Positions 1-64,000 of a DNA stretch of 64,000 bases are shown in pieces. This DNA comes from Nitratidesulfovibrio termitidis HI1 (lineage in GTDB: Bacteria > Desulfobacterota > Desulfovibrionia > Desulfovibrionales > Desulfovibrionaceae): positions 2,354,250 to 2,418,249 of the forward strand of contig NZ_KI632512.1 of assembly GCF_000504305.1 (NCBI RefSeq), written 5' to 3'. Made by a program: the position numbers and the translations under genes. Numbering within the stretch: position 1 is the stretch's first letter; each line of letters begins with the position of its first letter. The notes under the pieces were generated by a model, which saw only the letters and a program-made list of their open reading frames with translations, ran no database searches and was not told the DNA's origin.

Positions 1-1100
1 ACCTGCTGTCAAAGAAGGGCTCTGCCGAACTATACGAGCACTGCCCTCATATCGACAGAGTCATCCCGTTTGAAGAAAAGGAAATCGCCAATAACCACAC
101 TGCGGCAAAGGCTCTCATTGAAAGGCTGCGGGCCACTCACTACGACCTCTCCATAAATTCCGTCTTTTCGCGCGACTACGTATCAGACCTGCTCGCAACG
201 GAGTGCCTTGCAGGTTGCAGGATCGCGTTCCGTGGCGATATGTGCAATGTCCGCCACGAGTTCCACAATGCGTTCACCAGCGCCTACACGCATTTTATTG
301 ACACTACGGAAAGCGTCGAGCTTCACAGATACAACGACCTGCTGCGCGCACTGGGCGCAGATACCCGCGAGCCCCTGCATCCTCAGGTATGGCTGTCTCC
401 GGATGATGAGGCAGCAGCAGAAAAACTGCTCCTGGCCGCCAAGAGCCGAAAGCTTATCGCCGTCTTTCCTGGAGCGCTCCACTATCACAAACGCTACCCC
501 AGGCTCGGCGAGGCGCTTGAAGACTATGCGGACCATACTGCCGTCGTGCTTGGTGGTCCCGACGCCCTGCAGGGCCAGGACACCTTTTGTGCTGGCTTTC
601 CCGGCCAAACCCTCAGGCTCGTTGGCAAGACCACCGTGCGCCAGATGATAGCGATCATCAGAAAATGCGCATTCTACGTAGGTTCGGACTCTTCTGGTGC
701 GCATGCCGCCTGCGCAGCGAAAATTCCGAACATTGTGCTTCTCGGCGGCGGCCATTTTGGAAGATTTTTCCCTTACTCCAACCTTACATCTGTAGTTTCC
801 GTTCCTCTTTCATGCTATCAATGCAACTGGAAGTGCCCTTACCCAAGCGCTTATTGCGTCTCTGGCATCTTGCCGGAAGTCTTGTCCTTCAGCATTGCGG
901 AAACGCTTCGGACAAAAAGCGTGAAACCGCGCATTTTCATTCAAGGACATACGCTTTGGCCACAGGCCAAGGAGCAGCCTGCATGGCGAGGTGAGCAGGC
1001 GCAGATCAACTTTGCGGAAGTGATTCCCGTAACGAAGGCGCACCTGTCCACCCGTATGCGCCCGTGTACGCCCGTATGCGCAGATGACCCTTCCCGGTGA
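1..1100 (+). CDS. Glycosyltransferase family 9 (heptosyltransferase-like), 5' end cut by window
   Basis: The reading frame is open from base 3 and runs without a stop to TGA at 1098-1100, so the true start lies outside the window. Visible protein is about 365 aa. The central part has the GT9 pattern: a strand ending FPGALHYHKRYP, then VVLGGPD, then YVGSDSSGAHAACA, the usual nucleotide-sugar loop with a Gly-Ser/His pair. A Cys-rich stretch (CYQCNWKCPY) follows, as seen in many GT9 proteins. Family members add heptose or other sugars to LPS core or glycans at the cytoplasmic face. The next genes, on the other strand, are also surface-polysaccharide genes. The acceptor cannot be told from sequence. 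Confidence 0.85.
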   Translation, partial: LLSKKGSAELYEHCPHIDRVIPFEEKEIANNHTAAKALIERLRATHYDLSINSVFSRDYVSDLLATECLAGCRIAFRGDMCNVRHEFHNAFTSAYTHFIDTTESVELHRYNDLLRALGADTREPLHPQVWLSPDDEAAAEKLLLAAKSRKLIAVFPGALHYHKRYPRLGEALEDYADHTAVVLGGPDALQGQDTFCAGFPGQTLRLVGKTTVRQMIAIIRKCAFYVGSDSSGAHAACAAKIPNIVLLGGGHFGRFFPYSNLTSVVSVPLSCYQCNWKCPYPSAYCVSGILPEVLSFSIAETLRTKSVKPRIFIQGHTLWPQAKEQPAWRGEQAQINFAEVIPVTKAHLSTRMRPCTPVCADDPSR

Positions 1101-1123
1101 CGCGTAACGGAGCAGCATCTGCA

Positions 1124-1176
1124 CCCGCTGCCCCCGCTGCTCCCGCTGCTCCCACTGGTCCCACTGGTCCCGTTGT
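1124..1176. repeat. Short tandem repeat of 9-nt units
   Basis: Imperfect 9-base units (gctgctccc, then actggtccc twice) lie in the gap between the GT9 gene and the convergent polysaccharide gene. Read on the minus strand the run would encode Gly-Thr-Ser/Gly-Ser-Ser triplets, but no credible gene contains it. The same type of unit occurs inside the next gene (2462-2547). The rest of the 1101-1611 gap holds no gene that I can support. Confidence 0.7.
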
Positions 1177-1493
1177 CGCCCTGCTTCCCTTCGGCAGTGC
1201 CCCGCAGCCGGCGTGACGCGGCGGCCCCGCAATGCGCGGGCAATCATTTCGGTGCTTGCGTGTGCAGCGCTCCTCCCCTGTACTGCGGCGGGAGAACTCT
1301 CATCCTGTGCGGATACAGTAACGATGCGCGTCAAATGCGCCCCGGGAACAGGGCTTGAAAGGAGAGATTCCGGGCACGTCGGCCTTTTGAGCCCGCGCCG
1401 CCAACAGAACGTCCACCCGTCAAACCCGGCAGTCGTCCTTCCACATGCTCGAACTTACTGGCGCGCCGTCCCCCTGCCGCACAGGCAGTCCGC

Positions 1494-1536
1494 AAAAAAG
1501 AAACCCGGGCACGACTGGTCGTACCCGGTTTTTTTC
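1494..1536. terminator. Bidirectional intrinsic terminator
   Basis: Arms AACCCGGGCACGAC and GTCGTACCCGGTT form a near-perfect stem. It is preceded by an A-run and followed by seven Ts, so it can stop transcription on both strands. It sits between the convergent GT9 gene and the minus-strand gene ending at 1612. Confidence 0.85.
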
Positions 1537-1611
1537 CGGCCATGCCGGACTGCCAGCGGCAGCGTGATACACGCGAGAACCCCGGCGCGCCGCCACGGAT
1601 GCGCGCGGGGA

Positions 1612-3033
1612 TCACCCCCTGTCGAACACCACCAGCGTTTCCTCGGTGTCGCGCAGCCAGTACAGGGGGTCAACCGGGGCCATGTACCCCTCCATGACCG
1701 ACGAGGGGCAGAACAGCGGTTCCGCGCCCGCCTTGGGCGTGCGGTTCAACACCTGTGCAAGGGCCGAGGTAAGCGGTTTGAGGTAGCCGTGGCAACCGCC
1801 GTCGCCGGTCACGAGGCCCGCCAGTTCGGGCGCAAGCCACGACACGGCCATAAGCAGCAGGCGCGTATTGGTGGTGCGATTCCACTGCACCGGGTGCTCC
1901 ACGTGCAGGGCCACGGGAGAATGGCAGAACGAACGGGGCACGCCGCACCGCGCCGCCCAGGCGGGCAGAAAGACGTCCCAGGCTGGCTGACCGATAACGA
2001 ACCCGGTGCGCGGCACCCGCTCAAGGAACGACGCGGGGAAGAGATAGAAGTCAAAGCCCGGTTCCAGCAGAGTGCCAAGGGTGTCCTCTGCCCTGCGCAC
2101 GTTGATGCGCGACCCGTAGACCAGTCGCTTCGCCGCCACGCCGCACAGGCGGTCCCAGTCCTGCGGCTCGCCGCGCAGCACGATGTCGGCGTTGATGATG
2201 CCGCACAGCGGTTCGCCGGTTTCGGCCAGCGCGTCCAGCAACGCATCAAGGTACTGGTAGTCCCTGCCGTATTCCGCGCGCGCCGTGTCTTCGCACAACC
2301 GGAATTCCACGCCCGGAAACAGCGGGGCCAACTGGTCGCGCTCTTGCGCGGTGTTCACCGAAAGCACCCGCAGCCCGCGCTGCAACCACGAATCCACTGC
2401 CATGCGGCTGGTTTCGACGCCTTTGGGGGGGATGCTGGTGGCCACTACCGGTCGGGGAGCGCCAGCCAGGCCGACTGCTCCTACTGGACCTGCCGGCCCG
2501 GTCTGGCCGGTCGGGCCGGTCTGGCTGGTCGGGCCGGTCGGGCCGCCTTCCCTGCCCGGCCGAAGCCTGCGGCGCAGCGCATGGTAATTGATCTGCGCGC
2601 AGCTGTCCGCCGGGGCACGGCGCACGGCCTGTCCGAACAACACGCAGGCGCGGGGCAGGTCGCCCTGCTGCATGTGGGCGAATGCCGACAGTTTCAGGGC
2701 TTCGGCGTGCTGGCCGTTTCGGCGCAGCACCTGTTCGAGCAGGGGCAGCGCCTTTTCGGGTGCGCCTTCCGCCAGCAGCAGGCGGGCAAGCTCCACCACC
2801 GGCAGCGCAAGGCCGGGCCGCTGCCTGCACAGCCGCTCCGCCGCGCGCAGGGCGGCAGACATGTCGCCCCGACGCAGCCTGTCCAGCACGGGCGCAAGCA
2901 CCTCCTGCGCATGTTCGCGCAGAATCAGTTCGTCAGGGTCGCGGGCCACGTGGTCCGGGAAAATGAATCCCCGTCCCATCCCCCCGGCGGGGTCGAGCCC
3001 GGGCGCCATCCATGGGCGTTGTGGTATGGACAT
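1612..3033 (-). CDS. TPR-like protein with collagen-like linker and putative glycosyltransferase-like C-terminal domain
   Basis: The protein is 473 aa from ATG at 3033; the frame extends further upstream but would overlap the preceding gene. Residues ~30-150 are helical TPR-like repeats (ALRAAERLCRQRP, ALPLLEQVLRRNG, LPRACVLFGQAVRRAP). Residues ~155-185 are a Gly-X-Y run encoded by a 9-nt tandem repeat. The C-terminal ~285 residues contain LCGIINADIVLRG and FVIGQPAWDVFLPAW. I read this as reminiscent of GT-A-type transferases that recognise a polymer, but I cannot name the family. It lies 19 nt after the stop of the large glycosyltransferase gene, so they are probably co-transcribed. The role in surface glycan assembly is inferred from context only. 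Confidence 0.6.
   Translation of the reverse strand: MSIPQRPWMAPGLDPAGGMGRGFIFPDHVARDPDELILREHAQEVLAPVLDRLRRGDMSAALRAAERLCRQRPGLALPVVELARLLLAEGAPEKALPLLEQVLRRNGQHAEALKLSAFAHMQQGDLPRACVLFGQAVRRAPADSCAQINYHALRRRLRPGREGGPTGPTSQTGPTGQTGPAGPVGAVGLAGAPRPVVATSIPPKGVETSRMAVDSWLQRGLRVLSVNTAQERDQLAPLFPGVEFRLCEDTARAEYGRDYQYLDALLDALAETGEPLCGIINADIVLRGEPQDWDRLCGVAAKRLVYGSRINVRRAEDTLGTLLEPGFDFYLFPASFLERVPRTGFVIGQPAWDVFLPAWAARCGVPRSFCHSPVALHVEHPVQWNRTTNTRLLLMAVSWLAPELAGLVTGDGGCHGYLKPLTSALAQVLNRTPKAGAEPLFCPSSVMEGYMAPVDPLYWLRDTEETLVVFDRG
2462..2547 (-). repeat. In-frame tandem repeat encoding Gly-X-Y triplets
   Basis: About nine 9-nt units encode GPTGPT, QTGPTGQTGPAG and GPVGAVG triplets in the middle of the 1612-3033 protein. 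Unit borders keep the reading frame, so copy-number change would lengthen or shorten a flexible linker without breaking the gene. Confidence 0.8.
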
Positions 3034-3052
3034 GTGCAGTTCCCGTGGCGCG

Positions 3053-6000
3053 TCAGGTTTGTGCGGAGCGCGCCAGAATGGCCTCGCAGGTACGGCGGCA
3101 GTTCTGCCCGTCGCGCAGGGTGAAGAAGGCGTCGGCACGGCGTTCATAAAGTTCTTGCCGCCGACCGCCATGCCGCATGGTGTCGTCCAGCCACGCCTCC
3201 AGTTCCCCGGTGGTGCGCACCACCGGACCCAGCCCGTGGGCCGCGCAGTCGAAATATCCCTTCTGCCAGACATGGGTGGCGTAGATATCGGGCTTCTCCG
3301 GAAACTGATAGTAGGCCACAGGCCTGCCCATATACCCGAATTCGAAGGCCAGGGACGAATAGTCGGTCACCGCCACCGCGCAACCGACCAGAAAGTCCTG
3401 CACCGACCCGAGCTCGGCCCAGTCCAGAAAGGTGAATGCGTCGGAGCGGGGGAACAGCGGCAGGAAGCGCACCAGTTCCGGGTGCGGCAGGAACAGCAAC
3501 TTCCAGCCCCGGTCGCGGGCCATCCGGGCCAGCGACTGGCTGGACGTCACCGCGCTCCACGCCCGAAAGAAGTCGCTCTGCCGGAAATGCCGGGCCTCGC
3601 CGGGCCGCAGCCCGGAAGCGTGCGCCTCGTACACGTCGGGCCCGCCAAGGCGCAGGTGTTCCCGCCAGGTAGGGCAGAACAGCACGGTCCGGCCGGGCCT
3701 GCGCGTGGCGGCCTTGCGCAGCAGCGTATCGTGCCGGGGCAGGCCGGTAAGCGCCACCTCGCGCTCCGTGAGCTTGTACCTGCCCCCCAGCAGCGACGCA
3801 TATTCCAGCCGGGCGCTGGCCACCATCAAATCCAGCCGGATCTGGTTCAGCCAGCGCGAAAGATCGTCCTTGATTACCCCGTGCTGCAGGAAGGCCAGCT
3901 TGTACGGGGGCAGGCCCGTCAGGTCACGCATGCCCATGGGGTCGGCCACGGGCGGATCCACATGCGAGGACACCAGCCATTCGGCGTTGGCCAGCGCGAG
4001 GAAATGCTCTCGGCTGTGATAGGGCAGCAGGGGAAACCCCTCGCGTTCCAGCCGGGTCCAGTCGGCGGACCGGCGGTCGAGCACGAAATGCACCGGCAGG
4101 TCCGGCCTGTGCTCCAGCACCCAGCGGCACAGGTGCTCGGCGTTGTCGTCCGCCTTGTGCACCCGGTCCATGAACACCCACCCGCCACGGTACCTGGCCG
4201 CGCCGGGTTCGGCTGCCATGGCCAGGATGGCCTGCTGCTGCCCACCCAATGCCGATATGGGCAGATAAAAACGTTCGCACACGGCGTCCCGGTCCAGGGT
4301 CTCCAGCAGGGCACCCCGGCAGAGTACACCGGGCCGCTCGCCGTCCACCTCGGGGCACACGGGCTGCCCTTGCGGCAGGTCCACCCAGAAGCGCTGCTCG
4401 CGCAGCAATGCACGCCCGCCCAGGTAGTGCACGCAGGTCCTGGCCCAGCGCATGTCCACCGGCTGGCCCTCGGCATTGTGCAGGGCATATGCGGGCGCGC
4501 CCTGCTCCATTGCCCCGTCGGCCTTCCCGGTATCCGCGTCATCGCCGTCACCGGGACCGCAGGTGGTCCAGTGCACGAGCTGGGCCTGCCCGCCGCCCGG
4601 AGCGAGGTCGGTCAGCACGAAAGGTGCGGAGGTGAATCCCGCCCCCTTGAACGCCCCCAGCATGGCAATGCGGGTGCGCAACTCCAGCGACGGCAGGCGT
4701 GAAAGCAGCACCTGCCGCGCATCCACGTTGCGGAACAGCAGGGCCATGAGGTCGAAGAAGGTCGTCCAGCCGTCCGCGTCCAGCACGCCCGCCACCCCGC
4801 CGTCCAGCAGGCGGACCATGTACCAGTGGCTTTCGTACAGCACCAAGTTCTGGACGAAGGCGGGCACCTCGCCAAGGACGCGCCGGTACTGCTGCACAAT
4901 ATCCAGGTAGCCGTACAGTATCTGCTCGCGATACTTGGCGGGAGATTGCCAGCCCCCCTCCACCAGCCCGCTGCCAGCGCCCCTCCTGCGATACAGGTAA
5001 TGGGCCTCCTTCACGAAGGCCACGCGAAAATCGCGTGCGCGCAACAGCAGCAGGTTCAGGAAATGGGCGTCCTCGAAGGTGGGGCGGATGCGCTCGTCAA
5101 GGCTCAGGCCCGTGGCTCCCAGCACCTGACTACGGATGAAGCAGGAACTCAGCGAGAGTTGGATGCATTCCGGCTCCGCCATGAGATCGGCCACCCGCGT
5201 GGACTCGAACTTGTAAGCCAGCGGATGGGCATCGCCGATGCGGCCCGTGCCATCCTCGTACAGCCGGGTGTTGCACGCCACCACCGGGCCGTCGTAGCAG
5301 TTGGCCGTCAGGAAATTCCGCACCGTCTCGAAATAGTCGGGGGCGACCATGTCGTCGGCGTCAATGAACCCCACCCAGTCGCCGGTGGCGTGGGCAAGCC
5401 CGGCGTTGCGGGCGGACGCAGGACCGCCGTTCTCCTTGCGGACCACCACCACGCTGGAGGGATATCGCCGCGCCCAGCGCCCGGCCACAGCAGGTGTGTC
5501 GTCCGTGGAACCGTCGTCCACCAGCACGACCTGGATGTTAGCTGCGAAATCCAGCGTTTGCCGTTCAAGGCTGGTGAACATCTCGTCCAGCCACGGCGCC
5601 GCGTTGTACGCGGCGGTCACCACGCTGAACAGAAATCCCTTTTGCCCACTCTCGCGTGCTTCGGCCAGACGAAGTGCCGGGTCACCCCCGGCGGAGTCGG
5701 CAGCGCCCGCCGCACGCGCATCCGCACCGGGTGGCCTGACCGGAAAAATCGGGGACGCGGCGGAAGCAGGGGAAGTGGGAGGATCTGCCGGGGACGCGGC
5801 CTCGTCTCTTTCCCCGCGGCGCATGATCCGCACTATGTCCTGCGCGGCGCAGACCCCCACCGTATCGTGGTGCCAGCGCAAATAGAGGCATGCCGGATAG
5901 ATGCCCCTCGCCGCCTGCTGCATGGAGCAACGCCCCTTGCGCAGCATGGCCAGGGTCTGGCGCACTTCGGCAATGCGCGCGTCGATGAGCGGCAGCAGCC

Positions 6001-7033
6001 TGTCCTCGCGCATGCGCCACAGGGACAGGCAATCGCGGTGCAGTTCCGGCAGGTCGCGCTCGCGCAGGCCATGCTCCGGAAACTCCGCTTCCGGCGAACC
6101 GGGCGCGGCCATGGGCGGCGCCATGCCCTCGGTGGCGCGCAACAGTTCCTGCAAATTTTCCACCCGACCGACCACCGCCGCAGGCAGGCCGCGCCAGTAG
6201 GACACATCGGCCCTGCGGATGTGGCGGTAGTGCACGACCATGTCGTCGTGGCGCGCGAACATGCGCACAGCGCCGCCGCCCCGCACCCGGAACATGCGCC
6301 CGAAGTCGGTCACCGAAAGATCGTGGCGGTGTTCTGCCGCGCATCCTTCGCGGAACAGCACGCCCACTGGCGGATCAAGCCGTGCCAGCCGGTGGCCGAT
6401 CTCGATGTCCTCCGCGCCCCACAGTTCGCCCGTGAACGCCTCGTCGAACAGCCCCGCGTCGAACAGGGCCTGCCGGGGCGTGCTGACATTGCAGGTGTAA
6501 TAGTGGCCGCCGCCATACAGGACGTCCTGCCGCAGGCTGCCATACTCGAACACGAGGTCGGAACGGGTAAGCGTGAACCCCCAGAGCCTGGAGCGAAACG
6601 CCCGGGGCAGCTCGAACCGGCCCAGGATGGAAATGCGCAGTTCGGGCAGTGCCAGATGGGTTTCCAGATGCCCGCGCAAGCCGTTTGGCTCCAGCATCGC
6701 ATCGTCATTCAGAAAGAGGACATACTCCCCTCGCGCCGCCCGAATGCCCACATTGCGCGCACGGGCAGGCCCCCCCCGCGACGGCTGGCAGAATGTGCGC
6801 ATGGAGAACGGTGCCACATGCGTCGCCAGAAATTCCGGGGTTCCGTCGGTGGAACCGTCGTCCACCACCAGCACCTCGAACCGGTCGCGCGGCAGGGTCT
6901 GCGCCGCCAGGCACTCCAGGCACTGACGCAGGATATCCAGCCTGTTGCAGGTGGGAATGACGACGGACAGCAGCGGGGCGAAATCCTTTCCCCCCTCCGC
7001 GCCCGGAAATGGGATGCGTGGTTCCGTGTCCAT
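3053..7033 (-). CDS. Trifunctional glycan polymerase: GT2 + GT2 + CDP-glycerol glycerophosphotransferase-like
   Basis: The protein is 1326 aa with ATG at 7033. Domain 1 (~20-260) is a GT2 transferase with LSVVIPTCNRLDILRQC, VDDGSTDG and the metal-site region FLNDDAM. A second GT2 (~465-700) has FSVVTAAYNAAPWLDEM, VDDGSTDD and VGFIDADDMV. The C-terminal ~400 residues match the Glyphos_transf family of TagB/TagF type: FLQHGVIKDDLS, TVLFCPTWREHL and VTDYSSLAFEFGYMGRP. That family moves glycerol-phosphate from CDP-glycerol onto a growing chain. Together the domains would build a sugar/polyol-phosphate repeat at the cytoplasmic membrane. No membrane segment is seen. The next minus-strand gene starts 19 nt after its stop. 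Confidence 0.88.
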   Translation of the reverse strand: MDTEPRIPFPGAEGGKDFAPLLSVVIPTCNRLDILRQCLECLAAQTLPRDRFEVLVVDDGSTDGTPEFLATHVAPFSMRTFCQPSRGGPARARNVGIRAARGEYVLFLNDDAMLEPNGLRGHLETHLALPELRISILGRFELPRAFRSRLWGFTLTRSDLVFEYGSLRQDVLYGGGHYYTCNVSTPRQALFDAGLFDEAFTGELWGAEDIEIGHRLARLDPPVGVLFREGCAAEHRHDLSVTDFGRMFRVRGGGAVRMFARHDDMVVHYRHIRRADVSYWRGLPAAVVGRVENLQELLRATEGMAPPMAAPGSPEAEFPEHGLRERDLPELHRDCLSLWRMREDRLLPLIDARIAEVRQTLAMLRKGRCSMQQAARGIYPACLYLRWHHDTVGVCAAQDIVRIMRRGERDEAASPADPPTSPASAASPIFPVRPPGADARAAGAADSAGGDPALRLAEARESGQKGFLFSVVTAAYNAAPWLDEMFTSLERQTLDFAANIQVVLVDDGSTDDTPAVAGRWARRYPSSVVVVRKENGGPASARNAGLAHATGDWVGFIDADDMVAPDYFETVRNFLTANCYDGPVVACNTRLYEDGTGRIGDAHPLAYKFESTRVADLMAEPECIQLSLSSCFIRSQVLGATGLSLDERIRPTFEDAHFLNLLLLRARDFRVAFVKEAHYLYRRRGAGSGLVEGGWQSPAKYREQILYGYLDIVQQYRRVLGEVPAFVQNLVLYESHWYMVRLLDGGVAGVLDADGWTTFFDLMALLFRNVDARQVLLSRLPSLELRTRIAMLGAFKGAGFTSAPFVLTDLAPGGGQAQLVHWTTCGPGDGDDADTGKADGAMEQGAPAYALHNAEGQPVDMRWARTCVHYLGGRALLREQRFWVDLPQGQPVCPEVDGERPGVLCRGALLETLDRDAVCERFYLPISALGGQQQAILAMAAEPGAARYRGGWVFMDRVHKADDNAEHLCRWVLEHRPDLPVHFVLDRRSADWTRLEREGFPLLPYHSREHFLALANAEWLVSSHVDPPVADPMGMRDLTGLPPYKLAFLQHGVIKDDLSRWLNQIRLDLMVASARLEYASLLGGRYKLTEREVALTGLPRHDTLLRKAATRRPGRTVLFCPTWREHLRLGGPDVYEAHASGLRPGEARHFRQSDFFRAWSAVTSSQSLARMARDRGWKLLFLPHPELVRFLPLFPRSDAFTFLDWAELGSVQDFLVGCAVAVTDYSSLAFEFGYMGRPVAYYQFPEKPDIYATHVWQKGYFDCAAHGLGPVVRTTGELEAWLDDTMRHGGRRQELYERRADAFFTLRDGQNCRRTCEAILARSAQT

Positions 7034-7141
7034 ACTTCTCGCATCTGGCGGCGAGCAGGGCCGCCTCGGAAAACGGTTGCCGGGCTCCGCCCGCCCCCCC
7101 GTATGCCGTGTCTTCGCGCCGGGCCGCTTCCGCCCGCGCCC

Positions 7142-7519
7142 TTACGCCTGCAAACGCAACGGCCCGTTGCCGTTGCCGCCGTCCTTTTCCTCACGGCTGA
7201 ACTGCACGGCGGTGCCGTAGCAGGAGAAGAACTTGGAGCCGTCGGGATGGAAGGCCACGTTCTCCTGGTAGCCCACGATGGCCTGGGCGCCCTTGTTCAC
7301 GGCGCGGGCCGCCATGCCGAAGAACGTCTCGTCGGAATCGTAGCCACGGCAGGCCACCAAGCCCAGCACGCGGCCTATCCTGCGGTCCTCGACGCCATCG
7401 GTGGTGACCACGGGAAAGCGCCCGGAAAGGAACAGCTCACGCACCCGCTCGAGGTTTTCGGTTTGCGCGGCCTCGGCCTTGCGCGCCTTTTTGTCGTTGC
7501 CGCCAAGCAGAAACAGCAT
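7142..7519 (-). CDS. YbjQ/UPF0145-like small protein
   Basis: The protein is 125 aa. ATG at 7519 is preceded by AAGGAGG at good spacing, so the longer upstream frame is not used. After a basic N-terminus (GGNDKKARKAEAA) the protein has FPVVTTDGVEDRRIGRVLG, then ARAVNKGAQAIVGYQENVAF. This resembles the YbjQ family, small proteins thought to form pentameric heavy-metal-binding-like assemblies with unknown function. No signal peptide or membrane helix is visible. It stands alone between the glycosyltransferase and a membrane-protein gene on the same strand. I am confident that it is a gene and moderately confident in the family. Confidence 0.72.
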   Translation of the reverse strand: MLFLLGGNDKKARKAEAAQTENLERVRELFLSGRFPVVTTDGVEDRRIGRVLGLVACRGYDSDETFFGMAARAVNKGAQAIVGYQENVAFHPDGSKFFSCYGTAVQFSREEKDGGNGNGPLRLQA

Positions 7520-7809
7520 GGGGAAGCCTCCTTGCGTTGAATCCGGCGGAATGCCGCCACGCCGCCGGATGATGCAAGAGCCTTGCCGCGCGCGCATCAT
7601 GCTGTATTTACATATAATAATCAAACAGAAAGCCGGGCGCGTCGAGAATACGACACCGCCCGGCACATTCCGCACCGCCATTGCGCGCCATCATTCCGGC
7701 GCACCGGCCCTGCGTGTCACGCGGCCCGCACACACCTGCCCGCGCCGCATCGCCCGCCATCCGCTGTCGGTTCCGCCCCGGCACCTTCCGAAAACCTTCC
7801 CGGCTGCGG

Positions 7810-8454
7810 CTACACCAGCGGCACCAGTCCCAGCGAGGCCCGGTACAGAAACCAGCCCAGCGCGGCCACGTACAGCACCAGCCCCACGATGACCAGCTTG
7901 AGCGACCACAGGAAATAGCGCGTCTTTCGGTTGCGCACGGCCAGCAGCCGCAGAAAGCTGGCCTCCACCGTGTCGCCGCGCAGGCTGGACATCCAGCGCA
8001 CCCGCACCACGCCGTACAACGCCACGAACAGTCCGGCCAGGATGCACACCAGCCCGGCCATCAGGGTCAGCCCGCTGAACGGCCCGGCGGCCGCCAGCCG
8101 GTGCCCGGAGAACCCGGCCACGGAAATGGCCAGCGCCCCCACGCCAAAGACCATCTGGGTGCGCTGGGTGACGATGCCGAACTGCTGTTGCAGGCTTTTC
8201 CACACTTCTGCCTCGCTGCCCAGCACCTGAAGCAGAAAACGGTATTCCTCGCACAGGGCGCAGGTGTCGTCGCGCCAGGACGGTCCGACGCGTTCGTAGT
8301 CGTCGGGCTGGCTCACGCCCTGCCTGGCCTGTCCGGCCTCAGGGCCGCCCTCGCCGCCAGCGCGGTCCCCGGTCTCCGGCGGCAGGCCGCAGGTGGACCC
8401 ATCCGCGGCGCCCCGCTTCCGTTCCGCAGCGCGCGGCGCAGGCTGTTCCGTCAT
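7810..8454 (-). CDS. Hypothetical membrane protein with three predicted helices
   Basis: The protein is 214 aa. ATG at 8454 has GGAAGGAG just upstream, which excludes a longer frame running through a tandem repeat. Residues 1-85 are polar and low in complexity. A soluble helical segment (DDTCALCEEYRFLLQVL...) is followed by two close hydrophobic helices around 105-160 and a third around 180-205. I do not recognise the family. It is divergent from the lactate sensor kinase gene; the shared 494-nt gap contains only tandem repeats and both upstream regions. No link to lactate metabolism can be shown. Confidence 0.7.
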   Translation of the reverse strand: MTEQPAPRAAERKRGAADGSTCGLPPETGDRAGGEGGPEAGQARQGVSQPDDYERVGPSWRDDTCALCEEYRFLLQVLGSEAEVWKSLQQQFGIVTQRTQMVFGVGALAISVAGFSGHRLAAAGPFSGLTLMAGLVCILAGLFVALYGVVRVRWMSSLRGDTVEASFLRLLAVRNRKTRYFLWSLKLVIVGLVLYVAALGWFLYRASLGLVPLV

Positions 8455-8483
8455 TGTCGGCTCCTTCCGGATGGCTCCGTACC

Positions 8484-8524
8484 CGTTATCCGTATCTGTA
8501 TCCGTATTCGTATTCGTATTCGTC
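8484..8524. repeat. Hexanucleotide tandem repeat (cgtatt/cgtatc)n
   Basis: About six 6-nt units lie just upstream of the start of the 7810-8454 gene. Such a short perfect run is prone to slippage. It lies in the 5' region of that gene and could alter promoter spacing, though no promoter was identified there. Confidence 0.75.
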
Positions 8525-8804
8525 AGAATATCTCCGGCGGGCCGCCTGCACAAGCGCGGCACGCCCGATACGCCGGGCATGCCGGACATGCCGGGTACAC
8601 AGGCCCACCAGAGGCGCGAGACGAAACCGCGTGCAGCGCCGGGCAGCACGGTTGCAGTTCTTGACCTTGGCGGGGAAGTCCAGCATTAGTTGCACTCACG
8701 GTGGCGGCACTGCAAACCGTGCGGTCAAACAGCACCCCGTCCTCGCTGGCGGAGCGCCCGCGGACGTCGCTGCCCGGAATGCCGCACTGGTCCGTCTGCC
8801 CATT

Positions 8805-8885
8805 CCGGCCTGCCTGGCCAGTCTGAACAATCTGGGCAGTCTGGACAATCTGGTCTGGCTGGCCAGTCTGGACCGGCTGGCACGT
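8805..8885. repeat. 9-nt tandem repeat (cagtctgga/caatctggN type)
   Basis: About eight imperfect 9-nt units lie in the non-coding region before the sensor kinase start. On the minus strand they would read as Gln-Thr-Gly/Gln-Ile-Val triplets. They resemble the collagen-like units at 2462-2547 and 38021-38096 but are not inside a supported gene. Confidence 0.7.
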
Positions 8886-8948
8886 GCGTCCCGTCCGTCC
8901 CGGTGTCCCGACCTTCCCCGCACCACAGCCTTTCGGCGGAACCTCCGC

Positions 8949-11900
8949 ATGCATACCAACCCGTTCCCCCCGGCCCGGCCCCTGCGCCGCGTCGCCATTG
9001 TCCGGCTGCTCCGCCACGCGGCAAGCCGCGCCCCACTCCGCCGCCCGGCCCTTGCGTTGGTGACGCTGGGCCTTTTGCTGTTCCTGTCTCTGGGGCTGGC
9101 GCTGGACCTGTCGATGTCCCCCGCGACCGACGTCTTTCCGCCGCACGGCCCCGCGTCCGCCTGGGCCGCCCTGGCCCAGGCCCCCCAGCCCCCTCAGTCG
9201 CCGGACACCGCCACGTCCTCCACCGGCGCCGCCGGGTCGCTGGGCACGCAGGACGGCGCACGCAAGAACGTGCTGTACCTGAACTCGTATCACAACGGGT
9301 ACGCCTGGTCCGACCACATCCAGGAGGGCATCCGCCAGACGCTGGCCGAAAGCCCGTACAGCATCGTGTTCCAGGTGGAATACATGGACTCCAAGAAGTT
9401 CCACTACCAGGACACGGTTTCCACCCTGTACGCCCTGTACCGCGACAAGTTCCGCAACAAGAAGTTCGACATCATCCTCGCCTCGGACAACGTGGCGGTG
9501 GATTTCCTGCTCCAGTTCGGCGAAGAACTGTTTCCCGGCGTGCCCATCGTGTTCTGCGGGCTCAACGACGTGCAGTCCGCCAACCTGCGCGCCACCGGAC
9601 GCGAGATCACCGGGGTGCTGGAAAACTACGATGTGGTCTACAACATCGAACTGGCCCTGCGCCTCAACCCGCAGTTGCGGCGCATGGTGATCATCGGCGA
9701 CGACTCGGTCACCGGCGCGGCCATCCGCAACCAGGTGCTGGCACAGCTGGGGCCGTTCAAGGACCGCCTGGTGGTCGAGGAATGGAGCGACTACAGCCTG
9801 GAGCAGATGCTGGACTGGGTGCGCGAGCAGGGGCCGGACACCTTCTTCTACTTCGTGCCCATCTACCGCGACATCGACGGCCAGTTCTACTCGGCGGAAG
9901 AACTGCTGGAAAAGGTACACGCCGCCTCGCGCGCGCCGCTGTACAGCAACTGGGCCTTCCTGCTGGGCCACGGCATCGTGGGCGGCAAGCTCATCTCCGG
10001 CGTGCGCCACGGCGAAATGGCCGCGCGCATGGCCCTGCAGGTGCTGAGCGGCATCCGCGCCTCGTCCATCCCCATCGTGGAGCAGGCCGACCAGGCCTTC
10101 ATGTTCGACAACAACGAGTTGCAGCGGCTGTTCATCAGCCCCTCGCAACTGCCGCCCGACAGCGTCATCATCAACGAGCCCAGCCGGTTCTACGAACTGA
10201 ACAAGCAGGTCTTCTGGACCATCATCATCAGCATGGTCATCCTGTCGGTGACCCTGGTGCTGCTGGTCATGAACATCCTGGAAAAGCGGCGGGTGGAAGG
10301 CAAGATCAAGGACCAGCTGTCGTTCCTGCGCTCGCTGATGGACACCATACCCATCCCCATCTACAGCAAGGACGCCGACGGCCGGGTGCGCGAGTGCAAC
10401 GTGGCCTTCGAGCGGTTCTTCGGCGTGGACCGCGAGGCGCTGCTGGGTCGTTACGAATGGCAGGCCGGGCCGGAAGGCGTGGCCATGCTGCGTGACGCCT
10501 CCGACACCAACCTGATGCACGAGCCGGGCGTGGCCAGCTATGAAACCACCCTGCCCGGACCGGAAGGCTCGCCCCATTCCATCATCATGCACAAGGCCAC
10601 CTACCGCAATTCCAGGGGAGCGGTGGCGGGGCTGGTGGGCGTTGTCTTCGACTACACCGACCGCAAGAAGGCCGAGGACCTGCTGCGCGCCGCCGAGGAA
10701 AAGTACCGCTCGCTGTTCGAAAGCTCGCCGCTCGGCATCTTCCGCGTCACCCCGGACGGCGACTACCTGGACGCCAACCCGGCCATGGCGCGCATGTCCG
10801 GGTACGCGTCACCGGCCCTGCTGCTGGCGTCGGGAGCGGGCACCTTTGTCCGGCTGCACGGCGCCCCGGACATGCCGGGGGCGGGCAGCGGACCGGGTTC
10901 CGGTCAGGACACGGTGATCTCGTTCGACTCCAGCGTGGACCGGCCCGGCGGGGGCACCGTGACCATGCACCTGACCATGCGCCCCCTGCGCGACGATGCG
11001 GGCAAGGTGCGCCACATCGAGGGCTACGCGGAAGACATCACCCAGCGCAAGGCCGCGGAACGGGCCCTTTCCGCCTCGCAGCGCATGCTGCAACTGGTGC
11101 TCGATAACATCCCCCAGTTCGTCTACTGGAAAGACCGCGACCTGAAATACATGGGCGCCAACAAGTCCTTCCTCGGCTTCGTGGGGCTGGACAACGCCGA
11201 GGCGCTGCTGGGCCGCACCGATGAAGAGGTGCTGCCTTCGGCCGAGGACGCCGCCCGCGTGCACGGCGACGACGAGGCCGTGGTGCGTTCCGGCCAGCCG
11301 CGCTACCAGACCAAGATCACCATCGCCTCGCCCGGCGGCGAGACGGTGTGGCTGGAAACCAACCGCGTGCCCCTGCTGAGCGACCGGGGGGGCCAGGCCG
11401 AAAACGACGGCGACGACGTGGTGGGCCTGCTGACCACCGCCGAGGACGTCACCCAGCGCATCCGGCTGGAACGCCAGCTGCTCCAGTCGCAGAAGATGGA
11501 GGCCATCGGCACGCTGGCGGGCGGCATCTCGCACGATTTCAACAACATCCTGACGTCGATCATCAATTCCATCGAGCTGGCCATCAGCGACATCGCGGCG
11601 GACTCGCTGACCTGCAACGACCTGATGCGCGCCCTGAAGGCCGCCCAGCGCGGCAGCCGCCTGGTCAAGCAGATCCTGACCTTCAGCCGCCCCTCGGTGG
11701 AAGGCTTCGTCATCACCGACATCAACGAGGTGCTCAACGAGGCGCTGGTGCTCATCAAGGCCTCGCTGCCCCGCAACATCGAGATCCGCAAGGCCATTCC
11801 GCCGCGCCCGTCCATTACCCGGGCGGACCCCACCCAGATCCACCAGGTGCTCATGAACCTGTGCACCAACTCGTTCCAGGCCCTGCGCGACACGGGCGGC

Positions 11901-12614
11901 GTGCTGGAGGTGAACCTGGAGCAGGAGATGCTGTCCGACGAGCGTGCCCTGGAACTGGGCATGGAACCGGGCTGCGCCCTGCGCCTGACCGTGGCCGACG
12001 ACGGGCCCGGCATCCCGCCGGAAATCGTGGACAAGATCTTCGACCCGTTCTTCACCACCAAGGGCAAGACCGAAGGCACCGGCCTTGGCCTTGCCGTGGT
12101 GCACGGCATCATCAAGGGCCACCGGGGCGCGGTGCACGTTGCCAGCGTGCCGTGGCGGCGCACGGAATTCGAGATCCACCTGCCCATGCACGCGCAGGAC
12201 GCCTGCCTCATCGACCCGGCCCTGCTGGCCCCGGAAACGGGCAGCGAGCGCATCCTGTTCGTGGAGGACGACGACGACCAGTTGCACACCATTCCCCGGG
12301 TGCTCGAAAGCCTGGGCTACACCGTGCGGCCCTTCAAGAACCCGCTGCTGGCGCTGGCCGCCGTGCGCGAACACCCCGCCGCGTTCGACCTGGTGATCAC
12401 CGACTTCGACATGCCCGAGGCAAACGGCCTTGAGCTTGCCCGCAAAATGGGCGATATTGCGCCAAACATGCCGATAATCCTCGTTTCAGGCCGCGAGGTG
12501 GCGGCCGAAGGGGCGGCCGTCGCCGGAAACATCAAGGCCATGGTCCACAAGCCGTACAACCGGAACATCCTGGCCGACGCCATCCGCCGGGTGTTCGCCC
12601 GGCTGGGGAGCTAG
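8949..12614 (+). CDS. lurS: Hybrid sensor histidine kinase of the lactate operon (periplasmic ABC-type sensor, three PAS, HisKA, HATPase, REC)
   Basis: The protein is 1221 aa from ATG at 8949. A hydrophobic segment at ~32-52 precedes a periplasmic sensor (~105-420) starting KNVLYLNSYHNGYAW, with the fold of ABC_sub_bind proteins. A second membrane helix (~422-442) leads to three PAS domains (~455-570, 580-705, 708-837). The H-box GISHDFNNILTS has His862. The HATPase has DDGPGIPPEIVDKIFDPFF and GTGLGLAVV. A C-terminal receiver carries phospho-acceptor Asp1152 in VITDFDMPEANG. It ends 5 nt before a sigma-54 regulator gene and is the expected partner of the LurR-type activator known from D. vulgaris lactate operons. 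The symbol is by position and architecture. The ligand is unknown; an organic acid is a guess. Confidence 0.9.
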   Translation: MHTNPFPPARPLRRVAIVRLLRHAASRAPLRRPALALVTLGLLLFLSLGLALDLSMSPATDVFPPHGPASAWAALAQAPQPPQSPDTATSSTGAAGSLGTQDGARKNVLYLNSYHNGYAWSDHIQEGIRQTLAESPYSIVFQVEYMDSKKFHYQDTVSTLYALYRDKFRNKKFDIILASDNVAVDFLLQFGEELFPGVPIVFCGLNDVQSANLRATGREITGVLENYDVVYNIELALRLNPQLRRMVIIGDDSVTGAAIRNQVLAQLGPFKDRLVVEEWSDYSLEQMLDWVREQGPDTFFYFVPIYRDIDGQFYSAEELLEKVHAASRAPLYSNWAFLLGHGIVGGKLISGVRHGEMAARMALQVLSGIRASSIPIVEQADQAFMFDNNELQRLFISPSQLPPDSVIINEPSRFYELNKQVFWTIIISMVILSVTLVLLVMNILEKRRVEGKIKDQLSFLRSLMDTIPIPIYSKDADGRVRECNVAFERFFGVDREALLGRYEWQAGPEGVAMLRDASDTNLMHEPGVASYETTLPGPEGSPHSIIMHKATYRNSRGAVAGLVGVVFDYTDRKKAEDLLRAAEEKYRSLFESSPLGIFRVTPDGDYLDANPAMARMSGYASPALLLASGAGTFVRLHGAPDMPGAGSGPGSGQDTVISFDSSVDRPGGGTVTMHLTMRPLRDDAGKVRHIEGYAEDITQRKAAERALSASQRMLQLVLDNIPQFVYWKDRDLKYMGANKSFLGFVGLDNAEALLGRTDEEVLPSAEDAARVHGDDEAVVRSGQPRYQTKITIASPGGETVWLETNRVPLLSDRGGQAENDGDDVVGLLTTAEDVTQRIRLERQLLQSQKMEAIGTLAGGISHDFNNILTSIINSIELAISDIAADSLTCNDLMRALKAAQRGSRLVKQILTFSRPSVEGFVITDINEVLNEALVLIKASLPRNIEIRKAIPPRPSITRADPTQIHQVLMNLCTNSFQALRDTGGVLEVNLEQEMLSDERALELGMEPGCALRLTVADDGPGIPPEIVDKIFDPFFTTKGKTEGTGLGLAVVHGIIKGHRGAVHVASVPWRRTEFEIHLPMHAQDACLIDPALLAPETGSERILFVEDDDDQLHTIPRVLESLGYTVRPFKNPLLALAAVREHPAAFDLVITDFDMPEANGLELARKMGDIAPNMPIILVSGREVAAEGAAVAGNIKAMVHKPYNRNILADAIRRVFARLGS

Positions 12615-12619
12615 CAAGC

Positions 12620-14122
12620 GTGCCCACCATCCTCGTCATCGACGACGACGTCCAGGTCTGCGAGACCATCGCCAGCCTGCTGGCCCGCCTGCACTACGCC
12701 TGCGAAACGGCCCACACCCTGGAGGAAGGGCTGCGCAAGCTGGAAACAGCAGACGTGGACGTGGTGTTCCTGGACGTGCGCCTGCCCGACGGCAACGGGC
12801 TGGACGCGCTGCCGCGCATCCGGCTTTCGCCGTCGCGGCCCGAGGTCATCATCCTGACCGGCGAGGGCGACCCCGACGGCGCGGAACTGGCCATCCAGGG
12901 CGGCGTATGGGACTACCTGGTCAAGCCATCGCCCATCAAGCAGACCACCCTCACCCTGCACCGCGCCCTGCAATACCGCGAGGAAAAGCTGTCGCGCGGC
13001 GATGCCGCCGCCGTGGCGCTGGACCTGGACGGCGTGGTGGGCACCAGCCCCTCCATGCGCCAGTGTTTCGACCTGGTGGCGCATGCCGCCTCGTCCGACG
13101 CCAACGTGCTGGTCACCGGCGAAACGGGCACCGGCAAGGAACTTTTCGCCCGCACCATCCACCGCAACAGCACCCGCCGCGCGGGCAGCTTCGTGGTGGT
13201 GGACTGCGCCGCGCTGACCGAAAGCCTGGTGGAATCCACCCTGTTCGGGCACCGCAAGGGGGCCTTCACCAGCGCCCTCACCGACCGCGACGGCCTGGTC
13301 AAGCTGGCCGACGGCGGCACCCTGTTTCTGGACGAAGTGGGCGAGATGCCCCTGTCCATCCAGCGTTCGTTCCTGCGCTTTCTGCAGGAACGCACCTTCC
13401 GCCCCGTGGGCGGCACCCAGGAAATCAAGAGCGACTTCCGGCTCATTTCCGCCACCAACCGCGACCTGGACGCCATGGTGGAGCGCGGCGACTTCCGCAA
13501 GGACCTGCTGTTCCGGCTGAAAACCGTGCATGTGGAACTGCCCCCGCTGCGCAGCCGCCCGGAAGACCTGAAGCCCCTGGCCATCTATCATGTGAACCGG
13601 CTGTGCGAGCAGTACGGGGTGCCCCACAAGGGCTTTTCCCCCGACTTCTTTCACCAGCTGGCCCAGTACGACTGGCCCGGCAACGTGCGCGAACTGTACA
13701 ACGTGCTGGAGCGCTCGTTCGTCATTTCCGGGCTTGAAAGCGTGCTGTACGCGCTGCACCTGCCCCAGGACGTCCGCATCAAGATCACCCGCGCCGCCAT
13801 CGCCCGCCCCGCCACGGGCGAAGGCGGCATAGGAAGCGAATCCGCCACCACACCCTCCGCCGCCGACGGCAACGGCGACGGTTCCGGCGGTGCTCAGGAC
13901 ATGGTGCCGCCGGCCAAACGCGCCGACGGCCTGCATGGACCGGATGCCGCCTTCACCAGCCCCTTGCCGCCGCTCAAGGGCTTCAAGCGTCTCATGGAGC
14001 GCAAGTACCTTGAAATCCTCATCGGGCAGGCCGGCGGAAACCTGCAGGAGATGCTGGACGTCTCCGGCCTGTCCCGCTCGCACTTCTATGCCCTGCTGAA
14101 AAAGAATAATATGTCACTGTAG
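12620..14122 (+). CDS. lurR: Sigma-54-dependent response regulator (LurR-type activator of lactate oxidation operon)
   Basis: The protein is 500 aa with a GTG start 5 nt after the kinase stop. The N-terminal receiver has DDD at 8-10 and phospho-acceptor Asp52 in VVFLDVRLPDG. The AAA+ domain has Walker A GETGTGKE (~167-174), the sigma-54 contact loop GAFTSA (~214-219) and Walker B GTLFLDEVGE (~233). A low-complexity Gly/Ala/Asp linker precedes a Fis-type HTH near the end (MLDVSGLSRSHFYALLKK). It would bind upstream of the por promoter and drive open-complex formation by sigma-54 RNA polymerase when phosphorylated. The -24/-12 element at 14428 and the same-strand operon downstream support this. 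LurR of D. vulgaris is the characterised counterpart. Confidence 0.93.
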   Translation: MPTILVIDDDVQVCETIASLLARLHYACETAHTLEEGLRKLETADVDVVFLDVRLPDGNGLDALPRIRLSPSRPEVIILTGEGDPDGAELAIQGGVWDYLVKPSPIKQTTLTLHRALQYREEKLSRGDAAAVALDLDGVVGTSPSMRQCFDLVAHAASSDANVLVTGETGTGKELFARTIHRNSTRRAGSFVVVDCAALTESLVESTLFGHRKGAFTSALTDRDGLVKLADGGTLFLDEVGEMPLSIQRSFLRFLQERTFRPVGGTQEIKSDFRLISATNRDLDAMVERGDFRKDLLFRLKTVHVELPPLRSRPEDLKPLAIYHVNRLCEQYGVPHKGFSPDFFHQLAQYDWPGNVRELYNVLERSFVISGLESVLYALHLPQDVRIKITRAAIARPATGEGGIGSESATTPSAADGNGDGSGGAQDMVPPAKRADGLHGPDAAFTSPLPPLKGFKRLMERKYLEILIGQAGGNLQEMLDVSGLSRSHFYALLKKNNMSL

Positions 14123-14134
14123 ACGGTGCGGGGT

Positions 14135-14162
14135 AACCTGCGGGAACATCCCCCCGGCAGGT
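14135..14162 (+). terminator. Hairpin after the regulator gene
   Basis: Arms ACCTGCGGG and CCCCGGCAGGT enclose a short loop 13 nt after the stop codon at 14122. No T-run follows, so termination is uncertain. It separates the regulator transcript from the por promoter region. Confidence 0.5.
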
Positions 14163-14327
14163 GTCCTACCTTTCGGACGCGGCCCCCCTGCCATCTCCGC
14201 CATCCGTTTTTTCAGACACGGGACTTTATCCGCCCCAACGAACCGTTTGACCATTCAATCCGGCGGCGTTAGGCTTCAGCGCTGCCTTTCCACGGCCCCC
14301 GTCTTTCCAAGCGCCGCAACGCCTGCC

Positions 14328-14343
14328 GTCCGGATTTTCGGAC
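14328..14343. promoter_or_regulatory. Inverted repeat, candidate activator site
   Basis: GTCCG, six bases, CGGAC lies about 85-100 bp upstream of the -24 element of por, a usual distance for a sigma-54 enhancer site. This is the clearest short dyad in the 645-nt non-coding region 14123-14767. Assignment to the activator is inference. Confidence 0.3.
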
Positions 14344-14427
14344 CACATGCGGGCGTCAGTTTCATATGCTGAATCTATACCTCAACAATCCAAGGAGGAT
14401 GCAGCCAACGCACCGACGTAACGGAAC

Positions 14428-14443
14428 TGGCACACTTCTTGTT
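14428..14443 (+). promoter_or_regulatory. Sigma-54 (-24/-12) promoter of the lactate operon
   Basis: TGGCAC, five bases, TTGTT gives the required GG-N10-G(C/T) spacing. The -12 GC is GT here. It lies ~325 bp before the por start, directly downstream of a sigma-54 activator gene, so the leader would be about 310 nt long. Confidence 0.7.
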
Positions 14444-14485
14444 GTTGCGTAGGGGCCGCAGCCTGTCTGCCTGCCTTCACGGTGA

Positions 14486-18415
<3,930 letters not shown>

Positions 18416-18432
18416 CCCTCACAGATAGACCG

Positions 18433-18465
18433 GTGCCGGAGGGGAGGTGCAAACCCCTCCGGCAC
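18433..18465 (+). terminator. Perfect 12-bp hairpin between por and lactate permease
   Basis: GTGCCGGAGGGG and CCCCTCCGGCAC pair perfectly across a 9-nt loop 17 nt after the por stop. There is no T-run. It is more likely a partial terminator or a 3' stabiliser that sets por mRNA apart from downstream genes. Confidence 0.7.
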
Positions 18466-18537
18466 TTACACACATTTCCCAATCCCGGCGGGTGCACTCC
18501 GGGGGCGGGTCACGCACAACATAAGAGGAGCGTCTTG

Positions 18538-20247
18538 ATGTCATTGGAACTGCTTGCATTGGTGGCACTGTTGCCCATCCTTGTGGCCCTGGTGCTCATG
18601 GTCGGCATGCGCTGGCCGTCCACCCGCGCCATGCCCCTGGCCTGGCTTGTCTGCGTACTCGGCGCCATCGGCGCCTGGAATCTCCCCGTGGGCTACATCA
18701 CGGCCCTGTCGCTGCAGGGCGTGGTCACGGCCATCGGCGTGCTGATCATCGTGTTCGGGGCCATCCTCATCCTGTACACCCTGAAATACTCGGGCGGCAT
18801 GGAAACCATCCAGTACGGAATGCAGAACATCAGCCGTGACAAGCGCGTGCAGGCGATCATCATCGGCTACATGTTCGCGGCCTTCATCGAAGGCGCCGCC
18901 GGCTTCGGCACGCCCGCCGCGCTGGCCGCTCCGCTGCTGCTGTCCCTCGGCTTCCCGCCGCTGGCCGCCGCCGTCATCTGCCTTGTGTTCAACTCGTTCC
19001 CCGTTTCGTTCGGTGCGGTGGGCACGCCCATCCTCATCGGCCTGAAGTTCCTTGCCCCGCTGACCAAGGACGCCGTGGCCAGCGGCGTGGCCCTGAACTT
19101 CACCGACTTCGGCTCCTTCGCCAAGGTCATCGGCCAGTGGGCCACCGTGATGCACGGCCCCATGATCTTCATCCTGCCCATCTTCATGCTGGGCTTCCTT
19201 ACCCGTTTCTACGGCCAGAAGAAGTCGTGGGCCGAAGGCTTTGCCGCCTGGCAGTTCTGCGTGTTCGCGGCTGTCGCCTTCATCGTGCCCTACCTGACCT
19301 TCGCCTGGCTGGTGGGCCCCGAATTCCCGTCGCTGATCGGCGGCCTGGTGGGCCTTGGCATCATCGTGGCCGGCGCCAAGAAGGGCTTCTGCGTGCCCAA
19401 GGACACCTGGGACTTCGGCCCCCAGTCCACCTGGGAAGCTGACTGGACCGGCTCCATCGCCACCAACACCAGCACCGAATTCAAGCCGCACATGAGCCAG
19501 TTCAAGGCGTGGCTGCCCTACGTCCTCATCGGCGTCATCCTCGTCATCACCCGCATCCCCGAACTGGGCCTGAAGGGCTTCCTGGCCGCCCAGAAGATCC
19601 CCTTCACCGACATTCTCGGCTACAAGGGCGTTTCCGGCTCCATCGACTACCTGTACCTGCCCGGCACCATTCCCTTCACCCTGGTGGCCCTGCTGACCAT
19701 CGCGCTGCACGGCATGAGCGGCTCCGCCGCCAAGCAGGCCTGGACGGAATCCATCGCCAAGATGAAGGCCCCCACCATCGCCCTGATCTTCGCGGTGGCC
19801 CTGGTGTCCATCTTCCGCGGTTCCGGCGTGGCCGATGCGGCCCTGAACCCCAACAACTACCCCTCCATGCCGCTGGCCATGGCCAAGACCGTTGCCGCCT
19901 TTGCGGGTAACGCCTGGCCCATGCTCGCCTCTTACGTGGGCGGCCTTGGCGCGTTCATCACCGGTTCGAACACCGTTTCGGACCTTCTGTTCGCCGAATT
20001 CCAGTGGGGCGTTGCGCAGCAGCTGCACCTGCCCCGTCAGATCATCGTGGCGGCCCAGGTGGCCGGCGGCGCCATGGGCAACATGGTGTGCATCCACAAC
20101 ATCGTCGCCGTTTGCGCCGTTACCGGCCTGATCGGCCGCGAGGGTATGATCCTGAAGCGCACCTTCTGGCCCTTCGCCCTCTACGGCATCGTCGTGGGCA
20201 TCGTGGCCAGCGTGCTCTCCTTCGGGGCCTACTCCAACCTGTTCTAG
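18538..20247 (+). CDS. lctP: L-lactate permease (LctP family)
   Basis: The protein is 569 aa. ATG at 18538 has AAGAGGAG 6 nt upstream; a longer frame would run back through the hairpin. It is strongly hydrophobic with about a dozen or more helices. It has the family pattern in the first third (IEGAAGFGTPAALAAPLLLS, FNSFPVSFGAVGTP) and a late GGLGAFITGSNTVSDLLFAEFQ segment. It imports lactate with protons across the inner membrane and feeds the dehydrogenases encoded next. Position between por and the D-lactate dehydrogenase genes matches the D. vulgaris operon. Confidence 0.96.
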   Translation: MSLELLALVALLPILVALVLMVGMRWPSTRAMPLAWLVCVLGAIGAWNLPVGYITALSLQGVVTAIGVLIIVFGAILILYTLKYSGGMETIQYGMQNISRDKRVQAIIIGYMFAAFIEGAAGFGTPAALAAPLLLSLGFPPLAAAVICLVFNSFPVSFGAVGTPILIGLKFLAPLTKDAVASGVALNFTDFGSFAKVIGQWATVMHGPMIFILPIFMLGFLTRFYGQKKSWAEGFAAWQFCVFAAVAFIVPYLTFAWLVGPEFPSLIGGLVGLGIIVAGAKKGFCVPKDTWDFGPQSTWEADWTGSIATNTSTEFKPHMSQFKAWLPYVLIGVILVITRIPELGLKGFLAAQKIPFTDILGYKGVSGSIDYLYLPGTIPFTLVALLTIALHGMSGSAAKQAWTESIAKMKAPTIALIFAVALVSIFRGSGVADAALNPNNYPSMPLAMAKTVAAFAGNAWPMLASYVGGLGAFITGSNTVSDLLFAEFQWGVAQQLHLPRQIIVAAQVAGGAMGNMVCIHNIVAVCAVTGLIGREGMILKRTFWPFALYGIVVGIVASVLSFGAYSNLF

Positions 20248-20260
20248 TTTCGAGGTGCAG

Positions 20261-20291
20261 GGGGGGCGGGGCGTCGCCCCGCCCCCCTTTT
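20261..20291 (+). terminator. Strong intrinsic terminator/attenuator after lactate permease
   Basis: GGGGGGCGGGGC and GCCCCGCCCCCC form a perfect 12-bp stem with a 3-nt loop, followed by TTTT, 13 nt after the permease stop. Downstream genes continue in the same direction with no obvious new promoter, so read-through or an internal promoter is implied. Confidence 0.8.
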
Positions 20292-20417
20292 CAACAGAGG
20301 AGTGGCTGAACATACAGCCAGGAAAGAGCGGGGCCATCCGCTCCGTTACAGTTTCCGCCGCCTCGCCCTTTCCCGGTGACGGAGGCGGAGCAACGCTTGA
20401 CCCGGAGGACCATCCTC

Positions 20418-21803
20418 ATGCCCAGTGCAGCCCTGATCAAGGAATTCGAAGCCATCGTCGGCAAGGACAACGTGTTCACCAGCGAGGCTGACCGCCAGTC
20501 GTACTCCTACGATTCCGCCGTGCTCGAAGCCGTGGTGCCCGCCCTGGTGGTGCGCCCCACCAGCACCGAACAGCTCGGCAAGGTCGTTCGCCTGTGCAAC
20601 GAGAACGGCAGCCCCATCACCGTTCGCGGCGCGGGCACCAACCTTTCGGGCGGCACCATCCCCGACCCGCGTGAAGGCATCGTCATCCTGACCAACAGCC
20701 TGAACCGCATCATCGAAATCAACGAAGAAGACCTGTACGCCGTGGTCGAGCCCGGCGTGGTCACCGCCAAGTTCGCGGCCGAAGTGGCCAAGCGCGGCCT
20801 CTTCTACCCTCCGGATCCGGGTTCGCAGGCCGTTTCCACCCTTGGCGGCAACGTGGCCGAAAACGCCGGTGGCCTGCGCGGCCTGAAGTACGGCGTGACC
20901 AAGGACTACGTGATGGGGATCGAATTTTTCGACGTCAACGGCGGCCTGGTGAAGACCGGCTCGCGCACCGTCAAGTGCGTGACCGGCTACAACCTTGCCG
21001 GCCTGATGGTGGCGTCCGAAGGCACCCTTGGCGTGTTCAGCAACATCGTGCTCAAGCTGGTGCCGCCGCCGCAGGCCTCCAAGGCCATGATGGCCGTGTT
21101 CGACGACGTCAACAAGGCGTCGGAAGCGGTTGCCGGCATCATCGCCGCCCATGTGGTGCCCTGCACCCTGGAATTCATGGACCAGGCCACCATCCGCTAC
21201 GTTGACGACTTCACCAAGGCCGGTCTGCCGCGCGACGCCCAGGCCATCCTGCTCATCGAGGTGGACGGCCACCCCGGCCAGGTCGCCGACGATGCCGAGA
21301 AGGTGGAAAAGGTGCTGAACAAGGTCGGCGCCACCGAAATCAAGGTGGCCAAGGACGCCGCCGAAAAGTTCAAGCTGTGGGAAGCCCGCCGCAACGCGCT
21401 GCCCGCCCTTGCCCGCGCCAAGCCCACCACCGTGCTTGAGGACGCCACCGTGCCGCGTTCCAAGATTCCCGCCATGGTCAAGGCCATCAACGACATCGCG
21501 GCCAAGTACAACATCTCCATCGGCACCTTCGGCCACGCTGGCGACGGCAACCTGCACCCGACCATTCTGTGCGACCGCCGCGACAAGCACGAGTTCGAGC
21601 GCGTGGAGCAGGCCGTGGACGAAATCTTCGACGTGGCCCTTTCGCTGCACGGCACCCTGTCGGGCGAGCACGGCATCGGCATGGCCAAGTCCAAGTGGAT
21701 GGAGAAGGAAACCTCCAAGGCCACCATCGAGTTCTCGCGCAACATGAAGCGCGCCATCGACCCCAAGTACATCCTGAATCCCGGCAAGATCATCGGAGCC
21801 TAA
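20418..21803 (+). CDS. FAD-linked D-lactate dehydrogenase, GlcD-type subunit
   Basis: The protein is 461 aa. ATG at 20418 has GGAGGA upstream. The FAD-binding PCMH-type domain spans ~40-220, with VVRPTSTEQLGKVV, VRGAGTNLSGGTIP and PDPGSQAVSTLGGNVAENAGG. The C-terminal oxidase domain has TFGHAGDGNLHPT (His pair and Asp at the flavin/substrate site) and LSGEHGIGMAK, ending in the typical LNPGKI. It oxidises D-lactate to pyruvate and passes electrons to the Fe-S subunit encoded 4 nt downstream. Its D. vulgaris counterpart is a D-lactate dehydrogenase subunit; glycolate as substrate is less likely here. Confidence 0.93.
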   Translation: MPSAALIKEFEAIVGKDNVFTSEADRQSYSYDSAVLEAVVPALVVRPTSTEQLGKVVRLCNENGSPITVRGAGTNLSGGTIPDPREGIVILTNSLNRIIEINEEDLYAVVEPGVVTAKFAAEVAKRGLFYPPDPGSQAVSTLGGNVAENAGGLRGLKYGVTKDYVMGIEFFDVNGGLVKTGSRTVKCVTGYNLAGLMVASEGTLGVFSNIVLKLVPPPQASKAMMAVFDDVNKASEAVAGIIAAHVVPCTLEFMDQATIRYVDDFTKAGLPRDAQAILLIEVDGHPGQVADDAEKVEKVLNKVGATEIKVAKDAAEKFKLWEARRNALPALARAKPTTVLEDATVPRSKIPAMVKAINDIAAKYNISIGTFGHAGDGNLHPTILCDRRDKHEFERVEQAVDEIFDVALSLHGTLSGEHGIGMAKSKWMEKETSKATIEFSRNMKRAIDPKYILNPGKIIGA

Positions 21804-21807
21804 CGCC

Positions 21808-23100
21808 ATGGCAGACCTTACCAAACTCGCCAAGCTGCTTCAGGAGCTGGACGACCAGATGGTCGGCTGCATGAAGTGCGGCATGTGCCAGGCCGTCTGC
21901 CCCGTGTTTGCCGAGACCATGAAAGAGGCGGACGTGACGCGCGGCAAGATCGCGCTGCTCGAAAACCTGGCCAAGGAAATGATCCACGACGCGGCGGGCG
22001 TTCAGGAAAAGCTGAACAAGTGTCTGCTGTGCGGCTCGTGCGGGGCCAACTGCCCCTCGGGCGTCAAGGTCATGGACATCTTCCTGCGTGCCCGTGTCAT
22101 CGTGAACACCTACATGGGGCTCTCGCCGGTCAAGAAGGCCATCCTGCGCGGCATGCTGACCAAGCCCGCCCTGTTCAACGCCCTGCTGGACATCGGTTCG
22201 AAGTTCCAGGGCATCTTCACCAGCAAGGTGGACGACCTGCTCGGCTCCTCCTGCTCCAAGGTACTGTCGCCCGTCATCGGCGACCGTCACTTCGTGGGGC
22301 TGGCCAAGACCTCGCTGCACAGCAAGATCAAGGCGCTGGACACCCCGGCGGGCAAGAGCGGCAAGCGCGTCGCCTTCTTCCCGGGCTGTCTCGGCGACAA
22401 GATGTTCGTCAGCGTGGCAGAAGCCTGCCTGAAGGTGTTCGAATACCACGGCGTTGGCGTGTACATGCCCGAAGGCCAGGCCTGCTGCGGCATCCCCGCC
22501 ATCTCGTCGGGCGACCGCGTTGCCTACGACAAGCTGGTCAAGATCAACCTCGACCTGTTCTCCAAGGGCAACTTCGACTACCTGGTGACCCCGTGCGCCA
22601 CCTGCACCGCCACCATCAAGGAAATCTGGCCCAAGCTCATGGAGGACTACCCGGCCCCCATGCGCGACCAGATCCGCGCCCTGCACGACAAGGTCATGGA
22701 CGTGAACCAGTTCGTGGTGGACGTGCTGGGCGTTGCGCCCGAGGCCCCGGCCAAGGGCGGCGTGAAGGTGACCTTCCACGATTCCTGTCACATGAAGAAG
22801 TCGCTCGGCGTCACCTCGCAGCCGCGCGCCCTCATCGGCATGAACCCCAAGTACGAACTGGTGGAAATGGCCGAATGCGACCGCTGCTGCGGTTCGGGCG
22901 GCAGCTTCAACCTGTACCACTACGACCTGTCCAAGCAGATCGGCGAGCGCAAGCGCGACAACATCCTGGCCACCGGCGCCCAGGTGGTGTCCACCGGCTG
23001 CCCCGCATGCATGCTGCAGATAACCGACATGCTCTCGCAGCATGGGGCCAAGGTGGCGGTGAAGCACTCCATCGAACTGTACGCGGATTCGCTGCGCTAG
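21808..23100 (+). CDS. Fe-S electron-transfer subunit of D-lactate dehydrogenase (GlcF/CCG family)
   Basis: The protein is 430 aa; ATG at 21808 lies 4 nt after the flavoprotein stop, so the two are translationally linked. Two [4Fe-4S] motifs near the N-terminus are CMKCGMCQAVCP and CLLCGSCGANCP. Two CCG domains follow (ACCGIPAISSG and DRCCGSGGSFNL), together with FFPGCLGDK and HDSCHMKKSLG. These bind further clusters and form the electron exit toward the quinone or membrane pool. No membrane helix is seen. The pair forms the D-lactate dehydrogenase of the operon. Confidence 0.92.
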   Translation: MADLTKLAKLLQELDDQMVGCMKCGMCQAVCPVFAETMKEADVTRGKIALLENLAKEMIHDAAGVQEKLNKCLLCGSCGANCPSGVKVMDIFLRARVIVNTYMGLSPVKKAILRGMLTKPALFNALLDIGSKFQGIFTSKVDDLLGSSCSKVLSPVIGDRHFVGLAKTSLHSKIKALDTPAGKSGKRVAFFPGCLGDKMFVSVAEACLKVFEYHGVGVYMPEGQACCGIPAISSGDRVAYDKLVKINLDLFSKGNFDYLVTPCATCTATIKEIWPKLMEDYPAPMRDQIRALHDKVMDVNQFVVDVLGVAPEAPAKGGVKVTFHDSCHMKKSLGVTSQPRALIGMNPKYELVEMAECDRCCGSGGSFNLYHYDLSKQIGERKRDNILATGAQVVSTGCPACMLQITDMLSQHGAKVAVKHSIELYADSLR

Positions 23101-23107
23101 AACGAAC

Positions 23108-23137
23108 ATCCGGGGTACGGCCTGCCGTGCCCCGGAT
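23108..23137 (+). other. 14-bp hairpin after the D-lactate dehydrogenase genes
   Basis: ATCCGGGGTACGGC pairs with GCCGTGCCCCGGAT across a 2-nt loop, 7 nt after the stop codon. There is no T-run. It may protect the 3' end of the upstream mRNA or act as a weak terminator. Confidence 0.65.
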
Positions 23138-23238
23138 CATCTGCTTGATGCGCGGGCGCGGCCTGGCCGTGCCCCGCGGATTATATAGTTATCGAACGGG
23201 CGCGCACGCCGCGCCGCGCTCTGGTATCATTCCCCGGC

Positions 23239-23300
23239 GGGGGGCCGAACGGCGGCCCCCCGTCAGAGGATTCCGGCCCCGCGGATGGTTCCGCGGGCCG
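23239..23300 (+). promoter_or_regulatory. Tandem hairpins in the pta leader
   Basis: Two more stems lie before pta. GGGGGGCCG pairs with CGGCCCCCC at 23239-23261. CGGCCC-CGCGGA pairs with TCCGCGGGCCG at 23274-23300 with one bulged C, followed by TTT. An AT-rich TATAGT at 23184-23189 in the same 303-nt gap might be a -10 box but lacks a good -35. The gap has no gene. Confidence 0.4.
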
Positions 23301-23403
23301 TTTGGCTCACCGGGCCTGGCCCGGAAACACCGGCGGCCGTGCCGCCGATGTACGATCCACGGACGCCTCGCCGCGCCCGCCAGTGGCACGCAAGGAGATA
23401 TGC

Positions 23404-25518
23404 ATGGCCAACAATCTGTACATCACCGCGACGGAATCAAAGAGCGGCAAGTCCGCCGTGGTGCTCGGCATGATGCAGCTATTGCTGCGCGACATCCGCA
23501 AGGTCGCCTTCTTCCGCCCCATCATCAACCGACCGGTCACGGAAGCGGTGGACCACGACACCAACCTCATCCTGACCCACTTCAATCTCGACATCCCCGT
23601 GGCCGACACCTACGCCTATTCGCTGCAGGACGCCCGGGAGCTGATCAACAACGGTCAGCACGCCTCGCTGCTTGAAAACATCCTGAAGAAGTACAAGCAG
23701 CTGGAAGACAGCTACGACTTCGTGCTCTGCGAGGGCACCGATTTTCTGGGCAAGGATGCCGCCTTCGAGTTCGACCTGAACGCCGACATCGCCGCCAACC
23801 TCGGCTGCCCGGTGATGGTGGTGGCCAACGGCCAGCAGAAGACCGCCAACGAAATCATCGCCTCCACCCAGCTGACCATCGACCTGCTGGACGAAAAGGG
23901 CCTGGACATCGTGGCCGCCGTGATCAACCGCGCCTCGGTCTCCGACGCCGAGCGCGACGTGGTCATCAGCAGCCTGGAATGCAAGGTCAACTGCTCCAAC
24001 CCCCTGGCCGTGTACGTGGTGCCCGAGGAACCCACCCTGGGCAAGCCCACCATGGGCGACGTGAAGAAGTGGCTGAACGCCCAGGTGCTGTACGGCCACG
24101 GCCGCATGGATACCCTGGTTGACGACTACGTCATCGCCGCCATGCAGATCGGCAACTTCCTCGACTACGTCACCCCCGGGTGCCTCGTGATCACCCCCGG
24201 CGACCGTTCGGACATCATCCTCACCGGCCTTGCCACCCGCCTTTCCGGCGCCTACCCCGACATTTCGGGCATGCTGCTGACCGGCGGCATCCAGCCCGCG
24301 CCCAACGTGCACCGCCTCATCGAAGGCTGGACCGGGGTGCCCATTCCCATCCTGTCGGTGAAGGACCACACCTACAAGACCATCCAGACCCTGAACGAAC
24401 TCTACGGCAAGATCGAACCGGACAACGACCGCAAGATCGCCACCGCCCTCGGCCTGTTCGAGCGCAGCGTGGACAGCCAGGAACTGGGCCGCCGCCTGAT
24501 CAACCGCAAGTCCAGCCGCATCACCCCCATGATGTTCGAGTTCAACCTTATCGAGCGCGCCAAGCAGAACCGCATGCGCATCGTGCTGCCCGAAGGGGTG
24601 GAGGAACGCGTCCTGCGCGCCGCCGACATCCTGGCCCGGCGCGAGGTTGCCGACATCATCCTGCTGGGCGACGCCGACAAGGTGGGCTCCAAGGTCAGCG
24701 AACTGGGGCTTGACCTGGACGGCGTGCAGATCATCCAGCCCAACCTGTCGCCCAAGTTCGAGGAATACGCCCAGGCCTACTTCGAACTGCGCAAGCACAA
24801 GGGCATCAGCATCGAACGCGCCCGCGACACCATGAACGACGTCACCTACTTCGGCACCATGATGGTGCACAAGGGCGACGCGGAAGGCATGGTCTCCGGC
24901 TCCATCAACACCACGGCGCACACCATCCGCCCGGCGTTCGAGTTCATCAAGACCAAGCCCGGCTTCTCCATCGTGTCCAGCGTGTTCCTGATGTGCCTGA
25001 AGGACCGCGTGCTGGCTTTCGGCGACTGCGCGGTGAACCCCAACCCCACGGCGGAGCAGCTGGCGGAAATCGCCATCAACGCGGCCCACACCGCGCGCAT
25101 CTTCGGCATCGAGCCGCGCGTGGCCATGCTGTCGTACTCCACCGGCTCGTCCGGCAAGGGCGCCGACGTGGAAAAGGTCATCGAGGCCACCCGCATCGCC
25201 AAGGAACGCGCGCCGGAACTGCTGCTGGAAGGCCCGCTGCAGTACGACGCCGCCATCGACATGGACGTTGCGCGCACGAAGCTCCCCGGCAGCCAGGTGG
25301 CCGGCAGGGCCACGGTGTTCATCTTCCCCGACCTGAACACCGGCAACAACACTTACAAGGCCGTGCAGCGCGCCGCCGGGGCCGTGGCCATCGGCCCGGT
25401 GCTGCAGGGCCTGAACAAGCCCGTCAACGACCTGTCGCGCGGCTGCACGGTGCCCGACATCGTGAACACCGTGGCCATCACCGCCATTCAGGCGCAGGCC
25501 GAGAAGGGTCTTATCTAG
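23404..25518 (+). CDS. pta: Phosphate acetyltransferase, long form with BioD-like and DRTGG N-terminal domains
   Basis: The protein is 704 aa. ATG at 23404 has AAGGAGA upstream. It converts acetyl-CoA and phosphate to acetyl-phosphate and CoA. Residues ~1-215 form a P-loop domain of dethiobiotin-synthetase type (ITATESKSGKSAVVLGMM). A DRTGG domain follows (LVITPGDRSDIILTG). The catalytic PTA domain spans ~375-700, with RIVLPEGVEERVLRAA, MVHKGDAEGMVSGS, LSYSTGSSGKGADVEKV and FIFPDLNTGNNTYKAVQR. The N-terminal domains are known to tune activity in long-form Pta enzymes. It feeds AckA encoded downstream and supplies ATP from pyruvate oxidation. Confidence 0.96.
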   Translation: MANNLYITATESKSGKSAVVLGMMQLLLRDIRKVAFFRPIINRPVTEAVDHDTNLILTHFNLDIPVADTYAYSLQDARELINNGQHASLLENILKKYKQLEDSYDFVLCEGTDFLGKDAAFEFDLNADIAANLGCPVMVVANGQQKTANEIIASTQLTIDLLDEKGLDIVAAVINRASVSDAERDVVISSLECKVNCSNPLAVYVVPEEPTLGKPTMGDVKKWLNAQVLYGHGRMDTLVDDYVIAAMQIGNFLDYVTPGCLVITPGDRSDIILTGLATRLSGAYPDISGMLLTGGIQPAPNVHRLIEGWTGVPIPILSVKDHTYKTIQTLNELYGKIEPDNDRKIATALGLFERSVDSQELGRRLINRKSSRITPMMFEFNLIERAKQNRMRIVLPEGVEERVLRAADILARREVADIILLGDADKVGSKVSELGLDLDGVQIIQPNLSPKFEEYAQAYFELRKHKGISIERARDTMNDVTYFGTMMVHKGDAEGMVSGSINTTAHTIRPAFEFIKTKPGFSIVSSVFLMCLKDRVLAFGDCAVNPNPTAEQLAEIAINAAHTARIFGIEPRVAMLSYSTGSSGKGADVEKVIEATRIAKERAPELLLEGPLQYDAAIDMDVARTKLPGSQVAGRATVFIFPDLNTGNNTYKAVQRAAGAVAIGPVLQGLNKPVNDLSRGCTVPDIVNTVAITAIQAQAEKGLI

Positions 25519-25522
25519 GCTG

Positions 25523-25548
25523 ACAGCCCTATCTTCCAGGGGCTGTTT
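25523..25548 (+). terminator. Hairpin after pta that shares its 3' arm with the structured repeat
   Basis: ACAGCCC (25523-25529) can pair with GGGCTGT (25540-25546), followed only by TT. The same GGGCTGT is also the 5' arm of the long outer stem of the 25539-25683 element, so the two folds exclude each other. Confidence 0.4.
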
Positions 25549-25683
25549 CCAGATTAGGATTTTCGTTCGTTGGCAAGGAAAACGAGCCTGCCATGAGGGA
25601 GTATACTCTTCTCGTATTCGACCGAAATGGAAGGCGAAGTTTGACGCAGCCAACGGGCGAAAGGACAATCTGGGAATAGCCCC
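25539..25683 (+). repeat. Structured repeat element, short form (candidate structured RNA or palindromic mobile repeat)
   Basis: This 145-nt element lies between pta and ackA. Outer helix: GGGGCTGTTTCCAGATT (25539-25555) with AATCTGGGAATAGCCCC (25667-25683), 17 pairs including two G-T. Middle helix: CGTTGGC (25568-25574) with GCCAACG (25649-25655), extended by TTTCG/CGAAA. Inner helix: GCCTGCCAT (25586-25594) with ATGGAAGGC (25627-25635), one mismatch. The apex has the palindrome GAGTATACTC. Bases AAGGAAAACGAG on the 5' side and GAAGTTTGAC on the 3' side are shared with the second copy at 59898-60212. The remainder of the 273-nt pta-ackA gap shows no promoter I trust. Confidence 0.75.
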
Positions 25684-25791
25684 AGACACTGCAACCACGG
25701 CCGGGGGGCCGCCCACACTCCCCCCGGCACCCGCCCCTCCGGGCCGCCCACACGGCCCGGAGGGCCACACACCCGAAAGGAAAAGACCCGC

Positions 25792-27006
25792 ATGAACGTA
25801 CTCGTCATCAACTCCGGCAGCTCGTCCATCAAGTACCAGCTCATCGACATGACCACCGAGAAGTCCCTGTGCTCCGGTCTTGTCGAGCGCATCGGCGAAG
25901 GCATGGGCAAACTGACCCACAAGATCAAGCCCGACACGGACGCCGAGGAAAAGATCGTCCTCGAACAGGCGTTCGCCAATCATGTCGAAGGCATGAAGAA
26001 AGTCGTGGACCTGATCACCGATGCCGAGAAGGGCGTCATCGCCGACAAGAGCGAAATCTACGCCGTGGGTCACCGCGTGCTGCTTGGCGGCGAAGAAATC
26101 AAGCAGTCCGTCAGGATCGACGACTGGGCCAAGGGCATCATCCGCGACTACATTCCGCTGGGTCCGCTGCACAACCCCGCCAACCTCGCGGGCATCGAAG
26201 TGGCGGAAGAACTCTTCCCGCATGCGCCTTCCGTGGGCGTGTTCGACACCGAGTTCCACCAGACCATGCCCAAGAAGGCGTACCTGTACCCGCTGCCCTA
26301 CGACCTGTACAAGACGCTGCGCATCCGCCGCTACGGCTTCCACGGCACGTCGCACCGCTACATCACCAAGAAGACCGCCGAGTTCCTGGGCAAGCCCCTG
26401 GACCAGCTGAACATCATCACCTGCCACCTCGGCAACGGGTGCTCCATGGCCGCCGTGAAGAACGGCAAGTGCGTGGACACCACCATGGGCATCACCCCGC
26501 TGGAAGGCCTGATGATGGGCACCCGCTGCGGCGACATCGACCCCGCCCTGGTCCCCTTCCTGATGGAAAAGAAGGGCTGGTCCGGCGCCGAGATCGACAC
26601 CGTGATGAACAAGCAGAGCGGCCTGAAGGGCATCTGCGGCATGAACGACATGCGCGACATCCACACCGCCCGTGAAAATGGCGACGAGATGGCGGAACTT
26701 GCGTTCGAGATGTTCGTCTACCGCATCCGCAAGTACATCGGCTCGTTCGCCGTTGTGGTGGGCAAGCTGGACGCCATCGTGTTCACCGCCGGCATCGGCG
26801 AGAACGACGACCACCTGCGCGCCGCGGTGTGCAAGGACATGGACATCCTGGGCATCGACATCGACGAGGCGGTCAACGCCAAGCGTTCGGGCCAGGCGCG
26901 CCACATCGGCAAGCCCGGCCAGCGGGTGCCCGTGCTGGTGGTGCCCACCAACGAAGAACTGGAAATCGCCCAGACCACCGTTGCCGTGCTGAACGGCAAG
27001 AACTAG
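25792..27006 (+). CDS. ackA: Acetate kinase
   Basis: The protein is 404 aa; ATG at 25792 is preceded by AAAGGAAAAG. It transfers phosphate from acetyl-phosphate to ADP, giving acetate and ATP. Family signatures are VLVINSGSSSIKYQLID at the N-terminus, YGFHGTSHRYI with the catalytic His near the middle, HLGNGCSMAAVKNGKCVDTT and GTRCGDIDPALVPF, and the C-terminal FTAGIGENDDHLRAAV. Length is normal for the family (~400 aa). It lies downstream of pta with the structured repeat in between. Together they are the substrate-level phosphorylation step of the operon. Confidence 0.98.
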   Translation: MNVLVINSGSSSIKYQLIDMTTEKSLCSGLVERIGEGMGKLTHKIKPDTDAEEKIVLEQAFANHVEGMKKVVDLITDAEKGVIADKSEIYAVGHRVLLGGEEIKQSVRIDDWAKGIIRDYIPLGPLHNPANLAGIEVAEELFPHAPSVGVFDTEFHQTMPKKAYLYPLPYDLYKTLRIRRYGFHGTSHRYITKKTAEFLGKPLDQLNIITCHLGNGCSMAAVKNGKCVDTTMGITPLEGLMMGTRCGDIDPALVPFLMEKKGWSGAEIDTVMNKQSGLKGICGMNDMRDIHTARENGDEMAELAFEMFVYRIRKYIGSFAVVVGKLDAIVFTAGIGENDDHLRAAVCKDMDILGIDIDEAVNAKRSGQARHIGKPGQRVPVLVVPTNEELEIAQTTVAVLNGKN

Positions 27007-27022
27007 GCGAATACGGAACATT

Positions 27023-27081
27023 CCCCGTCGCGCTGGTCCGCAAGGACTGCGCGGCGGGGTTCCTCCGGGCCATGCCCGGAG
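27023..27081 (+). terminator. Two hairpins after ackA
   Basis: CCCCG-T-CGCGC pairs with GCGCG-G-CGGGG around an inner GGTCC/GGACT stem (27023-27059). CTCCGGGC then pairs with GCCCGGAG (27063-27081). Neither has a T-run. Probably they attenuate or delimit the ackA message. Confidence 0.55.
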
Positions 27082-27172
27082 TACCGGGGGTACCGCCAGC
27101 GGCCACGGGCCAAGGCATTCCCCCATCCCACAGACCCTCCCACGGCCTTACGTACAAACCGGACATACGCAC

Positions 27173-28234
27173 ATGGTGGGCATCTACATCGGATCTACGG
27201 CGGCTCGGGCAGGCAAGAACCTTGTCTGCATGGCGCTTGGTCTTGCGCTGCGGCAGACCGGACGCAACGTGGGCTTCATGAAGCCTCTGGGAACGTTGCC
27301 CCGGACCGTGGACGAACAGACCGGCGACGAGGACGCCCTGCTGGTGCAGGAGGTGCTGGGGCTTTCCGCCCCGCCCGAAGTGCTCACCCCCGTGATCATG
27401 CCCGGCAACATCCGGGCGGCGGCCCTGTCTGGCGGCAACGCGCTGGAGCGCGTGGCCTCCGCCTACGGGGCGCTTTCGCGCGGGCACGACACCATGCTGG
27501 TGGGCGGTGCCGGCGCGTTCCTGACCACCGGCAAGGCGCGCGGCGTGGACGGCCCCTCGGTCGTCCGGCGGCTCGATCTCAAGGTGCTGCTGGTGGAACG
27601 GTATGCCCACGGCATCGACTACGATGCCATCCTGTACGCAAAGGAACTGCTGGGAGACGCCCTTGCGGGCGTCCTGTGCAACGACGTGCCCGAAAGCTAC
27701 CTGCGCGACGCCGAAGAAGTGCTTGTCCCGTTCCTGGCGGAACGGGGCGTGCCCGTACTCGGCATCGTGCCCAACGACCCGCTCCTCAACGCCATCAAGG
27801 TGTCGGAGCTGGCGCACCGCCTGGGCGGTCGCATGGTCTCGGGCACCGCGCGGGCCAGCCGCATTGTGGACGGATTCCTCATCGGCACCATGCAGGTGGA
27901 GAACTTCATGGCGCACTTTCGGCGGCACGCCAACTGCGCAACCATCGTGGGTGGAGACCGGACGGACCTGCAACTTGTCGCACTGGAGGGGCAGTGCCCT
28001 TGCCTGGTCCTGACCGGAAACATCCCCCCCGATGAGATCATACGCGCCAGGTCAGAGGCGCTGGGGGTCCCGGTGATCGTGGTCCGCGAGGACACCTACG
28101 CCGTGGCCCGCAAGATGGAAGAGATCCTGAACAGCCAGAAGCTGCGCGAACTGGTCAAGATACGCCGCGGGGCCGACCTCGTGGCGCATGCCCTGGACCT
28201 GGCGCGGCTGACGGCGCAACTTGGCATTCAGTAA
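27173..28234 (+). CDS. Stand-alone paralogue of the Pta N-terminal region (BioD-like P-loop + DRTGG)
   Basis: The protein is 353 aa from ATG at 27173 (weak ribosome site). The N-terminus IYIGSTAARAGKNLVCMALGLAL is a variant P-loop of the dethiobiotin-synthetase/CobQ type. The middle has LVERYAHGIDYDAILYAKELLGD and GIVPNDPLLNAIKVSELA. A DRTGG-type domain follows around VENFMAHFRRHANCATIVGGDRTD. The whole resembles residues ~1-370 of the Pta encoded 1.7 kb upstream but has no acetyltransferase domain. It is kept in the same place in D. vulgaris lactate operons. A regulatory role toward Pta or CoA/nucleotide sensing is plausible but unproven. Its stop lies 13 nt before lutC. Confidence 0.8.
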   Translation: MVGIYIGSTAARAGKNLVCMALGLALRQTGRNVGFMKPLGTLPRTVDEQTGDEDALLVQEVLGLSAPPEVLTPVIMPGNIRAAALSGGNALERVASAYGALSRGHDTMLVGGAGAFLTTGKARGVDGPSVVRRLDLKVLLVERYAHGIDYDAILYAKELLGDALAGVLCNDVPESYLRDAEEVLVPFLAERGVPVLGIVPNDPLLNAIKVSELAHRLGGRMVSGTARASRIVDGFLIGTMQVENFMAHFRRHANCATIVGGDRTDLQLVALEGQCPCLVLTGNIPPDEIIRARSEALGVPVIVVREDTYAVARKMEEILNSQKLRELVKIRRGADLVAHALDLARLTAQLGIQ

Positions 28235-28247
28235 AGGGAGAGTACTG

Positions 28248-28877
28248 ATGAGTGCTGTAAATGACCTTGCCCGGCTCATGCGTGAGAAGGCCGAGGCGGT
28301 CGGCGCCACCGTGGTGGAACTGAAGGACCTGAAAGAGGCCTTCGCCTACGCCCTCGACGTCTGTGACAAGAAGGAAGCCTGCCAGTTGCTGGTTTCCGGC
28401 TGCGAGGAAAAACTTTCGGACAAGGCCGAGGCCCTGTGCGAAACCAAGCAGGACAAGGTTGTGGCTGCCCCCAACCTTTCCGAGGAAGAATACGCCGCCT
28501 TCTCGGCCCTGTGCGCCGAACGCGGCGTGAAGTGCATCCGCGAAGGCCTGCGCGGCCATCTCGCGGGCATCGACATCGGCGTGGCCCATGCCGACATGGC
28601 CATCGCCGAAACCGGCACCTGCGTCATCGACTCCACCAGCGAGGAACTGCGCCTGTCCTCGATGATCAGCGAAATCCACATGGCCATCCTGCCCAAATCG
28701 CGCATCAAGGCCACGGCCTTCGAAGGCGAGCAGGCACTCAACGCGCTGATCAACACCGGCACGCCGCGCTACACCGCGTTCATCACCGGGCCCAGCCGCA
28801 CCGCCGACATCGAGCGCGTGCTGGCCATCGGCGTGCACGGACCGCTGGAACTGCACATCCTGATGCTGGAGGACTAG
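28248..28877 (+). CDS. lutC: LutC-type subunit of L-lactate dehydrogenase complex (LUD domain)
   Basis: The protein is 209 aa. ATG at 28248 is preceded by AAAGGGAG. It carries the LUD-domain pattern: GVAHADMAIAETGTCVIDST, LSSMISEIHMAILPKSRI, and ITGPSRTADIERVLAIGVHG near the C-terminus. In other bacteria LutABC oxidises L-lactate to pyruvate with Fe-S clusters and no flavin subunit of LldD type. The stop lies 4 nt before the LutB-LutA fusion gene. The two together form the L-lactate branch of the operon next to the D-lactate enzyme at 20418-23100. Confidence 0.92.
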   Translation: MSAVNDLARLMREKAEAVGATVVELKDLKEAFAYALDVCDKKEACQLLVSGCEEKLSDKAEALCETKQDKVVAAPNLSEEEYAAFSALCAERGVKCIREGLRGHLAGIDIGVAHADMAIAETGTCVIDSTSEELRLSSMISEIHMAILPKSRIKATAFEGEQALNALINTGTPRYTAFITGPSRTADIERVLAIGVHGPLELHILMLED

Positions 28878-28881
28878 TCTG

Positions 28882-31032
28882 ATGCAGACCGCCAAGACCC
28901 TGAAAGAATACCGCAAGGAACTGCGCGAATCCCTCGACAACGAGTTTCTGCGCGAGGCCATGGACAAGTTCGCCACGGCCTACCCCGTGGGCCGCGCCAA
29001 TGCCTTCCGCGGGCTTGACGAAAAGGCCATGATCGCCGAAGTGGCCGCCGCAAAGGACGCCGCCGCCAAGAACATGGACGGGCTGTACGTCCAGTTCAAG
29101 GCAGAGGCCGAAAAGCGCGGCGTCAAGGTGCACATGGCGAAAGACGCCGCCGAGGCCAACGAGATCATCGCGCGCATCGCCAAGACCTCGAACTGCAAGA
29201 AGATCGTCAAGTCCAAGTCCATGACGGCGGAAGAAACGCTGCTCAACCACCGCCTGGAGGACGACGGCCTTGAAGTGATCGAGACCGACCTTGGCGAATG
29301 GATCATCCAGCTGCGCCACGAAGGGCCGACCCACATGGTCATGCCCGCCATCCACCTTTCGCGCTACCAGGTGGCCGACCTCTTCACCGAGGTGACCCAA
29401 CAGAAGCAGGAAGTGGACATCCAGCGCCTGGTGAAGGTGGCCCGCCGCGAACTGCGCCAGCACTTCGTCACTGCCGACATGGGCATCTCGGGCGCCAACT
29501 TCGCCATTGCCGAATCGGGCACCATCGGCCTGGTCACCAACGAAGGCAACGCCCGCCTCGTCACCACGCTGCCCCGCGTGCACGTGGCCCTGTGCGGCCT
29601 GGACAAGCTGACCCCCAGCCTGAACGACGCCCTGAAGTCGCTGCGCGTGCTGCCCCGCAACGCCACCGGCCAGGCCATCACCTCGTACGTCACCTGGATC
29701 ACCGGCGCCAACGAGTGCAAGGCTGCCGCCGACGAAAAGAAGGAAATGCACATCGTGTTCCTGGACAACGGCCGCCGCGCCCTGGCCCAGGACCCGCTGT
29801 TCTCGCAGGTGATGCGCTGCGTGCGCTGCGGCGCGTGCGCCAACGTGTGCCCGGTGTACCGTCTGGTGGGCGGCCACAAGATGGGCCACATCTACATCGG
29901 CGCCATCGGCCTCATCCTCACCTACTTCTTCCACGGCAAGGACAAGGCCCGCAACCTGGTGCAGAACTGCATCAACTGCGAATCGTGCAAGAGCATCTGC
30001 GCGGGCGGCATCGACCTGCCCCGCCTGATCAAGGAAATCCGCGCCCGCCTCAGCGAAGAGGACGGCGCACCCGTGGAAGCCACCCTGCTCGGCAAGGTGC
30101 TGAAGAACCGCAAGCTCTTCCACACCCTGCTGCGCTTCGGCAAGTACGCCCAGAAGCCGGTTACCGGCGGCACCCCGTACCTGCGCCACCTGCCGCAGAT
30201 GTTCATGAAGGACCACGGGTTCCGCGCACTGCCCGCCATTGCGGACAAGGCCTTCCGCGACGAATGGGAAACCATCCGTCCGCGCGTGTCGGGCGCCAAG
30301 CTGCGCGTGGCCCTGTTCTCCGGCTGCGTGCAGGACTTCGTCTACCCCGAGCAGATGAAGGCCGCCGTCAAGGTGCTGGCCTCGCGCGGGGTGGAGATGG
30401 ACTTCCCCATGGACCAGAGCTGCTGCGGCCTGCCCGTGCAGATGATGGCCGAACGCCAGGCCACCATCGACGTGGCGCGCCAGAACGTCATGGCGTTCGA
30501 CGCGGCCAAGTACGACTACATCCTCACCCTGTGCGCCTCGTGCGCCTCGCACCTGAAGGAAGGCTACCCCAACATCCTGGCGGGGCAGGCCGACATGGCG
30601 GGCAAGGTGAAGCTGTTCTCCTCGAAGATCATCGACTTCAGCTCCTTCGTCCATGACGTGCTCGGCATGACCGCCGACGACTTCAAGGGCAAGGGCGAGA
30701 AGGTGGCCTACCACTCCTCGTGCCACCTGTGCCGTGGCCTTGGCGTGGTGGAACAGCCCCGCGCGCTCATTGCGTCTTCCGGCTCGGAATACTGCCCGGC
30801 GCAGGAAGAAGCGGTGTGCTGCGGCTTTGGCGGCACCTTCTCCATGAAGTTCCCGGAACTGTCCAAGGAACTGCTGGACAAGAAGCTGAACAACGCCGAA
30901 GCCACCGGCGCCACCCGCATGGTGGCCGACTGCCCCGGCTGCATCATGCAGATTCGCGGCGGCGCCGAAAAGCGCGGCAGCCGCATGAAGGTCGGCCATA
31001 TCGCCGAACTTCTGGCCGAAAACCTGAAGTAA
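28882..31032 (+). CDS. lutB: LutB-LutA fusion: Fe-S subunit of L-lactate dehydrogenase
   Basis: The protein is 716 aa. The N-terminal ~300 residues are a LUD domain (IVKSKSMTAEETLLNHRLE, GANFAIAESGTIGLVTNEG, TLPRVHVALCGLDKL). Two [4Fe-4S] motifs follow (CVRCGACANVCPVYR and CINCESCKSICAGG). The C-terminal ~300 residues are CCG domains of LutA/GlcF type (ALFSGCVQDF, QSCCGLPVQMM, HSSCHLCRGLG, AVCCGFGGTFSMKFPEL). LutB and LutA are usually separate proteins, so this single chain replaces both. It acts with LutC, encoded 4 nt upstream, to oxidise L-lactate. A terminator follows the gene, marking the end of the operon. Confidence 0.92.
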   Translation: MQTAKTLKEYRKELRESLDNEFLREAMDKFATAYPVGRANAFRGLDEKAMIAEVAAAKDAAAKNMDGLYVQFKAEAEKRGVKVHMAKDAAEANEIIARIAKTSNCKKIVKSKSMTAEETLLNHRLEDDGLEVIETDLGEWIIQLRHEGPTHMVMPAIHLSRYQVADLFTEVTQQKQEVDIQRLVKVARRELRQHFVTADMGISGANFAIAESGTIGLVTNEGNARLVTTLPRVHVALCGLDKLTPSLNDALKSLRVLPRNATGQAITSYVTWITGANECKAAADEKKEMHIVFLDNGRRALAQDPLFSQVMRCVRCGACANVCPVYRLVGGHKMGHIYIGAIGLILTYFFHGKDKARNLVQNCINCESCKSICAGGIDLPRLIKEIRARLSEEDGAPVEATLLGKVLKNRKLFHTLLRFGKYAQKPVTGGTPYLRHLPQMFMKDHGFRALPAIADKAFRDEWETIRPRVSGAKLRVALFSGCVQDFVYPEQMKAAVKVLASRGVEMDFPMDQSCCGLPVQMMAERQATIDVARQNVMAFDAAKYDYILTLCASCASHLKEGYPNILAGQADMAGKVKLFSSKIIDFSSFVHDVLGMTADDFKGKGEKVAYHSSCHLCRGLGVVEQPRALIASSGSEYCPAQEEAVCCGFGGTFSMKFPELSKELLDKKLNNAEATGATRMVADCPGCIMQIRGGAEKRGSRMKVGHIAELLAENLK

Positions 31033-31064
31033 ACGAGACTTCAGTCGATAGGTGATACACGGGG

Positions 31065-31097
31065 GGGCCGTTTCCGCTTTGGCGGGGACGGCCCTTT
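31065..31097 (+). terminator. Terminator of the lactate operon
   Basis: GGGCCGTTTCCGC and GCGGGGACGGCCC form a 13-pair stem with two G-U pairs, followed by TTT, 32 nt after the lutB stop. It closes the same-strand run that starts at por. Confidence 0.8.
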
Positions 31098-31254
31098 ACG
31101 TTCCGGAAACCTTGGCACGGCCGGGCAAACCCTCTAACACCCTTTGCAAGAGTATCACACCCGTATACTATTGTTCCAAATCCGTATCCGGGAGCTGGTC
31201 CTCGGCAGGCACACCGACGACGGGCGACTCGCGCGAACATTCAAGGGGGATCGC

Positions 31255-33069
31255 ATGTTCAGGAATTTCTCCATCGGCGCGCGCGTCATCGCGCTGCTCG
31301 TCTTCATGGTGCTGTTCGTCACCGGCGTGGTGGGCGCCTTCGTGGCCACCATAGACACGGTGAAGGAACATGGCGTCACCGAGACCCAGCAGGTAATGCT
31401 GGCAGAAGAGAAGGCCAAGCTGCAGGTGGCCACCCACTCCGTGGCCCTGGCGCTGGGCCAGTTGCTGGCCGACATACCCGATGATGCCGCCCGCATAGAG
31501 ACGGTGCGCAAGGCCATCGACACCATCCGCTTCGAAAAGGACCAGTCCGGATACTACTTCGTATACCAGGGCACCGCCAACGTGGCCCTGCCCCCCAACA
31601 AGAGCGTGCAGGGCAAGGACCTGGCCGAAACCAGGGACAAGAACGGGGTGTACTTCGTGCGCGAACTGTCGCAGCGGGCGGCCTCCGGAGGGGGGTTCGT
31701 CGAGTACATCTTTCCCAAGCCGGGCAAGGGCGATCAGCCCAAGCTGGCCTATTCCGAAATGATTCCCGGCACCAAATTCTGGATCGGCACCGGGGTGTAC
31801 ATCGACAACATCGACGAGGCCAAGGCCGCCATCAACAGCACCCTGGACGGCCTGGCCCGCAAGGCCCTGACCTGGCAGCTTTCGGTCATGGCGGCGATCC
31901 TGCTTCTGGTCGTCATACCGGTGTGTATCATGCTCATCGCGTCCATCGTGCGACCGTTGCGTGAAGCCACGGCGGCGGCCCAGGCCGTGGCCGAGGGCAA
32001 CCTGGAAGTGCGCATAGAGGCCAAGGGGCGCGACGAGGTTTCCGCCCTGCAGGCCGCGCTGAACACCATGGTCACCACGCTCAAGAACAACATTGCCGAC
32101 ATCACCGAAAAGCAGCGCGAGGCGGGCCGCCAGGCCGACGCCGCGCGCGACTCGGCCCAGCAGGCCGAGGAAGCCATGGCCAAGGCCGCCGTGGCCACCA
32201 AGGAAGGCATTCTTTCCGCCGCCGAACGGCTGGACGGCGTGGTACGCGCCATCGACCACGCGGCGGACGACATCTCGCGCCGGTCCGAGGAAATCAGCCG
32301 GGGCACCGACACCCAGATGGCCCGCATCAACGAAACGGCCACGGCCATGGAAGAAATGAACGCCACGGTGCTGGAAGTGGCGCGCAACGCGGGCCGCGCG
32401 GCGGACCAGACCGAGGCCTCGCGCACCAAGGCCGACGAAGGCTCGGGCATGGTCGGCCAGACCGTGAAGGCCATGCTGGACCTGAAAAACCTGGCCAGCA
32501 ACCTCAAGGACAACATGCACCGCCTGGGGCAGCAGTCCGAAGCCATCGGCCACGTGATGAACGTGATCAACGACATCGCCGACCAGACCAACCTGCTGGC
32601 GCTGAACGCCGCCATCGAGGCGGCCCGAGCGGGCGACGCCGGGCGCGGATTCGCCGTGGTGGCCGACGAAGTGCGCAAGCTGGCGGAAAAGACCATGGGC
32701 GCCACCAAGGAAGTGGGCGATTCCATCAAGGCCATTCAGGACCTGGCCCGCACCAACGTCACCGGCATGGACGACGCGGTCAGCGCCATTGACGGCGCGG
32801 CGCGTCTTTCCGGAAGTTCCGGCGAGTTGTTGCAGGAAATCGTGACCATGGCCCACGACGCCGCCGGGCAGGTGCAGGCCATTGCCACGGCGGCAGAGGA
32901 ACAGTCCGCCGCCAGCGAACAGATCGCCCGCTCGGTGGAGGAAATCGACCGCATCGCCCGCGAAAACGGCACGCTGGTCAACGCCACCAACACCGACCTG
33001 CGCAATCTGGCCGACCAGGCCGCCGAACTGCGCCGCCTGATCGAAGGCATGAAGAAGGAAGCCGCGTAA
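31255..33069 (+). CDS. Methyl-accepting chemotaxis protein with single-Cache periplasmic sensor
   Basis: The protein is 604 aa; ATG at 31255 is preceded by AAGGGGGA. An N-terminal helix ([21 protein letters not shown]) leads to a periplasmic sCache_2-type domain (~35-200), with [17 protein letters not shown]-like and [15 protein letters not shown] segments. A second helix (~205-235), HAMP (~230-285) and a signalling domain follow, with the hairpin tip [18 protein letters not shown] and conserved [18 protein letters not shown]. Cache domains of this class often bind small carboxylates. Position right after the lactate operon suggests taxis to lactate or pyruvate, which is inference. No CheR-tethering pentapeptide is seen at the C-terminus. 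Confidence 0.93.
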
Positions 33070-33106
33070 GGCGCGCGGCGCACTCCACGCCCCATGCAGT
33101 ACATCA

Positions 33107-33140
33107 CGGGCCGGAAGGGAGACCTTCCGGCCCGTTCGCG
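33107..33140 (+). terminator. Terminator after the MCP gene
   Basis: CGGGCCGGAAGG and CCTTCCGGCCCG pair perfectly over a GAGA loop, followed by TTCGCGTT. Confidence 0.8.
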
Positions 33141-33425
33141 TTGCCGCGCGCGTCTGACATGGCTGGGCATCGCCAGCGCCGCCTGTTCCTCTGGCCCGGC
33201 TTACTCGGCGGGCACGGCTGGCACAGTCAATGTCCCTCCCGGCGGTGATGCCCCGGCGGAATGTGTTCTTCGGTCCGGGGGACTGACAACGCGCCATCGG
33301 CAATGCTATGCTGGCGCAGTCCCACGCATGCATCCGCAGCCGTGCCCCCGGCCCGGCGTCATGCCCCGCTGGCGGTGCCCCAGGCCGACCGCCGCACAGG
33401 CTCCGAAGCAATCCCCGGAGTTCCC

Positions 33426-35669
33426 ATGCCCGACAGCGCCACCAGGCCGGAACAACCTGCCCCCCCTTCCTCCGCCACACCTGCTCCCGGCCTGCCGCCG
33501 TCCGGCCAGCCGCCTTCGGGGAATCCGCCCGTTTCGTGGCGGCCCGTGCAGCCCGCCGACCTTGCCGGACTGTTGCACGTCTACGGCGACCCCACCCGGC
33601 CGGTGCGCCCCGGCGATGCCGTGGGCCGGGTATTGGACGGCTCGGCCTTTGCCGCCCTGAGTGATACCCGCGCTCCCCTTGGCATCGACCTGATCACCGG
33701 CGAGTTGATGGCTCGCGAACTGGGAGTACTGGAACGCGTGCCACGCGCATCCGCCACCGACACGGCGGACCCCGACGGACCACACACCCTCATCCTGCGC
33801 CCGCTGGTCACCGTCAGCCCAGACGGACTCGCCGTCCTGGCCGACGTGCACCCCACTGACCACCGCAACCGCCCCCTTGGCGCCGACGTCTACGCGGCGG
33901 CGGTCCAGCGGCTTGGGGTCGTCGCCGCCACGGACAACGGCCTGCTGGCGGGCCCCGCGCTGGACGACGCCCTTCGCGATGCCGCGCACATGGGGCCGCG
34001 CATGGGCGTGGTGCTGGCGCGCGGCATGCCGCCGGTGCACGGTGAAGACGCCCGCCTCGAATTCCAGGCCAATACCGGCGCGGCTTGCGTGCTGCGGCAG
34101 GACGAAGGACGCATCGACTGTTCCGACCGCTGGCCCCACTTCACCGTGGAAACGGGCGACCCCGTGGTGCGGGTGCATCCGCCCACCCCCGGCATGCCCG
34201 GCATGGACGTGTTCGGCGCCCCCGTGCCGCAACGCCACGGCACGCCGCTGGAACTGCTGCCCGGCCCCGGCATGCGGCGGTTGGAGGAGGTGGGCGGCGC
34301 GGTGCTGTTCATCGCCACCGCCCCCGGCCTGGTGGACGTGGCCAACGGCACGGTGACCGTCTCGCCGCTCAGGATCATCGACGGCGACGTGGATCTTTCC
34401 ACCGGCGACGTCACCGTGCCCGTGGGCTCTGCCGTGGTGCGGGGCACCGTGCGCAGCGGCGTGACCCTGACCGTGGAGCGCCACGTACTGGTGGAGGACA
34501 CGGTGGAGAACGCCCGCGTGCGCTGCGGAGGCGACCTGATGGTGCGCGGCGGCATCGTCATGGGCCGGGCCGGGCGCGAAGCCGTGGGCAACGTGGCCGG
34601 TGCGCCGGGCGGCGGGCAGGCCGGGCAGCATGAGAAAGACGCGCAGCCGCCCCCGCCGGGCATGCGCGCAGCCGCGCTGTCGGTATCCGCCCCGGTGTCC
34701 GCTCAGGTGTCGGCCCAAGTGTCGGCCCAGGTGTCGGCCGCGTCTGGCGCGCACGCCGCAGCGGGCGCAGGGGCATCCGCGCCCACCTCCGCCGCATCCG
34801 TACCCATCGCCGCCGCATCCGTACCCATCGCCGCCGCATCCGGGGCGGCAGCCACGCAGCCAGCGGGCGCGCCCCTGCCCACGGACCCGGACGCAGGCAT
34901 CGAAGCGGGCGGCAACGTGGTGGCCGCGCACGCGGCCTTCGCGCTGGTTACGGCGAGGGGCGACGTGGTGATCCCCTCCGGGGTCACGGGTTCGCGCATC
35001 ACGGCGGGCGGGCGGTTTCTGGCTCCGGGGCGCGGGGTGGTCATCGGCAGTGCCATCCGCACGGGCGGCGGCATCGACGTGGGCGAGGCCGGGTCCGTGG
35101 CCGAGGTGCCCACCCGGCTGATGGTCCAACCGGATACCGGGCAACTCAACGGCCTGCTGCGTGAACGCGACACCATCGCCGAGCGCATGGCCCGCATTTC
35201 CGCCGAACTGCCCCCCGGCCCGGACATGGCCGTGCTGCTGCAAACCCCGGAGGAAGATCGCACCCTGGTCGAAGCGCTGCTGCGCATACGCCGCGAACTG
35301 GACGAGCGCCAGCGGAGCCTGGGTCAGGACATCGCGCTGGCCCGCAAACGCCACAACGCGGAACTGGCCGCCAGCCCCGTCATCATCCGCCGCCGCACCC
35401 ACGGCGGGGTGCGGGTGCAGTTCGGCGGGCGCGGGCACGACGCCATACCCGCCGAGACGGGCGTGCAGTACGTATGGCGGGCCGCCGCGCGCCGGGTGGC
35501 GATAGAGCCCGCCCCGGCCGTGCCCACGGAGTTGCTGTTTCCGCCACGCCCCGTGAACGGCGCGCTGCCCGGCCCGCTGCGGTCTGGCGAAACGGCGCGG
35601 CCTGGCGGAACGGCGCCGGACGCAGCGTCATCTGGCGGGCCACCCCCTGGCGGGGCCGCGCCCGCATGA
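33426..35669 (+). CDS. DUF342/FapA-type polymer-forming protein with Ala/Ser/Val repeat insert
   Basis: The protein is 747 aa from ATG at 33426. The N-terminal ~250 residues end in PVVRVHPPTPGMPGMDVFG, a hallmark of the DUF342 (flagellar assembly protein A) family. A right-handed beta-helix region follows (NGTVTVSPLRIIDGDVDLSTG, VVRGTVRSGVTL, NARVRCGGDLMVRGGI). It is interrupted at ~420-485 by a low-complexity insert, then resumes (IEAGGNVVAAHAAFALVTARGD, ITAGGRFLAPGRG). A coiled-coil-like helix (RERDTIAERMARISAELP...) lies near the end. The cellular role of the family is poorly known; links to sporulation, spatial markers and flagella exist. The next gene is a response regulator 70 nt downstream. 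Confidence 0.82.
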   Translation: MPDSATRPEQPAPPSSATPAPGLPPSGQPPSGNPPVSWRPVQPADLAGLLHVYGDPTRPVRPGDAVGRVLDGSAFAALSDTRAPLGIDLITGELMARELGVLERVPRASATDTADPDGPHTLILRPLVTVSPDGLAVLADVHPTDHRNRPLGADVYAAAVQRLGVVAATDNGLLAGPALDDALRDAAHMGPRMGVVLARGMPPVHGEDARLEFQANTGAACVLRQDEGRIDCSDRWPHFTVETGDPVVRVHPPTPGMPGMDVFGAPVPQRHGTPLELLPGPGMRRLEEVGGAVLFIATAPGLVDVANGTVTVSPLRIIDGDVDLSTGDVTVPVGSAVVRGTVRSGVTLTVERHVLVEDTVENARVRCGGDLMVRGGIVMGRAGREAVGNVAGAPGGGQAGQHEKDAQPPPPGMRAAALSVSAPVSAQVSAQVSAQVSAASGAHAAAGAGASAPTSAASVPIAAASVPIAAASGAAATQPAGAPLPTDPDAGIEAGGNVVAAHAAFALVTARGDVVIPSGVTGSRITAGGRFLAPGRGVVIGSAIRTGGGIDVGEAGSVAEVPTRLMVQPDTGQLNGLLRERDTIAERMARISAELPPGPDMAVLLQTPEEDRTLVEALLRIRRELDERQRSLGQDIALARKRHNAELAASPVIIRRRTHGGVRVQFGGRGHDAIPAETGVQYVWRAAARRVAIEPAPAVPTELLFPPRPVNGALPGPLRSGETARPGGTAPDAASSGGPPPGGAAPA
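34680..34850 (+). repeat. In-frame tandem repeats inside the DUF342 gene
   Basis: Three to four 12-nt units around gtgtcggcccag encode SAQV repeats. Two perfect 18-nt units (gccgcatccgtacccatc) encode AASVPI repeats. They sit between rungs of the beta-helix and are predicted to loop out. Confidence 0.85.
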
Positions 35670-35739
35670 CCGGGCCGTGCCGCACAACCGCCGCGCAGGC
35701 AGCACTCCCGCAAGTTCCCGCCCCCACACGGAGCACCGC

Positions 35740-36864
35740 ATGACAGAACGCATCCTGTTCGTGGACGACGAACCCAACATCCTCGACACCTTCCGCCGCA
35801 ACCTGCGCCGCGCCTTCGATGTGGCCACGGCGGAAGGCCCGGAACAGGGCCTGCAGTCACTGGAGGGCAAAGGCCCGTTCGCGGTGGTGGTGTCCGACCT
35901 GCGCATGCCGGGCATGGACGGCATCACCTTTCTGGAGCACGTGCGCCAGCGCGCCCCCGACGCGGTGCGCATCATCCTTTCCGGACACGGCGACTTCGCC
36001 ACGGCCGTGGCCGCGGTGAACCGGGGGGCGGTGTTCCGCTTTCTGACCAAACCCTGCCCGCCGGAAGAACTGGTGGGCGTGCTGCGCGATGCCATGCGCC
36101 AGCACCGGCTGGTGGTGGCCGAACGCGAACTGCTGCGCGGCACCTTGCGCGGCAGCGTGCAGGTGCTGACCGACGTGCTGGCGCTGGTGAACCCCGAGGC
36201 CTTCGGCCGCAGCGAGCGCATCCGCGACCTGGTGGTGAAGGTGGGCGCACGGCTGGACGCCAAACCCCTGTGGCAACTGGAACTGGCCGCCATGCTCTGC
36301 CAGCTGGGCTGCGTGGCCCTGCCGCCGGACACCCTGCGCAAGCGTCTGGCCGGAGAGACCCTGAACGCCGAGGAACAACAGATATGGGGCATGCATCCGG
36401 AAATCGCCGCCGGTCTGCTGGCCCACATCCCCCGGCTGGGCGAGGTGGCGGCCATGATCGGCGCGCAGCAGATGCCGCCGGACCCGGACGTGCCGTTGGG
36501 CGCGCGCATATTGCGGGCGGCGCTGGACTACGATGTGGAGCTGCGGCGCGGCCATGCCCCCTTGCAGGCCGTGGCCGCCCTGCGGGCCATGCCGGAACGC
36601 TATGACCCCACCGTGCTGGACGCGCTGGCCGCCGGGCTGGCCGCCGCATCGGACGTGCCCATGCGCGAGGTGCCGGTGGCGGCGTTGCGCCCCGGCATGG
36701 TGCTGGCGCGCGACCTGGTCGACACCGGGGGCGCCCCGCTGCTGCTGGCCGGGCAGCGGGTAAGCGATGCCTCCATTACCCGACTGCGCAACCTGGCCGA
36801 CATCCTGAACGCGGACGGCAACGCGTGGGTGGTGGATGGCGTGCGCAAGGGGCCGGGGGCGTAG
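35740..36864 (+). CDS. Response regulator with degenerate HD-GYP/HDOD-like output domain
   Basis: The protein is 374 aa; ATG at 35740 has GGAG upstream. The receiver domain (1-120) has DDEP at 8-11, the phospho-acceptor in VVVSDLRMPGMDG and a conserved Lys in FRFLTKPCPP. Helices at ~140-300 align by eye with the RpfG-type HD-GYP scaffold (LNAEEQQIWGMHPEIAAGLL, ILRAALDYDVELRRG, AMPERYDPTVLDAL). But the metal-binding HD dyad is replaced by LCQLGCVALPP and no GYP motif is present. Cyclic-di-GMP hydrolysis is therefore unlikely, and the domain may only bind a partner. It follows the DUF342 gene in the same direction and is convergent with the DUF362 gene. Confidence 0.78.
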   Translation: MTERILFVDDEPNILDTFRRNLRRAFDVATAEGPEQGLQSLEGKGPFAVVVSDLRMPGMDGITFLEHVRQRAPDAVRIILSGHGDFATAVAAVNRGAVFRFLTKPCPPEELVGVLRDAMRQHRLVVAERELLRGTLRGSVQVLTDVLALVNPEAFGRSERIRDLVVKVGARLDAKPLWQLELAAMLCQLGCVALPPDTLRKRLAGETLNAEEQQIWGMHPEIAAGLLAHIPRLGEVAAMIGAQQMPPDPDVPLGARILRAALDYDVELRRGHAPLQAVAALRAMPERYDPTVLDALAAGLAAASDVPMREVPVAALRPGMVLARDLVDTGGAPLLLAGQRVSDASITRLRNLADILNADGNAWVVDGVRKGPGA

Positions 36865-36932
36865 GCGCTGTTGCCGGGTTGTCCTTCACCCGTGACCGGC
36901 AGCTCACCGACATAGCCCCCACAAAACGCGAA

Positions 36933-36951
36933 GCGTGCCCATAGGGCACGC
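36933..36951. terminator. Hairpin between convergent genes
   Basis: GCGTGCCC and GGGCACGC pair perfectly over a 3-nt loop, midway between the response-regulator stop and the DUF362 stop. No T-run is present. Confidence 0.5.
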
Positions 36952-36981
36952 GCGAACCTTTGGCGGCCACTCACCCCCGCA

Positions 36982-38115
36982 TCACGAGCGCCATGCCGCC
37001 CACAGGCGGCGCACGGTGCTGCGCAGCAACGTGCCGGGGCGGAAGCTCATGGGCTTGAGCACGCCGGGCGCCTTGAACCGGCTGGCATCGAAGGTGTCCG
37101 GCCCCTCGCGCACCAGTTCGATTTCAGCGGGCCATGCGCCGGGTGCGCCCCGCCGCATCAGTTCGGCCCACAGGGGCACCTGCTCCGCTGTCAGGCCCAG
37201 CAGCCCGCAAATCACCGCATCCAGCGCCACACCGGACGCAGAGGCCCCCACCAGCCCCAGAAGGTACGGCTTGCCCGACCCCGGCCCGGTCACGTGCATG
37301 GCCTCCACTCCGTCCAGCAGGGCCGCCGTGGGCGGCAGCGCCGCCGCCACCTCCACCAGCGCCCCTTCGAAGCGGTGGTCGCGGTCACCGTGGCGGGTGT
37401 GCACAAAGGCCTTGCGCACGCCGGGCACGCAGCCGAACAGGTTCTTTACCGCCAGGGTGACGCGCATCTGGCTGTGCGCCTTCAGGCGCGGCACGCTGAG
37501 CACGCCGTCCGCCTGCAACGCGCAGCGGGCCACGCCGATGGACCCGCCGAACGACAGGGGCACCTGCACCGCGTCATCAAGGGGGGTGACGGACAGGCCG
37601 AGGGGACGCAGTACCTCGGTAAGGCCGATGGCCTCGGCCACGCCGCGCGCCGTGCCGAAGCCCGGCGAATCGGCCACGGTGATGCGGCATCCGCTGTCCA
37701 GCAGCCATGCGCAGGCCGCACGCACCACCTGCGGATGGGTGCAGCTGAGCGCCGGGGCGGCGCGCAGCAGGTTGGGCTTTACCAGCACGTGGCCGTGCGG
37801 CGGGGCCCAGCCGCTGGCGTCCAGCGCCTCTGCCACCACGCGCCCGATGCGTTGCGGGTCGTAGTCGGGGCAGCGCAGCAGGGCCACGGGGATGGGCCGG
37901 GCGGCATTGGTCGAAGATGCACCAGAGCCCATTGCATCTGGCGGGGTGTATGCGCCGCCACAGGCTGCGCCTGCGATTTCAACGGTTGCGCCAGCCCCAT
38001 CCATGCGCCGGGACGCAGGCAGGGGCACGGGCAGGCCGGATTGCCCCGATGGGCCGGGATTGCGGGACTGGCCGGGCTGGTCGGGCTGGCCCTGATGCGG
38101 GAACGCGTGGGTCAC
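36982..38115 (-). CDS. DUF362 domain protein
   Basis: The protein is 377 aa from GTG at 38115. This GTG overlaps the TGA of the upstream rhodanese gene by three bases and has GGGGAGG in front. A later ATG at 38004 is the main alternative. The first ~35 residues are a proline/glutamine/glycine repeat. The core has DUF362 features: VLVKPNLLRAAPALSCTHP, ITVADSPGFGTARGVAEAIG, and SVPRLKAHSQMRVTLAVKNL with FGCVPG. The ferredoxin-type Cys motif found in some relatives is missing. Function of the family is unknown. Tight overlap with the rhodanese/ferritin-like gene suggests a joint role. Confidence 0.75.
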   Translation of the reverse strand: MTHAFPHQGQPDQPGQSRNPGPSGQSGLPVPLPASRRMDGAGATVEIAGAACGGAYTPPDAMGSGASSTNAARPIPVALLRCPDYDPQRIGRVVAEALDASGWAPPHGHVLVKPNLLRAAPALSCTHPQVVRAACAWLLDSGCRITVADSPGFGTARGVAEAIGLTEVLRPLGLSVTPLDDAVQVPLSFGGSIGVARCALQADGVLSVPRLKAHSQMRVTLAVKNLFGCVPGVRKAFVHTRHGDRDHRFEGALVEVAAALPPTAALLDGVEAMHVTGPGSGKPYLLGLVGASASGVALDAVICGLLGLTAEQVPLWAELMRRGAPGAWPAEIELVREGPDTFDASRFKAPGVLKPMSFRPGTLLRSTVRRLWAAWRS

Positions 38116-39041
38116 CGGGCCTCCCCGTCCGTGGCAAAGGTGGCGATCTGGTCGATGATCATGCGGGCGTGGGTCTTTTCCTGCGTGGCCAGATCCAGGA
38201 AGGCGCGCTCCGCAAGGCCGCCCAGCCCGCTGCCGCGCCGCGCCTCGTCGGCAAGGGTGCGGTACAGGTCGTAGGCGTTCATTTCCACTTCCAGCGCCAG
38301 TTCCGCGATGTCCAGGCAGTCGCCGCTGGCGGCGTCGCGCAGCCACGGTTCCAGATCGGCCACGGCCATGCCGCCTTCCAGCACGCGCCCTTCCAGGGCG
38401 CCGAACAGCGCGTCGAAGGACGGCAGCGGGCCGCGCGTGGCGTCGGCGTGGGCATCGGCCTCCCAACTCTGCGCAAGGTGGTGATAGACCACCTTGGCAT
38501 GAGCCAGTTCCACGCCGATCAGCCGGTCCATCAGCGCGCACACGGCGGGCTGCGGCCCGACGTCGCGCACGCGGGTGTACAGCAGGTGGGCGGCCTTTTC
38601 CATGTCCAGCGCGCGGCGCAGCAGTTCCACCATGCTGCGCACCCCGGCGAACACCTGAATGCGCGGGCTGTCGGCCACGGACTGACCTGTCCAGGCGTTC
38701 ATGCCGCCCGTCAGGCTCAGGATGCGGCCAACTGGTGCGCCGCCCCCTTCGGAACGCGGCGCGGCAAACCTGCCGCTTTCCGCCGCCATTACCGCAGCTG
38801 CGGCGGAACGCCCCCCGCTGCGGCAGTAGAAAACGTGGTCCTGCGCCGGGTCCAGCGTGGCCAGCAGGCCCGCCAGTTCGCCCACGGGCGCCAGCCGCGC
38901 GCCGGGGATGTGCTCCTGCCGGTATTCCTCGGGCTGGCGCACGTCCACCAGCACGTAGCTGCCCTCTGGCCGGGCGGCCATGTAGTCACGCAGGGCTTGC
39001 GGAGAAATGGACTCGATGGGGACGCGGGGTGATGGGCTCAT
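38112..39041 (-). CDS. Rhodanese-ferritin-like (rubrerythrin-type) fusion protein
   Basis: The protein is 309 aa; ATG at 39041 is preceded by GGAGG. Residues ~10-125 are a rhodanese domain: VLVDVRQPEEYRQEHIPGA and the active-site loop CRSGGRS with Cys73. Residues ~140-305 form a four-helix ferritin-like domain. Iron-ligand-like Glu/His pairs lie in DMEKAAHLLY, GVELAHAKVVYHH, EVEMNAYDLYRTLADEA and TQEKTHARMI. No rubredoxin-type Cys motif follows. Sulfane-sulfur transfer combined with di-iron redox chemistry is plausible for an anaerobe under oxidative or sulfur stress. The DUF362 gene overlaps its stop. Confidence 0.85.
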   Translation of the reverse strand: MSPSPRVPIESISPQALRDYMAARPEGSYVLVDVRQPEEYRQEHIPGARLAPVGELAGLLATLDPAQDHVFYCRSGGRSAAAAVMAAESGRFAAPRSEGGGAPVGRILSLTGGMNAWTGQSVADSPRIQVFAGVRSMVELLRRALDMEKAAHLLYTRVRDVGPQPAVCALMDRLIGVELAHAKVVYHHLAQSWEADAHADATRGPLPSFDALFGALEGRVLEGGMAVADLEPWLRDAASGDCLDIAELALEVEMNAYDLYRTLADEARRGSGLGGLAERAFLDLATQEKTHARMIIDQIATFATDGEAR

Positions 39042-39245
39042 GGTGCCTCCTGCGGGTGGATGCGACGGGACAGCGCGGGCCGGGGGCATGCGGACGGGAC
39101 AGCTCAAAGGCACGTAACGGCAACGCACGCCGACTCGCTGGCGCCATTCTACCCGACACAGCCGTACCTGCAAGGGCATCGTGCACCCCGCACGGCCTCG
39201 TCCTGTTCCCTGCCACCCTTTCGCCACTTTCAACCCACTTTCATG

Positions 39246-39274
39246 TTGACAGCTTCGGCCACCGGGGCTACACA
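39246..39274 (+). promoter_or_regulatory. Sigma-70 promoter of the tRNA-Pro gene
   Basis: TTGACA, 17 bases, TACACA lies 15 nt upstream of the tRNA. The -35 box is a perfect match. Confidence 0.75.
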
Positions 39275-39289
39275 CCTCTTCTCGCGTGT

Positions 39290-39366
39290 CGGGATGTAGC
39301 GCAGCCTGGGAGCGCACCTGAATGGGGTTCAGGGGGTCGGAGGTTCAAATCCTCTCATCCCGACCA
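39290..39366 (+). tRNA. tRNA-Pro (anticodon GGG)
   Basis: This 77-nt cloverleaf has acceptor arms CGGGATG/CATCCCG, anticodon stem CCTGA/TCAGG with loop ATGGGGT, and T-loop GTTCAAATC. The encoded CCA ends at 39366. A strong promoter precedes it and a hairpin terminator follows. Confidence 0.95.
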
Positions 39367-39379
39367 GCTTAGACACGCA

Positions 39380-39416
39380 AAGGCCGTCGATCGAAAGATC
39401 GGCGGCCTTCTTCGTT
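39380..39416 (+). terminator. Terminator after tRNA-Pro
   Basis: AAGGCCGTCGATC and GATCGGCGGCCTT pair over a GAAA loop with one mismatch, followed by CTTCGTTT. Confidence 0.8.
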
Positions 39417-39441
39417 TGGCGCGCAAACCGTGGCAACGCGC

Positions 39442-40731
39442 CTACAGCCCGTACTGGGTGCGGATCAGTTCGTACACGCCCTTGGCGCGCAGCGTGGCCA
39501 CCGGCGCGAGGAAGGTGGCGGTAACCGTGCCGGGCGCGCGACCAATCTGGATGTTGCCGGTGATGGTGGCGCGGTTCATCACTTCCGGCACGGTGCAGCC
39601 CAGGAAGGTTGCCGCGCGGTCCAGCGCGCAGGCCGTGGCGTCGTTGAGGGTGGGGCCGGTGCCCACGAAGGAGATGGGCGCGGATTCTTCCAACTGCACG
39701 CCCCATGCGTCCGCCTGCTGCCGGGCCTGGCGCTTTTCGTCCTCGTTCAGGGGGCGGGACAGCAGGGGCAGGTCGTCGTGCACCGGCAGGATGATGGGGC
39801 CGCCGCAGGTCACGCCCTTCAGCACCGAGACCTGCATGGTGATGACCCCGGCCACGTCGGCGGTGTGCCCCGCGATTTCGCCGTCGCCCTGCATGGCGTG
39901 CATGTCGCCCACGTACACCCCGCCGCCGGGCACCCGCACCGGCGTGATCAGCACGGCCCCGGCGCGCACGCGGTTGATGTCCATGTGCCCGTCGGTGACG
40001 TCGGACAGTTGCTCCTGCGTGATGGCGTATTCATGCGGCGCGCCCACGAGGAACGAGCCGAAGTCGCGCGCGTTGTGCGAATCGGGAATCTGCCGGGTGG
40101 GCATGACGCCAAGCTGCCCCACGAAGGGGATCATGCGGCTGACCACGCCGGGGATGTCGCTGGGGGCCAGGGCCACCACCGGGTTCTGAATGGAGTTGTC
40201 CGGCGTGCACATGAAGTCGCGGGCGCTGGCGGCCACCCGTTCGGCGGCGGCCTTGTTCAGGGTGACGCCCAGCGTGCCCTGATCATTGAAGGCGATGGTG
40301 TAGCCGTTGGTAAAGGCAAACGGCGCGGCGGGCGCCCCGCACGCCGCGCAGCGGATGCAGTCCGGCCCGCAGCCTTCCACGCAGGTGTTTTCGTACAGCG
40401 CGCCGCACTGCGGACATTTGCCCGCCACGTAGGGGTCGCCCAGGCAGCGGTCCGCGAACATGCTGTCGTTGCCGGACGCCGTGACCCGCGAGGTGACCTG
40501 GATGGACAGAATGCGGATGGCGATGGAATCGCCCGGCTCCGCGCCCTGCACGTGCACCGGCTGCGTCACCTCGTGCCCGCCCCGGATGGCGGGGGTAAGC
40601 ATGGGCCCCCAGCAGCCGGGAGCGGTGTTGGCGACGATGATGCCGCCATCCTGCACCGGCCCCAGCATGGGGACATCCGGGCCGAGGATGCCGTTGGTGA
40701 AGGTATTGACGAAGACTGTCCTGTTCGCCAC
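39442..40731 (-). CDS. Acetamidase/formamidase family protein with zinc-ribbon-like insert
   Basis: The protein is 429 aa. GTG at 40731 is chosen because AAGGAGC precedes it at ideal spacing, excluding a longer frame. Family features include VQDGGIIVANTAPGCWGPM, EPGDSIAIRI, GDMHAMQGDGEIAGHTADV and LNDATACALDRAATFLG. Members hydrolyse formamide, acetamide or related short amides. Residues ~95-135 carry eight Cys (KCPQCGALYE, CVEGCGPDCIRCAACG), an apparent metal-binding insert of a kind I do not associate with the best-known amidases. The substrate is unknown. It is convergent with tRNA-Pro and stands alone. Confidence 0.85.
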   Translation of the reverse strand: MANRTVFVNTFTNGILGPDVPMLGPVQDGGIIVANTAPGCWGPMLTPAIRGGHEVTQPVHVQGAEPGDSIAIRILSIQVTSRVTASGNDSMFADRCLGDPYVAGKCPQCGALYENTCVEGCGPDCIRCAACGAPAAPFAFTNGYTIAFNDQGTLGVTLNKAAAERVAASARDFMCTPDNSIQNPVVALAPSDIPGVVSRMIPFVGQLGVMPTRQIPDSHNARDFGSFLVGAPHEYAITQEQLSDVTDGHMDINRVRAGAVLITPVRVPGGGVYVGDMHAMQGDGEIAGHTADVAGVITMQVSVLKGVTCGGPIILPVHDDLPLLSRPLNEDEKRQARQQADAWGVQLEESAPISFVGTGPTLNDATACALDRAATFLGCTVPEVMNRATITGNIQIGRAPGTVTATFLAPVATLRAKGVYELIRTQYGL

Positions 40732-40917
40732 GAGCGTGCTCCTTGTGTAGAGGTGGAGGTATCGCAGAGGAACTGGACAGAGCCTAAGCACGTTGCAGTG
40801 CGAATGACCAGTGCCGGAAATGGGAGTGGCGCTTGCGGGGGGATGGGGCGTGGGCAAAGGCGGAGGTACTGGCTGGTGGATGCTTTTTCGGCACTGTCGG
40901 CCCCGCGCAGGGGCAGG

Positions 40918-41135
40918 ACATCATCGATGTGTGGAACGGCCCCGAGTACCGGGCATTCCGCGACAGGGTGACGGCCAAAGGCTACCCGTTCTGCACCAAC
41001 TGCAACGTGTACCCCTGCGACGACATAGAAACCACTACCTTCGAAACCGACTGCTACGGCGAACCCGTGCCGTGCGGCGACTGTCCGTGGTGTCTGGGGT
41101 TATTGCAATGCATGGGGCAGGAGGCGGGGGAGTAA
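40918..41135 (+). pseudogene. C-terminal SPASM-domain remnant of a radical SAM protein
   Basis: The frame 40833-41135 ends in ~70 residues that match the end of radical SAM/SPASM proteins: VWNGPEYRAFRDRV, PFCTNCNVYPCDD, DCYGEPVPCGDCPWCLGLLQC. Cys spacing suits auxiliary Fe-S cluster binding. The radical SAM core (CxxxCxxC) is absent; the upstream part of the frame is non-conserved sequence. It is therefore a 3' fragment left by a deletion or rearrangement, at the left edge of the AT-rich island. Expression as a small Cys-rich protein is possible but less likely. Confidence 0.65.
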
Positions 41136-43345
41136 CCCTCCAATTCCCGCTACGCCATCCACACATTTTCTAAAAATAGGGACATCGCAAGGAAGCCAGA
41201 CAGGGCCTAATACCTAATGCTGTACACGCTGTGAATTGACCGCTTCGCTGTTTGAAGTGAAACTTTCTAAAAATGAAGCACATTAAGAAGCATATCCATT
41301 ACAACATATAATAATTTATATTCCCATCGCGTTCCAATATAAAAACTTTGAACGCCCAGTAAACACGATCCATCTTCACAACAAGGTTTCGGAAAACATG
41401 TTCGCCGCGCCACACCCCATAATTCTCATAAACAACAGAAAATTCTTTAGCAAGCAAAATTCCCCACTCATACAAATCATACTCATGCAGCCCTAAACGT
41501 GCAAAACTAACAGATGCATCTTTAACTTCCTTTACACCATCCAAATGTCCCAAAAAAAAGCCTAGTTTCTCAAGAAATTCTGACGTGCGATTGAACAGTA
41601 CAGAGTAAAATACTTCAAAATCTCTTGTTTCATGAAAACGCAATCGTGCGGCATAAATATCGTGCGCAGCACGTACCAATGCCTGACGCGCGGCTGAAGC
41701 ATAGTCCCCCCCTATGGCGGGGTTTAACCGCGCACTGATTCGCGCACTAAAATAGCCCTCCCACGCAGAATACATGGAACTCAGCATACCGTCATATAGG
41801 TTCCCAAAAACTACTCCCGTTTTAAATCTCGGAAACATTGAACAAACCATTCCCCTTGCGGCAATCCGCGCAAGCAGAAAGACCAAAGTATAAAGCGACA
41901 CAAGTCGGCGCTCGCTCCCCCCTCCTACAAGCTCCCGGGCTACATCTGCGTGTGCAAAGATCGAAATTCTAAGCGTCTCATCATTAATTTCTGACACTAT
42001 GTACGCATGCGGCCTGCCCTCGTACTCCGTAAAAAACGTAATCGCGCCAAGTGATGAAATATCATACGCGCTGAAAAACGCCGAAACCACCTCACCCACT
42101 GCCCTTACAATCTCCCCTCGCTCTTCTTCGGCGACACCTTCAAACAAAAAAATACACTCAAATTCACCAGCAACACCAGGCTCTACACGTTCACAACTCT
42201 GGCCTTCAGCATGTCCCGCCCGCGAAGCTAATGTCGATTCAACAGCACTAATAACCTGCTCATCGATTACGCTTGACGACCTCTTTCCTATATAACCCCT
42301 CATCAATGACAATCCATCACTCTCATATGAGCTAACAAAGAACGATTCACTACATTTAGCAGCTAACTCATTAAAAATACCACCAATGCCCAACGGCACT
42401 TCATCAGAATATCCGACAAGCAGCTTGCGAGGAGAAAGCGGCGTCATTACGCATTTTAATGACTCTGAGTTTTCATACAGCAACGGAGACGGATCACTCC
42501 GTTCATCTTTCAAGCAAATAGCCACACAATCCGGCAGGATATATACATCTTTTAAAGACTCAAGAACAACCCAGTGCAACCTTCGCAACCCCTTGGCCCT
42601 AACTTGTGGGGCTAAACTCATCCCCAGTACACGTTTATGGGCACCCTCAGCAGCTTCAGCGGCTTTATCCTCCAAGCAATCGGACATTTTTTCAAACTGC
42701 ACAGAAATATCCGCCATCAACGCAGGCCTCTTCTCAAAAAAAAATTCCATCACAATCCGCCCTAGCAGATCATCAGGGAAAGGCGGCAGATCAACCTCTT
42801 TTCTCTTTATGAACTCAGCTATTTCATTTTTCAATATTTCTTTAGGTGACCCATCCTCATTGACAAGAAACGCTTCAAGAACACCATCACGACAAATTTC
42901 TTTCGTCGCAATACTAACCAGTGACACCACAGCCCTCGCCATAACAGATCTAAAATGATCTACACGAACTGATAAATGAGCTACATACTCAGCAGCATCA
43001 TCGACATCGGCACATTGACCGTCACCACAACAAGAAATACGTTTAAATATTGACAACAGTCTGTTTTCATAGCCTGTTATTAAATCATCCAGAGATCCTT
43101 TTTTATTTTCAGAATAAAAGTGCAATCTACTCGCCACACCTCTAATAGCCTTTAGCCTTACTGGGTAGTGTTTATGATACGAATAGACGTGCTGCTTACG
43201 ACATGAAGAGACTGCCTCAAACTTTCTAAGCAGCATTCTTGGAATATAATGTTGTTCATTTCCACTCATGTCTTCAATTATCCCCCTCAAAAACACACCG
43301 CTTGTACACACACTCCAAAATTGGAGCGATTATAGCGCCCCCCCC
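41136..43345. other. AT-rich island (likely horizontally acquired)
   Basis: Base composition drops sharply from the GC-rich flanks to AT-rich sequence that includes the entire DUF4238 gene and its flanks, then returns abruptly at the end of the hybrid kinase gene. Codons such as ATA, AGA and TTA are common here but rare in neighbours. No integrase, IS or direct-repeat boundary was found. Two copies of TTTCTAAAAAT flank the left non-coding segment (about 41168 and 41266), a minor feature. Confidence 0.75.
41299..43269 (-). CDS. DUF4238-type protein, possible defence gene
   Basis: The protein is 656 aa from ATG at 43269; an alternative ATG at 43311 adds 14 residues. The N-terminus NEQHYIPRMLLRKFE is the typical opening of DUF4238 proteins, with the expected conserved region in the first ~250 residues (YSENKKGSLDDLITGYENRL). 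The rest (~400 residues) is not recognised. It has mixed helix/strand character and no membrane helix or signal peptide. DUF4238 proteins have no known activity, but they recur in variable islands of bacteria. The AT-rich codon use contrasts strongly with both neighbours. It stands alone in its island. Confidence 0.7.
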   Translation of the reverse strand: MSGNEQHYIPRMLLRKFEAVSSCRKQHVYSYHKHYPVRLKAIRGVASRLHFYSENKKGSLDDLITGYENRLLSIFKRISCCGDGQCADVDDAAEYVAHLSVRVDHFRSVMARAVVSLVSIATKEICRDGVLEAFLVNEDGSPKEILKNEIAEFIKRKEVDLPPFPDDLLGRIVMEFFFEKRPALMADISVQFEKMSDCLEDKAAEAAEGAHKRVLGMSLAPQVRAKGLRRLHWVVLESLKDVYILPDCVAICLKDERSDPSPLLYENSESLKCVMTPLSPRKLLVGYSDEVPLGIGGIFNELAAKCSESFFVSSYESDGLSLMRGYIGKRSSSVIDEQVISAVESTLASRAGHAEGQSCERVEPGVAGEFECIFLFEGVAEEERGEIVRAVGEVVSAFFSAYDISSLGAITFFTEYEGRPHAYIVSEINDETLRISIFAHADVARELVGGGSERRLVSLYTLVFLLARIAARGMVCSMFPRFKTGVVFGNLYDGMLSSMYSAWEGYFSARISARLNPAIGGDYASAARQALVRAAHDIYAARLRFHETRDFEVFYSVLFNRTSEFLEKLGFFLGHLDGVKEVKDASVSFARLGLHEYDLYEWGILLAKEFSVVYENYGVWRGEHVFRNLVVKMDRVYWAFKVFILERDGNINYYML

Positions 43346-45517
43346 TCAACACACCTGCCTCTTCCTTCGCGCGCACTCTATTTCCTCGACAAGGTCGGCC
43401 ATGTCGAAGGGTTTGGCCACGTAGCCGTCCATACCGACGGCCAGAAAGCGTTCCCGGTCGCCCGCCATGGCGGCGGCGGTCACGGCCAGAATGGGCACAT
43501 TGCGCTTGTCCGCAAAGCGGGGTGACGTGCGGATGGTGCTGGCGGCGGTAATGCCGTCGGTATTGGGCATGTGGATGTCCATCAGCACCACGTCCACCTC
43601 TTCGGCGGCCAGCCGGGCCAGCGCGTCGTCGCCGTCCACGGCCAGTGTCACGCGGTACCCGGCCTTTTGCAGCAGCCGCTGACCCACCAGCCGGGTGGTG
43701 GCGTCGTCTTCCGCCAGCAGCACGCGCACCGGCGTGCCATTCTGCGGCGGGGGCGGACAGTGGACCACTTCCGGCGGCACTTCGCACCGCGCCACCGCGC
43801 GGAAGGGCAGGGTCACGTAGAACGCGGTGCCGCGCCCTTCCTCGCTGTCCACGCAGATGGTGCCGCCCAGCAGCGCCACCAGCCGCCGCACGATGGACAG
43901 CCCCAACCCCGCCCCCTGATGCCGCCGCACGTACGAATTGTCGCCCTGGGTAAACGGGTCGAAGATGCTGTGCAGTTGGGCGTCGGGTATGCCCTTGCCG
44001 GTGTCCTCCACCATGAACAGGATGCCCGCCACACCTCCGCCCGCATCCGTACCATCTGTGCCATCCGTGCCATCCGCGCCATCCGCGCCATCCGGCCCGC
44101 CGCCGTTCGCGCCACCAGCCAGACCCGCGCCCGCGCCATTTCCGCTTGCGCCGTTCCTGCCCGCCATGCCCGCACCGGCCTCACCGGAGCCCGCGCCGCC
44201 AGCCCGGACAGACCGGGGAAAAGGGCGCGAGAGGGGCGACAGGCTCAGCCGCACCCCGCCCCGTTCGGTGAACTTCAGCGCGTTGCCCACAAGGTTGAAC
44301 AGTATCTGGCGGGCCTTGCCCTCGTCGCCCAGCACGGTCTGCGACAGGCCGGGGGCAAGCTCCACGTCCAGCGAAAGGCCGCGCGTGCCCAGTTCGAACT
44401 GGAACAGTTCGCGCACGGCCTCACCCAGCCGCGCCACGTCAAAGGGCTCGCTGGCCACGGGCATGCGGCCTGCCTCCACGCGCGACAGGTCCAGCAGATC
44501 CGTCAGCAGGTGCGCCAGCCGTTGCGCCGAGCGAATGGCCAGATTCACGTACCCCGCGTGTTCCGGGTCGGCCAGGTCTGCCTTCAGCAGTTGCAGCGCG
44601 CCCAGAATGCCGTTGAGCGGCGTGCGTATCTCGTGGCTCATGTTGGCCAGGAACAGGCTTTTGGTCTCGCTGGCGCTGTTGGCCTGGCGGTTGGCCTCGA
44701 TCAGTTCGCGCTCGGCGCGCTTGCGCTCGGTGATGTCCTTGATGGTGCCATACACGCGGCGCCGCTCGGCGTCGTACTTGGCGCGCGACTGGATGTCGGC
44801 CACCACCCCGTCCGAGGGACGGCGAATCCTGAATTCGATGACGTATTCCACGCCACGGGTGGTCAGTTCATGCAGTGCCGCGTCCAGCGCGGGGCGATAT
44901 TCCGGCAGGGGGATGGCCTTCACGGCCTCGAAGTTGTCGCAGCCGTCCGGTATGCCGTAGATGCGCCGCGCACCTTCAGAGGTGACCAGTTCGCCGGTGC
45001 GCAGGTCCACCTCCCAGTTGCCGATGCCCGCCACCAGCTCGGCCCGGCGCAGGCGCGCCTCGCTTTCGCGCAGGCGTTCGCTCTTGGCGTGCAGCCGCTC
45101 CAGCATGCGCTGATTGCGGCTCTGCAGAAACGACACCAGCAGCGAGACCACCGGCATGGTCAGCATAAAGACCAGCAGGCGGCTGACGCTGGATTCCGAA
45201 TAGGCGAACGTGGCGAACCCGGTGGACCAGGTCAGCAGCACGTACACGAAGGACAGGCTCACGCTGGCAAGCCCCGATGCGTGCCCGCCCAGGTACGCCG
45301 CCAGCACGATGGACACCACCAGCAACAGTACCGGGTTGTGCACCTGCACGCCCTGGCGCGACAGGAAAAACAGCGCCACCGCCATGACCACCGTCAGCAG
45401 CGGCCCGGCCAGCACCAGAACTGTCTTGCTGGGTCTCACGCTTTCCCCCGTGGCCGGGTGCGCTGGCGGCGCGCATCGCGGTCTGGCTGATGTTCGCGTG
45501 CTGTCGGGCCCGGACAC
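43346..45517 (-). CDS. Membrane-bound hybrid histidine kinase (MASE-like helices, PAS, HisKA, HATPase, REC)
   Basis: The protein is 723 aa from GTG at 45517; GTG at 45439 with GGGGGAAAG upstream is an equally good start (697 aa). Four or so membrane helices occupy the first ~130 residues. A PAS domain (GNWEVDLRTGELVTSEGARRIYG) follows, then the H-box FLANMSHEIRTPLNG. The HATPase has EGKARQILFNLVGNALKFTERGG-type N-box, VEDTGKGIPDAQLHSIFDPF and GAGLGLSIVRRLV. Between N-box and G1 box is a ~60-residue Gly/Ala/Asp repeat. The C-terminal receiver has VLLAEDDATTRLV and VVLMDIHMPNTDG. No output gene is adjacent apart from a receiver-like protein 0.5 kb upstream. Confidence 0.88.
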   Translation of the reverse strand: MSGPDSTRTSARPRCAPPAHPATGESVRPSKTVLVLAGPLLTVVMAVALFFLSRQGVQVHNPVLLLVVSIVLAAYLGGHASGLASVSLSFVYVLLTWSTGFATFAYSESSVSRLLVFMLTMPVVSLLVSFLQSRNQRMLERLHAKSERLRESEARLRRAELVAGIGNWEVDLRTGELVTSEGARRIYGIPDGCDNFEAVKAIPLPEYRPALDAALHELTTRGVEYVIEFRIRRPSDGVVADIQSRAKYDAERRRVYGTIKDITERKRAERELIEANRQANSASETKSLFLANMSHEIRTPLNGILGALQLLKADLADPEHAGYVNLAIRSAQRLAHLLTDLLDLSRVEAGRMPVASEPFDVARLGEAVRELFQFELGTRGLSLDVELAPGLSQTVLGDEGKARQILFNLVGNALKFTERGGVRLSLSPLSRPFPRSVRAGGAGSGEAGAGMAGRNGASGNGAGAGLAGGANGGGPDGADGADGTDGTDGTDAGGGVAGILFMVEDTGKGIPDAQLHSIFDPFTQGDNSYVRRHQGAGLGLSIVRRLVALLGGTICVDSEEGRGTAFYVTLPFRAVARCEVPPEVVHCPPPPQNGTPVRVLLAEDDATTRLVGQRLLQKAGYRVTLAVDGDDALARLAAEEVDVVLMDIHMPNTDGITAASTIRTSPRFADKRNVPILAVTAAAMAGDRERFLAVGMDGYVAKPFDMADLVEEIECARRKRQVC
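44038..44170 (-). repeat. Tandem repeat encoding Gly/Ala/Asp/Thr triplets inside a kinase ATP-binding domain
   Basis: 9-nt units of the type gccatccgN encode DGADGADGTDGTDGTD. A neighbouring run encodes Gly-Ala-Asn-rich triplets. It is inserted between the N-box and G1 box of the HATPase domain and keeps the frame. Confidence 0.85.
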
Positions 45518-45993
45518 ACTCCCCCGGACGACTCACCCTATCGACTCGCCCTATCGACTCGCCCGGTCGCACTCTCCCAAACGCACTCTCACGGACGCAC
45601 GCCCCCGGCCCCTGCGGCAATGGCGCGGGCTGATGTCGCAGCCCCCACCCGACGCCGGACGGCAACATTCGCCCTGTGCACCATCCACACGGAACAGGCA
45701 CGGCAGTACGCTGTGGCAATGCCTGCGCAATACCCCGGAGCGGCCCGCACGGCAACAAGTCTAGAAAAATTTTAACACGCCGACAGAATGAAGAGACGCA
45801 TCGACAAGAACGGGCACGAACCGGCAAGAGCGGTAGGCACGGCAAGAACGGCAGGAGCACAACGAACGGCCTGGGGTTCGTAGCGGCGGCACAGGGGTGC
45901 GGTGGGGCGCGACGCCATGATCGGATGGCGGGACGCGGTGGCGGGGCAGATGCAGAAAGGAGAATGCGCGCTACGGGGCGCGGGCGAGCCGGA
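45518..45993. other. Non-coding region with short repeats
   Basis: No gene can be supported in this 476-nt gap. It holds direct repeats of ccctatcgactcg (45536-45565), a run of cgcactctc-type units (45568-45600), repeated ggcaagaacgg-type units (45820-45860), and an AT-rich patch (TAGAAAAATTTTAAC) near 45763-45777. Confidence 0.6.
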
Positions 45994-46383
45994 TCAGCTG
46001 AAGCGGGCGGCAACCTGCTTGCCCATGCTCAGCACGCAGTAGGCAATGCAGCTTACCGATTCCGCATCAAGGCGCGGGCTGTCCTGCAAGGCGCAGGCAG
46101 AGACATGGTGGTCGGCGCAGGACTGGCTGCGGCGTGTCATCAGCAGTGAAGGCACGCCGTTTCTGACAAGGCTTTCGTGCAGGGTGGCGCGGTCCGCATC
46201 GTTCTCCATGGTGCCCGCGTCGACCAGCGCGAAATCGAAACGATGCGTATCCAGCGCGGGCAGGGCATCTTGCACCCTGCGCACCACGAAGGCTTCCGCG
46301 CCGCGCTTGCGCAGCTCCCACTCGCACATGAACGCCGACATGGGATTGCGATCCACCACAAGAACAAAAACGCCCGTCAGCAT
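45994..46383 (-). CDS. Short receiver-like protein with degenerate phospho-site
   Basis: The protein is 129 aa from ATG at 46383, with GGGGGGT upstream; a longer frame would add ~65 residues with no hydrophobic or conserved content. The start GVFVLVVDRNPMSAFMCEWELRKRG looks like the first strand and helix of a receiver. RFDFALVDAGTME occupies the position of the phospho-acceptor strand. The acidic pair after strand 1 is reduced to one Asp. No Lys near the C-terminal part fits the usual switch. It may be a pseudo-receiver paired with the hybrid kinase gene on the same strand 0.5 kb downstream. Confidence in the fold is moderate. Confidence 0.55.
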   Translation of the reverse strand: MLTGVFVLVVDRNPMSAFMCEWELRKRGAEAFVVRRVQDALPALDTHRFDFALVDAGTMENDADRATLHESLVRNGVPSLLMTRRSQSCADHHVSACALQDSPRLDAESVSCIAYCVLSMGKQVAARFS

Positions 46384-46908
46384 ACCCCCCCCAAGGGATG
46401 GTGCCACGGGCCGCGCAGACGCACTGCTCTCCGATGCAGGCAACCCGGCTGTCTCTGCACGAGATCCGTGGCTTTCCGTCCCCGCTTCACAGCGGGTTTG
46501 GCTTTCATTTGTTATGTAGGAGTGACCCACCCTAAAGGATGTGTCAATGTGCCACGCCAAGCACACGAAGTCGCACATCCAGCTTTTACATAATTATTTC
46601 ATTGCATTCACAACGCACCCACAATCCCCTTCCGCAGCCCTACCTGCAAAATACGGGTTTCACCTAGTCGCGAATATCGACAGGGCAATACTCTTTGGGG
46701 CAGCGCTGCCGCCGCAACCATCGGGCGGTACGAACACAGGGATACGAAATGGCGTACCGGAGCACTGGCGGCACATTGTCGCACGGCCCTTGCCTGCGCC
46801 TGCGCATTGGGGCATGCCCGCCTGTGGGGCTGGCCGGACTTCGCCACCACGGCGTACGGTCACCACGCCGCCATCGCGCCGCCCGTCTTCCACCGCCCCG
46901 GAGGCAGC
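46384..46908. other. Non-coding divergent region
   Basis: This 525-nt gap separates the receiver-like gene and the divergent membrane-protein gene. It is AT-rich around 46585-46620. The 46546-46551 region reads TTGACA on the minus strand but lacks a matching -10 box at 16-18 nt. No gene is supported. Confidence 0.5.
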
Positions 46909-47313
46909 ATGTTTCCACTTCGCATTGCCGCTGCATACTGGTGCGCACTGTGTGCCGCCGCCATCGCCAATGGCGCCCTGCGCGAGGCGTGGTTGGGGCC
47001 CCGCCTGGGCGCCGCCGCAGCGCACGTGCTCAGCACGCTGCTGCTCTGCGCGGCGGTGGGGCTGGCCGCCCTGCTCTACGCACGGCGTCAGGGCTCCGCG
47101 TGGGGCGGGCGGGGCATGTGGGCCAGCGGCCTGTTCTGGGCGGGCCTGACCGTGGCCTTCGAATTCCTGTTCGGGCATTACATGGCCGGGCGTCCGTGGC
47201 AATGGCTGCTGGCGGATTACGACATCACGGCGGGGCGGGTCTGGGTGCTGGTGCCGGTGGCGTTGGCGCTGGGACCGCGCCTGGCCTGGGGGTGGATGCG
47301 CGGCAGGGGATGA
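46909..47313 (+). CDS. Small integral membrane protein, four helices
   Basis: The protein is 134 aa; ATG at 46909 has GGAGG 6 nt upstream. Hydrophobic segments occur at ~5-22, 35-57, 70-92 and 108-125, with the polar motifs FGHYMAGRPWQWLLADYD and GRVWVLVPVALALGPRL between and in them. The family is not identified. The next gene (CesT-like) starts 367 nt later on the same strand. That gap contains direct repeats of ccacccgccgggg and no gene. Confidence 0.7.
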   Translation: MFPLRIAAAYWCALCAAAIANGALREAWLGPRLGAAAAHVLSTLLLCAAVGLAALLYARRQGSAWGGRGMWASGLFWAGLTVAFEFLFGHYMAGRPWQWLLADYDITAGRVWVLVPVALALGPRLAWGWMRGRG

Positions 47314-47680
47314 CGCGGCGCCAGTGGAGTGTGCCGGGGAAGAAGGTCGTCGTCCGCCGCATGCGCCGGGGGCCACCCGCCGGGGACCACCCGCCGGGGG
47401 CGCTGGCGGTCCCCCGAGACATGGCAGTTGCCATTGTTTCCCCGAATTTCGCCATGTTCCCTTGCAGTCCCGGCTGACGTCCCCAGGGCGCTCTCCGGAA
47501 AGCGCGCAGCGAACCATTTCCCCCACGACCGCGAGGCGTCAATTTGGCATTGCTGTGCATGTTCACCCGATTTCCTGTCGGTTGCTGGCGGGTTGGCTGT
47601 TCCAGTTTGTCGGCCGGGTCCGGGGTGAACAACCTACCAAGGCACTACAGCCCACGCGGTACGATCATCACGGAGGACGG

Positions 47681-48142
47681 ATGGAAGCCATCGACAGGGT
47701 GTTGTGTGAATTTGGCGCCCGCATGGGCATGGACGGCCTTGCCTTCGACGGGGACGGCATCTGCGTGCTGCGCTTCGACGAGGTGACGGTGAACCTCGAA
47801 CTGGAGCGGGACAAGGGCGCGGAAGGGCAGCTTCATGCCTTCAGCGTGGTCGCGGAACTGCCGCAGGACGAGGCGCGGGCGACGGCGGTGTGTCGCCATA
47901 CCCTGGAGCAGAACGTGGGGCTCATGCTGGCGGGCGCGGGGTCCGTGGGGTTGCGCCAACCGCATGGGCTGGTGCTTGCCAACAGCGTTGGCGCTGCCGG
48001 CCTGGATGTCAACGGACTGGAAGCGTTTCTGGAGCGCCAGGTGGTGGTGGCCGAGGGCATGCGCGAAGCCGCCGGGTCTATCGCCGGTGAGGCCGGGGAC
48101 GCTTCCCCCATGCAGATTCCGGGTACGGCGCTGCGTATCTGA
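47681..48142 (+). CDS. CesT/Tir-type secretion chaperone
   Basis: The protein is 153 aa. ATG at 47681 follows CACGGAGGACGG. The layout follows class I type III secretion chaperones: a first amphipathic helix (IDRVLCEFGARMGMDGLAF), the strand pair DGDGICVLRFDEVTVNLELE, VVAELPQDEARATAVCRHTL, and a last helix region LDVNGLEAFLERQVVVAEGM. These small acidic dimers keep substrates competent for export. Such chaperones are usually encoded next to their clients, which makes the STAS-domain protein 135 nt downstream a candidate. No type III apparatus gene is in this window. Confidence 0.78.
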   Translation: MEAIDRVLCEFGARMGMDGLAFDGDGICVLRFDEVTVNLELERDKGAEGQLHAFSVVAELPQDEARATAVCRHTLEQNVGLMLAGAGSVGLRQPHGLVLANSVGAAGLDVNGLEAFLERQVVVAEGMREAAGSIAGEAGDASPMQIPGTALRI

Positions 48143-48160
48143 TTGCCCTCCGCACGGCGG

Positions 48161-48176
48161 CGGCACGCTTGTTGTA
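48161..48176 (+). promoter_or_regulatory. Sigma-54-like -24/-12 element before the STAS gene
   Basis: CGGCACG, four bases, TTGTA has the GG-N10-GT spacing, very like the por element at 14428. It lies 102 nt before the STAS gene start and 19 nt after the CesT-like stop. No activator gene is adjacent. Confidence 0.35.
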
Positions 48177-48277
48177 GAAGTCCGGCCATCGCCTAAAGCG
48201 GTGGCGTCGGGGCGCGTGTGCGGATACGGTGTTCGCCGCGTCGGAAACTGCCCGGCACAATTCGAAGGAGAAGACGC

Positions 48278-49138
48278 ATGGTCGGTGACTTGCAGGTTCT
48301 CGGAAGGATGCACGCCTCGCTGGAGGCCATCGGCACCGATCACGTGGGGGCGCAGGGCGGCGACGTGGTGGCCGCCACGCACGGGGCGTTCGGACGCGCG
48401 GTGAACTGGCTGCGTTCGGCCTTCGGCGGGGGGGCGGCCCGCGCGAACCAGGGCGCAGTCGGCAACCTGGTGGCCCAGATGCGTGCGGCGCACGTGAGCG
48501 ATGCCGCGCTGGACGTGGCCCAGCGGCTGCTTTCCGCGCAGGCCGCGCCAGGCAGGCCGCTTTCGGGCAGAGCGGCGGCCCAGGTGCTGGATACCGTCAT
48601 CAAGTGGACCAGCGAGGAGCAGGCGCAGTCGGCCAACCTCGACATCAATATCGCCGGCTTGCAGGATCACCTGGCCAGCGAGTTCGACACCATCTTCGAG
48701 CAACGGTACGCCCGTTTCGGCATGAAGGACGTGGCCCCCACGGCGGAAGACCGTGGCGTCATCATGGATGCCCTTCGCACGAAGTGCCGCCAGTGGGGCG
48801 AACGGCACGCCATGCGCGCTCCCGGCCTTGCCGAGGCCCGTGAAATGATGGACGAGGCCTGCCGCGTGCGCGGGCTGGCGCGGCTGGACGCTTCCCTTGC
48901 CGCCCGGCTGGAAGCCGGGGCCAGCCGTCTGGTCATCGACCTGGGCGGCATAGAGTACATCAGCTCTGCGGGCCTGCGCGGCATTCTCGGCCTGCTCAAG
49001 GCCTGCAAGTCGGGCGGGGTGGGACTGGCCTTCTGCGGCATCGGCGAGATGGTGGGCGAGGTGTTTCGCATCTCCGGCTTCACGGGAATGCTGTCCATCC
49101 ACGCGACGGCGGACGACGCCGTGGCCGCCCTGGCCTAG
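48278..49138 (+). CDS. STAS-domain protein with unknown 200-residue N-terminal region
   Basis: The protein is 286 aa; ATG at 48278 is preceded by GAAGGAG. The C-terminal ~90 residues are a STAS (anti-sigma-factor antagonist) domain: ARLEAGASRLVIDLGGIEYISSAGLRG, with candidate phospho-serines 229/230, then GLAFCGIGEMVGEVFRISGF. The N-terminal ~195 residues are helical (AVNWLRSAFGGGAARANQ, LDVAQRLLSAQAAPGRPLSG, FDTIFEQRYARFGMKDVAPT) and match nothing I know. The next gene (14 nt later) encodes an RsbW/SpoIIAB-like kinase, so a partner-switch pair is likely. The CesT-like gene upstream suggests that the N-terminal region may be chaperone-bound. Confidence 0.78.
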   Translation: MVGDLQVLGRMHASLEAIGTDHVGAQGGDVVAATHGAFGRAVNWLRSAFGGGAARANQGAVGNLVAQMRAAHVSDAALDVAQRLLSAQAAPGRPLSGRAAAQVLDTVIKWTSEEQAQSANLDINIAGLQDHLASEFDTIFEQRYARFGMKDVAPTAEDRGVIMDALRTKCRQWGERHAMRAPGLAEAREMMDEACRVRGLARLDASLAARLEAGASRLVIDLGGIEYISSAGLRGILGLLKACKSGGVGLAFCGIGEMVGEVFRISGFTGMLSIHATADDAVAALA

Positions 49139-49152
49139 GCGCGGAGGCACGC

Positions 49153-49563
49153 ATGGCCACGCTTTCGGTACCGGCCAGCATCGAGCAACTGGGGGCCGTC
49201 AACGAGTTCATCGCCGGACAGATGCCCGAGGGGGTGGCCGCGCTGCTGCCGCAGGTGGAACTGGCGGCGGAGGAACTGCTGGTCAACGTGTTCAGCTACG
49301 CCTACCCCGGTGAACCGGGAAAGGCCGAGGTAAGCTGCCGCATGGTGCATCTGGACGGCATTCCGTTCTTCTGCCTGGCCGTGCGCGACTGGGGCGCGCC
49401 CTTCGACCCGTTCAGCGAGGCGCCGGAGCCGGACACCGCGCTGGGGGTGGAAGACAGGCCCATCGGCGGGCTGGGCGTGCACCTCATCAAGTCCATGGTG
49501 CGGCACTACAGCTACCATGACGCATCCAACTGCATCGAACTCTACTTCGCCCTGCCCGAATGA
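49153..49563 (+). CDS. RsbW/SpoIIAB-like anti-sigma-factor serine kinase
   Basis: The protein is 136 aa with ATG at 49153, 14 nt after the STAS gene stop. It is a minimal HATPase_c_2 protein. The N-box is ELAAEELLVNVFSYAYPG with Asn45, the G1 box is RDWGAPFDPF and the G2 region is PIGGLGVHLIKSMV. In known systems such kinases phosphorylate a STAS partner on serine and bind a sigma factor or other target. Neither a sigma factor nor a PP2C phosphatase is encoded nearby, so the target is unknown. The following transglycosylase frame begins inside its last 47 nt. Confidence 0.85.
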   Translation: MATLSVPASIEQLGAVNEFIAGQMPEGVAALLPQVELAAEELLVNVFSYAYPGEPGKAEVSCRMVHLDGIPFFCLAVRDWGAPFDPFSEAPEPDTALGVEDRPIGGLGVHLIKSMVRHYSYHDASNCIELYFALPE

Positions 49564-50644
49564 CGCGGGGGGTGAAGGGGCCGTCGCCTGCGGGGCCGGA
49601 CGTGCGCCCGCCCTTGCGGCGGCCCAGCTGCTGGCGGCCACCCCGGTGACGGCGGCGGACCCGGCTGCGTCCACCGCGCCGGGCATCCTGCTGGAGGAAG
49701 TGACCACCTCCGAACGCGCCGCCGTGCGCCTCACCCCGCTGCGCGCCCGGCCTGGCCCGGCAGGGCCAGCCATATCGCCCGGCAGCCCCGTCACCAATTC
49801 CGCCACCGGCCAGGGCACCGTGCAGGATGCCGGAACAGGCGCTGCAGCAGCCCCCGCACCGTCCCCCCAGGTAACGCCCCAGGTATCACCCCAAGTATCA
49901 TCCATGATGCCCCCCATGGAGCCCGCCATCCCGCCCGGCATGCCGGGTGTGTCACGGGCCGCTAGTCCGGTCGATGCGCTTCCGGCCGATGCGCCCTCGC
50001 AGGCGGTGCAGGCCATGCCGAACGGCACGGGCAGGTTCTCCACGGACGGGACCGCTTCCGGCGCGGATGCGGACACCGCCACGGCGGACCTTGCGGCCGC
50101 ACGGTCCGTGTCGCGCTCCGTCGCATCTCTGCCCCCCGCGGGGCGCCTCCCTTCGGAAAACCTGCTGGACCGCATGGACGTCTATGCCCTGTCGCCGGAT
50201 GCGGCCAAGCTGGCCCTGCCCCGCATGGTTCCGCCGGTGATGGTGGAGCGGGTGCGCACGGGCAGACTGCCCATGCCCGCCTGGGACGGGATCATCGCGC
50301 GGGCCAGCCGCCTGAGCGGGCTGGAGGAGCGGCTCATCGCCGCCGTGGTCCGGGCGGAATCGGGGTTCGACGTGGGGGCCGTGTCCCCCAAGGGGGCGCG
50401 GGGGCCCATGCAGATCATGCCCGCCACCGGCCAGGAACTGGGGCTGGCGGATCCCTTCGATCCGCAGGCCAACGTGGAGGCGGGCAGCCGCTATCTGCGC
50501 CAGCAACTGGACCGGTTCGGCTCGCTGGAACTGGCCCTTGCCGCCTACAACGCGGGCCCCGGCAACGTGGAACGCTTCCAGGGGGTGCCGCCGTTTGCGG
50601 AAACCAGGGCGTTCGTCAGCAGGGTGCTGTCCGGATTGCAGTAA
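49517..50644 (+). CDS. Lytic transglycosylase (SLT domain) with long low-complexity N-terminus
   Basis: The frame is 375 aa from ATG at 49517, overlapping the kinase gene by 47 nt; GTG at ~49646 is an alternative. No clear signal peptide is visible from either start. Residues ~1-230 are Pro/Ala/Ser-rich with TPQVSPQVS repeats. The SLT catalytic domain (~255-370) has IAAVVRAESGFDVGAVSPKG with catalytic Glu, GPMQIMPATGQELG and ALAAYNAGPGNVERF. It cleaves peptidoglycan glycan strands, as enzymes that open the wall for secretion or flagellar machines do. Its place after the chaperone/partner-switch genes supports an envelope-assembly role. Confidence 0.82.
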   Translation: MTHPTASNSTSPCPNDAGGEGAVACGAGRAPALAAAQLLAATPVTAADPAASTAPGILLEEVTTSERAAVRLTPLRARPGPAGPAISPGSPVTNSATGQGTVQDAGTGAAAAPAPSPQVTPQVSPQVSSMMPPMEPAIPPGMPGVSRAASPVDALPADAPSQAVQAMPNGTGRFSTDGTASGADADTATADLAAARSVSRSVASLPPAGRLPSENLLDRMDVYALSPDAAKLALPRMVPPVMVERVRTGRLPMPAWDGIIARASRLSGLEERLIAAVVRAESGFDVGAVSPKGARGPMQIMPATGQELGLADPFDPQANVEAGSRYLRQQLDRFGSLELALAAYNAGPGNVERFQGVPPFAETRAFVSRVLSGLQ

Positions 50645-50663
50645 GCGCGCAGATCCCGTTCGT

Positions 50664-50713
50664 GCCCGGCAGCTTGCCTTCCTAAAAAAAAGGAGGCGAG
50701 CCGACTGCCGGGC
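50664..50713. terminator. Nested hairpin between convergent genes
   Basis: Outer arms GCCCGGCAG and CTGCCGGGC enclose an inner GCCTTCCT/AGGAGGC stem around a run of A. It can serve both the transglycosylase and the hemerythrin gene. Confidence 0.6.
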
Positions 50714-50761
50714 CACGGCAACCGCATCGAACGGGGTAAACAGCCTGGCGAAATACGCCGC

Positions 50762-51193
50762 CTAGACCGCGCGGGCCTTTTCGTACGCGGGGTAAAGGCG
50801 GCTTTCCTCGCGCTGGATGCGCATCTTCAGGGCGATGATGATGCGCCCAAGCTCGCGCGCGAAGTCTAGCCCGCCCGCATCCGCCGCGCCCGCACTGCCG
50901 TCGTACCGGGCAAAGAACGCCAGCAGGCTTCCGGTGATGGACTGCATTTCCGAGGCAAAGTCGTCCGCCACGTTGCCAAGGTCGCCCTTTCCGGCGGTCT
51001 GGCGCAACGCGGGGTAGAGCATGGTGTCTTCCTTGCGCAGATGGCGCGCCAGCAATTCCTTGCAGGTGAACAGGCAGCGACGGCCTTCCGCCGTGCCCAG
51101 GCCCAGGCGGCGGGCTTCTTCCAGGGTGTCCAGCAGGCGCTGGTGGTCGTCCTTGAGGTCGCGGATGAACTGCGCGGTGGTGATGGAAGCCAT
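50762..51193 (-). CDS. Hemerythrin-like HHE domain protein
   Basis: The protein is 143 aa; ATG at 51193 is preceded by AAGGAGA. Four-helix HHE pattern: FIRDLKDDHQRLLDTLEE, ELLARHLRKEDTMLYPALR, and a late EESRLYPAYE. The His/Glu set is suited to a di-iron site that binds oxygen or nitric oxide. No membrane or partner domain is attached. It is cytoplasmic and stands alone. Such proteins are frequent in sulfate reducers that meet oxygen. The 415-nt gap upstream (51194-51608) holds repeats and no gene. Confidence 0.85.
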   Translation of the reverse strand: MASITTAQFIRDLKDDHQRLLDTLEEARRLGLGTAEGRRCLFTCKELLARHLRKEDTMLYPALRQTAGKGDLGNVADDFASEMQSITGSLLAFFARYDGSAGAADAGGLDFARELGRIIIALKMRIQREESRLYPAYEKARAV

Positions 51194-51461
51194 GGTGCGT
51201 CTCCTTGCGGATGCGGGTTCGGGCTGATGTGGACGATGCGGCCACGTGCCGCCCGCCCGGACCCTATATAGACACCACCCCAAACACCTTCCGTGAGCGC
51301 GGTCACATCCGGACACGGCTTTTTGCGGAAGAGCAGAAGGGCCGGGAGCGGTTTCCCGCAGCCCGGCCCTTGTCCGAATATTCCGTGGATATGCGCTGTC
51401 GGTGCGTCCCGCCCGCGCGGCGGCAAACCCTCGCCTGCGCGCGCATAACACCGCGCCGCCC

Positions 51462-51605
51462 TGACCGCACTGACCGCACTGACCGACCCGTTCCCACCCG
51501 GCCAGCACAGATGCGTCCGCGCGGCGTCAGGCAAAAACCAACCCCGCACCAGCCCGCGTCAGCCCCCGTCATCCCATATCAGCCCACATCAGCCAACCCG
51601 GACCC
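51462..51605. repeat. Short tandem repeats downstream of the protease gene
   Basis: Three ctgaccgca units (51462-51485) and a degenerate run of catcagccca-type ~10-nt units (51545-51600) fill much of the gap between the hemerythrin gene and the protease gene stop. Confidence 0.65.
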
Positions 51606-51608
51606 GAA

Positions 51609-52919
51609 TCAGGGCTTGGCGGGAATGCCCAGCGTTTTCAGGGCGTCGGTGATGGGGATGAACTGGTTTGCCCCCATCATCTCGCCGGATCTGCTCAGAT
51701 AGGTCAACACCGTTATGCCCACTACATGCCCATTGCCGTCCACGAGCGGCCCACCGCTGTTACCTCCGAAAATCGTGGCGTCACTGTGCAGCAGCCTGCC
51801 TGCAGGCGACATGCGGTAGCCACTGACGATACCCCGCGTGATGGTCCCTTGCAGAAACTCCCGGCCCGGAGCGCCCACGGGAAACACCTCTGCCCCGGTG
51901 GGCACGTCCGCCGTCTGTATGTACAGCGGTCGCAACCCCTCCATGTCAGCCTTCAGCAGGGCCACGTCGCGGCGCTTGTCGCGCGCCACCACCCGGGTCA
52001 CCACAGATGCCCCGCTCTGGAAGCGCACCCGCGCCCGTTCTGATTCTTCCACCACGTGGTAGTTGGTCAGTATGTAGCCGTCGTCGGTAATGACGAAGCC
52101 CGAGCCGTGGCTGTCGCCCATCCGTACCAGCACGGCGGAATGGCGCACGCTGTCCAGCGGCACGCGGGGCGTGTCCGGCCCGGCCACCTGCACGCGCACG
52201 TCGGTCAGCATGGGCCGGGCCTCCTGCGCCTGCGTCAGTTGTGGCGCCACATACGCCGAACCTGCGGGCTGGGTGACCAGCTTGCGGAACTCCTCGTCCG
52301 CCAGCAACCCCCGCGCGGCATGGGCAAAGGCCATGCGCAGCACCTCGGCGCCGCCACCCTCCATGGCCGAGTCCAGCTTGCCGTAGCCGGTGGTGGTGCG
52401 CCGCAGCACCACCTGGCGGTCCACCGGAGAAAACACCTCCCAGTCCACCACCATGTTGGCCTCGCCCTTGCTGGGAACCGGGTTGCCCCAATCGTGCATG
52501 GGAAAGCAGATGTTCTTGCGGATTTCCGAAATATTGCCGCCCACCCACAGGTTGGCCCGCGACTTCTCGGGGTCGTCGAACAGGGCGCGCGTGTCGCCCA
52601 CCACCTTGAACCCGCTGCCGTCGGCCTCTTCCAGGAACACTTCGGCCAGTTCGTCGCGTGTCAGTTCGGCGCGCTCACCCAGGGCGGCGGTGGCCACACG
52701 CGGAATGCACAAGCCGTCATAGGCAACCGTACCGTACACCTCGCCCCGGCGCATCTTGAGGGTAAGCCTGTATATCGTGATGGGCTGGACCTTGGCATCC
52801 ATCGCCAAGGGGCGCAGGTCGGGCTCCGGCACGGGGTCCACCCGCACCTTCTTCATGCAGGCAACAAGCGGCAGACAGGAAAGCAGGAGCAGGCAGGCGA
52901 GGATGCTGCGACAACGCAT
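51609..52919 (-). CDS. Trypsin-like (S1C/HtrA-type) serine protease lipoprotein
   Basis: The protein is 436 aa. ATG at 52919 is preceded by GGAGG. The signal peptide [15 protein letters not shown] carries a lipobox with Cys21, so it is membrane-anchored in the periplasm. Residues ~45-230 form an unrecognised domain. The C-terminal ~180 residues are a trypsin-like fold with His in [10 protein letters not shown], Asp in RDVALLKAD and Ser in [10 protein letters not shown]. No PDZ domain follows, unlike DegP. Probably it is an envelope quality-control or processing protease. It is divergent from the second MCP gene. Confidence 0.88.
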
Positions 52920-53040
52920 GAGGGGCCTCCGCTGGGGGGAAATGGGTTGCGCATTGCACCACACTTCGCGCCCCCATTCAAGACGCCCGATACAGACTGT
53001 CCCGCAAAACATGTGCACAGCCGCACACGCGCACCAGAAT

Positions 53041-53068
53041 TTGTCCCGTCAATACCCATGTTTATACT
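53041..53068 (+). promoter_or_regulatory. Sigma-70-like promoter of the second MCP gene
   Basis: TTGTCC, 16 bases, TATACT lies ~72 nt upstream of the MCP start. Confidence 0.55.
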
Positions 53069-53139
53069 TGCACACCGGACCCGATTCCGTGCTAGGCTTG
53101 CCGGGAACCGTCACCACTCTGCAACATGCGAGGGTCACC

Positions 53140-54918
53140 ATGAAATTTCTCCGCCAGTTCGGCATCACAACCCGGCTTGTCGTCCTCTCGCTGCTGGCAT
53201 TCGTCTTCATAGGCGCCGCAGGCACGGCAGGATGGATGGGAGCCCGCATCATCCAGGAAAACCTGAAGGACGTCTCCAACATCCGTCTGCCAAGCCTGAA
53301 CTACCTGATACAGGCCGACCGGGACCTGCAACAGTTGCTGGTGGCCGAACGTTCGCTGCTGTTCGCCGACCCTGCGGACAAGAAGCTCATCGACCGCCTG
53401 AAAAAGGAATACGAAGACAACCTGCGGCAGTCTGACGAACGCTGGAACAAATACAAGAACCTGCCCCTGGACGAGGCCGCCAAACCGCTCATTCCGCAAT
53501 ACGACAGCGCCCGCGCCACCTGGATGCCCCTTTCGCGCGCGGTGGTGGACGCCGCGCTTTCCGGCGACCCCGCCGCACACCAGAAGGCCGCCGCAAACTC
53601 GCTGGGCGACGTGGGCGTGAAGTTCGAGGCCATGCGCGAGGTCATCAACCAACTGACCGAGATCATCGAGCAGGCGGCCAAGGCGGACAATGCCGAGGCC
53701 GACGCCAGTTACCAGAACACCATGTACCGCCTGGAAGGGGCCACCATATTGGCGCTGCTGGTGTTGGCCGGGTTCGCCACCGCCATCACCCGCTCGGTCA
53801 CCGTGCCGCTGAAGCGGACCGTGAGCTTTTCCGAGGCGGTATCCAGGGGCGCGCTGGACGAAAGCCTTGCCGTGGACGCCCGCGACGAGGTGGGCGTGCT
53901 GGCCGAATGCCTGTGCCGCATGGTGGCCGCACTGAAGGACAAGATTGGCGAGGCCGACGCCCGCTCTGCGGAGGCCCGCGCCGAATCGGAACGGGCCAGG
54001 CAGGCCTCTGCCGAAGCGGAAGCCGCCAAACACCGGGCCGAATCCGCCAAGCGCGAGGGCCAGTTGCAGGCCGCCGACACCCTGACCGGCGTCACCGGCG
54101 TGATCGGCTCCGCCTCCGAGGAACTGGCCGCGCAGATCGAGCAGGCCAGCCGGGGCGCGGAACACCAGATGCAACGCGTGGCCGAAACCGCCACGGCCAT
54201 GGAGGAAATGAACGCCACGGTGCTCGAGGTGGCCCGCAGCGCCGGTGATGCCGCCGGAGCCGCAGAAAGCGCCCGCGACAAGGCCTTGAGCGGCCAGGAC
54301 GTGGTGCGCCAGGTGGTGGCGGGCATCGGGCAGGTGCAGCAGACCGCCGACCAGCTCAAGGCCGACATGGCCGAACTGGGCCGCCAGGCCGAGGACATCG
54401 GCCGGGTGATGACCGTAATCAACGACATTGCCGACCAGACCAACCTGCTGGCGCTGAACGCCGCCATCGAAGCGGCCCGTGCCGGTGACGCGGGACGCGG
54501 TTTCGCCGTGGTTGCCGACGAGGTGCGCAAGCTGGCCGAAAAGACCATGCTGGCCACCAAGGAAGTGGGTCAGGCCATTGCGGGCATTCAGGGCGGCACC
54601 CGCCGCAACGTCGGCCATGTGGACGACACGGTGCAACACGTGCAGGAGGTGACCCGCCTGGCCACCGAATCCGGCGAGTCGCTGGGGGTCATCGTGGACC
54701 TGGCGGCCTCGGTGTCCGACCAGGTGCGGTCCATCGCCACGGCCAGCGAGGAACAGTCCGCCGCCAGCGAGGAAATCAACCGGTCCATCGAGGACATCAG
54801 CCGGGTTTCCGCCGAGTCGGCCGAGGTGATGCGCCAGTCCGCCGCCGCCGTGGCCGAGATGGCCCAGCAATCGCACGTGTTGCAGGAGCTTATCCGCAAG
54901 ATGCGCGAAGACGGGTAG
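53140..54918 (+). CDS. Methyl-accepting chemotaxis protein with four-helix-bundle sensor
   Basis: The protein is 592 aa; ATG at 53140 follows GAGGG. An N-terminal helix ([22 protein letters not shown]) is followed by a periplasmic 4HB_MCP-type bundle (~35-200; [19 protein letters not shown]). A second membrane helix ([16 protein letters not shown]), HAMP and an extended coiled coil ([21 protein letters not shown]) follow. The signalling domain has the tip [18 protein letters not shown]. The signalling half is close to that of the MCP at 31255, but the sensor halves differ. The ligand is unknown. A terminator follows at 54975. Confidence 0.93.
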
Positions 54919-54974
54919 GGGCCGACCAGCCACCCGCACCCCACCGAAACGGGGCAGGAATACACGACATCCCC

Positions 54975-55015
54975 GCGTCCCGCCACGGCATCTGCCATGG
55001 CGGGACGCATCATTT
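54975..55015 (+). terminator. Terminator after the second MCP gene
   Basis: GCGTCCCGCCA and TGGCGGGACGC form a perfect 11-bp stem, followed by ATCATTTT. Confidence 0.8.
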
Positions 55016-55039
55016 TCCCCGGCATGCGGGGATGCGGCG

Positions 55040-55462
55040 CTACTGCCCGGCGGTTTCGCGCTCCCACGCGGCCATGCATTCGGCCAGCCGCGCAAATCCT
55101 TCGCCCCCGGCGGGGCGGCGGCGCACGTCCAGCACGTCGTGCAGCTTGCGCACCTGGCGCACCATCTGCTCCAGCCGTTCGTCCTCGTCCACCAGCAGCC
55201 AGATGCGGCTTACCTGGCCGCCGTTCACCGGCGTGCACAGGATGGCCTCGACGTTGAAGGCCCGCCGGGCGAACAGCCCGCACACGTGCGACATGACGCC
55301 GGGGTGGTTGTTCACGGTCAGGCGCAGGGCCACCAGCGGGCGGGGGTCCGGGGCCAATGCGGTGGGACAGGCGGAGGTGGCCTGCGCGCCGATGGCATCG
55401 GACATCGTGTTGCTGGCGGACCGGGAGGCATGGGGGGAGCGTGCGGCATCAGGCGTGGACAT
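55040..55462 (-). CDS. ilvN: Acetolactate synthase small (regulatory) subunit, ACT domain
   Basis: The protein is 140 aa from ATG at 55462, which has GGAGG upstream and overlaps the end of ilvB by 14 nt; ATG at 55507 is less likely. After ~40 low-complexity residues comes an ACT domain: LVALRLTVNNHPGVMSHVCGLFARRAFNVEAIL, then ISRIWLLVDEDERLEQMVRQV-type helix and strand. It binds valine and confers feedback control on the catalytic subunit. Coupled translation with ilvB fits a fixed subunit ratio. Confidence 0.88.
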   Translation of the reverse strand: MSTPDAARSPHASRSASNTMSDAIGAQATSACPTALAPDPRPLVALRLTVNNHPGVMSHVCGLFARRAFNVEAILCTPVNGGQVSRIWLLVDEDERLEQMVRQVRKLHDVLDVRRRPAGGEGFARLAECMAAWERETAGQ

Positions 55463-57296
55463 GGCGGCCTCCGGTGGCGGCGGCATGGGTTGCGCAATCG
55501 TCGTCATCTTCCGACAGGGTGGGCAGGGCGTCGTCCGGTTCCGGTTCGCCGCCGATCATTTGCAGGTTGTCCGCGCCGGGGGGCACCATGGGGTACACGT
55601 TGGCCCCGGCGGGCACGGTGACCCGGATCAGGCACGGTCCGGGCGCGCGCAGGGCGTCAGCCAGGTCGCGCAGGGGGTGTTCGCTGGCGTCCAGATCCAC
55701 GGCAGGCACGCCGAACCCTTCGGCGATGCGCGCAAAGTCCACCTTGCGCCGATACGCGCTGGCCACCAGCCGCCCCTCGTAGAACAGTTCCTGCTGCTGG
55801 CGCACCAGGCCCAGGGCGTTGTTGTCGGCCAGCAGGATCTTGACGTTCACCCCTTCCTCGGCGGCGGTGGCCAACTCCTGGATATTCATCTGCAGGCTGC
55901 CGTCCCCGGTGAAGCACAGCACCGTGGCCTCGGGCCGTGCCAGCGCCGCGCCGATGGCGGCGGGCAAACCGAACCCCATGGTGCCAAGGCCGCCGGAGGT
56001 CAGCCAGCGGCGCGGGCCGCGCAGGGGGTAGGCCTGGGCGGTGCGCATCTGGTGCTGGCCCACGTCGGTGGCCACTATGGCGTCGTGGTCCACGGCATCG
56101 GCGGCGCAGCGGATCAGTCCGTACGGCGTGCGCGGGTCGTCCGCGCCGGGCATGACGAAGGGATGGCGGCGGCGGCATTCCTCCACCCGGGTCAGCCATG
56201 CCTCGCGCCCGGCCTCCGCGCGGGGGCGCAGCAGGGGCAGCAGTTCGGCCAGGGCCAGACCCACGTCGCCGGTGATGCCGCAATGCACCGGCAAGATCTT
56301 GTCCAGTTCGCTCTCGTCGATGTCGATGTGGATGATGGTGGCCTGGGGACAGAAACGCTCCGCCTTGCCCACGGCCCGGTCGTCGAAGCGGGCCCCCGCC
56401 ACCAGCAACACGTCGCATTCGGCCAGCAGCAGGTTGGTATGCCGCGCCGCGTGCATGCCCAGCATGCCGAGGGACAGGGGATGACCGGCGGGCATGGCGC
56501 CCAGGGCCATCAGGGTCATCACCGTGGGCAGTCCGGCCCGCTCGGCCAGTTGCACGGCCATGTCCGACGCGCCGGACGCCACCACTCCGCCGCCCAGGTA
56601 CAGCATGGGCTGCCGGGCCGCATTCAGCAGCGTGGCGGCACGGGAGATGGCGGAAGGGTCGGGCGCGGGGGGCGGCGCGGGCCGACCCGGCTGCGGCGGA
56701 TTGTCGAACACGGCCTGATCCACCGGGGCCATCTGGACGTTCTTGGGAATGTCCACCAGCACCGGGCCGGGGCGGCCCGACGCGGCGATGCGGAAGGCGG
56801 CGGGGATCACCTCGGCCAGTTCCTCCACCGAGCGCACCAGGAAGTTGTGCTTGGTGACGGGGATGGACATGCCGTAGATGTCCACCTCCTGAAAGGCATC
56901 GCTGCCCACCAGACTCAGCGGCACCTGCCCGGTGATGCACACCACGGGCACGGAATCGAGCTTGGCGTCCGCTATGGCCGTCAGGGTGTTGGTGGCCCCT
57001 GGGCCGGACGTGGCGAAGAACACGGCGGGCCGCCCGGTGACACGGGCCATGCCCTGGGCCATGAAGCCCGCGCCCTGCTCGTGCCGGGCCAGCACGTGGC
57101 GGATGGAACCGGCCCGGCCAAGGGCGTCGTACAGGGGCAGGTTGGCCCCGCCGGGAATGCCTGCGATGACGTCGATGCCCTGCCGTTCCAGCAGGCGGAT
57201 GACCAGGTCCGCGCCGTTGGGCGGGCGTTTTCGGGGGGTGGGCGCGGCACCGGATGCGGCGCCGGGTGCGGTACGGGACAGGGTGTGGGCTGGCAT
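55449..57296 (-). CDS. ilvB: Acetolactate synthase large (catalytic) subunit
   Basis: The protein is 615 aa; ATG at 57296 has AAGGAGCGC upstream. It is a TPP enzyme that condenses two pyruvate, or pyruvate with 2-oxobutyrate, in valine/leucine/isoleucine synthesis. The N-terminal PYR domain has GIPGGANLPLYDAL and the catalytic Glu in VLARHEQGAGFMAQG. VVCITGQVPLSLVGSDAFQEVD marks the linker to the FAD-binding middle domain. The C-terminal PP domain has CFTGDGSLQMNIQEL ... ILLADNNALG, the GDG-N TPP/Mg motif. Expression is likely controlled by the leader peptide and attenuator upstream. Confidence 0.95.
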   Translation of the reverse strand: MPAHTLSRTAPGAASGAAPTPRKRPPNGADLVIRLLERQGIDVIAGIPGGANLPLYDALGRAGSIRHVLARHEQGAGFMAQGMARVTGRPAVFFATSGPGATNTLTAIADAKLDSVPVVCITGQVPLSLVGSDAFQEVDIYGMSIPVTKHNFLVRSVEELAEVIPAAFRIAASGRPGPVLVDIPKNVQMAPVDQAVFDNPPQPGRPAPPPAPDPSAISRAATLLNAARQPMLYLGGGVVASGASDMAVQLAERAGLPTVMTLMALGAMPAGHPLSLGMLGMHAARHTNLLLAECDVLLVAGARFDDRAVGKAERFCPQATIIHIDIDESELDKILPVHCGITGDVGLALAELLPLLRPRAEAGREAWLTRVEECRRRHPFVMPGADDPRTPYGLIRCAADAVDHDAIVATDVGQHQMRTAQAYPLRGPRRWLTSGGLGTMGFGLPAAIGAALARPEATVLCFTGDGSLQMNIQELATAAEEGVNVKILLADNNALGLVRQQQELFYEGRLVASAYRRKVDFARIAEGFGVPAVDLDASEHPLRDLADALRAPGPCLIRVTVPAGANVYPMVPPGADNLQMIGGEPEPDDALPTLSEDDDDCATHAAATGGRHVHA

Positions 57297-57359
57297 GTGC
57301 GCTCCTTCTGGTATCCGGTCGGAGCCGGGAGAGGGTGCGCCATTTCCGCCGCGTCGCGG

Positions 57360-57399
57360 AAAAACGACAACCCCCGCCGGCTCGCGCCGACGGGGGTTG
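57360..57399 (-). terminator. Attenuator terminator of ilvBN
   Basis: On the minus strand CAACCCCCG-T-CGGC pairs with GCCG-G-CGGGGGTTG over a 4-nt loop and leads within 3 nt into TTTTT. It lies between the leader peptide stop (57431) and the ilvB start (57296). Confidence 0.85.
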
Positions 57400-57430
57400 G
57401 ACTGTTCTCTGCTGCTGAGACCTGCCCCGG

Positions 57431-57532
57431 CTACGGCGCGACGCGACGTACTACGCGTACGACGACCGCTACGAATACCGGGGCCAGTAGGCCGGTGGCG
57501 TTCGGGAGTGCGGTGGCTGCGGTGCGGCGCAT
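57431..57532 (-). CDS. ilv leader peptide, valine-rich
   Basis: This 33-codon frame starts at ATG 57532, with AAGGAC ~11 nt upstream, and stops at 57431. Its second half reads GLLAPVFVAVVVRVVRRVAP: nine Val and two Leu in 20 residues. It ends 32 nt before the attenuator hairpin. This is the layout of classical amino-acid attenuation. When valyl-tRNA is scarce, ribosomes stall in the Val codons and the terminator would not form. No isoleucine codon is present, so the control would mainly sense Val and Leu. Called from position and composition. Confidence 0.75.
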   Translation of the reverse strand: MRRTAATALPNATGLLAPVFVAVVVRVVRRVAP

Positions 57533-57866
57533 GGGGGCTATCGTCCTTGCGTTGGAGATGCGAAGAAAACCTGGAAGACCATGGGTACAGAACTGTATGC
57601 CGCAGTCCGCGCGACGGGTCAAGCAGGCAAATACAGATTGACCACACGAACAATGCATGCCGGAACAGCCTTCACATGAAGGCATGACGGCGCGCCCGGG
57701 CGGCGGCAACGGGATGTCGCCACCCGGCCTTCTGCCCCTGCCCCCGCGCGTGTTCCCGGCCCGCACGGCTTGACGCCGGTGGCGAAACAGGCTAGTCAAC
57801 CGTCCGCCGCACGCGACGGGCCTTTCATGCCCGCGCGGCCCTGCGGCGCCAGCCTTGCAACCATCC

Positions 57867-57942
57867 GCCCTTGTAGCTCAGTCGGTAGAGTGCGTCCTTG
57901 GTAAGGACGAGGTCAGCAGTTCAATCCTGCTCAAGGGCTCCA
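57867..57942 (+). tRNA. tRNA-Thr (anticodon GGT)
   Basis: This 76-nt cloverleaf has acceptor arms GCCCTTG/CAAGGGC, D-arm GCTCAGTCGGTAGAGT, anticodon stem CGTCC/GGACG with loop TTGGTAA, T-loop GTTCAATCC, and encoded CCA. Confidence 0.95.
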
Positions 57943-57946
57943 TTTC

Positions 57947-57975
57947 GGGCCGCCGGGAAACCGGCGGCCCGGCTT
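57947..57975 (+). terminator. Terminator after tRNA-Thr
   Basis: GGGCCGCCGG and CCGGCGGCCC pair perfectly over a GAAA loop five nt after the tRNA. GGCTTCGTTT follows. Confidence 0.75.
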
Positions 57976-58123
57976 CGTTTCCGCGCCCGTGCGCACCCCA
58001 TCCGCGCCTGCCCCATCCCGCGGCCATCCCCTTCACATCCCGCCCCGGCATCAACCGGCACGGGCCGTTAGCGTTGGGGCATGATAACCTGCGCCAGCCG
58101 CGCCTTCGGTGGGGGCCGCACCA

Positions 58124-58152
58124 TTGCCCGCGCGGGCGACACGTCATATCAT
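58124..58152 (+). promoter_or_regulatory. Sigma-70-like promoter of the PilZ gene
   Basis: TTGCCC, 17 bases, TATCAT lies in an AT-rich patch. The resulting leader would be about 205 nt long. Confidence 0.5.
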
Positions 58153-58366
58153 ATATCTATACGGTGGCCCTCGCGCGTCCCCATCCTCTCCGCTTGGCCC
58201 GGCCCGTTCCCGATTCGGGCCGCACCACCTGCCGACCCGTGCATGCTCCCTCCTCCTCCAGCCGTCATCCGCCGGCATTCGCGCCGGCAACACGGACAAG
58301 GTCGGCAGCCGTCACGCGCGCTGCCGCATTTCGCGGCGCCGGGCCTTCAGCACGGAGGGAGACGTC

Positions 58367-58711
58367 ATGAAAGACCCCATCGATGACCGCAGGGAACATT
58401 TCCGCATCAATCTGACCGCCGACGAGTACGACTACCCGTGCCGCATCCGCTACGGCGAGCACGAGTACAAGGCACGGCTGCTGGACGTGAGCACCGGGGG
58501 CGCGCGCCTGCTGGTGTACGGCGGCGGCGCGGACCTGGGCGGCGCGGGCAGGGGCATGTACCTGCACGCCACCATGAACGAGCCGGGGCACCTGCAGAAC
58601 ATCCCCTACCACACCCGCTGGTACCGGGGGAACGAAATGGGCGTGGAGTTCGAACCGCCCCTGAACGCGGACCGCGAAGAATTGCGGCGCGCCATGGCCC
58701 ACTGCCGCTGA
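58367..58711 (+). CDS. Single-domain PilZ protein (cyclic-di-GMP receptor)
   Basis: The protein is 114 aa; ATG at 58367 follows CACGGAGGGAGACGTC. The c-di-GMP-binding RxxxR motif is in DDRREHFRINL. The second motif, D/NxSxxG, is LLDVSTGGARLLVYGGG. The remainder forms the expected beta-barrel ending WYRGNEMGVEFEPP. No output domain is attached, so it would act by binding a partner such as a motility or polysaccharide protein. It is a single gene flanked by tRNA-Thr and a bidirectional hairpin. Confidence 0.9.
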   Translation: MKDPIDDRREHFRINLTADEYDYPCRIRYGEHEYKARLLDVSTGGARLLVYGGGADLGGAGRGMYLHATMNEPGHLQNIPYHTRWYRGNEMGVEFEPPLNADREELRRAMAHCR

Positions 58712-58824
58712 GGACGTATCGGCAACGCCGCCCGGCGGCCATGCAGCAAACGCGTGCGCACGGCGGCCCACCAGCCGGACCGCACGCACATACCACGAAG
58801 CCCGCCACGGACTTGCCACGCGCG

Positions 58825-58861
58825 ACGGCCCTGCCGCTCCCTTGGGGAACGGCAGGGCCGT
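58825..58861. terminator. Bidirectional hairpin between PilZ and LOG genes
   Basis: ACGGCCCTGCCG and CGGCAGGGCCGT pair perfectly over a 13-nt loop. A second dyad, ACAACCC-ACCCG/CGGGT-GGGTTGT, lies at about 58885-58910. The genes on either side converge. Confidence 0.65.
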
Positions 58862-58983
58862 GATGTTCCAGCGCGTGCCTGCACAACCCCACCCGCGGGT
58901 GGGTTGTCACGCGCTCGCGCAAGAATGGAAGGGAAACCCCGCGCATTGCCGGACCTTGCCCGGCAGCGCGAAACCTTGGGTGG

Positions 58984-59553
58984 CTACAGCCCCCACTTCT
59001 CCACGGCTACCGGGGTATAGGCGCGCATGGCGGACACCAGCTGGGCCGGGTCCGCATTGGCCATGACCATGGCCCTGTGCCCCTGAGGCAGAAAGCGCTC
59101 TTCGATCATGTGGTCGATCATGCCGAAGAACGGCCCGTAGAAACCGCCCACATCCAGCAGGCCGATGGGCCGCGCGGGCGGATACAGCTGCCCTTCCACC
59201 CATATCTCGAACAGTTCCTCCAGTGTGCCGATGCCGCCGGGCATGGCCACGAAGCCCTCGGCCAGCTGGGCCATGCGGGCCTTGCGACTGCGCATGTCGG
59301 GCACCACGTCGTGGCTGGTCAGGCCTTCATGCAACTGCCCGCGTTCCACCAGCTTCTCGGTGATCACGCCGTGCACCTCGCCCCCGGCGCGCAGGGCTGC
59401 GTCAGCCACAACACCCATGAGGCCCTTGGTGGTGCCGCCGTAAACCAGGCGGATGGACTGTGCCGCCAGGGTCTGTCCCAGCGCGACGGCTGCCTTCAGA
59501 TAGTCGTCGCCCCTTCCGAAATTGGAGCCGCAATACACGGCGATGCTGCGCAT
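58984..59553 (-). CDS. LOG family protein (nucleotide 5'-monophosphate phosphoribohydrolase)
   Basis: The protein is 189 aa; ATG at 59553 has GAGGG upstream. It is a Rossmann-like fold with the family signature PGGIGTLEE at 105-113, and MRSRKARM ~18 residues before it supplying the conserved Arg. The N-terminal strand is IAVYCGSNFG. Members release ribose-5-phosphate from AMP or cytokinin nucleotides; in bacteria the natural role is often purine nucleotide turnover. It stands alone on the minus strand with the long structured repeat upstream. Confidence 0.92.
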   Translation of the reverse strand: MRSIAVYCGSNFGRGDDYLKAAVALGQTLAAQSIRLVYGGTTKGLMGVVADAALRAGGEVHGVITEKLVERGQLHEGLTSHDVVPDMRSRKARMAQLAEGFVAMPGGIGTLEELFEIWVEGQLYPPARPIGLLDVGGFYGPFFGMIDHMIEERFLPQGHRAMVMANADPAQLVSAMRAYTPVAVEKWGL

Positions 59554-59965
59554 GGCGAATGCCCTCGTTTGTGGCGTTGTCGCGGCGATGCCGTGATGGT
59601 CGTTGCGGTGAGGTTCCTGCCGGGCGGCGCACCCGCGTCCACCCGCAAGGGCGGTTACCTACTCCCCTGCGGCGCGGGGTGCAAGGGCGGATAGGGCGGT
59701 TGCGCTGGAACGTTTTCCTCCCGCTCAACGCAGCAGGGGGTACGATCCGCCCGAAAGCGTGGCCGCGCCAGCCCCCAGAAAACAACACGGGACCGGATGT
59801 GACATCCGGCCCCGTACATGTTCTTCGTGCCAAGGCAGAAACAGGTGTGATCCCACGCGCTGACGCGACGGGATTTTCGTTCTCCGGCTATGCTGAAGGC
59901 TCAAAGCTGCAAACCAAGATTTTTTTCCGCTGGCAAGGAAAACGAGGCCGCCATGAGGGAATATG

Positions 59966-60005
59966 CCTCAACCGTTAGGCGAGCTTGCGAGCCTTACGAT
60001 TGAGG
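59966..60005 (+). repeat. REP-like hairpin 1
   Basis: CCTCAA, CGTTAGGC, a centre with GA/GA and GC/GC, then GCCTTACG and TTGAGG. Arms pair with one T-T mismatch. It is inserted in the apical loop of the 59898-60212 element. Confidence 0.75.
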
Positions 60006-60036
60006 ACCGCAGCGCGCTCTTGGGTATTTGACCGAG

Positions 60037-60077
60037 CCTCAGCCGTTAGGTGAGCGAAGCGAACCTTACGGATAAGG
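60037..60077 (+). repeat. REP-like hairpin 2
   Basis: CGTTAGGT (60044-60051) with ACCTTACG (60063-60070). The closing pair changes from C-G to T-A relative to hairpin 1 and the GA/GA tandem is kept in the centre. It is inserted between GACCGA and AATGG of the core element. Confidence 0.75.
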
Positions 60078-60121
60078 ACAGCAACGCAATGGCGGCCGAA
60101 GTTTGACCTCTCTGCGCACGA

Positions 60122-60155
60122 TGCCCGTAAGGCTCGCATACTCGCCTAACGGGCA
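60122..60155 (-). repeat. REP-like hairpin 3, opposite orientation
   Basis: CGTAAGGC (60126-60133) with GCCTAACG (60144-60151), extended by TGCC/GGCA. As a reverse complement it reads CGTTAGGC ... GCCTTACG, the same unit as hairpin 1. It is inserted on the 3' side of the core element. Confidence 0.75.
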
Positions 60156-60214
60156 CGCTTCGCGCCCTTCGGGTCGGTAGCCAGCGGGGAAAAGGGCGGT
60201 TTGCAGTCAGCCCC

Positions 60215-60538
60215 CTAGCCGCAGCAACTGCTCGAACTCCCGCACCCGCTGCAACCACCGCCACCGCCGCCAAGCTGCACTTCGGAGGTCACGGCAAAGC
60301 CCATGGAGCCAAGGTCGATGTTGATGGCGCCGGACTGTTCCAGCAGCGCACCGTTGACGCAGAAGGTGTAGCCGCCGGGCTCGAACACCTTGTCTTCTTC
60401 GCCGGGCTCGTCCAGGGCCAGGGCCAGACGCGGGCCGCTGCAACCGCCGGGGGCTAGGTAGACGCGGATGGGGCTGCGCTCCTTGTCGGAGAAATAGGCA
60501 TCAAGTTCCGTGCGGGCACGGTCGGTAAGCGTGATCAT
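60215..60538 (-). CDS. IscA/HesB-like protein with Cys-rich C-terminal tail
   Basis: The protein is 107 aa from ATG at 60538; AAGGAG lies 13 nt upstream and GTG at 60547 is an alternative. A-type scaffold pattern: MITLTDRARTELDAYF, then VYLAPGGCSGPRLALAL with Cys33 in the usual first position, and AINIDLGSMGFAV. The standard C-terminal CGCG motif is replaced by a glycine-rich tail with CSGCGSSSSCCG (four Cys). It probably carries an Fe-S cluster or iron, perhaps with different geometry. It is transcribed from a near-consensus promoter. No isc or suf genes are adjacent. Confidence 0.85.
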   Translation of the reverse strand: MITLTDRARTELDAYFSDKERSPIRVYLAPGGCSGPRLALALDEPGEEDKVFEPGGYTFCVNGALLEQSGAINIDLGSMGFAVTSEVQLGGGGGGCSGCGSSSSCCG

Positions 60539-60587
60539 AAATTCCACTAACTCCTTGGTGTTGCTATAGATAAAACGGATACCAATA

Positions 60588-60616
60588 ATTATAGGCATCA
60601 ATTTTCGCACTGGCAA
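60588..60616 (-). promoter_or_regulatory. Near-consensus sigma-70 promoter of the IscA-like gene
   Basis: On the minus strand TTGCCA, 17 bases, TATAAT. It predicts a 5' leader of about 40 nt. It is the best sigma-70 match in the window. Confidence 0.85.
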
Positions 60617-60809
60617 GACGCGCCCCCCGCATCGGGCCGGGCGGGGAGCCTTTTGCTGCACGAGAACCAGCGAATACGAGTAATGCTATTGCCTGCCCCG
60701 CCGCGCTGCGCTAGGAATCCGAAACATGTACCCTCACCCGGTCGCGCCCGATGCGCTGGCCGGGCATCCGGGTCAACGACATCGTGGGCAACCGCCTCAC
60801 GGAGCAGCG

Positions 60810-61790
60810 ATGGATTCCCCCGCCGTCAATTTCACCATCCCCACGTTCAATCGCCTGGAATTGACGAAGCGCTGCATCTTTTCCCTGAAACGGCATGTGC
60901 ACGTCCCGTCACGGCTCACGGTGGTGGACAACTGCTCCACGGACGGCACGCGCGAATTCCTGGTGAAGCTGCACGAACACGGCGTCATCGACCACCTTTT
61001 TCTGCTGCGCAAGAACATGGGGGTATCCTGCGCGTCCAACTTCGGGTTCGATGTGTGCCCGACGCCGCTGTACATGAAGCTGGACAACGACATCGAGGTG
61101 ACCGACCCGCGGTGGATTCTCGACATCCTCGACCTGTGGTCGGCGGACCCGGAGGTGGCCTTTCTGGGGCCACGGCTGGGCGCACCGCAAGCAACCCTGT
61201 ACGACGTCACCCTGCGCAGCGGGCGAACCGTCACCGTCACCCGGCGCAGTCTGACGGGCTCGGCCACGGCCATCGCGCGCGACGTATTCAACATCCTTGG
61301 CTACTGGAACGAGGATTACGGCCTGTACGGCGAGGAAGACGCCGACTACTCGCACCGGGCCAAGCTGGCCCGCTTCCTGCTGGTCTGCTACCCGTCGGAG
61401 GGCCGGATGCTGGACCTCGGCACGCCGCCCAGCACCCGGGCGGACTACAACAGCTACAAGCGCGCCCAGCGCCGCAAGAACCTCGTGCCGCGCACGGGCA
61501 TCAACAGGTTCGCGCTGTACTGCTACCTGTACGAACACGGCATCCTTGAACTGTACTGTCCCCGGCGGTACCTGCCCGTCATCCACGGGTACGACGTGGA
61601 ATTTTCCATCAATCCGGACTTCATGCTGCGCAAGAAGGTGGTCACCGCCTGCGCCCGCGCCATCGGCGCCCTGCCCGACGCCATGTTCGCCAGCGCCATG
61701 GGCAGCGGCGACTTCGTGGCCACGCTGCTGGCCACGGCGGCGGAAGTGCGCCAGCGCCATCAGCCGCAGGCCAGGCCTGATCTGGCCTGA
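60810..61790 (+). CDS. Family 2 glycosyltransferase
   Basis: The protein is 326 aa from ATG at 60810 with GGAG upstream; ATG at 60726 would add 28 residues that do not look conserved. GT-A fold: FTIPTFNRLELTKRC, LTVVDNCSTDGT and the metal site in YMKLDNDIEVTDPRW. ILGYWNEDYGLYGEEDADYSHRAK is the acceptor-side region typical of GT2. The C-terminal ~110 residues are family-specific. No membrane helix is seen. The acceptor is unknown. The stop codon lies within a tandem repeat, so repeat changes could alter the last residues. Confidence 0.88.
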   Translation: MDSPAVNFTIPTFNRLELTKRCIFSLKRHVHVPSRLTVVDNCSTDGTREFLVKLHEHGVIDHLFLLRKNMGVSCASNFGFDVCPTPLYMKLDNDIEVTDPRWILDILDLWSADPEVAFLGPRLGAPQATLYDVTLRSGRTVTVTRRSLTGSATAIARDVFNILGYWNEDYGLYGEEDADYSHRAKLARFLLVCYPSEGRMLDLGTPPSTRADYNSYKRAQRRKNLVPRTGINRFALYCYLYEHGILELYCPRRYLPVIHGYDVEFSINPDFMLRKKVVTACARAIGALPDAMFASAMGSGDFVATLLATAAEVRQRHQPQARPDLA

Positions 61791-61850
61791 TCTGGCCTGA
61801 TCTGATCTGGCCCGATCTGATCTGGCCCGATCTGGCCTGCCCTGGCCTGC
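61783..61850. repeat. Tandem repeat of gatctggcct/gatctggccc units at the 3' end of the GT2 gene
   Basis: About seven ~10-nt units, some shortened to gatct, start in the last codons of the glycosyltransferase and run 60 nt beyond. With a 10-nt unit, gain or loss shifts the frame at the very C-terminus. The gap to the tag gene has nothing else. Confidence 0.8.
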
Positions 61851-61933
61851 AAGCGCAGCCTCGCCCGGCATGGCGTGGCCTGCCCCCCCCCTGTGCGCCC
61901 CTTGCCCCACCACCACTGGCCGCAGCTGCGCCC

Positions 61934-62548
61934 CTATCCTGCCTGCCCCCGGCGTTCCGCCGCCACCTCGGCATGGCGGAAGCAACTGGTCAGATGATCG
62001 TTGACCAGCCCCGTGGCCTGCAGGTGGGCGTAGATGACCGTGGACCCCACGAACTTGAAGCCCAGCCGCTTCAACTCCTTCGACACCGTGTCCGACAGCG
62101 GCGTGGTGGCGGGCACCTGCCCCAGTTCGCGCCACTGGTTGCACACCGGGCGGCCGTCCACGAAATTCCAGATGAACGCATCGAAGCTGCCGTGGCGAGC
62201 CTGCACGTCCAGAAACAGCCGGGCGTTGTGCACGGCGGCCTCCACCTTCAGGCGGTTGCGCACGATGGCGGCATCGCCCAGCAGCCGCTCCACGTCGGCC
62301 TGGGTATACCGGGCCACCACGGCGGGGTCGAAGTCGGCGAACAGGCGGCGGTAGCCCGCGCGCTTGCGCAGGATGGTCAGCCACGAAAGCCCGGCCTGCG
62401 CCGCCTCCAGCACCAGGAATTCGAAGTGGATGCGGTCGTCGCGCACGGGCACGCCCCACTCGGTGTCGTGGTAGGCGATTTCCTCCGGCGCGCGCGCCCA
62501 CGGGCAACGGAGGACGCCGGCTTGCAGTTCCGGCATGCCTCCGCTCAT
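61934..62548 (-). CDS. tag: DNA-3-methyladenine glycosylase I
   Basis: The protein is 204 aa. ATG at 62548 overlaps the TGA of the upstream lipoprotein gene (ATGA). It removes 3-methyladenine from alkylated DNA. The zinc site is formed by CPWA near the N-terminus, the His of YHDTEWG, and HLTSCFRH at the C-terminus. DDRIHFEFLVLEAAQAGLSW and FIWNFVDGRP are family signatures. Length is normal. Coupled translation with a YbaY-like lipoprotein is unusual in function but clear in sequence. Confidence 0.95.
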   Translation of the reverse strand: MSGGMPELQAGVLRCPWARAPEEIAYHDTEWGVPVRDDRIHFEFLVLEAAQAGLSWLTILRKRAGYRRLFADFDPAVVARYTQADVERLLGDAAIVRNRLKVEAAVHNARLFLDVQARHGSFDAFIWNFVDGRPVCNQWRELGQVPATTPLSDTVSKELKRLGFKFVGSTVIYAHLQATGLVNDHLTSCFRHAEVAAERRGQAG

Positions 62549-63024
62549 CGGGTCATCTCCAGCACCAGTTCCAGATAGGCCGGGTTGCCGTGGGTCAGCA
62601 CATGCTGCGGCGCGGGCGTGCGGAACCACACCCGCCCCGGACCGCCGCCCGTGCCCGGCTCGAACAGGGTGGCCTCGACCACGTAGTTGCGGCGCTGGTC
62701 GAGGCGCGCGGCGTCGAAGTCCATGCGAAACGGCGCGGGCACCCGCACTGGCGCGGGCACTTCCACGCGGGCCAGTTCCACGCCGTCACCCCCGTCGGTC
62801 ACGTCCAGCAGCCGCACCTCACCCTGCACCGAAAGCGGCAGCAGGATGCGCTCACGAAAGGTTATGGTGCCCGTCACCATGGCCAGCGCACCGGGCCGGT
62901 ACAGTTGCAGCTTCTGGCTGCACCCGGCCACCAGCGCCGCCAGCACCAGCAGCGCCACCAGCGCCGAAAACCCGCGTGCGCCAAGCGGATTGCGCCGGGT
63001 CATGATCTTGCCGTCGTCGTTCAT
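62545..63024 (-). CDS. YbaY/YscW-like lipoprotein
   Basis: The protein is 159 aa; ATG at 63024 is preceded by GGGGAGG. The signal peptide FSALVALLVLAALVAGC has a lipobox with Cys35. The mature part is a single beta-rich domain (GALAMVTGTITFRERILLP, GVELARVEVPAPVRVPAPFRMDFD, YVVEATLFEPG) of the type_III_sys_lipo/YbaY family. That family includes pilotin-like lipoproteins of secretion systems and general envelope proteins. It overlaps tag by four bases. The 417-nt gap on its other side holds the promoter of the alcohol dehydrogenase and a GCCGGGG/CCCCGGC hairpin at 63321-63339. Confidence 0.8.
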   Translation of the reverse strand: MNDDGKIMTRRNPLGARGFSALVALLVLAALVAGCSQKLQLYRPGALAMVTGTITFRERILLPLSVQGEVRLLDVTDGGDGVELARVEVPAPVRVPAPFRMDFDAARLDQRRNYVVEATLFEPGTGGGPGRVWFRTPAPQHVLTHGNPAYLELVLEMTR

Positions 63025-63369
63025 GCATCCTCCCCGATGACTGTTGAATGTTCCATTCCACCACCTCCCTGCCATACCCGCGCGCCCAAGGCCAGCATTG
63101 CGCGCTGCACCGGCCCCTTGCCCATTGACTTTGCCACGCCGAATCCTTACTGCTGCATCCGTCGCGAGTCCCATCCACTCCGTTCCGCCGGGCACCCCCG
63201 GCGGCAGCACGCGGCCACACCCCGCCCGGCATCGCCGGTCACCCCCATGCACACCCCCGCACCGCCTTGCCTGCTTCGCGCCCCCGGCCTGAACGACCGG
63301 GTCTTCGCGCATGCCGCACCGCCGGGGCATTTCCCCGGCTAACCGCTGCTCCACAAATTTCCGGGCATC

Positions 63370-63398
63370 TTGCCCGCCCCCGCGAATGCGCCTAGAAT
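63370..63398 (+). promoter_or_regulatory. Sigma-70-like promoter of the alcohol dehydrogenase gene
   Basis: TTGCCC, 17 bases, TAGAAT. It lies 43 nt upstream of the start codon. Confidence 0.65.
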
Positions 63399-63441
63399 GC
63401 GCAACGCGGCGCACCTTCCGCACAACCCCCAGGAGACCACC

Positions 63442-64000
63442 ATGTACCGCAATACCAAGAACGTTCCCTTCTACATCTTCGGCAAGGGTTCCTTCGCCCA
63501 ACTGGGCGACCTTGTGGACGAGCGCCGCGCCGCCGTGGCCGGTCCCGCCGTGTTCTTCGTGGACCATTTCTTCCGGGGGCGCGAGTTGGAAGGCCGCCTG
63601 CCCAAGAAGGACGGCGACCTCGTTCTGTTCGTGGACACCACCAACGAACCCACCACCGAGCAGATCGACGACTTTGCCGCCGCCGTGCGCGCCCATGACA
63701 ACCGCCTGCCCTGCACCGTCGTGGCCATTGGCGGCGGGGCCACCCTGGACGTGGGCAAGGCCGCGGCCAACATGCTCACCAACCCCGGCCAGGCCGCGGA
63801 CTACCAGGGCTGGGATCTCGTCAAGAACCCCGCCCCGCACAAGATCGGCGTGCCCACCCTGTCCGGCACCGGCGCGGAATGCTCGCGCACCTGCGTGCTG
63901 CTGAACGCCAAGCGCGGCATCAAGCTGGGCATGAACAGCGACCTGACCATGTACGACCAGCTGCTGCTGGACCCGGAACTGACCCGCACCGTGCCGCGCG
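63442..64000 (+). CDS. Iron-containing alcohol dehydrogenase family, 3' end cut by window (possibly KdnB-like)
   Basis: ATG at 63442 follows CCAGGAGACCACC. The frame is open to the window end, giving 186 residues. The start YRNTKNVPFYIFGKGSFAQL and the NAD-binding segment VVAIGGGATLDVGKAAANML are typical of the Fe-ADH superfamily. GVPTLSGTGAECSRTCVLL follows. The N-terminal wording resembles KdnB, the oxidase that prepares Kdo for amination at C8, but the metal-binding His residues lie beyond the window. If that holds, a PLP aminotransferase should follow. The family call is firm; the KdnB call is tentative. Confidence 0.8.
   Translation, partial: MYRNTKNVPFYIFGKGSFAQLGDLVDERRAAVAGPAVFFVDHFFRGRELEGRLPKKDGDLVLFVDTTNEPTTEQIDDFAAAVRAHDNRLPCTVVAIGGGATLDVGKAAANMLTNPGQAADYQGWDLVKNPAPHKIGVPTLSGTGAECSRTCVLLNAKRGIKLGMNSDLTMYDQLLLDPELTRTVPR

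Follow-up and report, generated by a model that had tools for sequence, protein, structure and literature searches.

The question raised by this locus is what kind of structured sequence appears twice, with the same short blocks in the same order and with helices of different sequence, in a 64,000-nt stretch of the Nitratidesulfovibrio termitidis HI1 genome (hereafter the window, meaning the whole stretch of DNA that was analyzed). The initial annotation had described a two-copy repeat with three nested helices, knew of no named family that fits, and proposed either an independent ncRNA or a mobile palindromic repeat. Re-reading of the sequence confirmed both elements, at 25539-25683 and 59898-60212, together with their shared blocks. 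The features of the two copies and their surroundings are the following:

25539..25683, + strand: copy 1, a compact 145-nt element in the minority orientation, between presumed pta-like and ackA-like genes
25539..25555, + strand: left arm of P1 of copy 1, pairing with 25667-25683
25556..25574, + strand: left arm of P2 of copy 1, with a G.A junction to P1, pairing with 25649-25666
25575..25586, + strand: conserved block AAGGAAAACGAG of copy 1, G.A junction and left arm of P3
25586..25594, + strand: left arm of P4 of copy 1, pairing with 25627-25635
25595..25625, + strand: P5 hairpin of copy 1, GAGGGAGTATAC-TCTTCTC-GTATTCGACCGA, with tandem G.A at its base
59898..60212, + strand: copy 2, carrying modules A, B and C; 2 nt separate its 3' end from a stop codon
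59898..59915, + strand: left arm of P1 of copy 2, pairing with 60195-60212, in sequence unlike P1 of copy 1
59918..59934, + strand: left arm of P2 of copy 2, pairing with 60180-60194
59947..59954, + strand: left arm of P4 of copy 2, pairing with 60088-60096
59965..60016, + strand: module A, a palindromic insert of 52 nt where P5 of copy 2 has its loop region
60036..60087, + strand: module B of copy 2, a second insert of the same hairpin type as A, behind GACCGA
60108..60179, + strand: module C of copy 2, behind GAAGTTTGAC, the module-A/B hairpin type in reverse complement
60215..60538, - strand: gene docked by copy 2
58984..59553, - strand: gene on the other side of copy 2

In copy 1, AAAC of P3 pairs with GTTT of 25636-25645, and the entire element has a folding energy of -77.9 kcal/mol (z -9.1, 200 shuffles). 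It lies on the + strand between two + strand frames, 23302-25518 and 25792-27006, which, judged from their sequences, are presumably pta-like and ackA-like, respectively. Copy 2 folds with -147.7 kcal/mol (z -5.4, 100 shuffles), and the 139-nt core that is left without its three modules folds like copy 1 (-73.9 kcal/mol); thus, the difference in length between the two copies is due to optional hairpin modules. Copy 2 shows the typical placement of the family, docking at CTA 60215-60217, the stop codon of the - strand gene 60215-60538 (presumably HesB/IscA-like, as judged from its sequence); the gene on the other side, 58984-59553, we likewise take to be LOG/TIGR00730-like. Of the two copies, only copy 2 runs against its neighboring genes as proposed, copy 1 being co-oriented with its neighbors on the + strand, and the view that the elements are not a simple leader was borne out. 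A c-di-GMP-I-GGC riboswitch was also detected in the window (46435-46511, - strand, 62.3 bits, above the gathering score).

The core of about 145 nt forms, on one strand, one long nested hairpin, so the nested helices stand as described, although they are five (P1-P5) rather than three. Their conservation in spite of sequence change is far beyond chance: in a sequence-only alignment of 25 compact copies from the same genome (alignment A1), standard pairs made up 92.0% of 1295 pair cells (83.5% in shuffles), double-sided changes occurred in 35 of 52 pairs (15.7 in shuffles), and none of 500 shuffles reached any of the five covariation measures, while pairing dropped to 36-47% when the structure was slid along the alignment. 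Helices P2-P5 were paired in 93-99% of cells and the outer P1 in 79.6%. Tandem G.A mismatches commonly mark the step from one helix to the next, with GA/GA present at P2/P3 in 24 and at P4/P5 in all 25 of the compact copies, and more weakly at P3/P4 (17/25) and P1/P2 (15/25). On the strand originally read, G.U outnumbered A.C (108 vs. 17 cells), and for 108 of 115 copies this strand gave the more stable fold; this is therefore the strand whose fold is conserved. Identities as a K-turn or as an integron attC site were set aside by eye, the latter by comparison with its R boxes.

Such strong covariation, the excess of G.U over A.C and the conserved tandem G.A junctions could be expected of an independent family of small-RNA genes with a cellular function. 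However, even strong covariation is not by itself proof of an ncRNA gene, a search of Rfam at the gathering score and at E <= 10 gave nothing credible for the element, and the dispersal of about 120 copies, their empty sites and their docking at stop codons speak against this explanation, which we regard as most improbable. Of the two options initially offered, the mobile palindrome is the better one.

The number of copies in the home genome is much larger than two. A 15-base block of the element was found, with at most two mismatches, 60 times on the forward and 63 times on the reverse strand of the 4.26-Mb genome, compared with 5 and 2 occurrences of the reversed block as a control. A covariance model built from the 25 compact copies (R1) gave at least 97 matches at E <= 0.01 when 150 of 1336 candidates were scored, missing some module-bearing copies including copy 2. 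Together with a pattern-plus-pairing search, whose pairing step overcalls copy ends, it yielded 120 copies (24 bounded by the model and 96 by the pattern), a few of which are probably false. These copies cover 4.2% of the home-genome DNA analyzed. Counts of genomic context use 115 copies, leaving out five inside predicted genes and keeping one (2411927) that overlaps what reads as a tRNA. One element of this genome (1270119-1270263) lies behind a gene whose protein reads as ribosomal protein L35, with 147 nt between the element and the next same-strand gene.

The position of the copies was then related to genes, which were predicted for all context counts by a codon-usage caller seeded on codon-position G+C. 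The 3' neighbor lies on the opposite strand for 106 of the 115 copies (73 + 33), and 102 copies end at the stop codon of the opposite-strand gene, in one orientation, where the end is allowed to lie from -125 to +30 nt of the called one; among the model-bounded copies, the stop lies within 10 nt of the end in 23 of 24. Copy 1 belongs to a group of three copies that instead have the end of a same-strand gene no more than 12 nt from their 5' end. The docked stops are TAG in 87, TAA in 10 and TGA in 5 cases (n = 102), as against 203 TAG, 133 TGA and 73 TAA among the stops of other genes (n = 409; TAG enrichment p 1e-11). The analyzed non-coding DNA outside the copies contains 876 CTA/TAG triplets besides 290 TAG stops, and even use of the non-coding CTA/TAG triplets would place only about 25% of the copies at stops. 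A replication-strand effect was also looked for by eye in the context counts, where it is confounded by gene orientation.

The same docking was observed in other genomes. An opposite-strand frame was counted there when it spanned 300 nt or more and stopped no further than 12 nt from the stem's 3' end, and such a frame accompanied 57 of 87 copies, compared with 222 of 4350 random positions. TAG accounted for 51 of these 57 stops, and for 16 of the 87 copies a same-strand frame of 300 nt or more also stopped close to the 5' end. These 87 copies were hand-picked from 114 matches over 79 loci by dropping same-place antisense matches, partial model cover, duplicate or cut loci and flanks shorter than 420 nt; the 79 loci include 47 of the 80 listed relative loci, and some may belong to the genus of the window. 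The near-exclusive use of stop codons and the single polarity may reflect either targeted insertion or later selection.

Comparison with congeners provided evidence of mobility. When 61 sites with both flanks present in the congener G066 were sorted automatically and roughly, 19 appeared empty, 10 carried the same element, 21 were diverged or different and 11 fell into other classes; sorting errors include 4102259 (a negative gap) among the empty sites, a tRNA site among the diverged ones and two false own calls (2414443 and 3659931) among the ten. Inspection of eleven sites showed ten without the element in G066, the eleventh (3659931) being a false own call. Two of them, 3571898 and 3660302, read ...CC-TA-... 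in G066 and ...CC-TA-[GGGG...CCCC]-TA-... when filled, and only in these two was the CTA/TA at the stop exactly duplicated, with the stop codon keeping its place; at the other inspected sites, the side away from the gene has diverged. The pta-ackA gap, about 169 nt in the window, measures about 47 nt in the congener G038 and contains, in G066, an element with modules A and B. At three other sites (3368489, 3493839 and 3463650), G066 carries an element of different sequence at the stop of the same gene.

The modules themselves share a palindromic unit of about 52 nt of the CCGTTAGGCGAG..CTCGCCTTACGG type (59965-60179 in the window), and all three differ in presence between orthologous copies (2379776, 3504136 and 3551206). 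The module hairpin occurs 71 times inside called copies and 10 times outside, some of the latter being in missed copies and part of them in the loops of other palindromes (2671117, 3506057 and 4937 of the same genome). Modules A, B and C thus look like a second palindromic family whose members occupy hairpin loops and are gained and lost at fixed internal positions. A similar habit is described for YPAL/RU-2 of Yersinia, reported to be placed at or next to dyad symmetries (PMC2229807); in this comparison by description, YPAL/RU-2 termini lack TA, unlike those of the element. A locus in another genome (L437, G099:C1:14606-15367) carries five head-to-tail tandem matches to the element, suggesting amplification by recombination.

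Pairing also appears to be maintained after insertion. From the 61 sites, 20 were chosen by hand, 7 of which were skipped for low identity and 13 aligned. In these ortholog pairs, changes affected 78 of 1525 paired and 57 of 636 unpaired positions (p 0.001), 32 pairs were broken in situ compared with 60 by random placement, and 7 compensated double changes were seen compared with 1.8. The deficit of broken pairs and the excess of compensated changes therefore indicate that the sites retain their pairing to a certain extent, either through selection or through conversion among the copies; the in-situ bias of G.U over A.C (23 vs. 15, p 0.26) was not significant.

Docking exactly at the stop and pairing kept in situ would suit a host 3'-end RNA element, such as a terminator or mRNA stabilizer, that is selected at each gene and whose mobility is rare and incidental. 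Several orthologous stops carry different elements in two species, as if an element were needed there, docked copies are mildly enriched at convergent gene ends (30/102 vs. 42/236, p 0.02), and copies are depleted in tight tandem gaps of less than 60 nt (14/72 vs. 64/194, p 0.03). On the other hand, those same 14 of 72 tandem copies lie in tight gaps as inside operons, and the U-tract of an intrinsic terminator is absent behind the hairpin, as judged by eye on the consensus, which ends in ...CAGCCCCTA on one strand and ...GGAAACAGCCCC on the other. Furthermore, function in a 3' UTR would not require that TGA be nearly avoided (5/102), and 19 of the 61 roughly sorted sites are empty in the congener. 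Such a host element is an unlikely explanation, albeit one that keeps some weight.

Although no named family had seemed to fit, the ERIC sequences of Enterobacteriaceae and Vibrionaceae come close. With E-values that are rough for both models used here (shortened calibrations), R1 matched the E. coli ERIC between wcaD and wcaE from end to end (18.4 bits, E 5e-4). In a test on ten enterobacterial ERICs (5 kb), it matched eight over their whole length and in the sense orientation, with E-values from 3e-6 to 6e-3, and L431 and L428 only with E-values of 1.3 and 2.5. These ten were modeled out of twelve, L425 (the same site as L424) and L435 being left out, and L430 and L432 represent one site in two Rahnella. 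Conversely, a covariance model of the ten Enterobacterales ERICs (R2), run over 688 kb of the window's genome, had hits with E <= 10 at 12 places, and at six of these E was below 0.01. Elements account for 11 of these places, in every case in the sense orientation (best E 1.7e-7; p 8e-15), so that R2 recovers only 11 of about 120 copies. R2 also overlapped the element in 19 of 26 loci from other genera at E <= 10 (9 at E <= 0.03), and a further six-locus test gave three matches at E < 0.01. The register of the outer helices differs between the R1 and R2 alignments.

Both ERIC (about 127 bp) and the element are imperfect palindromes that form one nested hairpin and have TA ends, the TA duplication of the element being clean in two sites; both contain GGCAAG and GAAGCCAACG blocks and a GA/GA junction under a GGAGYnTAC..GTAnnTGAC hairpin, present in all 25 aligned copies and in all ten ERICs. 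The element differs in that its outer helices and P3 are longer, it can carry modules A-C, the sequences of its helices are quite different, it docks almost exclusively at stop codons and it occurs in a different phylum. In four of nine annotated ERIC loci (two of the four being the same Rahnella site), the 3' end of the match lies 8 nt or less from the end of an opposite-strand CDS, and De Gregorio reportedly found in 2005 that ERICs adjoining stop codons prefer one orientation. On the sequence comparisons, distant homology between the element and ERIC seems a better reading than convergence of two hairpin elements. ERICs are described as dispersed in tens to hundreds of copies, with Enterobacteriaceae and Vibrionaceae as hosts (PMC10969869), and as having TA ends, target duplication and an orientation-dependent effect on mRNA (PMC2229807). 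In a search for relatives that covered the phylum of the window and Enterobacterales ERICs, hosts of the element were found in the window's own phylum, outside the ERIC host range, and the element is therefore classed as related to ERIC rather than as a true ERIC.

The spread of the family is considerable. R1 detected it in at least 29 of 99 genomes of the bacterial family (30 candidates scored each), at least 76 of 297 of the class and at least 37 of 297 of the phylum (ten candidates scored each), the last comprising at least 27 genera, and several other genomes have at least 20 copies. Named hosts include Nitratidesulfovibrio oxamicus, N. liaohensis and Desulfovibrio sp. A2, and records titled Desulfovibrio, Nitratidesulfovibrio and similar were assumed to be Desulfobacterota. 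The search of relatives with a covariance model, as initially proposed, thus found many further covarying copies. Two loci carrying the element (L313 and L324, WRKB01) come from a MAG titled 'Betaproteobacteria bacterium' Nt197P4bin33; an 8416-base contig with a match at 6877-7031, as in this MAG, is also present in G030, a genome of the window's family, and the title is probably a misnomer. Plasmids and phages, searched with one compact copy as query, gave no match. No description of such an element was found, at the level of titles, in the open-licence literature on Desulfovibrio repeats, REP, small RNA and ERIC, and the words repeat, palindrom-, terminator and transposon are absent from the main text of a computational ncRNA survey of Oleidesulfovibrio alaskensis G20 (PMC11124144).

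TA-flanked miniature palindromes also include the RUP and Correia/NEMIS MITEs, to which the element was likened by description, and Correia is reported to affect neighboring mRNAs through RNase III (PMC2229807, PMC10969869). The TA duplication and the GGGGCTGTTTCC terminal inverted repeats of the main subfamily would be consistent with a MITE of an IS630/Tc1-mariner-type transposon with TA as target, the likeness to ERIC being convergent. However, the IS630-type DDE_3 domain (PF13358) had no match in the four genomes of the genus (G000, G038, G066 and G085), and 32 of the 38 matches of the terminal repeat in the home genome lie in called copies (the other 6 being outside the sequence examined), so that no longer partner was seen. 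Moreover, the ERIC matches include the junction bases, and nearly symmetric ends do not explain the use of one orientation, which makes a MITE of this type quite improbable.

REP/BIME sequences are likewise high-copy intergenic palindromes, and the REP/RAYT system relies on a Y1 tyrosine transposase that mobilizes tagged palindromes in single-stranded form. A strand-specific fold, asymmetric docking and 'TAG' at the hairpin base would all be in keeping with such a system, GTAG REPs are reported often to supply the TAG stop of neighboring genes (PMC3733652), and Y1 genes occur in some copy-rich genomes (G026, G019 and G056). REPs are far shorter than the element, however, at 20-40 bp (PMC3733652), and no match to the Y1 transposase domain (PF01797) was found in the home genome (G000), the congeners G038 and G085, or G034, G040 and G068, each of which has at least 20 copies; the congener G066 has one match, with an internal stop. 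Movement by a RAYT is thus very unlikely.

The element is probably an ERIC-type miniature non-coding mobile palindrome with unusually strict docking at stop codons. It stands directly against a pre-existing stop, mostly TAG, whose position is unchanged, and nearly always has the gene on the other strand at its 3' end. By analogy with ERIC, it would be moved in trans by an enzyme acting on the folded strand, with (C)TA as target and duplication of TA on insertion. It would then be co-transcribed as the first part of the 3' UTR of the gene, where its hairpin might tune mRNA decay, as reported for ERIC in Yersinia (PMC2229807). Several observations count against this reading, among them the poor E-values of two of the ten ERICs, the small share of copies recovered by R2, the in-situ G.U bias that lacks significance and the clean duplication at two empty sites only. 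A search for a mobilizer gave no match to PF01797 or PF13358 in the home genome. P1 is the least regularly paired helix and is more variable among copies than is usual for the terminal repeats of DDE-type elements, and in 108 of 115 copies the best-folding strand is antisense to the docked gene, so that a role in the mRNA would rest on the weaker strand.

A more far-reaching possibility, which we consider speculative and unlikely, is that ERIC belongs, as a single branch, to an ancient family of mobile hairpins spanning phyla, and that the machinery integrating them recognizes translation stops and not merely a short DNA motif, insertion being tied to the UAG/UAA (RF1-read) stops of translated genes, for example through the mRNA on which a ribosome terminates or the DNA exposed behind it. 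If true, this would explain the fixed polarity, the order TAG > TAA > TGA and the near-absence at other CTA sites.

While ERIC-type mobile palindromes are already known, an ERIC-like family in relatives of Desulfovibrio appears, from the open-licence literature searched, to be new. A related family in another phylum, present in at least 27 genera, offers independent lineages in which the mobilizer may be sought by co-occurrence and in which the reason why such elements dock at stop codons can be tested.
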